Of a DNA stretch of 33,055 nucleotides, positions 1-33,055 are shown piece after piece. The notes under the pieces are model-generated. The model searched no databases, was not told where the DNA came from, and saw only the letters and a list, made by a program, of their open reading frames with translations. This DNA is from Candidatus Gottesmanbacteria bacterium (GTDB lineage Bacteria; Patescibacteriota; Microgenomatia; UBA10105), in contig JAHFKJ010000001.1 in assembly GCA_023245415.1 (NCBI GenBank), positions 96,902 to 129,956 on the forward strand, read 5' to 3'. Numbering within the stretch: position 1 is the stretch's first letter; each line of letters begins with the position of its first letter. The position numbers and the translations under genes are program-made.

Positions 1-378
1 ACTTTCTGTGTACCGATATTTATTTATGTAATTGCCCTGATATTTCATGCTCATTTTGTCTCAATCACAGTCGGGTTCAACTCTAATTTTTTAACCCCAC
101 GGATACACGAGTATAATAAATCGATTTTACTGGCTACACTCGCATTTGGTAGCTGGGAATATGCCTTTTATAGGTTGAGAGTATTAGCCATACTAAGTTT
201 TTTTGGAACTCTAGCTGGATTCGTGAATATACGGAAGGCATTTGTTTTGTTCAGTTACAGTTTTTTTATGCTTGAGATACTTTTAATTGGTACTAGCGTG
301 TACAATGATTATTGGGGTGCTGTATATGTTCCTTTCTTGCTAATTACTGTCCCGCTACTTATGAATTTATTTGTATGA
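1..378 (+). CDS. C-terminal part of a multispanning membrane protein (5' end outside window)
   Basis: The frame is open from the first base to the TGA at 376-378, giving about 125 residues with no start of its own; a TTG at 175 is internal. The sequence is strongly hydrophobic, with about three predicted membrane helices and a hydrophobic tail ending PLLMNLFV. Its stop overlaps the ATG of the next gene (ATGA, 375-378), so the two are probably translationally coupled. Position at the head of a polysaccharide cluster and the hydrophobic pattern suggest the C-terminus of a GT39-like glycosyltransferase or an O-antigen polymerase-like protein, but no diagnostic motif is present, so the family is not assigned. 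Confidence 0.6.
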   Translation, partial: TFCVPIFIYVIALIFHAHFVSITVGFNSNFLTPRIHEYNKSILLATLAFGSWEYAFYRLRVLAILSFFGTLAGFVNIRKAFVLFSYSFFMLEILLIGTSVYNDYWGAVYVPFLLITVPLLMNLFV

Positions 379-1769
379 TTATTCTAATTATTTTTGTAGG
401 ATTACTGCTTCGTTTACTCAGTCTCAATCAGTCATTATGGCTGGATGAGGCTGCGCAGGTTATTGAATCTTCACGTTCCTGGGGTAATCAGTTAAATATT
501 GATGGAGATTTTTGGCCACCTTTGTATCATATTCTCCTGCATTTGTGGTTAGGCTTAGGTAAGAGTGAAATTTGGCTGCGAAGTCTTTCAGTTGTCATTG
601 CAATGTTTTCATTACTGGTTTCCTATAAATTGGCGCGATTATTTACCACCAAAAAAAAGTCATTAATGCTTCTTTTGCTGCTGGTTGTGACGCCTTATCA
701 TATTTGGTACTCGCAAGAAATCCGTCCGTACATGTTGTCGGTTTTATTAGGATTAACATCAACTTATTTTTTGGTTAGAAAATCGTACAAGTTATATATT
801 TCGGCAGGAATTCTTTTTGTTTATACTACTTATTTAGCACCATTTTTGCTGGCTGGACAATTAGTATATGTTTGTCTCTTTGAAAAAAAATGGATTAGAA
901 AAGCTTTTGGCGCGATTTTAATTATATATGTATTCTTTTTACCGTGGTTAGGGGAGTTTACTAAACAATTAACAATAGGAAGAGGTTTAACGCAGTCATT
1001 TCCTGGTTGGTCTGATGCAGTGAGTGTGCCTCTGAATAAAGTCTTGCCGTTAACCTTCACCAAATTTATGTTGGGGAGAATTAGCTTTGCTAATAAATTA
1101 TGGTATGGAAGTATAGTATTTCTACTTGCCTGTATGTATGGATACTTTTTAATTAATGCGCTAAGACTGCATTTTAGAAATGCGTGCGCATTAGGAATAT
1201 TAATTGGCGTGCCGATTATATCAACATTTCTTTTTTCATTTTTTCTGCCAATATTTGCACCACAACGATTAATTTTTCTGCTCCCTTTATTTTATATATT
1301 GTTCGTTTTGGGTATAATACCAACTAATCGGGTGCATATTATTGCCTATGTTATTTTAATCGCTATCTCGGGTTATAGTATCTGGCTTTATAATACGAAA
1401 CCACAATTCCAGAGAGAGCAATGGCGCGAAGCTGTGAAATTTGTTGAGACTAATAAATCAACAGGTTCTACTGCTATTTTTGTATTTCCACAGGCGTTTG
1501 CGCCTTGGCAGTGGTATAGTCGAAACTTAGTCACTGTGTTGGCAGTAGCGCCAACTTTTACTGTAAAGCCTCAAGAATTGAGTACCTATACTTATACACT
1601 GACTTCGTCACCTAAATTATTTTTATTTCATTATTTAACTGATATAACAGATCCATCTCACATTTTCGAGACATATTTAGAAAATCTCGGATTTAGAGAA
1701 ACGAATATACATGATTTTTCCGGTGTTGGTTTTATTTCAACTTATGAAAAAGTGGTTGCATTGCGTTGA
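375..1769 (+). CDS. GT39/PMT-type membrane glycosyltransferase
   Basis: A protein of 464 aa starting at the ATG that overlaps the previous stop. An upstream in-frame ATG at 312 would lie inside the preceding gene and add a non-hydrophobic leader, so 375 is preferred. It opens with a membrane helix followed by LWLDEA (residues about 21-26), the acidic first-loop motif of the protein O-mannosyltransferase/ArnT superfamily, and then WPPLYHILLHLW. Around ten further hydrophobic segments follow, then a soluble C-terminal domain of about 100 residues. Family members transfer a sugar from a polyprenyl-phosphate donor outside the membrane. Neighbouring genes suggest it decorates surface glycans or proteins. 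The acceptor cannot be read from the sequence. Confidence 0.8.
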   Translation: MIILIIFVGLLLRLLSLNQSLWLDEAAQVIESSRSWGNQLNIDGDFWPPLYHILLHLWLGLGKSEIWLRSLSVVIAMFSLLVSYKLARLFTTKKKSLMLLLLLVVTPYHIWYSQEIRPYMLSVLLGLTSTYFLVRKSYKLYISAGILFVYTTYLAPFLLAGQLVYVCLFEKKWIRKAFGAILIIYVFFLPWLGEFTKQLTIGRGLTQSFPGWSDAVSVPLNKVLPLTFTKFMLGRISFANKLWYGSIVFLLACMYGYFLINALRLHFRNACALGILIGVPIISTFLFSFFLPIFAPQRLIFLLPLFYILFVLGIIPTNRVHIIAYVILIAISGYSIWLYNTKPQFQREQWREAVKFVETNKSTGSTAIFVFPQAFAPWQWYSRNLVTVLAVAPTFTVKPQELSTYTYTLTSSPKLFLFHYLTDITDPSHIFETYLENLGFRETNIHDFSGVGFISTYEKVVALR

Positions 1770-2487
1770 AAAGATGATCGGAGTATATCGTTGGCATCCA
1801 AAAATTGCCCTGCGATATTTGCCTGTTGTCAAAAAATTTAAAGCTGATTTACCACATGATTCGAGTATTCTTGAAGCAGGATCTGGGGGACTGGGGATTG
1901 CACCATATCTTAAACGGCGTGTAATTGGATTGGATATCGCCTTTTCTTCCCCAATTTCCTCCCAATTGATTCCCGTAAAAGCATCAGTTTTAAACATCCC
2001 TTTTGTGCAACAATCATTTGATGGAGTGCTTTCGCTTGATATGCTCGAACATATAAATCCGGTAAATCGAGAACGAGCTATCACCGAACTTGTACGGATT
2101 ACTAAAAAAATCTTATGTATAGGTGTGCCTTGTGGAAAGCTTTCAGCCCAACAAGATGAATATTTAGAAAAAATTTTTTTACAAAATCATGAAAAAACCG
2201 ATCTCTATTTGCAAGAACAAGTAATGTATGGGTTACCTGAAGCAACTGAGATTGAAAATATGATACGCGTGGCAGCGGCAAAAATGCGTCGTAAAATTAT
2301 ACTTGAAATATGTGGTAATTTAAATTTGGCAACTCGTCAGTGGCTTATGAAAGGTTGGATTTCACGTAACCCGCTAACTAATTTGATATTCCGAAAAGTT
2401 TTTCTATTATTGATACCTTATTTACTGTGCAAAAATCAGGAACCAACATATAGGAAACTTTTTTTCGTATACTTCCATGATGAATAA
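1744..2487 (+). CDS. Class I SAM-dependent methyltransferase
   Basis: A protein of about 247 aa. Motif I is seen as ILEAGSGGLG, the acidic post-I strand as VIGLDIAF, and a motif IV-like segment as FDGVLSLDMLEHI, which together give the Methyltransf_11-type Rossmann pattern. Such enzymes in polysaccharide clusters methylate sugars or cap the chain end; the acceptor here is unknown. The start is uncertain. ATG 1744 overlaps the previous gene by 26 nt, while ATG 1774 starts just after its stop at MIGVYRWHPK; neither has a clear Shine-Dalgarno sequence. The C-terminal third contains a hydrophobic stretch that may contact the membrane. The 3' end overlaps the flippase gene by 11 nt. Confidence 0.75.
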   Translation: MKKWLHCVEKMIGVYRWHPKIALRYLPVVKKFKADLPHDSSILEAGSGGLGIAPYLKRRVIGLDIAFSSPISSQLIPVKASVLNIPFVQQSFDGVLSLDMLEHINPVNRERAITELVRITKKILCIGVPCGKLSAQQDEYLEKIFLQNHEKTDLYLQEQVMYGLPEATEIENMIRVAAAKMRRKIILEICGNLNLATRQWLMKGWISRNPLTNLIFRKVFLLLIPYLLCKNQEPTYRKLFFVYFHDE

Positions 2488-3757
2488 TCTTATTCAAAAA
2501 AGCATATTACTGATAAAGACGCGTACAGCAAAAGATTTGTATTGGGTTTTTTCCGGTAATATTTTACTAATTATACTGACATTTTTTACAACAATTCTCA
2601 TCGCCAACAAACTCACTAAGGCAGAGAATGGAATTTTATTAGCTCTGTTGACACTTGCAAACTTATTATCGGATCTGGGCGAAGCTGGACTGGGATCTTC
2701 GCTTTCAAATTTTATACCAGGTCTCATAATAGATAGAGATTATCATGAAGCAAAAAGATATGTTTCGACCGCATTTTTGCTCGAACTTATAATTGGAATT
2801 ATAATTGTCATTGGAATATTCTTATTTGCTCACTCTTTATCTTCCACATTATTTGCAAATACTCCTGTTAATAACGTGATGATAACTGCTGGCATGACAT
2901 TTATTTTGATTCTCTTTGGTTTTTCTACATTTGCCTTGTCAGCTTATAAGTTATTTGCTCAGGTATCTGTAATTAATATTTTTTACAGCCTGGTTAGACT
3001 TGCATTGGTAGTTATGGTCATGTTATTTGCCAAGTTAACATTATTTTCGGCACTGATGATTTATACCCTGGCGTTTAGTTTGGGGTGGATGTACTCATTG
3101 GTATTCTTAAAGTCTCATTTATCTCTATATGTGGGAACGGGGATCCATGTGCGAAAACTTGTTGGCTTCTCACGCTTCCTTGCTTTACAAAAAATGTTTA
3201 TTTCACTCTATAGCAGACTTGATTTGCTTATGCTGGTACCACTGAGCGGGGCAGTTGAAGCGGGTGTTTACGGAATAGCATCGCGTTTTTCACTCGTCTA
3301 TCCCTTAGCCATAAGTAGTCTAGGACAAGTGTTGGCCCCAAAGTTTGCTGAGTTTGGCAAAGGTAAAGATGCACTTGCGTTTTTCAAGAAAGTAAGTGTT
3401 GTAGTAGGAATTTTGTTAATTTCTCAGTTTTTATTCGTAATTTTTGCCCAGCCGCTCATCGTCTTTTTACTTCCAAAATATGCTGACTCAATTCCGGTAT
3501 TTCAAGGATTAATAATTGCAATGATTGGATTTATTATATCTACACCTTTTGTATCATTTATAATCTATACATTGCGTAAGCCACATATTACAACAATTTC
3601 GGCATTTTTCCAGCTCATAATCATTTTTTTCGCTAATTTATATTTCATACCCAAATTTGGAAGATATGCTCCAGCAATCGGAATCGGTTTGGGAAATATA
3701 GCTATGTGTGTGATTACAATTTCAGCCTCTATTTATTATTTACGCAAAGAAATATGA
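2477..3757 (+). CDS. Wzx-type polysaccharide flippase (MOP superfamily)
   Basis: A protein of 426 aa that is hydrophobic nearly throughout, with about twelve to fourteen predicted helices. The N-terminal helix with NKLTKAENG and the following SDLGEAGLGSSLSNFIP are typical of the polysaccharide biosynthesis/PST family. The role known for this family is to flip undecaprenyl-linked oligosaccharide across the cytoplasmic membrane. It lies among glycosyltransferases and upstream of a Wzy-like polymerase/ligase, which fits a Wzx/Wzy scheme. Two adjacent ATGs (2477, 2480) are possible starts, and both overlap the methyltransferase stop. The 3' end overlaps the next gene by an ATGA, so the genes are coupled. 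Confidence 0.85.
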   Translation: MMNNLIQKSILLIKTRTAKDLYWVFSGNILLIILTFFTTILIANKLTKAENGILLALLTLANLLSDLGEAGLGSSLSNFIPGLIIDRDYHEAKRYVSTAFLLELIIGIIIVIGIFLFAHSLSSTLFANTPVNNVMITAGMTFILILFGFSTFALSAYKLFAQVSVINIFYSLVRLALVVMVMLFAKLTLFSALMIYTLAFSLGWMYSLVFLKSHLSLYVGTGIHVRKLVGFSRFLALQKMFISLYSRLDLLMLVPLSGAVEAGVYGIASRFSLVYPLAISSLGQVLAPKFAEFGKGKDALAFFKKVSVVVGILLISQFLFVIFAQPLIVFLLPKYADSIPVFQGLIIAMIGFIISTPFVSFIIYTLRKPHITTISAFFQLIIIFFANLYFIPKFGRYAPAIGIGLGNIAMCVITISASIYYLRKEI

Positions 3758-4857
3758 AGATTGGAATAGATATATCTCAAATTGTTTATCAGGGGTCGGG
3801 AGTGGATTCATATACGCGAAATCTGGTTAAGTCATTATTTACACTCGATAAAAAAAACGAATACATACTTTTTGGATCAAGTCTAAGGCGTAAAAAGATT
3901 TACCTGGATTTTTATAATTCATTAAACATTCACAATAAAATACTTCCGAAATTTTATTCGTATCCACTAACATTTTTAAACCAATTATGGAACAATCTGC
4001 ATGTTTTAGATATCGAAAGATTTATAGGTAAAATACAGATTTTTCATACATCGGACTGGATTGAAGCCCCAGCCCGATGTGCAAAAGTCACGACGGTGCA
4101 TGATTTAATTGCATTTAAATTTCCCCAATTTCTTGACCCTCTAATCGTTAAAACACAACGTGCCAGAATGGAATGGGTCCGTAGAGACGGGACATTCATA
4201 ATCGCAGATTCAGAAAATACCAAAAACGATATCGTAGAATTAATTAAGATTCCGGCAGCAAATATTGCGGTCGTTTATTTAGGAGTAAGTCCAGTTTTCG
4301 GTCAAGATAAATTAAAAGCAAATATTGTGTTAGACAAGTATTTATTGAAAGGACCATACATTTTAGCAGTAGGAATGCGAGAGCCGCGAAAAAATCTGCA
4401 ACGGGTGATTGAGGCTTTTAAACAATTACGTAATAAAGACCTTGAATTATTAATCGTGGGGAAATATGGTTGGGGAAAAGATATATCACCGTTTCCGAAT
4501 GTCAGAATATTAGAATCCGTATCTGACGAAGAATTAGCAGTTTTATATGGGCAGGCTCGCTGTTTTATTTATCCTTCATTATATGAAGGATTTGGTTTGC
4601 CGGTGCTTGAAGCGATGGCTAGCGGAACTTTAGTTATCACTTCAGATCGCGGAAGTTTGCAGGAAATAGCCGGAAAAAATGCCTTTTTCGTGAACCCCGA
4701 ATCAGTTTCAAATATTCAAGAGAAAATCGAATATGCATTAGGATTATCTGATGCACAGCGATTAGAGATTCTTGCTAAAGGAAAACAGCATGCCCATAAG
4801 TTTACCTGGGAAAAAACCGCAGAACAAACCGTAAACGTTTACAATAGGTTTCTATGA
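3754..4857 (+). CDS. GT4 (GT-B fold) glycosyltransferase
   Basis: A protein of 367 aa starting MKIGIDISQIVYQGSG at the ATG overlapping the flippase stop; this replaces a longer frame start at 3706 inside the flippase. The N-terminal domain has VTTVHDL (about residues 112-118). The C-terminal Glycos_transf_1 domain has GMREPRKNLQ (about 207-216) and the nucleotide-sugar site SLYEGFGLPVLEAM (about 275-288), whose EGFGLPVLE glutamates match the E-x7-E motif of retaining GT4 enzymes. It probably uses a nucleotide sugar on the cytoplasmic side to extend the lipid-linked repeat. Donor and linkage cannot be told. GDP-mannose is a candidate because manC lies in the same cluster. Confidence 0.85.
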   Translation: MKIGIDISQIVYQGSGVDSYTRNLVKSLFTLDKKNEYILFGSSLRRKKIYLDFYNSLNIHNKILPKFYSYPLTFLNQLWNNLHVLDIERFIGKIQIFHTSDWIEAPARCAKVTTVHDLIAFKFPQFLDPLIVKTQRARMEWVRRDGTFIIADSENTKNDIVELIKIPAANIAVVYLGVSPVFGQDKLKANIVLDKYLLKGPYILAVGMREPRKNLQRVIEAFKQLRNKDLELLIVGKYGWGKDISPFPNVRILESVSDEELAVLYGQARCFIYPSLYEGFGLPVLEAMASGTLVITSDRGSLQEIAGKNAFFVNPESVSNIQEKIEYALGLSDAQRLEILAKGKQHAHKFTWEKTAEQTVNVYNRFL

Positions 4858-5951
4858 ATATAGGAATAGATGGATATGAAGCCAATATAATCAATCGAGT
4901 TGGGATTGGTCAATACGCCTTTCAACTTTTAAAAGCTATCTATAATCTCGATAATACTAATCATTACTTCATATTTTTACCTAATAAACCTTTGGCTGAT
5001 ATGCCCGAGATTCGTGAAGGATGGGAATATGTAGTGGGTAAGCCCGGGTCATTTTGGACCATATTTCAATTACCAAAATTAATTAAACAAAAAACATTGC
5101 ACCTATTTTTCTCTCCTACACACTATACACCATGGATTTCGGGAATTGGGCAAATAATGTCAATAATGGATCTTGCATATATTCATTATCCCAAAATGTT
5201 TCGTATTAAAGATTTAATACAACTTAAGGCTATGACTGCCGTTTCTATAAAAAAGTCCCAAAAAATTCTGACGATTTCTGAATTTTCTAAAAACGAAATA
5301 ATCGACCATTATCACTTAAAAAATGAAAATGTGATCGTGACTTATCCAGGTTTATCACCAGACTTGAAACTTACAGATGGGCTTAGTTTTTCCCAACTCC
5401 AGACTAAATTTAAAATATCTAAAGACTACATTTTATTCGTGAGTACTATTCAGCCGCGAAAAAACCTAACGCGATTAATAGAGGCGTTTGAAAAAATTGA
5501 CTTTGCAGGAATATTGGTACTTGTAGGTAAAAAAGGGTGGTTGTATGAGTCAATCTTTAAGAGAATTAAGACCTCGCCAAAACATGATCAAATAATGTAT
5601 TTAGATTTTGTTGATACGAAGGATTTAGCAGGACTTTATAAGCACGCGGTATGTTTAGCTATGCCTTCCCTATACGAAGGATTTGGAATTCCAGTCGTTG
5701 AAGCAATGTATTTTGGATGTCCGGTGGTTGTTTCAAGGACGACAAGTCTACCGGAAATCGCCCGAGATGCGGGTATTTATGTAGATCCGGCAAGCGTTGA
5801 CGATATTGCAGAAGGACTCGTAAAAGCTGTACAATTAAGTCAGGCAGAGCGGGAAAAATTAATAATTATCGGGAAAAAACGAACTGAATCTTTTTCCTGG
5901 GACAAATGCGCTCGGCAGACTCTCGAAGTATTTGCATCCATAAAAATTTAA
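4854..5951 (+). CDS. GT4 (GT-B fold) glycosyltransferase
   Basis: A protein of 365 aa coupled to the previous gene through an ATGA overlap (4854-4857). It shares the same architecture and general similarity with its upstream neighbour: an opening MNIGIDGYEANI, the segment STIQPRKNLTRLIEAFE near residue 198, and SLYEGFGIPVVEAMYFG near residue 273 carrying the E-x7-E motif. The two adjacent genes may have arisen by tandem duplication. As with other GT4 enzymes it should be a cytoplasmic, peripherally membrane-bound transferase that retains the anomeric configuration. The donor sugar is not predictable from the motifs. It is separated from the next gene by only 7 nt. Confidence 0.85.
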   Translation: MNIGIDGYEANIINRVGIGQYAFQLLKAIYNLDNTNHYFIFLPNKPLADMPEIREGWEYVVGKPGSFWTIFQLPKLIKQKTLHLFFSPTHYTPWISGIGQIMSIMDLAYIHYPKMFRIKDLIQLKAMTAVSIKKSQKILTISEFSKNEIIDHYHLKNENVIVTYPGLSPDLKLTDGLSFSQLQTKFKISKDYILFVSTIQPRKNLTRLIEAFEKIDFAGILVLVGKKGWLYESIFKRIKTSPKHDQIMYLDFVDTKDLAGLYKHAVCLAMPSLYEGFGIPVVEAMYFGCPVVVSRTTSLPEIARDAGIYVDPASVDDIAEGLVKAVQLSQAEREKLIIIGKKRTESFSWDKCARQTLEVFASIKI

Positions 5952-5958
5952 TTTATTA

Positions 5959-6561
5959 ATGACGCCTATTACCGATCGAATGGGAATGCCATTATCTAAT
6001 GATCAAGTTGTGCAAAAAGGATTAAAGCGGTTGCTTAGTATCGTATTTGATTTTGAACTTATGCTCTTGAGGTGGGTAGGGCATTTACCATCGCATTTTT
6101 TACGGATTGCCATATATAAAATTTTTGGCATGCAAATTGACAAAGGCGTGAAGATTCATATGTGGGCTTCATTTTACGACCCATCGCAAATATCCATAGG
6201 CGAAGGAACAATTCTTGGAGACCATGCGTTTATTGACGGGCGCGCCCGAGTTATGATCGGGAAGCATGTTGATATTGCTTCTTCTATTATGATTTTTAAC
6301 GGTAAGCATGATTATGAAAGCGAAGATTTCGCACCTGTTTTCGGTTCGGTTGTTATCGAAGATTATGTGTTTATCGGACCCCGAGTAATAATCCAGCCTG
6401 GGGTAATTATTGGTAAGGGTGCGATTATTGCCGCGGGGGCGGTGGTTACCAAAGATGTGCCCTCCTTTGCAATCGTAGGCGGGATACCAGCTCTAATAAT
6501 TGGCGAAAGAAAAAATAAAGATCTACATTACCGCTTAGGCTGGGCCAGGTTGTTTCAATAA
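5959..6561 (+). CDS. Left-handed beta-helix acyltransferase (MAT/LpxA-like hexapeptide family)
   Basis: A protein of 200 aa. After an N-terminal helical segment of about 60 residues come imperfect hexapeptide turns (ISIGEGTILGDHAFIDG, VVIEDYVFIGPRVII, PGVIIGKGAIIAAGAVVTKD) and the family signature IVGGIPALIIG. The histidine in FNGKHDY sits where maltose/galactoside acetyltransferases keep their catalytic base. It most likely O-acetylates a sugar of the surface polysaccharide with acetyl-CoA. The start ATG follows the preceding stop by 7 nt without a clear ribosome binding site. It is the last gene before the 130-nt gap with a new promoter, so it probably ends a transcription unit. Confidence 0.82.
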   Translation: MTPITDRMGMPLSNDQVVQKGLKRLLSIVFDFELMLLRWVGHLPSHFLRIAIYKIFGMQIDKGVKIHMWASFYDPSQISIGEGTILGDHAFIDGRARVMIGKHVDIASSIMIFNGKHDYESEDFAPVFGSVVIEDYVFIGPRVIIQPGVIIGKGAIIAAGAVVTKDVPSFAIVGGIPALIIGERKNKDLHYRLGWARLFQ

Positions 6562-6656
6562 TTTAACCACTTCTTCGTTGCTCAGATAGACTAAAATATG
6601 GCTACAAAGCTTTCTTGAGTTGCAAATGTCCACTTCCGTCTAATTTTCACCTAAAA

Positions 6657-6665
6657 TGGTATAAT
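6657..6665 (+). promoter_or_regulatory. Extended -10 promoter element for the Wzy-GT39 fusion gene
   Basis: TGG followed directly by TATAAT at 6660-6665 matches the extended -10 consensus TGnTATAAT. No good -35 box is seen at 16-18 bp. It lies in the 130-nt gap after the acyltransferase gene and 26 nt before the ATG at 6692, so the leader would be about 20 nt. Apart from this box, I see nothing else in the gap 6562-6691 and no clear terminator. Confidence 0.6.
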
Positions 6666-6691
6666 ACTGGGATAATCCTGAAAGTAATTTT

Positions 6692-9600
6692 ATGCGAAAA
6701 ATACTTGCCCTGGTTGATAAGTATTTACTATTTACGCTAACCGCCTTTTTACTTGCTTTTATTCCCTTGTTTCCCAAAATACCCCTTTTCGACGTCTTGC
6801 CTGGATATATCGTACGTGCAAGGTTGGAAGACTTATTAATTGGAGTCGTATTCGCAGTCTGGCTTGTGCAGCTGTGGCGCAAAAAAAATTCGTTTGGTCC
6901 AAATCCATTAACCAGACCTATACTTATATACTTAACTATAGGAATATTGTCGATGATTTCCGCCGTGTTTATATCTCAAACAGTACCGTTACAGTCACTT
7001 CATATAATGAAAATGGCGCTTCATTTTCTGCGAAGAATTGAGTATTTTTCGCTCTTTTTCGTTTTTTATTCAACTGTGAAAACGTTAAAACAAGTTAAGG
7101 TTTATATTGGCATATTAGTTGTTACAATGCTTCTCGTTACATTGTATGGATATGGTCAAAAGTATTTATATTGGCCGGCTTTCTCAACAATGAACCGAGA
7201 ATTTTCGAAAGGCTGGGCATTGTATTTGACTCAGCACGCACGGGTTCTTTCCACTTTTGGGGGACATTATGATTTAGCAGCGTTTACAATGATGATGCTG
7301 TTGTTATTATGGGCGTTGTTCTTTAGCACATCGCGTTTGTTGTTGAAATTTGTTATTTTTACTTTACTTGGCGGGGCATTTTGGCTGTTAATACTCACTG
7401 CTTCGCGGACCTCATTTCTAGCTTATATTGCGGGAGTAACTATATTGTTTGGGATGTGGATGTTTAGAAGAGGTATCTTATGGTCTGTCACCCGCTGGTT
7501 TGCTGTGGTTGTGTCAAGCGTTGTGATTATGCTTTCATTTGGGGACTTGTCAGAACGGTTTACGAAACTTCTGAAGATTGATCAGCGTTTATCCGGAATT
7601 AAGTCATTGCTTTTACAACCGATAGGTGTACCTCCAAACGGCAATAACATCGCACTACTTGAAAATAATATTGCAGCAGTGACATCTAAAAGTGATTTTC
7701 CGCCTCTACCCAAGCGGCCAACAGACGTAAACACCGAAATACCTGATGGGTTTATAGCTACGCAATCGGCGACTGGGGCTGCGATAACGAAAGAAATTCC
7801 TCGGGTATACTCACAAGCAGCGCTCGTCTATGATTTATCTACTGGTATACGGTTGGATGCATTATGGCCGCAAGCGATCAAGGGATTTTTGAAGAATCCG
7901 CTTTTGGGTAGCGGTTATTCCACACTGAGTAAAAGTCAGGTAACTGAGTTTACTGAAGCTGAGTCGACAGACAACGATTTCTTAAGAGCGCTTGGAGAAA
8001 CAGGTCTGTTGGGATTTATTTCCTTTGGCTGGATACTTGTAACAGTATTAATCATTCTGTGGAAAGCGTTTACTGCCATAGAGGACAAGACGATATTTGC
8101 CGTTGTCATTGTGTTTGCAGCCATAATAGTCGGATTATTAGTAAATGCCGTTTATATCGATATATTTGAGGCATCTAAAGTTGCCTTAAGCTTTTGGGCA
8201 TTAACCGGTATTATCTTAGGAAGTATAAAAGTATTAAATATTCCAAAACAGAATTTAAAAATTCCACCGATTCCTGATATGGGGAAAATGAAAAATTTGA
8301 TCAAAAATTTAATTCGAAAAACTCTCACGAGCGACAAAACTTATTTAGCCATAATTGTGTTATTAGCTTTTGTTGTCCGACAGTATCGGATTCATGAACC
8401 TCTGGCTGACTGGCATTCCTGGCGCCAATCTGATACTTCGAGTGTTACCCGTAATTTTGTGCGATATGGCGTCAATCTTTTTTATCCCCGATATGATGAT
8501 TTGTCATCTATTCCATCCGGAAAACCAAACCCAGAAGGATATCGTTTCGTAGAATTTCCGCTTTATAATGCAGTTACAGTCGTTGTAGATAAGATGTTTC
8601 CGGGGTTTACGATAGAATATTCAGGACGACTTACTTCAATTTTTGCATCACTTGGGACTCTGGTTGTTTTATTTTTTCTTACCAAAAAATATTTCGGAAT
8701 TAAGACTGGGTTGATAACTGGTCTCCTTTTTGCACTTTTGCCTTACAATATATTTTGGTCACGTACGATACTACCGGAGCCCATGTTGGTGTTTTTATGT
8801 GTTAGTATGTTGTATTTTTTTGATCGCTGGTTGGAAAATGAGAAATTGTGGGAATTTTTACTCAGTCTTATTTTTGCAACCAGTGGACTGCTTCTTAAAT
8901 TTAGCGTCGCGTTTTTTATATTTCCGATAGTATACCTAGCCTGGAAAAAATGGAAACGGAGTATGTTTATACAACCTATGCTTTTGATTTATGGGCTTGT
9001 AGCAGTAGCGCCATTTATATGGTGGAGATGGCACATTGCAAAGTATCCGGAAGGAATTCCGGCTTATGATTGGTTGTTTAATGGCGACGGGATTAGATTT
9101 AAAGGCGCGTGGTTTTGGTGGTTATTTGCAGAGCGCATGTCCAAGCTTATTATGGGCGGTTGGGGGGTAGGACTTTTTGTATTAGGACTTGTTATCAAGC
9201 CTCATGAAAGCGCTAAAAAGACATGGATGTTTCATTTATGGATGTTTGGCATGATCGTATACTTAGTAGTATTTGCGACTGGTAATGTCAGACATGATTA
9301 TTATCAAATCATTCTTGTTCCAATTTTGATTATTTTTATGGCACGTGGAGTTGTTGGACTTATTGATAACAAAAATAATCCATTTCACTCAATTTTGGCT
9401 AAATTCATGGCAGTGTGTCTCGTTGTATTTACCTTGATGTTCGGTTGGTACCAAGCTCGGGATTTATTTAATATTAACCATAAAGAAATAGTGGAAGCGG
9501 GACAAGAATTTGATCGAACTATTGCCAATCTTAATGTAAGAGTTATTGCTCCGTATGGAGGAGACACAGCTTTCCTATACCAAACAGGGCGAAGAGGTTG

Positions 9601-9805
9601 GCCTATAATGGAGGGTTCAATTGATGATATGCTCCTTAAGGGAGCGGATTATTACATCAGTGTGACGCAAGATGATTTAACCAAGAAGCTAGAAGAAGAA
9701 GCAAAATCACCTGCTGACTCTAAGCACGAATTTAAAATCATTAAACAAACTGACAAGTTTGTCATAATTCAGCTCGTATCGGACAAAATACTTCCAAAAC
9801 CCTAA
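6692..9805 (+). CDS. O-antigen ligase/polymerase (Wzy-like) fused to a GT39-type glycosyltransferase
   Basis: A protein of 1037 aa with two membrane modules in one open frame. Residues 1 to about 520 form an O-antigen ligase/polymerase-like module: many helices, the conserved TASRTSFLAY near residue 235, and a long extracytoplasmic loop at about 300-395 that ends in NPLLGSGYSTL. Residues about 545-1037 form a second module with a GT39/PMT look: the first loop carries HSWRQSD (about 575), then helices, SRTILPEPML (about 692) and a soluble tail. Both families use polyprenyl-linked sugars outside the membrane, so fusion would couple polymerisation or ligation with a sugar transfer. A short linker of charged residues (about 520-545) joins them. 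Each module is near full length, so this is a true fusion rather than fragments. Confidence 0.85.
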   Translation: MRKILALVDKYLLFTLTAFLLAFIPLFPKIPLFDVLPGYIVRARLEDLLIGVVFAVWLVQLWRKKNSFGPNPLTRPILIYLTIGILSMISAVFISQTVPLQSLHIMKMALHFLRRIEYFSLFFVFYSTVKTLKQVKVYIGILVVTMLLVTLYGYGQKYLYWPAFSTMNREFSKGWALYLTQHARVLSTFGGHYDLAAFTMMMLLLLWALFFSTSRLLLKFVIFTLLGGAFWLLILTASRTSFLAYIAGVTILFGMWMFRRGILWSVTRWFAVVVSSVVIMLSFGDLSERFTKLLKIDQRLSGIKSLLLQPIGVPPNGNNIALLENNIAAVTSKSDFPPLPKRPTDVNTEIPDGFIATQSATGAAITKEIPRVYSQAALVYDLSTGIRLDALWPQAIKGFLKNPLLGSGYSTLSKSQVTEFTEAESTDNDFLRALGETGLLGFISFGWILVTVLIILWKAFTAIEDKTIFAVVIVFAAIIVGLLVNAVYIDIFEASKVALSFWALTGIILGSIKVLNIPKQNLKIPPIPDMGKMKNLIKNLIRKTLTSDKTYLAIIVLLAFVVRQYRIHEPLADWHSWRQSDTSSVTRNFVRYGVNLFYPRYDDLSSIPSGKPNPEGYRFVEFPLYNAVTVVVDKMFPGFTIEYSGRLTSIFASLGTLVVLFFLTKKYFGIKTGLITGLLFALLPYNIFWSRTILPEPMLVFLCVSMLYFFDRWLENEKLWEFLLSLIFATSGLLLKFSVAFFIFPIVYLAWKKWKRSMFIQPMLLIYGLVAVAPFIWWRWHIAKYPEGIPAYDWLFNGDGIRFKGAWFWWLFAERMSKLIMGGWGVGLFVLGLVIKPHESAKKTWMFHLWMFGMIVYLVVFATGNVRHDYYQIILVPILIIFMARGVVGLIDNKNNPFHSILAKFMAVCLVVFTLMFGWYQARDLFNINHKEIVEAGQEFDRTIANLNVRVIAPYGGDTAFLYQTGRRGWPIMEGSIDDMLLKGADYYISVTQDDLTKKLEEEAKSPADSKHEFKIIKQTDKFVIIQLVSDKILPKP

Positions 9806-9814
9806 AAGATTATC

Positions 9815-11002
9815 ATGAAAATTCTCATGTTGACGCCATATCTGCCTTTTCCGCTGCTTTCGGGTGGACAAATCAGATCTTACAATTTACTCAAAAATTT
9901 ATCTCAAAAACACTATATAACGCTGGTATCTCTTATTAAACATGAGTCAGATAAACAGTACATTCAAAATATTTCACCTTTTTGCAAAAAAGTCATAGTC
10001 AGTAAGCGTCCGGAAAAGCCTTGGACATTAAAGAATATTTTAAAAACTGGCTTAGGTGTACATCCGTTTCTCGTTGTTAGAAATTTTTCTTCAGAAGCAA
10101 AGCAAGCGGTGATCAATGAGTTAAACCAGGAACAATTTGATCTCATACATGCTGAAACTTTTTATGTGATGCCGCACATTCCTAAAACTCTAGTACCGAT
10201 TCTGTTGGTCGAACAAACAATTGAGCATCTGGTTTATCAGCACTTTGTGGATACAATGAAAATGTGGCCACTGCGCGCCTTATTTTCTGTGGACGTATTT
10301 AAAATTCGTTTTTGGGAGGAGTACTATTGGAAACAGGCCAAACGGGTGGTGGCGATGAGTGAACCGGACAAAAAGGTGATGCAGCTGCAGGTGCCAAATT
10401 TGCATGTTTCTATAGTACCGAATGGAGTCGATGATGAATTTTTTCAGTTTGAAAAAAAATCTATTAGCCGATCCCCCAAAGTTCTATTTGTAGGCAACTT
10501 TAAATGGCTGCAGAATCGGGAAGCGGTTAAAAAATTGGTTAAGGAAATTTGGCCTAAAATTGCCAAACAATTACCTCAAGCGCATTTATGGATTGTGGGT
10601 AAATATCCAACACCAGAAATAGAGGCATACAAAAGCGATAGAATTAATATTTCAGCCAACGTCGCAGATATTCGCGAGGCTTATGAGAATTCTGATGCAC
10701 TGCTTGCACCTATATACGGACCGGGGGGGACTCGGTATAAGATTTTAGAAGCTATGGCTTGCGGAATACCTGTCGTAACAACTCCATATGGAATAGAAGG
10801 ACTGGGTGTCACGAGCGGTCAAGAGGGTTTAATCTATACGGAAAGTGTTGACTTGGCACAGGCAACCGTTCAAGTTCTGACAAACTTAAAACTCTACCAG
10901 CAATTGGCAGTTGAGGCAAATAAATTAGTTCGGCAAACGTATAGTTGGGGTAAAATCGGATTACTCTTAGACCAATTATATGAAGAGGTAGCCCATGAAT
11001 AA
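9815..11002 (+). CDS. GT4 glycosyltransferase, sugar-transferase of the PEP-CTERM/exosortase-like subgroup
   Basis: A protein of 395 aa beginning MKILMLTPYLPFPLLSGGQI, a GT-B N-terminal strand-loop with the GG nucleotide-binding turn. IVPNGVDDEFF (about residues 202-212) and LFVGNFKWLQNREAV mark the start of the C-terminal domain. The donor site is PGGTRYKILEAMACGIPVV, in which the first glutamate of the usual E-x7-E motif is replaced by a GGTR segment. This layout recalls the PEP-CTERM-associated sugar transferases (TIGR03087-like), as a judgement from memory of the family. It starts 9 nt after the fusion gene and its end overlaps the next gene by 8 nt. Confidence 0.82.
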   Translation: MKILMLTPYLPFPLLSGGQIRSYNLLKNLSQKHYITLVSLIKHESDKQYIQNISPFCKKVIVSKRPEKPWTLKNILKTGLGVHPFLVVRNFSSEAKQAVINELNQEQFDLIHAETFYVMPHIPKTLVPILLVEQTIEHLVYQHFVDTMKMWPLRALFSVDVFKIRFWEEYYWKQAKRVVAMSEPDKKVMQLQVPNLHVSIVPNGVDDEFFQFEKKSISRSPKVLFVGNFKWLQNREAVKKLVKEIWPKIAKQLPQAHLWIVGKYPTPEIEAYKSDRINISANVADIREAYENSDALLAPIYGPGGTRYKILEAMACGIPVVTTPYGIEGLGVTSGQEGLIYTESVDLAQATVQVLTNLKLYQQLAVEANKLVRQTYSWGKIGLLLDQLYEEVAHE

Positions 11003-11876
11003 CGATATGGACTTATCAATAATTATTATTTCTTACAATACAAAATCTTTACTGGAAAAATGTTTGACTTCAATATATACAAATTTTCCTGATCTTAAAG
11101 TAAATACGGAAGTAATCGTAGTTGATAACGGTTCAAAAGACGGTAGTTGTGTACTCGTCAGATCTAAATTTTCACAGGTGAGACTTATCGAAAACATAAC
11201 TAATAGAGGATTTGGACAGGCAAATAATCAAGGTATAAACGCAGCCCGGGGGTCTACTATCCTACTCTTGAATTCAGACATTGTCGTATTAGACCAGGCA
11301 ATTGCGAACCTTTACTTATTTTTTAAAATTCAGACACAGGAAATAATTCTGGGTGGTAAACTCTTGAATACCGATCGGACTCCACAACCATCATGCGGTC
11401 CCCAGTATTCGTTACTGATGATAATCATGGCACTTTTTTTCAAAGGGGATTATTGTGGAATTACGAGATATTCTCCCCTAAAAACACGCGAAGTTGATTG
11501 GATAATGGGTGCGTGCATGATGGCTCGCAAAAGTACTTTTCAAAAAATAGCATTTGATGAAAGCATTTTTATGTATATGGAAGAGATAGATTTACAATAT
11601 CGGGCAAAGAAAAGAGGTGTAAAAATTTATTTTTATCCAAGAGCTCAATTTCTACATCAAGGTGCCGGCAGCAGTCATGGCCGAGCGACGCCGATTCTTA
11701 ATGTGTTTCGAGGTTTTTTGTTTTATTACAAGAAACATTTTGGGACAGGAAAACAATTATTTCTGCGCATCATCTTAGTTTTTAAATCTTTGTCGGCAAT
11801 TCTATTATTTAGTTTTCAAGGCAAAAAATATGATCGGGAAATTTATATTAAAGCACTTAAAATTGCAGTTTCCTAA
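10995..11876 (+). CDS. GT2 family glycosyltransferase (rhamnosyltransferase-like)
   Basis: A protein of 293 aa with a GT-A fold. SIIIISYNTKSLLEKCLTSI opens the nucleotide-binding domain, EVIVVDNGSKDGS is the beta-strand with the uridine-contacting acidic residues, and RGFGQANNQGI and LLLNSDIVV follow. The last of these holds the single D of the variant DxD motif. The likely catalytic base region is YMEEIDLQYR. Members transfer rhamnose, mannose or related sugars with inversion. ATG 10995 overlaps the upstream stop by 8 nt; ATG 11007 (MDLSII) is an alternative start. A hydrophobic C-terminal segment may attach it to the membrane. Confidence 0.87.
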   Translation: MNNDMDLSIIIISYNTKSLLEKCLTSIYTNFPDLKVNTEVIVVDNGSKDGSCVLVRSKFSQVRLIENITNRGFGQANNQGINAARGSTILLLNSDIVVLDQAIANLYLFFKIQTQEIILGGKLLNTDRTPQPSCGPQYSLLMIIMALFFKGDYCGITRYSPLKTREVDWIMGACMMARKSTFQKIAFDESIFMYMEEIDLQYRAKKRGVKIYFYPRAQFLHQGAGSSHGRATPILNVFRGFLFYYKKHFGTGKQLFLRIILVFKSLSAILLFSFQGKKYDREIYIKALKIAVS

Positions 11877-11881
11877 GCCAT

Positions 11882-12781
11882 ATGCAGCTTTCAATTATCA
11901 TCGTTAGTTTTAATACACGAGAACTTCTCAAGCAGTGTTTAGAATCACTGTCTAATAATTATGGTCAAGAAATAAAAAATCAACAGTTTGAAGTAATTGT
12001 AGTTGATAATGCTTCTAGAGATGAAAGTGTTAGTTTCCTTAAAAAAAACTTTCCCTATATAAAAACTTTTGTAAATGAAAAAAATGAAGGCTTTGCAAAG
12101 GCAAGTAATATCGGTGTTCGCTTATCGTGCGGTCAATATATATTACTGTTGAATCCTGATACGGTTATTCCGAATTTAACTTTGACGACTCTTATTGATT
12201 ACTTAAATAAAAATGCACACGTAGGTATAGTAACGTGTAAAGTCGTTCTCCAGAACGGAAAGCTGGATGATGCTTGTCATCGGGGATTCCCAACACCTCT
12301 TCGAGCCCTATTTCATTTTACGGGATTGGCTAGTCTTTTTCCGCACAGCCATTTTTTTAATGGATATCATTTGGGATATAAAAGTATGAATAAAGTACAT
12401 GAAATTGAAGCGTGTGTCGGTGCCTTCCTAATGATTAAAAAAACAGTTGGAGATGAGATTGGGTGGTTGGATGAAGATTATTTTTGGTATGGTGAAGATC
12501 TTGATTTATGTTTCAGAGTTAAAAAGAAGGGTTATAAAGTCATATTTATCCCTTACGTAAGCATCGTTCATCTTAAAGGCGCGGCAAGCGGGCTTAAAAA
12601 ACATTCTCAGCAACTTACCCACGCTGATAAGCAGACGAGACTGGTTGCAACTAAAGCCCGTTTTGAAGTAATGCGGATTTTTTATCAAAAGCATTATTTG
12701 AATTTATATCCTTCCTGGTTAACGCAGCTGGTACTCTTGGGTATTTCTTTACGCCAAAAATTAGCAGAAATAAGTTTATGA
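11882..12781 (+). CDS. GT2 family glycosyltransferase (rhamnosyltransferase-like)
   Basis: A protein of 299 aa and a second GT2 enzyme that parallels its upstream neighbour: LSIIIVSFNTRELLKQCLES, EVIVVDNASRDES, NEGFAKASNIG, LLLNPDTVIP and WYGEDLDLCFR. The shared motif order suggests duplication and divergence. It starts 5 nt after the preceding stop, and its own stop overlaps the next ATG by 4 nt (12778-12781), so the run 9815-13884 is likely one translationally coupled unit. The enzyme should add a sugar to the lipid-linked repeat in the cytoplasm; the donor is not predictable. Confidence 0.87.
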   Translation: MQLSIIIVSFNTRELLKQCLESLSNNYGQEIKNQQFEVIVVDNASRDESVSFLKKNFPYIKTFVNEKNEGFAKASNIGVRLSCGQYILLLNPDTVIPNLTLTTLIDYLNKNAHVGIVTCKVVLQNGKLDDACHRGFPTPLRALFHFTGLASLFPHSHFFNGYHLGYKSMNKVHEIEACVGAFLMIKKTVGDEIGWLDEDYFWYGEDLDLCFRVKKKGYKVIFIPYVSIVHLKGAASGLKKHSQQLTHADKQTRLVATKARFEVMRIFYQKHYLNLYPSWLTQLVLLGISLRQKLAEISL

Positions 12782-13884
12782 AAATTGGAATTGATGCACG
12801 TTTAATGCATGAAACGGGTGTCGGACGTTATATCAGAGCGTTAATTTCTAATTTGTCTGAGATAGACCGCGTGCATGAGTTTATAGTGTTTATCAGGTCA
12901 CTTAATGACTTACCGGTACTTACTGATAACTGGCAAGCAGTTTTGGTTGATATTCAATGGCATACACTTCAAGAACAGCTCGAAATGCCCAAAATATACG
13001 ATCAGGCCAAACTTGATTTACTGCATATTCCTTACTTTTCCGTCCCGATTTTTACTCATACGCCATTTATCGTGACTATTCATGATCTGACGATTTCTCA
13101 CTTTTCAACGGGTAAAGCGACCACTTTACCGTTACCTCTCTATTTGTTGAAGCGATTGGGATACGCGTGGGTGTTAAAAAATGCCGTGACAAATTCAAAA
13201 GCAGTCATTACCGTTTCAAATACCGTACGGGAACAGTTGATTGAAGATTATCGATTAGATCCAAAAAAAATATTTGTAACTCATGAATCGGGTGAGATAG
13301 AAACTACACAGGTTAAATCCGGTGCAAGCGAGATTAAAAATAATTATATACTGTACGTTGGGAATGCACATCCGCATAAAAATTTGGAAATATTAATTGA
13401 CGCTTTTTCAAGAATCGCAGAAAATTTTCCTAATTTAAAATTAGTATTGATCGGAAAAATTGATTATTTTTACAAAAGATTGCAGCATTATGTTCCTGAA
13501 TCAATAGCAAAACGTGTATTGTTCCCGGGTGAAATTTCAAACAGCGAAATATCAAGCTGGTATAAACATTCTCGAATTTTTGTTTTTCCATCGAAAGCGG
13601 AAGGATTTGGGATTCCCGGGCTTGAAGCTATGACTTTGCAATGTCCAGTGATAGCTTCGGACATCGGGGTATTTCACGAAATTTATGGTTTGGCAGCCCT
13701 TTATTTTAATCCTCAAGATCACATTGACTTAAGTCAGAAAATTCAAAAACTTCTTACAGATGATGTTTTGTGTCGTTTGCTTATTACCAAAGGTCGAGAA
13801 CAAGCCCAAAAATTTTCCTGGGCTCAAATGTCTAAAGAAACTCTTGCTATCTATGAAAGTTGCCTTAGTTTACGATCACGTTAA
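12778..13884 (+). CDS. GT4 glycosyltransferase
   Basis: A protein of 368 aa beginning MKIGIDARLMHETGVGRYI, a common start for mannosyltransferase-like GT4 enzymes. IVTIHDLTISHF (about residues 98-109) and ILYVGNAHPHKNLEILIDAF mark the two halves of the GT-B fold. KAEGFGIPGLEAM carries the E-x7-E donor-site glutamates. The ATG overlaps the previous stop by 4 nt. The 3' end overlaps the following gene by 32 nt. The manC gene downstream makes GDP-mannose a reasonable donor candidate, but this rests on context only. Confidence 0.85.
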   Translation: MKIGIDARLMHETGVGRYIRALISNLSEIDRVHEFIVFIRSLNDLPVLTDNWQAVLVDIQWHTLQEQLEMPKIYDQAKLDLLHIPYFSVPIFTHTPFIVTIHDLTISHFSTGKATTLPLPLYLLKRLGYAWVLKNAVTNSKAVITVSNTVREQLIEDYRLDPKKIFVTHESGEIETTQVKSGASEIKNNYILYVGNAHPHKNLEILIDAFSRIAENFPNLKLVLIGKIDYFYKRLQHYVPESIAKRVLFPGEISNSEISSWYKHSRIFVFPSKAEGFGIPGLEAMTLQCPVIASDIGVFHEIYGLAALYFNPQDHIDLSQKIQKLLTDDVLCRLLITKGREQAQKFSWAQMSKETLAIYESCLSLRSR

Positions 13885-14947
13885 TCGAATTGGCGGGGCT
13901 GAACGAATACTACAATCTCTGCATGAGTTATACCCTGACGCACCCTTGTATTCCTGTGTCTACGATCAAGGAGGAGCGCCATGGGCGGCTGAATATACAG
14001 TACACACCTCTTTTCTACAAAAAATTCCGTTGGCCAAAAAATATCATGAGTTCTTCCCAGGTTTATCATTACTTGCTATGGAATCATTTGATTTCTCTGA
14101 TTTTGATGTAGTAATTTCAGTTACATCCTGTGAAGGTAAAGCGATCATTACTGCTCCCCAAACGCTGCATATTTGCTACTGTTTGACGCCGACGCGTTAC
14201 TTATGGAGTCATTATAGGGATTATTTTAATCAATACATATTAAAATGGTTGTCAATGCCGATGATCTCCATGCTTCGGATATGGGACATGTATGCGTCTT
14301 GGCGTCCAGATAAATTTGTGGCAATTTCCGATACAGTCGCCCAAAGAATAAATAAATACTATCAAAAATCAGCCACAATTATTTTTCCTCCGGTAGACAC
14401 AGGAAAATTTATTCCTGGTAATAAAAGACAAGACTATTATTTAATTGTTTCTCGGTTGGTAAAATACAAACATATTGAGCTGGCAATAAATGCCTGTAAT
14501 AAATTGAAGCGTTCATTAAAAATTGTGGGTGATGGTCCACAAAAAAAATATCTGCAGAAACTTTCAGGCGCTACAATCGAATTTGCGGGAAACTTAACAG
14601 ACGAAAATTTAGTAAAGTGTTTTCAAGAATGTCGAGCGCTCATTTTTCCCCAAAATGAAGATTTTGGGATTTCTCAGGTTGAAGCTCTAGCTTGTGGATG
14701 TCCGGTAATTGCATTTAAGCGAGGGGCTGCTCTTGAAGTTCAGGTAGAAGGGATAACGGGTGAATTTTTTATAAATCAAACAACTGACAGTTTGATTGAA
14801 GCTCTTCTAAAATTTGAAGAAAAATCATACGATGAAAATAGATTGCGCCAAAGATCTGAAAAATTTGCTAAAATAAAGTTTTTACAAGATTTCGAGAACT
14901 TAGTAAAGGAGGAATGGTCCCGAAGGAATCGGGGTCAACACTTATGA
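13853..14947 (+). CDS. GT4 glycosyltransferase
   Basis: A protein of 364 aa. The start chosen is the ATG at 13853 (MKVALVYDHVNRIGGAERIL), since the homologous GT-B N-terminus begins there; an open frame reaching back to 13760 only reads through the previous gene. VYDHVNRIGGAERIL is the GG-containing N-terminal loop typical of WcaI/MtfB-like mannosyltransferases. LTPTRYLW, YYLIVSRLVKYKH and the donor site NEDFGISQVEALACGCPVI follow. The donor-site glutamates E and E are both present. The 32-nt overlap with the preceding gene and the ATGA overlap with manC (14944-14947) indicate coupled translation. Confidence 0.85.
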   Translation: MKVALVYDHVNRIGGAERILQSLHELYPDAPLYSCVYDQGGAPWAAEYTVHTSFLQKIPLAKKYHEFFPGLSLLAMESFDFSDFDVVISVTSCEGKAIITAPQTLHICYCLTPTRYLWSHYRDYFNQYILKWLSMPMISMLRIWDMYASWRPDKFVAISDTVAQRINKYYQKSATIIFPPVDTGKFIPGNKRQDYYLIVSRLVKYKHIELAINACNKLKRSLKIVGDGPQKKYLQKLSGATIEFAGNLTDENLVKCFQECRALIFPQNEDFGISQVEALACGCPVIAFKRGAALEVQVEGITGEFFINQTTDSLIEALLKFEEKSYDENRLRQRSEKFAKIKFLQDFENLVKEEWSRRNRGQHL

Positions 14948-16026
14948 AAGCTATTATATTTGCAGGAGGAGTCGGGACGAGACTATGGCCGTTGTCGCGT
15001 AAAAAATCTCCGAAACAATTCGAAAAAATAGTCGGGAACAAATCTACTTTACAGTTGTCTGCGCACCGGCTTTTACCAGATTTTTCCTGGAAAGATATAT
15101 ATGTTTCTACCGGGAAAACCTATGTAAAAACCGTCCAAGAACAACTACCGGTAATTCCACCACGGAATGTGATCGGTGAGCCAGATATGCGGGATGTAGG
15201 TCCAGCTGTGGGACTTATTACATCATTATTAGTTACGGAAAGTCCCATGGAGCCCATGGTCATATTATGGAGCGATCATTTAGTGAAAAATGAGAGTCTA
15301 TTCCGGAAAATTCTTAAGGCAGCCAATGACGAAGTTGCTACAAATCCTGACCGAATAATTTTCGTGTCACAAAAACCACGGTTCGCGAGTGAAAATTTAG
15401 GTTGGATTGAATATGGCAAGGAACGTGCGAAACGCGCGGATATTCCTTTTTACGGATTTGTTGATTTTCAATATCGACCTGACGTTGGTACGGCCAAACG
15501 CTATTTTGAGAGCGGGCATCATGCGTGGAATTTGGGTTATTTTGTAACCACGCCCCAATTTTTATGGAAGCAGTATGCCCGTTTTGCGCCTAACCTTTAT
15601 AGCAGTTTGAAACAAATTCAAAGTGCATGGAAAACCGGTACATTTGATGCTGTTCTCCAAGAAGTTTATCCCAAACTTGAAAAAATTCATTTTGACAACG
15701 CTATACTTGAAAAATTGAACCCATCACAAGCTCTGGTCATTTCAGAAAATATAGGTTGGAGTGATATAGGAGCCTGGGAGGCACTTAAAGAAGCACTCCA
15801 GGAAACAGACGGCAAGAATGTAACCCAAGGTAAAGTTCTGCTTACTGATACGTCCGACTCTCTTATTTATAACTACACCAATCAAATGGCAGTAACCATT
15901 GATTTGGAAGGATTTCTAGTTGTCAATACAGGTGATGTATTGTTGGTATGTCGAAAATCTTCAGTCGGAAAAATTAAAAAACTGGTTGAAAGTATGCAAG
16001 GAACTGAAAATGAGTATTTAACCTAA
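14944..16026 (+). CDS. manC: Mannose-1-phosphate guanylyltransferase (GDP-mannose pyrophosphorylase)
   Basis: A protein of 360 aa starting MKAIIFAGGVGTRLWPLSR, the GGxGTRLWPLSR nucleotidyltransferase signature; KSPKQF follows as expected. Later motifs are IGEPDMRDVGPAVGL (the family usually has EPxxRNTAPA), LWSDHLV, and AWNLGYF. It forms GDP-mannose from mannose-1-phosphate and GTP in the cytoplasm, feeding the GT4 transferases upstream. It has only the guanylyltransferase part and lacks a fused phosphomannose isomerase domain, so it is the short type. An ATG at 14914 sits 1 nt after AAAGGAGGA and would add ten residues; 14944 is preferred because the conserved fold starts there and it gives an ATGA overlap with the previous gene. 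Confidence 0.9.
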   Translation: MKAIIFAGGVGTRLWPLSRKKSPKQFEKIVGNKSTLQLSAHRLLPDFSWKDIYVSTGKTYVKTVQEQLPVIPPRNVIGEPDMRDVGPAVGLITSLLVTESPMEPMVILWSDHLVKNESLFRKILKAANDEVATNPDRIIFVSQKPRFASENLGWIEYGKERAKRADIPFYGFVDFQYRPDVGTAKRYFESGHHAWNLGYFVTTPQFLWKQYARFAPNLYSSLKQIQSAWKTGTFDAVLQEVYPKLEKIHFDNAILEKLNPSQALVISENIGWSDIGAWEALKEALQETDGKNVTQGKVLLTDTSDSLIYNYTNQMAVTIDLEGFLVVNTGDVLLVCRKSSVGKIKKLVESMQGTENEYLT

Positions 16027-16065
16027 ATAAAGCAGATTATAGATTAAAGACGAGGTAAGAACTAT

Positions 16066-16701
16066 ATGTATTACGTTACTAAACGTTGTATTGATTTGGT
16101 AGGTTCATTGGTTTTGTGTATCGCATTTTCTCCATTTGCAGTGATTACCGCTGTAGCGATAGTGTTGGACTCTTCAGGTCCGGTACTGGCTGATACTCCG
16201 GAACGCGTGGGTAAACATGGCAAATTGTTTAAACTGTACAAATTTAGATCCATGATTATAAACGCACATGAAATTTTACGTAAAAATCCAAAATTTAAGC
16301 ATTTGTATGAAAAATATAAAAAGAATAGCTACAAATTGTACGAAGATCCGCGGGTGACTTCTGTCGGCAAGTTTATTCGAAAACATTCTATCGATGAGTT
16401 ACCCCAACTTCTGAATGTATTGAAAGGGGAAATGAGTTTAGTAGGTCCGCGTCCTTATTATCCGGATGAATTAGAAGCACAACAAAAAAAATATCCGCAC
16501 ACACGGGAACTTGTAGAGATCGTTCTTTCCGCCAAACCTGGAATTACAGGTGATTGGCAGGTGTCGGGAAGAAGTGAAGTAAATTTTGATAAGCGTATCA
16601 AAATCGATGCCGGGTATGTGAAACGTAAATCTATCTGGAGAGATTTTGTGATATTATTAAAAAGTCCACTTGCTATGATTACTGGTAAAGGTGCTGTATA
16701 G
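16066..16701 (+). CDS. Initiating sugar-1-phosphate transferase (polyprenyl glycosylphosphotransferase, small WbaP/EpsL type)
   Basis: A protein of 211 aa. One N-terminal reentrant/membrane helix (residues about 8-33) is followed by the catalytic domain. FKLYKFRSM, IRKHSIDELPQLLNVLKGEMSLVGPRPY and KPGITGDWQVSGR are signatures of the bacterial sugar transferase family (PF02397); the DE pair in SIDELPQ holds the catalytic Asp-Glu. It moves a sugar-1-phosphate from a nucleotide sugar to undecaprenyl phosphate, the first step of the pathway. A GAGG ribosome binding site lies 10 nt before the ATG. It lacks the multispanning N-terminal half found in WbaP/WcaJ. The priming gene is placed last in the cluster, after manC. 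Confidence 0.93.
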   Translation: MYYVTKRCIDLVGSLVLCIAFSPFAVITAVAIVLDSSGPVLADTPERVGKHGKLFKLYKFRSMIINAHEILRKNPKFKHLYEKYKKNSYKLYEDPRVTSVGKFIRKHSIDELPQLLNVLKGEMSLVGPRPYYPDELEAQQKKYPHTRELVEIVLSAKPGITGDWQVSGRSEVNFDKRIKIDAGYVKRKSIWRDFVILLKSPLAMITGKGAV

Positions 16702-16712
16702 TATAAGTATAT

Positions 16713-18761
16713 ATGAGAAAACTTATCAAACATTTATTTAAAAAACATCGTCCTGAAAACAGGGGAGCACCGATTGAAACAATTCAAAAGAAAGCCGATA
16801 CTCTTGGTGAAGACGCTTCTTTTGCCAAAATTTCCGTGACCGAGCCTCCTAAAGTAAAAAAACGCGGCGGTAAATTGAAATGGGTGCTTCCAATGTTGTT
16901 TCTGGTTGTTGTAGTTCTGAGTGGAGCAGTCGTAGTTTGGGGAGTATTGCCGGTAAAAGCTACTTATAAACAAGCACAAATCTTAGTTGTTTCAGTCAAA
17001 GAACTTACTCAAACTCTAAAAAACCAGGATCTCGAAGGCGCTAAAGCTAAACTTCCTGAAGTTCGGAAAAAAGTCAAAAATGTCAGAACCTCATGGGAAA
17101 ATGCGTTTTTAATTAAAAACATGCCCTATTTAAGCGTGTATTACCTGGATGGTTTACACGCACTCAACGCAGCCGAGTATGGATTGGATAGTTTGGATAT
17201 CGCAATATCTACAATTGAGCCTTATTCAGACCTTTTAGGCCTTAAAGGCAAGTCAACATTTGTTTCCGGATCAGCCGATGACCGGATACAACTTGCAGTA
17301 AAAACTTTGGATAAAGTGACGCCAAAAATTTCCGAAATAGGTACAAAAATCGAAAAATTAAAAATTGAAATTGATGCGATTGATCCAAGTCGCTACCCTG
17401 AAGCCTTAAACGGGCAACCGATAAGAGCCAGACTAGTCGAGGGGAAAAATTTACTACACGAAACAGCTGGTTTATTTTTAGATGCTCAACCTCTTCTTGA
17501 AGTTTTGCCGCAACTTTTGGGAGAACCTAAACAAAAACGATATTTGGTACTATTTCAAAATGACAAGGAACTTCGTCCTACAGGTGGATTTATCACCGCT
17601 TATGCGATATTCAAAATTGAGCATGGTAAAATCAGCGTCGAAAAATCCGACGATATTTATGAACTTGATGATCAGATAAAGGTGAAAAAACAAGCCTGGG
17701 ATGAAATTCTTACCTTTCACAAAGGCGTCTATTATTCATACACAAGAGATAGTAATTTATCGCCTGATTTCAAGGTATCGGTCGAAGATTATTTTGAAAA
17801 AGTTTATCCAAATAAATTTGATTTTGACGGTGTGATTGCCGTTGATACGCATGTTTTGGTCGAATCGATCAAAATTTTGGGTACATTTGTGGTTAAAGGC
17901 AGAACCTTTAGCGCTGAAACTGATAAACGCTGCAATTGTCCCAAAGTCATTTACGAACTTGAAGATTATTCCACCCGGCCAGTTGCCTATGTGCGTGAAG
18001 ATCGCAAAGATGTCTTAGGTGAACTCTTGAAGCAAATTATGACTAAGGCACTGGGTGTGTCACCATCGCAATATTGGGGCAAATTATTTCAAATGGGAAT
18101 AGCAGAAATCAACCAAAAACATGTACTGGCTTATATGGTTGATGAAAATTCCCAAAAAGGGATTGAATCGCTAAATATGGGCAGCCGAATTGCTGATGGC
18201 AGTAAAATTCTAGGATATAAAGATAGTCAGAATTGGGATTACTTACATATTAATGATGCCAACATGGCTGGAGCCAAGTCAAACTTGTTTGTAGAAAACT
18301 ATGTCAAACAGGAGTATCAAAGCTCTGCAGATGGGTCAATTGTCAAAACTATTACAATTGATTACAAAAATCCCGCCCCGCCATCGGACTGTAATTTGGA
18401 ATCAGGTGGATTGTGCTTAAATGGATTATTGCGCAACTGGGTGCGAATATACGTTCCCAAGGGTTCAACCCTTATTGAAAGTAAAGGCAGTCAGTCTCCG
18501 AAAGACGACAGCGCACAGAATCTTAAAGTTTATGAAAGTTTAGGTAAGACTGTATTTGAAGGATTTTTAACGGTAAGACCTTTAGGGTCAGCACAGTTGA
18601 TATTGAAGTATAAATTGCCGTTTAAAAAAGATGGGAAATTTATGTTTCTTATGCAAAAGCAGTCCGGTACTGTCGGTCATGAATACACCATTTTGGTAAA
18701 TGGTAAACAAAAAGAAAAATTTGCACTTACCACTGACAAAGTAATCGAACTGCCGTTGTGA
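16713..18761 (+). CDS. DUF4012 membrane-anchored extracytoplasmic protein
   Basis: A protein of 682 aa. A basic cytoplasmic N-terminus of about 50 residues (KKRGGKLKW before the membrane) precedes one transmembrane helix at about residues 57-79; the rest should lie outside the membrane. The DUF4012 signature is seen as LVLFQNDKELRPTGGFITAY (about 280-299). Before it lies an alpha-helical region with heptad-like spacing (about 80-250). The biochemical function of DUF4012 is unknown. The family is common in CPR and Actinobacteria, often beside polysaccharide genes, as here, where it follows the priming transferase by 11 nt. Its GTGA overlap with recO couples the two. A role in handling or anchoring surface glycan is an inference from position only. 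Confidence 0.85.
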   Translation: MRKLIKHLFKKHRPENRGAPIETIQKKADTLGEDASFAKISVTEPPKVKKRGGKLKWVLPMLFLVVVVLSGAVVVWGVLPVKATYKQAQILVVSVKELTQTLKNQDLEGAKAKLPEVRKKVKNVRTSWENAFLIKNMPYLSVYYLDGLHALNAAEYGLDSLDIAISTIEPYSDLLGLKGKSTFVSGSADDRIQLAVKTLDKVTPKISEIGTKIEKLKIEIDAIDPSRYPEALNGQPIRARLVEGKNLLHETAGLFLDAQPLLEVLPQLLGEPKQKRYLVLFQNDKELRPTGGFITAYAIFKIEHGKISVEKSDDIYELDDQIKVKKQAWDEILTFHKGVYYSYTRDSNLSPDFKVSVEDYFEKVYPNKFDFDGVIAVDTHVLVESIKILGTFVVKGRTFSAETDKRCNCPKVIYELEDYSTRPVAYVREDRKDVLGELLKQIMTKALGVSPSQYWGKLFQMGIAEINQKHVLAYMVDENSQKGIESLNMGSRIADGSKILGYKDSQNWDYLHINDANMAGAKSNLFVENYVKQEYQSSADGSIVKTITIDYKNPAPPSDCNLESGGLCLNGLLRNWVRIYVPKGSTLIESKGSQSPKDDSAQNLKVYESLGKTVFEGFLTVRPLGSAQLILKYKLPFKKDGKFMFLMQKQSGTVGHEYTILVNGKQKEKFALTTDKVIELPL

Positions 18762-19324
18762 TTAAGTCGTACAAAATAGAATCTATTATTTTAGCCAGAC
18801 GCAACTTTGGTGAAGCCGACAAGTTTGTAACCGTTTTTTCAAAACAAACGGGTAAAAAAACCGTAATAGCCAAAGGTGTGCGCCGCATCAAGAGTCGACG
18901 GGCTCCTCACATAGAACTTTTTTCCCACACAGTTCTTATACTCCATCCCGGAAAAACTTTTGATCTCATCACTGAAGCTGTATGTTTGGAAAATTTTAGT
19001 CTGGCCCGGCAAAAAATCGAACGCATCGGATTTATTTATATTGCCTTAGAGTTAACACAGCGTTTAACCGCCGAACTCGTACCAACACCCGTCATTTTTG
19101 ATCAGTTATTGAGATTTCTGAATACTTTAAATCACCCCGCAACTAGGCGTCCGGATGCGTTACGTGAGCTGAATTTGTACAAAGAATTTATGCTCTCGGA
19201 ACTGGGATTTTTGCATCCTGCTAGATCAGTATCAGGAACACAATTGGATATGGCAATTGAAGAGGTGCTTGAGAGTACGCTCAAAAGCACGCCTTTCTTG
19301 ACAAGAATTCAATCCCTCGTATAA
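18758..19324 (+). CDS. recO: DNA repair protein RecO (short form)
   Basis: A protein of 188 aa starting at a GTG that overlaps the previous stop (GTGA, 18758-18761). The N-terminal OB-fold is recognised from YKIESIILARRNFGEADKFV, followed by KTVIAKGVRRIKSRRAPHIE and LFSHTVLILHPGKTFDLITEA. RecO loads RecA on SSB-coated DNA together with RecR. The usual length is about 240 aa. Here the C-terminal part with the zinc-binding cysteines is missing, only one cysteine remains, and the protein ends after a shortened helical region. The stop is followed by ordinary sequence with no continuing frame, so it appears to be a compact version rather than a frameshift. The promoter for glyS lies within its last 27 bases. 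Confidence 0.85.
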   Translation: MIKSYKIESIILARRNFGEADKFVTVFSKQTGKKTVIAKGVRRIKSRRAPHIELFSHTVLILHPGKTFDLITEAVCLENFSLARQKIERIGFIYIALELTQRLTAELVPTPVIFDQLLRFLNTLNHPATRRPDALRELNLYKEFMLSELGFLHPARSVSGTQLDMAIEEVLESTLKSTPFLTRIQSLV

Positions 19325-19325
19325 T
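19298..19325 (+). promoter_or_regulatory. Consensus sigma70-type promoter for the T-box-glyS transcript
   Basis: A perfect TTGACA (19298-19303) and a perfect TATAAT (19320-19325) are separated by 16 bp. The promoter is embedded in the 3' end of recO, whose stop codon overlaps the -10 box. Transcription would begin about 19331-19333, exactly at the 5' side of the first leader hairpin, which supports the T-box boundaries. Confidence 0.88.
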
Positions 19326-19330
19326 ATAAA

Positions 19331-19481
19331 GAAGCTTTGATCTCAATGGCATGAGGGAGCTAAAAAACTAATAAATTAAGTATCCCGTAAATAAAATACA
19401 AAAAGGCGGGATAAAATAAGGGTGGAACCATCCGGCTAAACCGGGTCCCTTCTCTAAATAAATTAAGAGAGGGGATTTTTT
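19331..19481 (+). promoter_or_regulatory. Glycine T-box riboswitch with a very short specifier stem
   Basis: The leader lies between the promoter and glyS. The antiterminator is textbook: AAGGG (19418-19422) pairs with CCCTT (19447-19451), the 7-nt bulge TGGAACC is at 19423-19429, and ATCCGG (19430-19435) pairs with CCGGGT (19441-19446) around loop CTAAA. The bulge bases TGGA match a tRNA ending UCCA; tRNA-Gly usually has U73, as required. A 7-bp stem (19381-19387 with 19407-19413) resembles Stem III. Stem I is tiny: AGCT 19333-19336 with 19358-19361 and CTCA 19342-19345 with TGAG 19352-19355. Glycine codons occur as GGC in its apical loop (19348-19350) and as GGG/GGA on its 3' side; which one is the specifier is unsure. 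Uncharged tRNA-Gly should favour read-through into glyS. Confidence 0.88.
19446..19481 (+). terminator. Rho-independent terminator of the T-box leader
   Basis: A 10-bp stem (19446-19455 with 19466-19475, one G-U pair), a 10-nt loop and six T residues (19476-19481). Its 5' arm shares 19446-19451 with the antiterminator, so only one of the two can form. It ends 12 nt before the glyS ATG. Confidence 0.88.
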
Positions 19482-19493
19482 GTAAAGAGTAGT

Positions 19494-20786
19494 ATGAGCG
19501 ATTTAATGGACAAAATTACCAGTTTATGTAAACGGCGCGGATTCATATATCCCGGTAGTGAAATCTATGGAGGATTCGGGGGATTTTATGATTATGGTCC
19601 CATGGGAACCGAACTTAAGAACAATATCAAGCGCGAGTGGTGGAAATATATGGTCTACGATCGAGATGATGTAGTAGGTATGGATGCGGCAATTATCATG
19701 AATCCGGATGTGTGGAAAGCTTCAGGACACATCGATCATTTTACCGATCCCTTAGTAGAGTGTAAAAATTGTCACTTGCGTTTTCGGGCCGACAAAGTGG
19801 GGAAAGTTTGTCCTGAATGTGGAGGAGCTTTTACAGAGCCCAAAAATTTCAATATTTTGGTTGAAACTTATATCGGCGTCATCGAGGACACCAAACGGAA
19901 AGCATATTTACGGGGAGAAATTACCCAGGGAGTTCACGTCAATTTTATGAATATCTTAAATTCCACGCGTCTCAAAATTCCCTTCGGAGTAGCTCAAATA
20001 GGAAAAGCTTTTCGTAACGAGATCACTCCAGGTAATTTTACTTACCGAATGCGTGAATTTGATCAGATGGAGTTGCAGTTTTATATCGCACCAGAAAGTG
20101 TCGAAGGAGAAAAATGGTTTGAATATTGGAAGGAAAAACGATTTACCTGGTATACGAATTTAGGACTTCACAAACAAAATATGCGCTTTCGTGATCATGA
20201 ATCGAATGAACGCGCCCATTATGCTCGTGCAGCCACCGATATCGAATATCAGGCGCCCTTTGGTTGGAATGAGTTTGAAGGAATTCACCACCGCGGAGAC
20301 TGGGATTTGTCCCAACATAGTAAGTACTCTGGGAAAGACCTGAGTTATTATAATGATAAAACGCAGGAACGGTTTATACCTTGGGTAATTGAAACCTCAG
20401 CTGGAGCTGACCGGGCGACGCTTTTTTTCCTAATTGATGCCTATCATGAAGAAGAGAAGCGGGTTGTTCTCAAACTTCACCCGAAGCTGGCGCCATATAA
20501 AGCGGCTGTATTTCCCCTAGTCGCCAATAAAGAAGAACTCATAGTAAAAGCACGAACTATTTACGAAAGTTTAAAAAAAGCTGGTATAATAGTATATTGG
20601 GATGACCGGGGAAATATAGGGAAACGTTACTTATTCCAGGATGAAATCGGGACACCGTGGTGTGTGACAGTTGACTATACGACCCTGGATGATAATGCTG
20701 TTACGGTGCGTGACCGGGATACGACCAGGCAGGAACGGATTCCGTCTGATAAATTAGTTTTATATATAAAAGATAAGCTTACATAA
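19494..20786 (+). CDS. glyS: Glycyl-tRNA synthetase, single-chain alpha2 type
   Basis: A protein of 430 aa and a class II synthetase. The N-terminus has YPGSEIYGGFGGFYDYGPMG, typical of the eukaryote/Thermus-type GlyRS. A four-cysteine zinc ribbon (CKNC ... CPEC, about residues 88-108) is inserted early. Motif 2 is AFRNEITPGNFTYRMREFDQ, and motif 3 is PWVIETSAGADRATLFFL, where GADR holds the ATP-binding arginine. The C-terminal anticodon-binding domain (about 335-430) begins at KLAPYKAAVFPLV. It charges tRNA-Gly with glycine in the cytoplasm. The gene is controlled by the glycine T-box just upstream, an independent support for its specificity. The next small gene, 9 nt downstream, is probably cotranscribed. 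Confidence 0.96.
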   Translation: MSDLMDKITSLCKRRGFIYPGSEIYGGFGGFYDYGPMGTELKNNIKREWWKYMVYDRDDVVGMDAAIIMNPDVWKASGHIDHFTDPLVECKNCHLRFRADKVGKVCPECGGAFTEPKNFNILVETYIGVIEDTKRKAYLRGEITQGVHVNFMNILNSTRLKIPFGVAQIGKAFRNEITPGNFTYRMREFDQMELQFYIAPESVEGEKWFEYWKEKRFTWYTNLGLHKQNMRFRDHESNERAHYARAATDIEYQAPFGWNEFEGIHHRGDWDLSQHSKYSGKDLSYYNDKTQERFIPWVIETSAGADRATLFFLIDAYHEEEKRVVLKLHPKLAPYKAAVFPLVANKEELIVKARTIYESLKKAGIIVYWDDRGNIGKRYLFQDEIGTPWCVTVDYTTLDDNAVTVRDRDTTRQERIPSDKLVLYIKDKLT

Positions 20787-20795
20787 AAGGATTAT

Positions 20796-21260
20796 ATGAA
20801 AGGTAAAATAATAATTTCAATTATAGTCGGAGTAGTTATCATTGTTGCAATTGGAGTTTTGGTAATTAAAAATTTAACTAAACCTATTTCAACGAACTCA
20901 AGCAATTCTCAAAATGCAAAAGAAGAATTTATACCACTAGATTCATCAGTGTCTGTAGATTTAATTCCCCGAGCTGATGCCAAAGCGGTGAGTTTGAAAG
21001 TGTCCAATATCCCGACCGGAACTGACTCTATCGAATTCGAGATTTCTTATGATAATGATAAGGGACTTAGAAAAGGGGCAAATGGCAAAATTAAAGTAAA
21101 CGGCGAAAAGGAAATTGAACGGAAAGACATTTTATTTGGCACCTGTTCCAAAAATGTGTGTACATATGACAGCGGAATTACATCAGTGAGTTTGACCATG
21201 CGCTTCAACAGTGACAATGGCATCAGTATCTTCACCAAAGATTTTCCGATTACACAATAG
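20796..21260 (+). CDS. Hypothetical small protein with an N-terminal membrane anchor
   Basis: A protein of 154 aa and family not recognised. Residues about 5-26 form one hydrophobic helix after MKGK, giving a type II anchor or uncleaved signal; no lipobox cysteine is present. The remaining 125 residues look like a beta-rich extracytoplasmic domain (SLKVSNIPTGTDSIEFEISY, then VSLTMRF) similar in pattern to a fibronectin/Ig-like sandwich, with two cysteines (CSKNVC) that could form a disulfide. AAAGGA lies 7 nt before the ATG as ribosome binding site. It sits 9 nt behind glyS, so it should share the T-box transcript, though a link to glycine metabolism need not follow. Confidence 0.65.
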   Translation: MKGKIIISIIVGVVIIVAIGVLVIKNLTKPISTNSSNSQNAKEEFIPLDSSVSVDLIPRADAKAVSLKVSNIPTGTDSIEFEISYDNDKGLRKGANGKIKVNGEKEIERKDILFGTCSKNVCTYDSGITSVSLTMRFNSDNGISIFTKDFPITQ

Positions 21261-21278
21261 ATGAGGTTATCTGGGTCA

Positions 21279-21335
21279 AATTTAAAGTTTTTACGGCTTC
21301 GTAATATCAGTAAAAATCAAAAATATCTTTAAATT
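21279..21335. terminator. Nested inverted repeats between convergent genes, possible bidirectional terminator
   Basis: AATTTAAAG (21279-21287) pairs with CTTTAAATT (21327-21335), and directly inside it TTTTTAC (21288-21294) pairs with GTAAAAA (21310-21316). The element fills the 91-nt gap between the + strand gene ending at 21260 and the - strand gene ending at 21352. It is AT-rich and its 3' side carries a 10-nt bulge, so terminator strength is doubtful. Confidence 0.4.
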
Positions 21336-21351
21336 GAAGTCGTAGTGAAAA

Positions 21352-21735
21352 CTATCTTTTTTCTAAAAATTTCTTCATCGGTCCCAGATAATAGATCTTC
21401 CAGCCTTCGGCGATATCTTTCGCTGCAGTATCTGGCACATCTTTCTGCAATAGTTGAATGGTGGTCTTATTATTCATTTGGGAAAGTGTAAAAGTTACGA
21501 TCGATGGTTTGTCCCATTTTCCTCCAAACCATTCCTGGTCTAAAGATTTATTTGGCGTGACCTTGATATTTGTTCCATAAATTTCCCCAGACCACAAAGA
21601 AAACTTTGTTCCGATTTTGTCATCCATCATAACTGAACTGTCGCTCCATTTTTCGATAATAGTCGGATTGACTAGTGCTTGCCAAACTTTTTCAAGTGGT
21701 GCTTTTATTTCGTATGTTTGTTTTAGAGTTTTCAT
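21352..21735 (-). CDS. SRPBCC/AHSA1-type START-like domain protein
   Basis: A protein of 127 aa from ATG 21735 (MKTLKQTYEIKAPLEKVWQA), or 133 aa from ATG 21753. The opening strand and KAPLEKVWQALVNPTIIEKW are the signature of the AHSA1 (Activator of Hsp90 ATPase homolog 1-like) branch of the SRPBCC fold; WFGGKWDKPSIVTFTL and the C-terminal helix GWKIYYLGPMKKFLEK fit the same fold. These proteins bind small hydrophobic ligands in a deep cavity. The ligand is unknown. The shorter start is preferred because the domain begins there, although its AGAAGGAAG is only 2-3 nt upstream. It is the last gene on the - strand before the convergent + strand genes. Confidence 0.8.
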   Translation of the reverse strand: MKTLKQTYEIKAPLEKVWQALVNPTIIEKWSDSSVMMDDKIGTKFSLWSGEIYGTNIKVTPNKSLDQEWFGGKWDKPSIVTFTLSQMNNKTTIQLLQKDVPDTAAKDIAEGWKIYYLGPMKKFLEKR

Positions 21736-21746
21736 CTTCCTTCTGT

Positions 21747-21762
21747 ATAGCATATTTGCTAT
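21747..21762. repeat. Perfect 6-bp palindrome at the 5' end of the SRPBCC gene
   Basis: ATAGCA (21747-21752) and TGCTAT (21757-21762) are separated by TATT. It lies 12-27 nt upstream of the preferred start at 21735. It could be an operator or leader hairpin, but at this length it may be chance. Confidence 0.25.
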
Positions 21763-21797
21763 GCTTTTAGAAAGTTTGTAGGGAAAGGGGAATAATT

Positions 21798-22376
21798 CTA
21801 AAGTTGTAGTTCAAAATACAACTTATTTTCAATAAGTTTACCCGGTCCAAATTGATGAGTTAAATTTTTTACTGACGCAATATTATCTACATGCGCGCTT
21901 GAGTATACTTTTTTGAATCCTATACTTTTTGCATTTTCCAATAACATGTTTCCTACGGTTCGGGCGATTCCCATATTCCAATATTGTTTTTCACCGATAG
22001 TTAGCGCTCGTTCAAAAGACATTTCTTCATAATCAATTCCATTCATACACGCATGCCCGATAAAGCCATAATTCAGATGAATGATGCGAAACCAAGCAAA
22101 AAGCGGATTTTCAATTATATATTGGATAAATTTATCGACAGGGACAGTCATTTTACCATGGGTAACTGCATCAATTATATAAGGTGTTTTCGGATCCATG
22201 TAGCGTCGAATCTGGGGATCAGCAAACCATTTTTCATGCATGGCTACTTCAGAGCCATCAAATGGAGCCAAAACAATACCAGAGTTGAAATTGATCATAG
22301 GTGTGTGCTTAAGACGCCTGATAAGAGGCCAAAGTGTCTCAAAATTAGGTGAATAAATAGCTGCTTCAGTTAACAT
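21798..22376 (-). CDS. GNAT family N-acetyltransferase
   Basis: A protein of 192 aa. The C-terminal half has YWNMGIARTVGNMLLENAKS, a degenerate form of the acetyl-CoA pyrophosphate-binding motif A (usually Q/RxxGxG/A), then FKKVYSSAHVDNIASVKNL, the motif B region that normally holds the asparagine found in many GNAT enzymes. The N-terminal part has the substrate-facing WFADPQIRRYMDPKTPY. The acceptor is unknown and could be a small molecule, peptide or protein N-terminus. It has its own promoter 42-70 nt upstream on the - strand. The gap to the SRPBCC gene is 62 nt, so the two may be cotranscribed. Confidence 0.75.
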   Translation of the reverse strand: MLTEAAIYSPNFETLWPLIRRLKHTPMINFNSGIVLAPFDGSEVAMHEKWFADPQIRRYMDPKTPYIIDAVTHGKMTVPVDKFIQYIIENPLFAWFRIIHLNYGFIGHACMNGIDYEEMSFERALTIGEKQYWNMGIARTVGNMLLENAKSIGFKKVYSSAHVDNIASVKNLTHQFGPGKLIENKLYFELQL

Positions 22377-22417
22377 GTGTTTATTACAAATTTAGACTGT
22401 CAGAATAGTCTGCGCCA

Positions 22418-22446
22418 ATTATATGAGAAGATAACTGAGGTGTAAA
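22418..22446 (-). promoter_or_regulatory. Promoter of the GNAT gene
   Basis: On the - strand, TTTACA (22446-22441, five of six matches to the -35 consensus) is followed after 17 bp by a perfect TATAAT (22423-22418). Transcription would start about 22411. The leader contains a small hairpin, AGACT/AGTCT, at 22395-22412. The rest of the gap 22377-22653 shows a 7-bp inverted repeat, GGTGTAA/TTACACC (about 22439 and 22528), and nothing else I can name. Confidence 0.7.
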
Positions 22447-22653
22447 GTGAAATTCCTTTGGAAGTAGAAAAATGCCGGGTATTTCGCCAGTAAGTGCACT
22501 ATAACAGGTACAGGAGTGAGTTCAAACTTACACCGGTTAATCACATTAATACTCTAAAAGATGCTATTTTTTTGAGTGGAAATTTTTTTAAGTCGATTGT
22601 TTAAAGATCAACTTCTTAATTTATGTAGGGCGAAATATAACAACATGGTTAAA

Positions 22654-23346
22654 TCAAATTAGCCCTTCTTCCTTGAGGCTAGTATAGGCATCCTTAGTAA
22701 TAATAATATGGTCTACAACAGAAATACCAAGGATTTTTCCAGCCTCTACAAGTCGTTTTGTTGTAACGATGTCTTCCTCCGATGGAGATGAGTCTCCTGA
22801 AGGGTGATTGTGTGCGATTATTACATGAGATGCATGGTTGAGAATAGCTTGATTAAAAACTTCTCTTGGATGCACGAGGCTAGCGTTTAAAGTTCCTATA
22901 GATATTTCATTCACTACTAAATTATTTCGTGTATCAAGGCAAAGTACTGTGAAATGTTCTTTCTTTTCTCTTCCTATTTTTTTGCGAAGGAATTCAAATA
23001 CCATTTTGGATGAATTGAGTAATATTTTGGGTTCTATTTTTTCTTTTGAATATCGTTCAGAAATTGCCTGAAATAACTTTATTCCAAACCCATTTGATGG
23101 GCCAATGCCATTGATTTGTTGAAGTTCATCGATTGTAGAATCAAGAACTCCAATTAGTCCTCTAAATTTATTTAGAGCTTCTTTGGCAGCTTGTTTACAA
23201 TCTTTTCGAGGTGTACCAAGGGTTAAAAGTAGTTCAATTATTTCATAATCAAGAAAACTATCTAAACCAGATTGCAAAAATCTTTCCCTAAGTCGTTTTC
23301 TGTGCCCTTCACCTTTATGTTTTTCGAGTACCATTATGTTTTTCAC
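22654..23346 (-). CDS. radC: RadC-like JAB domain protein
   Basis: A protein of 230 aa. The N-terminal helix-hairpin-helix (UPF0758) part has INGIGPSNGFGIKLF (about residues 78-92). The C-terminal JAB/MPN-like metalloprotein domain has VIIAHNHPSGDSSPSEED, giving the H179-x-H181-x10-D192 zinc-binding set. The start is a GTG (23346-23344) that overlaps the stop of the upstream DUF2075 gene by 4 nt; an internal ATG at 23334 is possible. The old link to radiation repair was withdrawn; family members are common on mobile and defence islands. The overlap with a helicase-nuclease gene fits this. Confidence 0.88.
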   Translation of the reverse strand: MKNIMVLEKHKGEGHRKRLRERFLQSGLDSFLDYEIIELLLTLGTPRKDCKQAAKEALNKFRGLIGVLDSTIDELQQINGIGPSNGFGIKLFQAISERYSKEKIEPKILLNSSKMVFEFLRKKIGREKKEHFTVLCLDTRNNLVVNEISIGTLNASLVHPREVFNQAILNHASHVIIAHNHPSGDSSPSEEDIVTTKRLVEAGKILGISVVDHIIITKDAYTSLKEEGLI

Positions 23347-25262
23347 ACTTTTGCTTTATCTATAGTTAATGAAGCACCGTCAGTTATATTTTCATAAGAA
23401 ATATTTTTTTGCTTACTCTTATGTAAGCGGTTTCGAAAATATTCTTGTGTTTCGGGGTCAGTGCAATAAATGTAACAGCCTTTCATGCCTCGAGTCATAA
23501 GTGTTCTGTACGTGTTTTTAATTATCACATCTGCCATAGTTGATGCTTCACTTGAATTCTCTCTCATTTTTGCCTTTAGACCCTTTATGGATTGGTCAGT
23601 AGAAGCTCGTTTTGTTGCATCAGTCATAACTACATCGTTTCGCACAATCAAATCCGGCCCAATAATAACACCAACATAATCTAATTCAAGACCTTGGCAT
23701 GTGTGAATACAGCCAATTTCTTTGACCGATTCAGGGTGAATTATCCATGCTTGACTATGTGAATTTAAATTCCATGTCGCAGTATAGTCATTAATTATTA
23801 TGTCTTTTAAATCAGGATTATTTTTACTGACCCATTTCCAACAATAACCCGCCACCATGCGCGATTTTTTATTTATATTGTTTTTTTGTATTATTTCTTG
23901 GTGTATTAATTTTGGGTTGTCCATGACTTGAAAGTCATAATTAATGGCTTCAAGCGTCTCATTAGCTGTTTGTTTGATTTGAAGCCTATTCTCTAACCAA
24001 GCTAAATATCCATACGAACCGTTGCATCTGAATTGAGACGTAAGTTCAAGATTGTGTACTTTTGCACCTAAAATATTGGCCCAATTGATAATTGTAGATT
24101 TTTTACCAATATCTTTAAGTGTAACTCTTTGATCTTCATCGATGAAGAAAACGCTAAATTTAGCAGCATTTATAAGTTCTTTGATTTGATTCTCACCTAA
24201 ATGACTGAACAAGCCTGATTTAGCATTGAGTCTGTGAGCTTCATCTATAATTAGAGAATCAAAGGTATTAGGTTCAATATTATAAAAAGAGCCAGAAGAA
24301 CTAAATAAATTTGCAATGCGTGTTTTTGTAAACTTGCCAGAAAGTCTAATTTGATAGACTTCACGTGGTGCAGAATTTTTGGTGACATACTGTGTTACAT
24401 CGCCACGTTTAGTTAATTCTGTAAGTAAATTTATCGCAACAATAGATTTTCCTGTGCCTGGGCCACCTTCTATTATCAGTACATTTTAATTTTTTTCATT
24501 TGATTCTCTTGCAAGTTTTAACGCAGTTTCATTTACAAGTTTTTGTTCATCTATCAATATAAATTCCTGATTTCCTTGAAGCATCGAAGAAAGACTATCC
24601 GAGAGAGCTTTTGATGGCTTAATTTTTCCTTTTTCGATGGCATAAAGTACGTCGCCTTTATCACCATATTTAACATGTTTTATGAGAAATTTTTGTAATT
24701 TAAGTGCGTCAGGTAATAAAAAAACTGGTGCCCTATCTAGATATTCCTTGTAAAAATCATTTCTCATGACGTCATTAAGTTCACAATTATGTAAATATGC
24801 GCAAGGTATTAGCGATATGTCTTGTTCCTGTACGTTTGCATTGTAGTCTTCCAATAAGGTTGCATAGGACCAAACTTGATATGAAGGATGGTTGACCTCT
24901 CCAAAAAAATCAGTAGTCAGAATACCATCTTTTTCAGTTATCTGAACACCATTGCTCCACTGTTTTAGTTCAATTAAAACCGCGGTTCCAATATTGTCGG
25001 GATTCATACCAGTTAAAATAAAATCAATTCGTTTTGATGTTTGTGGAATTTTGTATTCAATAGCGATACCTGCATTATCAGGAATGTCTGGGTGGTTAAC
25101 TACGTTGCTCATATAAGGCATGGAATGGCGCCAAGAAGCAAGTTCACTTTTGCCTGTGGTATGTCCCAGTTCTCTTACAAAAGAAGTGAGAATTTGTTTT
25201 TCGACATGCCCTGCGAGCACGTCGAGCAAAAACCCTTTTTTTGTAGATGAATAAACGATCAT
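23343..25262 (-). pseudogene. DUF2075 (Schlafen-like helicase) gene with nuclease-like N-terminus, interrupted by one in-frame TAA
   Basis: Two open parts lie in the same frame. Part 1 (25262-24486, 258 aa) has a restriction-endonuclease-like core, RIDFILTG (D80) and IELKQW (E98, K100), matching a PD-(D/E)xK pattern, and ends in IDEQKLVNETALKLARESNE. A TAA stop (24488-24486) follows. Part 2 (24485-23343, 380 residues) runs straight on as NVLIIEGGPGTGKSIVAINL with Walker A, then LIIDEAHR (Walker B), FFIDEDQR, LTSQFRC, CIHTCQGLELDYVGVI and LMTRGMKGCYIYC, the SF1-type helicase motifs. Together they make 639 codons, close to the length of intact DUF2075 proteins. Part 2 has no ATG, GTG or TTG before Walker A, so an independent product would be damaged. 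TAA to AAA alone would restore the gene. Confidence 0.85.
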
Positions 25263-25263
25263 T

Positions 25264-25614
25264 TTATTTTAATTCTGTATATTTTTTATTATTACCTTTT
25301 GCTTTGTTGACTGGAGACTTTTTCTCATTTTTATCCAATTTTTTATCTAATGTCTCCATAATATCAATATTAAGATCATGACTCATTAAAAGAACCCAAT
25401 ACATAACATCTGCTAGCTCTTCGCCAATTTGTGCTTTATTAGCTTTTAAATATTTTTTAATTTCTTGACCATTTTTCCATTGAAAATGCTCGAGCACTTC
25501 GGAAGCTTCTAAGTTGAGAGAAAGAGCTAAGTCTTTGAGGTTATGAAACTGTTTCCAGTCCCTTGCATTTCTAAAAGCAATTATTTTTTCAGTTAATTCA
25601 TTAACATTTTTCAT
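25264..25614 (-). CDS. MazG-like nucleotide pyrophosphohydrolase
   Basis: A protein of 116 aa. DLALSLNLEASEVLEHFQW and IGEELADVMYWVLLM give the paired ExxE/ExxD metal-binding helices of the all-alpha NTP pyrophosphatase (MazG/dCTPase, RS21-C6-like) superfamily. Such enzymes hydrolyse (d)NTPs to monophosphate and pyrophosphate. The lysine-rich tail (KKLDKNEKKSPVNKAKG) is unusual. Its stop is 1 nt before the DUF2075 start, so it heads an operon with DUF2075 and radC. A TACAAT box lies 14 nt upstream of the ATG. Pairing with a nuclease-helicase suggests a role in nucleotide-linked defence, which is an inference. Confidence 0.85.
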   Translation of the reverse strand: MKNVNELTEKIIAFRNARDWKQFHNLKDLALSLNLEASEVLEHFQWKNGQEIKKYLKANKAQIGEELADVMYWVLLMSHDLNIDIMETLDKKLDKNEKKSPVNKAKGNNKKYTELK

Positions 25615-25628
25615 TGATTAGCACCAGT

Positions 25629-25634
25629 ATTGTA
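25629..25634 (-). promoter_or_regulatory. Possible -10 box of the MazG-DUF2075-radC operon
   Basis: TACAAT on the - strand, 14 nt before the ATG at 25614, would give a nearly leaderless transcript. It is part of a 13-nt sequence shared with the DUF3800 upstream region (25625-25637 and 26659-26671). No convincing -35 box was found. Confidence 0.35.
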
Positions 25635-25764
25635 CACCCCCGAAGTTCCATCGCATATATAAATGATGGATTGCTGTTTTTTTACTCCCGTACTAGTCTA
25701 GATTAAATTGAGACGGATGGAATAGGATTTTGAACTCAAATACTTTTTAGTTACACGTCTTCAT

Positions 25765-25826
25765 TTCCTACAATTTAGCCAGGCGGCATCGCCGGCGGTG
25801 GCGCTGCGAAACGCACCAGTTTTGAT
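25765..25826. repeat. 62-bp direct repeat, left copy (remnant of the transglycosylase 3' end)
   Basis: Sixty of 62 bases match 26713-26774. Read on the - strand it would encode the last residues of the Rpf/lysozyme-like protein, KTGAFRSATAGDAAWLNCRK, with its own TGA stop. No upstream coding sequence for that gene is attached. It contains an imperfect inverted repeat (25786-25793 with 25800-25807). It lies in the 378-nt gap 25615-25992 together with a promoter and hairpin. Confidence 0.85.
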
Positions 25827-25880
25827 CATTCTCGAGGGATAAAAATCATTTTCACCTACTATGAAGCCAAAATCACCTGA

Positions 25881-25910
25881 TTGTATTACGTGATACGTTT
25901 TTGGTATAAT
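25881..25910 (+). promoter_or_regulatory. Extended -10 promoter in front of a structured element
   Basis: TTGTAT (25881-25886) is followed after 18 bp by TATAAT (25905-25910), preceded by TGG, so it matches TGnTATAAT. Predicted transcription starts about 25917, a few bases before the 68-nt inverted repeat. The + strand holds no gene nearby, since the following gene is on the - strand. Confidence 0.6.
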
Positions 25911-25916
25911 ACTTCT

Positions 25917-25990
25917 ACATAGACCTCGTTTCCGAATTGTCGCCGGACGGCGCGCGTTCCAAGCTTACGTTTGGATAGGAAACGAGGTCG
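25917..25990 (+). ncRNA. Possible small structured RNA with a 12-bp closing stem
   Basis: GACCTCGTTTCC (25922-25933) and GGAAACGAGGTC (25978-25989) form a perfect 12-bp inverted repeat. The 44 nt inside can fold into two smaller hairpins, CGCC-GGAC-GGCG (about 25941-25952) and TCCAA-loop-TTGGA, making a three-way junction. A promoter lies just before it. It is richer in GC than its surroundings. There is no T-run after the stem, so it is a poor terminator. It could instead be a DNA element, such as an insertion end or recombination site. Which reading is right is not settled by sequence. Confidence 0.45.
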
Positions 25991-25992
25991 AA

Positions 25993-26676
25993 TTATTTAA
26001 ACTCCCAAATGTCTTCAACACGTTTTTGAATGATTTTGTACAAATCTTCGTCTTTGTCTTTGGAATGTGAGGCAATGCAGCCAGCCACCATATCCGCAAG
26101 CTGAATTAAATTATTTTGTTTTGAATCTACGAATTTCAGATCTGAAAATATGTTATTTTTCTTGTTATTGAGTTCGCGACTTAAATACGCACGAAGTTCA
26201 TTTCTTATTCTTTTTTCCCCTCGCTTATCAAACTTTAACTTTGCATTTTGGAACTTTTTCCCGCTCTTTTTCAAAACCTGCATGATAACAAAGTTAAAAA
26301 AAGATTCTTTTCTGTTTCGCAAAAAACTACTGTAAATATTTTTCTTTTTAACAACAATTGCTCTAATTTTGAAATCGTATGCTGCGCACGTTTGGAGAAA
26401 TTTTCTTTTTACTTCTTTACTACTTTTATGGAACTTAAACTCTACTGATTCTGGAAATTTAAGTTCTCTTTTTAACTTTTTCAGTGAAAGTGCGGTTTCT
26501 TCGGCTATTAAGTTATCATTAAATATTATGAGTACAATAACAAATACAAGAGACGATCCTTTTTGAATTTTGAATCCAGGATCTCCTGAATCATCAATAA
26601 AAACTAATTGTTTATTTGAAATTTGATTTTTTATATTTTTTCCTTTGTTCGATAACTTCAGTATTGTACACTTGCC
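25993..26676 (-). CDS. DUF3800 domain protein without a canonical start codon
   Basis: The frame is open from 26676 to the TAA at 25993 (about 227 codons). It contains LVFIDDSGDPGFK, the DUF3800 N-terminal signature with an acidic cluster resembling an RNase H-like active site, then FHKSSKEVKRKFL, RNRKESFFNFVI and DSKQNNLIQLADMVAGCI, the C-terminal signature. The family is of unknown function and often linked to mobile elements and defence. No ATG, GTG or TTG occurs in this frame between the TGA at 26679-26677 and FIDD. An ATG at 26680 is in another frame and meets a stop after about 22 codons; one base change in the A-rich stretch would join it. Alternatively, AAAGGA (26646-26641) may serve an ATA start. 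Confidence 0.72.
   Translation of the reverse strand, partial: GKCTILKLSNKGKNIKNQISNKQLVFIDDSGDPGFKIQKGSSLVFVIVLIIFNDNLIAEETALSLKKLKRELKFPESVEFKFHKSSKEVKRKFLQTCAAYDFKIRAIVVKKKNIYSSFLRNRKESFFNFVIMQVLKKSGKKFQNAKLKFDKRGEKRIRNELRAYLSRELNNKKNNIFSDLKFVDSKQNNLIQLADMVAGCIASHSKDKDEDLYKIIQKRVEDIWEFK
26663..26668 (-). promoter_or_regulatory. Possible -10 box of the DUF3800 gene
   Basis: TACAAT on the - strand lies within the 13-nt sequence (26659-26671) that also precedes the MazG-like gene. If it is used, transcription begins near 26656, which would exclude the ATG at 26680 as the start. Confidence 0.3.
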
Positions 26677-26708
26677 TCATTTTATCGTAAATAAATCTGA
26701 AAAATTTA

Positions 26709-27332
26709 CTACTTCCTACAATTTGGCCAGGCGGCATCGCCGGCGGTGGCGATGCGAAACGCACCAGTTTTGATTGCTTCTTCCGCATTAAACCGAAGAT
26801 CTGTATTGGTATTCATATTCATAGCTCGCCGGGTAGAAATCCAGGTGCTTGCAGAAAACTGATACATCCCTCCATATATACCATTTGTCGCTTGAGGATT
26901 AAATTTCGATTCACAAAAGGCAATTTTTTTGAGGAGATCCCGATTGATGCTCTCTTTGTTGGCATATTTCGTAAACCAATCTTCCAGTTGTGCTTGGGTT
27001 ATGGGTGAGGCGGATGGTTTCGGCGTCGGGGTTGGTTTTGGAGTGGGTGTTGGTGTAGGATCTGGGGTACTTGAAGGAGATGGGACAAGTGTGGCCGATG
27101 GGGAAGCGTTGAAAGTTCCCAAAACTTGGGTGGAACTGATTGGTTCCTTGACATCAGCAAGTGGTGATATTACCACCGTGCGTTTTATGAGAGTTGAAAT
27201 AAGTATGACCAGGAGTGTGACTGCAATTACCCATATCACGAATCTGGGTAGAGCAATCAGGCGGTTACTTTTGGACGTGATGGCAATTTTATGTAACCAA
27301 CTGAAATTATTTACGTCAGAAAATTGATCCAT
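26709..27332 (-). CDS. Membrane-anchored lysozyme-like (Rpf/transglycosylase-like) protein
   Basis: A protein of 207 aa. A cytoplasmic N-terminus of about 29 residues is followed by one transmembrane helix (about 30-50), a low-complexity Ser/Thr/Pro linker (about 80-112, repeats of PTPTPKP), and the C-terminal domain. That domain has LLKKIAFCESKFNPQATNG, with the catalytic-type glutamate in CES, and GIYGGMYQFSASTW, as in resuscitation-promoting-factor transglycosylases. It should cut peptidoglycan glycan strands outside the membrane. Two cysteines (CES and the near-terminal NC) could pair. Its last 20 codons lie in the 62-bp direct repeat that is duplicated at 25765-25826. The gene is divergent from mraZ. 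Confidence 0.85.
   Translation of the reverse strand: MDQFSDVNNFSWLHKIAITSKSNRLIALPRFVIWVIAVTLLVILISTLIKRTVVISPLADVKEPISSTQVLGTFNASPSATLVPSPSSTPDPTPTPTPKPTPTPKPSASPITQAQLEDWFTKYANKESINRDLLKKIAFCESKFNPQATNGIYGGMYQFSASTWISTRRAMNMNTNTDLRFNAEEAIKTGAFRIATAGDAAWPNCRK
26713..26774. repeat. 62-bp direct repeat, right copy (functional 3' end of the transglycosylase gene)
   Basis: It matches 25765-25826 at 60 of 62 bases. This copy holds a perfect 8-bp inverted repeat, GCATCGCC (26734-26741) and GGCGATGC (26748-26755), with a 6-nt loop. The two copies enclose 886 nt carrying DUF3800, a promoter and the structured element, the layout expected of an integrated islet with att-like ends. Confidence 0.85.
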
Positions 27333-27346
27333 ACGTGTTTGCTTTC

Positions 27347-27352
27347 ATTATA
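27347..27352 (-). promoter_or_regulatory. -10 box of the lysozyme-like gene
   Basis: TATAAT on the - strand ends 14 nt before the ATG at 27332. The transcript would start about 8 nt before the start codon, and no Shine-Dalgarno sequence is present, so translation would be nearly leaderless. No clear -35 box. Confidence 0.5.
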
Positions 27353-27424
27353 CCCGCTCTTCCAAATCAGCTTCGAATTTATCCTTAACACTACTACTAG
27401 TGTGTAGATGGTGGTGATAACCAC

Positions 27425-27454
27425 TTGACAAGTGGGTATGTATATCCTTTAAAT
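27425..27454 (+). promoter_or_regulatory. mraZ promoter
   Basis: A perfect TTGACA (27425-27430) is followed after 18 bp by TTAAAT (27449-27454), a four-of-six -10 match. It would start transcription near 27461, within the MraZ boxes. It lies in the 140-nt divergent gap between the lysozyme-like gene and mraZ. Confidence 0.55.
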
Positions 27455-27478
27455 GGTGTAAGGTGGTGCAAAATGGTG
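27454..27478 (+). promoter_or_regulatory. MraZ operator, three TGGTG boxes at 10-bp period
   Basis: TGGTG occurs at 27454-27458, 27464-27468 and 27474-27478, each pair separated by 5 bp, so exactly one helical turn. In E. coli MraZ binds TGGGN repeats with the same spacing upstream of its own gene. Here the boxes cover the ribosome binding site and the ATG (27473). Extra TGG-containing sites lie upstream at 27409-27416 and 27433-27437. This fits autorepression of the dcw cluster. Confidence 0.78.
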
Positions 27479-27901
27479 AAAGTAACGAAGCTGGGATTAT
27501 TTTTAGGTGAATATCGACATAACTTAACCGACAAGAACCGTTTGGCACTTCCTAAAAGAGTTCGGATTGAGATTGATGATTTTGAAGTGATACTAGCCCA
27601 GGGAGATGATCAATGTGTAGTGGGATATACGAAACAGAAATGGGAAGAGATGGCTAAACATCCTTTAAGTATTCCAGCCTACGAAGAGCAGGGACGAATG
27701 TTACGCCGAAGATTGTTCTCAACCGCGGTGGTTGTGGAGATGGATATACAGGGAAGATTGGTATTGCCGGAAAAATTAGTAGTTTGGGCCCGCCTTGCGG
27801 GACAGGTCGGTGAAGAGTTAGTCATTGTTGGAGCAGGCGATCATTTTGAAATTTGGCAGAGTCAGGCTTGGCAGACGTATTCACAGAAACTGTATAGCTA
27901 G
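27473..27901 (+). CDS. mraZ: MraZ transcriptional regulator of the dcw cluster
   Basis: A protein of 142 aa. The start is the ATG at 27473 (MVKVTKLGLFLGEYRHNL), preceded by AAGGTGGT; an upstream frame start at 27425 has no homologous sequence. Two SpoVT/AbrB-like swapped-hairpin repeats are visible: NLTDKNRLALPKRVR (about residues 17-31) and MDIQGRLVLPEKL (about 100-112), matching the DxxGR(I/L)xxP pattern. MraZ forms a ring that binds direct DNA repeats and represses the mra/dcw operon. Suitable repeats overlie its own start. It is followed by the small ORF and rsmH after a gap of 95 nt that contains an inverted repeat. Confidence 0.93.
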   Translation: MVKVTKLGLFLGEYRHNLTDKNRLALPKRVRIEIDDFEVILAQGDDQCVVGYTKQKWEEMAKHPLSIPAYEEQGRMLRRRLFSTAVVVEMDIQGRLVLPEKLVVWARLAGQVGEELVIVGAGDHFEIWQSQAWQTYSQKLYS

Positions 27902-27947
27902 ATTCTGTAACAATTTCAGGATGACAAATTATGTGTAGTATAAATTT

Positions 27948-27977
27948 CATTTCCTGAGTTGCACCACTCAAGAAATG
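27948..27977 (+). repeat. Inverted repeat in the mraZ-rsmH leader
   Basis: CATTTC and TGAGT pair with ACTCA and GAAATG across a 6-nt loop, with a single C/A mismatch between the two stem halves (27948-27953, 27955-27959, 27966-27970, 27972-27977). There is no T-run, so it is not a simple terminator. It lies 5 nt before the ribosome binding site of the small ORF and may influence translation or bind a regulator. Confidence 0.45.
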
Positions 27978-27996
27978 TAGAAAGGAAGGTGAGAGT

Positions 27997-28140
27997 TTGA
28001 GTTTTTTATTAAATGGCGAAAAAATGCGCGAACGATTAGCTCAGATTCTAGCTCAGACACAAGAGGAAGAAGTGCTAGAGCAACAAAAAAACAATGGAGG
28101 ACCAGACCAGAACATTTCACGTGCCAGTGCTTTTGAATGA
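27997..28140 (+). CDS. Small 47-codon ORF overlapping the rsmH start
   Basis: A TTG start at 27997 with a strong ribosome binding site, AGGAAGGTGAG, about 5 nt upstream, leads to 47 codons and TGA at 28138-28140. The predicted peptide (MSFLLNGEKMRERLAQILAQ at its N-terminus, then a Q/E-rich part) is charged, helical in pattern and has no membrane segment. The last 47 nt overlap the 5' end of rsmH in another frame. rsmH itself has no good ribosome binding site, so reading of this ORF could bring ribosomes to ATG 28094. No family is recognised. Its reality rests on the ribosome binding site and position. Confidence 0.45.
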   Translation: MSFLLNGEKMRERLAQILAQTQEEEVLEQQKNNGGPDQNISRASAFE

Positions 28141-28993
28141 GGTACTTGCGGGATTTAACGTTCAAAAAAACGCTTGGTATGTAGATGGTACAGCTGGGGG
28201 TGGAGGACATATCCAAGCGATAACTCATGCCGGGGGACGAGTCGTTGCTATAGATCAAGATAGTGCAGCAATCGCAGAATTAATTGAAAAATTTAAAACA
28301 GAAATAGTGTCAAAACGGGTTGTGGTTCGTGAAGGAAATTTTCGAGATTTGAAATTGCTGGTTAAAGATGCGGGAGTCGATACGATAAGAGGCATTTTAC
28401 TTGATTTAGGCTTATCGACGTATCAGATCAAAGATTCGGGTCGGGGATTTAGTTTCATGCGGGATGAGGGTTTGGATATGCGGATGTCATCTAAAACGCT
28501 CTTAAGCGCTAAGGAAATAATACATCGGTACTCGGAAAGCGCTTTGACAGAAATTTTTGTGAAATTTGGTGAAGAGATTTTGGCTGTGCCGATCGCACGG
28601 GCAATAATTGAAGCCCGCCGTAGGAAGCCTATCACGACGAGTCGGGAGTTGGCTGACATTGTCAAGACTGCAACGAAGGGCAAATATTTTAATCCAAAGA
28701 TACATGCGGCTACCAAAGTATTTCAAGCCTTGCGGATAGCGGTGAATAACGAATTGGAATCATTGAGTCTGGTTATGCCCGATGCCTGGGAATTACTCGA
28801 ATCAGGAGGAAGATTTGCCGTGATTAATTTTCATTCACTTGAGGACAGGATTGTGAAAACTTTTTTTAGACAGATGGAAAAGCAAAATCGGGCGATCATA
28901 ATATCCAAAAAGCCCATTCGGGCAAGCGAAGAAGAAATTTACAGCAACAGATTATCGCATAGTGCAAAACTTCGAATCGCTGAAAAAATATAA
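28094..28993 (+). CDS. rsmH: 16S rRNA (cytosine-1402-N4)-methyltransferase
   Basis: A protein of 299 aa, near the usual length of 310. HVPVLLNEVLAGF starts the fold, YVDGTAGGGGHIQAI is the SAM-binding loop, and IRGILLDLGLSTYQI and EGLDMRM are conserved RsmH segments; NFHSLEDRIVKTFFR is the C-terminal signature. It methylates N4 of C1402 in the P site of 16S rRNA, and the gene usually follows mraZ in the dcw cluster, as here. ATG 28094 is the first start of the conserved sequence; it lies inside the small upstream ORF and has no separate ribosome binding site. Confidence 0.96.
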   Translation: MEDQTRTFHVPVLLNEVLAGFNVQKNAWYVDGTAGGGGHIQAITHAGGRVVAIDQDSAAIAELIEKFKTEIVSKRVVVREGNFRDLKLLVKDAGVDTIRGILLDLGLSTYQIKDSGRGFSFMRDEGLDMRMSSKTLLSAKEIIHRYSESALTEIFVKFGEEILAVPIARAIIEARRRKPITTSRELADIVKTATKGKYFNPKIHAATKVFQALRIAVNNELESLSLVMPDAWELLESGGRFAVINFHSLEDRIVKTFFRQMEKQNRAIIISKKPIRASEEEIYSNRLSHSAKLRIAEKI

Positions 28994-28997
28994 TGCT

Positions 28998-29324
28998 ATG
29001 ATAAATAGACGGATATTTCTAACAAAGAAACTAGGACAACAAAGAATTGCTGGTTTAACCACATTTTTATGTAGTTCTCTTGCAATCGGTTGTCTCTTGG
29101 TTCAAGTTGTTGTCTCCAACCGCTTTGCCTGGGCGGGTAAAAATATTGATTCTACTGATGTGAAAATCCGTTTGCTTACCGATGAAAATACCAGCTTACG
29201 TGAAGAAATAGCCTCAGCTTCTGCTTTCATCGCCGTTAAAAATCACGCCGAAAAATTAGGTTTTGTACAAGCAATCGTCCCGACATTTTTAAAACTTGAT
29301 CAGCCGGTAGCTGTAAACCCCTAA
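28998..29324 (+). CDS. ftsL: FtsL-like division protein
   Basis: A protein of 108 aa from ATG 28998; a frame start at 28962 would overlap rsmH without adding recognisable sequence. A basic cytoplasmic part (RRIFLTKKLGQQR) precedes one transmembrane helix (about residues 20-40) and an extracytoplasmic segment with coiled-coil pattern (KIRLLTDENTSLREEIASAS). It has the size, topology and position (between rsmH and ftsI) of FtsL, which bridges FtsB and the FtsWI synthase in the divisome. Sequence identity in this family is always low, so the call rests on topology and synteny. Confidence 0.7.
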   Translation: MINRRIFLTKKLGQQRIAGLTTFLCSSLAIGCLLVQVVVSNRFAWAGKNIDSTDVKIRLLTDENTSLREEIASASAFIAVKNHAEKLGFVQAIVPTFLKLDQPVAVNP

Positions 29325-29326
29325 TT

Positions 29327-31003
29327 ATGTTTCGGCAACGGGTAGTCTCGGCTTTATTTCTGCTCGTATTCTGTGCCGTTATTGTTCGGCTATTTCAATG
29401 GCAGATTGTCGAAGGAGAGTCATTGGCTCAAGAAGCATCTAACCAATATTATTTTAAGTTGACTCTGCCAGCCACGCGCGGATCAATAATCACGAGTGAT
29501 GAAGCATATCTTTCGACTAATAAAACGGCATTTCTAGTTTATGCTGAGCCGCAAAAAATTTACGAAAAACATGACTTCAGCCAAAAATTAGCACCCTTAT
29601 TGAACCTCGATGCACAATCGCTCGAAAGTCAACTGCAAAATGACTATTTAGTTTGGTATTTGCTAAAACACAAAGTTGACGGATCAATAGTTAATCAACT
29701 AAAAGAACTCAAACTTGAAGGTATGGGGTTTGAAAAGGAAAATAAACGTTTCTATCCCGAAGGGAGTATGTCGGCACACATATTGGGGTTTGTAGGTAGT
29801 GATGCTAATGGTAATGATCAAGGTTATTTCGGACTTGAAGGTAAGTATAATTTGGCATTGAAAGGCAAGTCAGGCCAGATTGTACAGGAAAAGGATGCAG
29901 TGGGGTTGCCGATTTTACTTGGTGAAACTAAACGGTATTTGGCTGAAGATGGACAGACATTGGTGTTGCACATGGATCGCACGGTCCAATACATATTGGA
30001 AACTAAGTTAAAAGAAGGTATTCAAAAGTACGGTGCCAAGTCAGGAATGGTGGGTGTGCTTGATTCGAGATCCGGCGGGATATTGGGATTTGCTTCCTTT
30101 CCTAATTATGATCCCCAAAAGTTTGGCGATTATGACAAATCACTATATGCCAACCCGCTAATTTCATACACCTATGAACCTGGATCAACATTTAAAACAC
30201 TTGTAATGGCTGCGGCATTGAATGAGCGGTTCGTTGATCAAAATACTATATTTAACGAAAATGGTCCGGTTTCAATCGGCGAATATTTGATTCGCACCTG
30301 GAATAATGAATATCACGGAGAAATGACTGCAACTCAAATTCTGGAAAAATCATCAAATCCGGGAATGGTCTTTATAGGTAAAAAACTTGGAAAAGATAAA
30401 CTAATTTCGTATATTAAAAAATACGGATTTTATGAAAAGTCGGGGATAGATTTAGAAGGAGAAGTCTTACCTCAAACACGTGTGGAAAAAGATTGGTATG
30501 AGATAGATTTGGCTACGGTCACTTTTGGTCAGGGAATTGCTGTAACTCCGATACAGATGCTTCGGGCTGTTGGATCATTGGCTAATAACGGAAATCTTTT
30601 AGTACCGCATGTTGTGAAAAAAATTATAGACCCATCCGGTAAAAAAATTGAAATTCCACCCAAAATATCTGCGTCAGTGATTCGTCCCGCTACTGCAAAC
30701 ACAATTACACAGATGATGATTTCGGCTGTAAATAATGGTGAAGCTAAGTGGGCGAAACCGAAAGGTTATCGTATCGCCGGTAAAACTGGAACTGCACAGA
30801 TCCCGGTGTCCGGTCATTATGACGCTGATAAAACAATTGCTTCTTTTGTCGGATATGCACCGGCTGATAACCCAAAATTTGTTATGTTAGTACTTTTAAA
30901 TGAACCAACCACGAGTCCCTGGGGTTCGGAAACTGCTGCTCCGTTATTTATGAATATTGCTAAGGAACTATTTGTCTATTACGCGATCGCACCCGTGAAT
31001 TAG
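29327..31003 (+). CDS. ftsI: Penicillin-binding protein, peptidoglycan D,D-transpeptidase FtsI
   Basis: A protein of 558 aa. One N-terminal signal-anchor helix (about residues 4-22) is followed by a dimerisation domain with ATRGSIITS (about 50-58) and the transpeptidase domain. Active-site motifs are complete: GSTFK with S287 and K290, SSN at 342-344, and KTGT at 486-489. The class B PBP cross-links septal peptidoglycan by acting on stem-peptide D-Ala-D-Ala. No PASTA repeats are present. It starts 2 nt after the FtsL stop. The position before murE fits the standard dcw order, though a PBP2-like elongation role cannot be excluded. Confidence 0.93.
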   Translation: MFRQRVVSALFLLVFCAVIVRLFQWQIVEGESLAQEASNQYYFKLTLPATRGSIITSDEAYLSTNKTAFLVYAEPQKIYEKHDFSQKLAPLLNLDAQSLESQLQNDYLVWYLLKHKVDGSIVNQLKELKLEGMGFEKENKRFYPEGSMSAHILGFVGSDANGNDQGYFGLEGKYNLALKGKSGQIVQEKDAVGLPILLGETKRYLAEDGQTLVLHMDRTVQYILETKLKEGIQKYGAKSGMVGVLDSRSGGILGFASFPNYDPQKFGDYDKSLYANPLISYTYEPGSTFKTLVMAAALNERFVDQNTIFNENGPVSIGEYLIRTWNNEYHGEMTATQILEKSSNPGMVFIGKKLGKDKLISYIKKYGFYEKSGIDLEGEVLPQTRVEKDWYEIDLATVTFGQGIAVTPIQMLRAVGSLANNGNLLVPHVVKKIIDPSGKKIEIPPKISASVIRPATANTITQMMISAVNNGEAKWAKPKGYRIAGKTGTAQIPVSGHYDADKTIASFVGYAPADNPKFVMLVLLNEPTTSPWGSETAAPLFMNIAKELFVYYAIAPVN

Positions 31004-31013
31004 ATCTCCCGAG

Positions 31014-31022
31014 TGGTATAAT
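31014..31022 (+). promoter_or_regulatory. Extended -10 promoter element of murE
   Basis: TGG directly precedes TATAAT (31017-31022), matching TGnTATAAT, in the 29-nt gap between ftsI and murE. The ATG at 31033 begins 10 nt after the box, so transcription from here would give an almost leaderless murE mRNA. No clear -35 box. Confidence 0.55.
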
Positions 31023-31032
31023 AATATTCTTC

Positions 31033-32289
31033 ATGTGGCAAAACATTAAAAATCTCTACCATAGCCTGATGTCTTTGGCGGCAGCTAGTTATTATGGTTT
31101 TCCGCATCGGGATCTTTACATTGTTGGTGTCACTGGAACTGATGGGAAAACTACCACCACCCATTTAATCTACCATATACTCAAGTCTGCAGGTAAAAAA
31201 GTCTCTATGGTATCTTCGGTGTATGCTGAAATTGCGGGTAAAAGGTTCGATACGGGTTTTCATGTAACTACGCCTGATGCCTGGATGTTGCAAAAATTCT
31301 TACACGAAGTAGTAGCATACGGCGATAAATATATGGTGATCGAAGTGACTTCGCATAGTTTAGATCAACAGCGTGTATTGGGGATACATTTTAATATTGG
31401 TGTAGTTACAAATATTACACATGAGCATCTTGATTATCACAAAACTTATCTAAATTATGTTCGCGCAAAAGAAAGACTTCTCGCGAATTCCCAAACAGCA
31501 ATTTTGAATATAGACGACGAATCGTATCAATACTTTAAGTCACCTATAGTCAATAAATCAATTTCCTACGGGATAAACCATGATGCCCAGGTTACTCCCA
31601 AAAAATTTCCGTTTTTGACATCGCTTCCCGGAACTTACAACCGTTACAATTGTCTGGCAGCAATGGCGGTCACCCAAAAAATCGGCATACCTCATTTACA
31701 AGTACTTAAGGGCCTAAAATCATTCACTGGAGTCAAAGGCCGTTATGAACGAGTACACACGTCACAAGGTTTTGAAATTATCATCGATTTTGCCCATACT
31801 CCAAATGCAATCAAAAATCTTTTGTCGACGGTTAAATCCGAAATAAAGGGAAAAGGACGACTTATTCATCTGTTCGGATCAGCCGGACTTAGAGATGCGA
31901 GTAAACGATCCCTAATGGGGAAGCAAAGTGTGCGTTTCGCCAATATTATTATTCTTACTGAAGAAGATTATCGTACTGAAAATGTGGATGTAATTATTGA
32001 TGCAATCGCTAAAGGCTGTGTTGAAGAGGGAGCAGTCGAACTAACTCCTTCGAGTTTTGGCGAAAGTTTTATAGAAAGCCAGATAGTATTCTTTAGAATT
32101 CATAATCGTCAAGATGCCGTAAATTTCGCTTTGCAAAGACTGGCCAGAGCCGGAGATATCGTAGTTTTAACAGGTAAGGGGCATGAGAGTAGTTTGTGTA
32201 GAGGGATAACGGAATCTCCCTGGAGCGAATTTGAAGCGGTAACATCTGCTCTGGAAACTAAAGTTAACCATGAAAAAAAACACAGATAA
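31033..32289 (+). CDS. murE: MurE-like UDP-MurNAc-peptide ligase lacking the N-terminal domain
   Basis: A protein of 418 aa against about 490 for usual MurE; the N-terminal UDP-MurNAc-dipeptide-binding domain is almost absent. The central ATP-binding domain starts at once: VGVTGTDGKTTTTHL (31-45, P-loop lysine K39), HVTTPDAWMLQ, VIEVTSHSLDQQR (about 102-114) and NITHEHLDYH. The C-terminal domain has IDFAHTPNAIKNLL and a modified specificity region, ILTEEDYRTENV, where MurE normally has DNPR (meso-diaminopimelate) or a related sequence. The third residue addition (Lys, mDAP or other) therefore cannot be told. The ligase acts in the cytoplasm in peptidoglycan synthesis. Confidence 0.87.
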   Translation: MWQNIKNLYHSLMSLAAASYYGFPHRDLYIVGVTGTDGKTTTTHLIYHILKSAGKKVSMVSSVYAEIAGKRFDTGFHVTTPDAWMLQKFLHEVVAYGDKYMVIEVTSHSLDQQRVLGIHFNIGVVTNITHEHLDYHKTYLNYVRAKERLLANSQTAILNIDDESYQYFKSPIVNKSISYGINHDAQVTPKKFPFLTSLPGTYNRYNCLAAMAVTQKIGIPHLQVLKGLKSFTGVKGRYERVHTSQGFEIIIDFAHTPNAIKNLLSTVKSEIKGKGRLIHLFGSAGLRDASKRSLMGKQSVRFANIIILTEEDYRTENVDVIIDAIAKGCVEEGAVELTPSSFGESFIESQIVFFRIHNRQDAVNFALQRLARAGDIVVLTGKGHESSLCRGITESPWSEFEAVTSALETKVNHEKKHR

Positions 32290-33013
32290 GACGATTTCTT
32301 TTTCGCTATTTGCACAGTTTCCCAAACTGATCTGTTTCATGACGACGCGCCTCAGTGGCAATTTTAATCTTCATGAGCCTTCGATTTTACAGAAATCACT
32401 GCCGGAACTAATTGCACATTATTCAATTAACAAAGATAAGTTTGCAAGTATAGAGCAAGTACACGGAAATCACATTGATGAAGTGAATGTAGACAATTTC
32501 GAACCACGTTTTTCGCAGTCAGATGGATTAGTATGTTCAACCAAGGGTATATTCTTAGGAGTAAATATAGCTGATTGTATACCGGTTTTCTTTTATGAAC
32601 CTCAGGCTTACATTTGGGCAATCGCCCACGCCGGATGGCGGGGAACTCAGTCACAAATTGTCAGTAGAGTGGTTACAAAAATATCTCAAATGGGAGGCAG
32701 TTCCAGGAATCTTCATGTAGTCTTGGGACCTCATATAGGAGCCTGTTGTTATGTTGTTAGTGACGCACGTGCGCAAACATTTTTACGTACTTTTGATAAC
32801 AACAAGTTGATCACGTATAAGATTCAGGATAAATGGCGGATCGATTTGGCTTATGCAACTGCGTATGAATTGAGGAAGCTCGGCGTTCCCAAAAATCAAA
32901 CTCAAATATTTAAAGGCTGCACTTCTTGTCAAGATAATGATTTTTTTTCGTTTCGGCGCGAACAAAAAAATCTGGCAGGTGAAATGTTGGGGGTCATTGG
33001 AACTAAGTTATAA
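32270..33013 (+). CDS. pgeF: Laccase-domain (PgeF/YfiH, LACC1-like) protein
   Basis: A protein of 247 aa. SIEQVHGNHIDEV holds the first metal-binding histidine, NIADCIPVFFY the cysteine and AIAHAGWRGT the second histidine, the triad of the YfiH/PgeF family. HVVLGPHIGACCYVV is also conserved. YfiH-type enzymes have been described as purine nucleoside phosphorylases or as peptidoglycan editing factors that remove mis-incorporated amino-sugar substrates of MurC. The 20-nt overlap with murE supports the peptidoglycan role here. Start ATG 32270 is chosen; the ATG at 32339 (MTTRLSGNF) is a shorter alternative. Confidence 0.88.
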   Translation: MKKNTDKTISFSLFAQFPKLICFMTTRLSGNFNLHEPSILQKSLPELIAHYSINKDKFASIEQVHGNHIDEVNVDNFEPRFSQSDGLVCSTKGIFLGVNIADCIPVFFYEPQAYIWAIAHAGWRGTQSQIVSRVVTKISQMGGSSRNLHVVLGPHIGACCYVVSDARAQTFLRTFDNNKLITYKIQDKWRIDLAYATAYELRKLGVPKNQTQIFKGCTSCQDNDFFSFRREQKNLAGEMLGVIGTKL

Positions 33014-33019
33014 AAGAAT

Positions 33020-33055
33020 ATGGATAAAATAAATCTAAACAGGATAGCATCTATC
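33020..33055 (+). CDS. Possible start of a further gene (runs off window)
   Basis: ATG at 33020, 6 nt after the pgeF stop, opens MDKINLNRIASI and continues to the window end. Twelve codons are too few to name a family. Spacing fits the coupled style of the cluster. Confidence 0.4.
   Translation, partial: MDKINLNRIASI

What the first reader, a model, noticed from the sequence alone, without database searches (positions are those of the whole stretch)
19298..19493. Miniature glycine T-box with a Stem I of about 29 nt
The promoter (TTGACA, 16 bp, TATAAT) fixes the 5' end near 19331, leaving no room for a full Stem I of about 100 nt. Yet the antiterminator, TGGAACC bulge and competing terminator are textbook and directly precede glyS. 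Base A at the fourth bulge position fits the U73 of tRNA-Gly. Known ultrashort T-boxes (actinobacterial ileS) keep an internal specifier loop; here the clearest glycine codon, GGC, is in the apical loop of the hairpin, with GGG/GGA as a second option on the 3' side. From memory T-boxes are described mainly in Firmicutes, Actinobacteria and Chloroflexi, so one in a CPR-like genome is worth a check.
Basis: partly seen in the sequence, partly recalled or inferred. Interest (0 to 1): 0.78.

Follow-up and report, generated by a model that had tools for sequence, protein, structure and literature searches.

The report
Stripped-down glycine T-box in CPR bacteria
The leader of the glycyl-tRNA synthetase gene in this tiny uncultured bacterium is a very short RNA switch that reads uncharged glycine tRNA; it belongs to a widespread, unannotated group of CPR switches that lack both of the parts usually thought to help such switches grip a tRNA.

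Summary
The window is Microgenomatia (CPR). Positions 19333-19481 are a glycine T-box directly before glyS: a 29-nt Stem I (kink-turn, 5-bp helix, hexaloop AUGGCA), an A-rich linker, Stem III, an antiterminator with UGGAACC, and an overlapping terminator. A perfect promoter starts the RNA at about 19331, and recO codes upstream, so no longer Stem I fits. In 38 related leaders all four tested helices covary (88.9% paired; shuffled 66.5%, shifted at most 54%). GGC (sometimes GGA) sits in the apical loop. The same short stem before thrS, valS, aspS and ileS carries ACC, GUC, GAC and AUC, so the loop codon is the specifier; the GGGA on the 3' side is the kink-turn. The fourth bulge base matches discriminators U73, A73 and G73.

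What is unusual is the combination: class III-like Stem I, no Stem II (as in class II glycine T-boxes), and a transcription terminator. It lacks both known tRNA-gripping modules. At least 47 sampled CPR genomes carry it; Rfam annotates none of the 20 loci scanned. No binding or expression was tested.

The parts
19298..19325 (+). Promoter TTGACA-16-TATAAT of the leader, overlapping the end of the recO reading frame (stop at 19324)
   Evidence: Sequence. Best upstream match reaches 10/12 in 67% of 52 related elements against 3.5% of shuffles, with -10 boxes 5-22 nt before Stem I. RecO by Pfam.
19333..19361 (+). Short Stem I: C helix AGC/GCU (19333-35/19359-61), 3-nt bulge UUU (19336-38), tandem G-A (19339-40/19357-58), NC helix UCUCA/UGAGG (19341-45/19352-56), hexaloop 19346-51
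   Evidence: both helices covary over 38 leaders.
19348..19350 (+). Specifier GGC in the apical loop, followed by A; complementary to anticodon GCC of tRNA-Gly
   Evidence: GGC or GGA in Gly leaders; ACC, GUC, GAC, AUC at the same place before thrS, valS, aspS, ileS; tRNA-Gly GCC present.
19362..19380 (+). Single-stranded A/U-rich linker in the place of Stem II
   Evidence: No helix predicted; 34 of 39 Gly elements have exactly one hairpin between Stem I and A1, 3 have none, 2 have a small extra one.
19381..19413 (+). Stem III (UAUCCCG/CGGGAUA), followed by AA
   Evidence: RRRNG-Stem III-AA context in most relatives, as described for T-boxes.
19418..19451 (+). Antiterminator: A1 AAGGG/CCCUU, 7-nt bulge UGGAACC, A2 AUCCGG/CCGGGU
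   Evidence: RF00230 alignment; A1 and A2 covary.
19423..19426 (+). UGGA, pairs with the UCCA 3' end of tRNA-Gly (U73)
   Evidence: All three tRNA-Gly genes of the genome have U73.
19446..19481 (+). Intrinsic terminator (UCCCUUCUCU/AGAGAGGGGA, U6) that shares its 5' arm with the 3' strands of A1 and A2
   Evidence: -16.8 kcal/mol against -11.3 for the antiterminator; 33 of 34 glyS-linked elements have a U-run of at least 5, shuffled 19%.
19494..20786 (+). glyS, single-chain glycyl-tRNA synthetase, the regulated gene
   Evidence: NCBIfam PRK04173, E 1.5e-180; Pfam HGTP_anticodon.

Best explanation
It is a transcription-attenuating glycine T-box riboswitch of minimal architecture. As the leader emerges, the kinked 29-nt Stem I offers GGC in its apical loop to the anticodon of tRNA-Gly(GCC). 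After a flexible linker, the Stem III/antiterminator module catches the tRNA 3' end: UGGA pairs with U73-C-C-A. Uncharged tRNA-Gly bridges the two and holds the antiterminator, so glyS is transcribed; glycyl-tRNA cannot fit, the terminator forms and glyS is switched off. Shown computationally: the structure, the codon-gene match, the bulge-discriminator match and the position of the promoter. Inferred from known T-boxes: tRNA binding, sensing of charging, and the direction of control.
For: Rfam T-box model match. Covariation of all four tested helices. Codon in the apical loop tracks the regulated gene: 20 of 20 non-Gly elements carry the assigned codon, label-shuffled maximum 15, with genes named by NCBIfam. 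Synonymous GGA replaces GGC in L219, L224 and L229. Bulge base 4 is A for Gly and Thr (U73), U for Val and Ile (A73), C for Asp (G73). The RRRNG-Stem III-AA motif that rejects charged tRNA is present in most relatives. Promoter directly before Stem I across the family. Terminator overlaps the antiterminator.
Against: No experiment. The element lacks the elbow-binding IDTM that transcriptional T-boxes are said to need (PMC7583486) and the Stem II that class III T-boxes need (PMC10482949), so tRNA affinity could be too low for function as inferred. The terminal A2 pair is A-U here, not the G-U described as the primary sensor of the 3'-aminoacyl group, though the U is kept.
Confidence: 0.92

Rival explanations
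1. A full-length T-box whose long Stem I lies further upstream, read from another promoter.
For: Own-genome locus L001 has a much longer T-box match (333 nt).
Against: The bases upstream of 19324 code for RecO. The RF00230 alignment fits its whole Stem I into the short hairpin. Promoters sit 5-22 nt before the short stem across the family. The helices of the short stem covary.
Confidence: 0.02
2. A decaying T-box relic that terminates constitutively or no longer senses tRNA.
For: Two recognition modules are missing; related CPR glyS genes often have no T-box core.
Against: The same shape recurs in at least 47 sampled CPR genomes from several classes with strong covariation, conserved codon and conserved discriminator match. 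Relics would not keep these together.
Confidence: 0.05
3. A T-box in which the hairpin only stabilises the RNA 5' end and specificity comes from the bulge and UGGN alone.
For: With no Stem II and no IDTM the anticodon contact rests on three base pairs.
Against: Loop codon and regulated gene change together in 20 of 20 non-Gly elements, 18 of them with independent labels; GGC and GGA are the codons seen in parsed Gly loops.
Confidence: 0.03

Closest known systems
Class II (glycyl) T-box, B. subtilis glyQS
   Same: Glycine specific, no Stem II but a single-stranded linker, Stem III, antiterminator/terminator, control of glycyl-tRNA synthetase.
   Different: Class II has a long Stem I with an internal specifier loop and the elbow-binding IDTM; here Stem I is 29 nt with an apical specifier and no IDTM.
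Class III (ultrashort Stem I) T-box, Nocardia farcinica and M. tuberculosis ileS
   Same: Kink-turn, short helix, penta- or hexanucleotide apical loop with the specifier followed by a purine.
   Different: Class III requires Stem II with an S-turn and the IIA/B pseudoknot and mostly controls translation of ileS; here Stem II and IIA/B are absent and a terminator is used.
Short Stem I T-boxes of valS and ileS in the same genome (L002, L004)
   Same: Short Stem I with apical GUC or AUC, terminator.
   Different: They have UGGU instead of UGGA and a longer intervening region with an F-box-like sequence (read by eye), as in class III; the glycine element has only a linker.

Membership tests
T-box riboswitch (general) | UGGN-ACC bulge between helices A1 and A2 | tested here: met
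   UGGAACC 19423-19429; A1 and A2 covary.
T-box riboswitch (general) | Specifier codon in Stem I cognate to the regulated gene | tested here: met
   GGC before glyS; the codon switches with the gene in relatives.
T-box riboswitch (general) | N of UGGN pairs with discriminator base 73 of the cognate tRNA | tested here: met
   A against U73 of all three tRNA-Gly genes.
T-box riboswitch (general) | RRRNG-Stem III-AA motif | tested here: inconclusive
   Clear in most relatives; in the window UUAAG or UAAGU precedes Stem III and AA follows it.
T-box riboswitch (general) | Binding of uncharged tRNA controls expression | not testable with these tools
   Needs in vitro transcription or in vivo work.
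Rfam RF00230 | Score at or above the gathering cut-off of 93 bits | tested here: not met
   28.1 bits in the window; none of 20 related loci reaches any Rfam cut-off.
Class II glycyl T-box | Long Stem I with IDTM | tested here: not met
   29-nt Stem I, start at about 19331.
Class II glycyl T-box | No Stem II, single-stranded linker | tested here: met
Class III short Stem I T-box | Short Stem I, kink-turn, specifier in penta- or hexaloop | tested here: met
   definition.
Class III short Stem I T-box | Stem II with S-turn and IIA/B pseudoknot | tested here: not met
   Only a linker and Stem III between Stem I and A1.

The most novel reading that the evidence does not exclude
CPR glycine T-boxes form a fifth architectural class: a short kink-turned Stem I with apical specifier, no IDTM, no Stem II and no IIA/B pseudoknot, mostly controlling transcription. 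Some, down to about 84 nt long, also lack Stem III (L046, L179, L185), and a few may even lack the kink-turn (L169, L199, L200). They would be among the smallest natural tRNA sensors of this kind and would show that two base-pairing contacts to the tRNA are enough.
Probability: 0.6. Interest if true: 0.8.

Novelty: new variant of a known kind. Interest (0 to 1): 0.72.

Why it matters
Reviews state that tRNA binding by T-boxes is augmented by the Stem I IDTM, by the Stem II S-turn, or by both, and that transcriptional T-boxes generally need the IDTM to bind tRNA before the polymerase reaches the terminator (PMC10482949, PMC7583486). This family has neither and still keeps every other sequence hallmark across many CPR lineages. 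It makes the question of the minimal T-box directly testable with RNAs short enough for chemical synthesis, it adds a widespread regulator to CPR bacteria, where I found no paper describing T-boxes, and it shows that the current Rfam cut-off hides it.

Tried and rejected
MAFFT on raw leaders misaligned Stem I; alignments were anchored on the motifs, with N as padding, instead. Search in other phyla: Chloroflexota (201 genomes) and the Actinoplanes phylum (149 genomes) gave model matches, but among the 28 best (27 could be read) none is a short glycine Stem I; Chloroflexota glycine elements there have longer leaders, and one non-Gly short stem exists (L259). TGGAACC before glyS in L028 was judged a chance match by eye. 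Sherwood 2015 and Suddala 2019 were not held, so the class III description rests on later papers. K-turn-less candidates were not followed further. Translational variants (L067, L156, L172) were read by eye only.

Full report
WHERE IT IS. The window is part of a 1.55-Mb genome (96% complete) whose closest hit by GlyRS is Candidatus Gottesmanbacteria GW2011_GWC1_43_10 (79% identity), so it belongs to Microgenomatia (CPR, Patescibacteria). The leader lies between recO, whose frame ends at 19324, and glyS, which starts at 19494.

ANATOMY. The promoter TTGACA-16-TATAAT puts the RNA start near 19331. Stem I is 19333-19361: C helix AGC/GCU, a 3-nt bulge UUU, tandem G-A pairs, a 5-bp helix UCUCA/UGAGG and the hexaloop AUGGCA. 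This is the shape of a kink-turn carrying an apical loop. An A/U-rich linker of 19 nt follows, then Stem III, AA, the antiterminator with UGGAACC, and a terminator whose 5' arm is the 3' strand of the antiterminator. RNAfold gives the terminator state as the free-energy minimum (z -3.74 against shuffles), with -16.8 kcal/mol for the terminator hairpin and -11.3 for the antiterminator alone, so the default state is off. The Rfam T-box model aligns over the whole element at 28.1 bits, E 1.5e-4 per genome, but its cut-off is 93; no Rfam family reports it at the curated cut-offs.

RELATIVES. The Gottesmanbacteria relative has the same leader with compensated changes: CUUGA/UCAAG for CUCA/UGAG, GUCCAAU/AUUGGAC for Stem III, loop AGGGCA. 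A covariance model from five leaders found matches in 103 of 374 Microgenomatia genomes at E 0.1, and a model from 39 matches found matches in 96 of 380 genomes over the phylum at E 0.001. Not every match is a short glycine element: some are other T-boxes caught by their antiterminator. Elements read as short Stem I with a Gly codon come from at least 47 sampled genomes, about 35 in Microgenomatia and 12 in other classes (my count).

COVARIATION. Thirty-eight glycine elements were placed in register on GA, GGC, GA and UGGAACC. The structure has 88.9% of cells paired (shuffled 66.5%), 180 cells with changes on both sides (shuffled 63) and a covariation score of 0.62 (shuffled 0.21); sliding the partners gives at most 54%. 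Both Stem I helices, A1 and A2 have double changes. Caveat: where several anchor placements were possible I took the best-paired one and fixed a few rows by hand, which favours pairing; the tool's shuffle control does not remove relatedness.

THE SPECIFIER. The glycine leaders precede glyS, serine hydroxymethyltransferase (glyA) or purU and carry GGC in the loop, or GGA in L219, L224 and L229. The same short stem before thrS carries ACC, before valS GUC, before aspS GAC, before ileS AUC: 20 of 20 non-Gly elements show the assigned codon, 19 followed by A and one by G; shuffled labels reach at most 15. Two of the 20 (L181, L184, codon AAC) are not independent, since I called them Asn because of the codon; L181 precedes a non-discriminating AspRS, which also charges tRNA-Asn. 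Some thrS, ileS and valS labels rest on the reading of the protein start only, and the loops of L002, L004, L227 and L240 were read by eye. The fourth bulge base follows the discriminators of the genome's own tRNAs: A with U73 (Gly, Thr), U with A73 (Val, Ile), C with G73 (Asp).

THE 5' END. In 52 parsed elements the best upstream promoter match reaches 10 of 12 bases in 67% (shuffles 3.5%), with the -10 box ending 5-22 nt before Stem I. There is no room for a long Stem I.

NO STEM II. Between Stem I and A1, 34 of 39 glycine elements have one predicted hairpin, three have none and two have a small extra one; the single hairpin is mostly preceded by RRRNG and followed by AA, the Stem III context. 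The valS and ileS T-boxes of the same genome do have a long region there with an F-box-like GGGUAAGCCCGU.

COMPARISON. Class III T-boxes have a short Stem I, a penta- or hexanucleotide apical loop with the specifier, and need Stem II; class II are glycine specific, lack Stem II, and have a long Stem I with IDTM (PMC10482949). Transcriptional T-boxes are said generally to need the IDTM (PMC7583486). The element here combines the Stem I of class III with the missing Stem II of class II and a terminator, and so lacks both modules that strengthen tRNA binding.

OTHER PHYLA. Best matches in Chloroflexota and in the Actinoplanes phylum were not short glycine elements. This is a sample, not proof of absence.

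LIMITS. All evidence is computational. The literature held is open-access only, and the founding papers on short T-boxes were not readable, so an earlier description of CPR mini T-boxes cannot be excluded.

Noticed in passing
window 25922-25993 +: DUF3800-IX RNA (RF02968, 62.9 bits), facing a 109-aa reading frame on the other strand that matches the C-terminal part of DUF3800 (25993-26322).
   Followed up: partly
L173:1335-1614, L166:1336-1613, L212:223-522, L179:138-429, L192:191-462: Tandem miniature glycine T-boxes before glyS or glyA (L192 gene not identified; second copies of L179 and L192 are less clear).
   Followed up: partly
L067:2340-2500, L156, L172: Glycine mini T-boxes whose A1 3' strand (CCCU) can pair with the Shine-Dalgarno region, so probably translational variants.
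   Followed up: no
L169, L199, L200: glyS leaders with a GGC hairpin loop but no recognisable kink-turn.
   Followed up: no
L183, L196 and other thrS leaders: Short Stem I with ACC followed by what looks like a compact H-type pseudoknot, perhaps a reduced IIA/B element.
   Followed up: no
L002 (valS), L004 (ileS), own genome: Short Stem I T-boxes with apical specifier, an F-box-like sequence and terminators: class III-like but transcriptional.
   Followed up: partly
L181, L184: Loops with AAC but bulge UGGU, which would need A73 on tRNA-Asn; not explained.
   Followed up: no
L001:1501-1833 -: The longest T-box match of the genome (75 bits) precedes a 424-aa protein without an NCBIfam match.
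   Followed up: no
L259: A Chloroflexota leader with a short kink-turned Stem I (loop UUACUC) and UGGU, not glycine.
   Followed up: no
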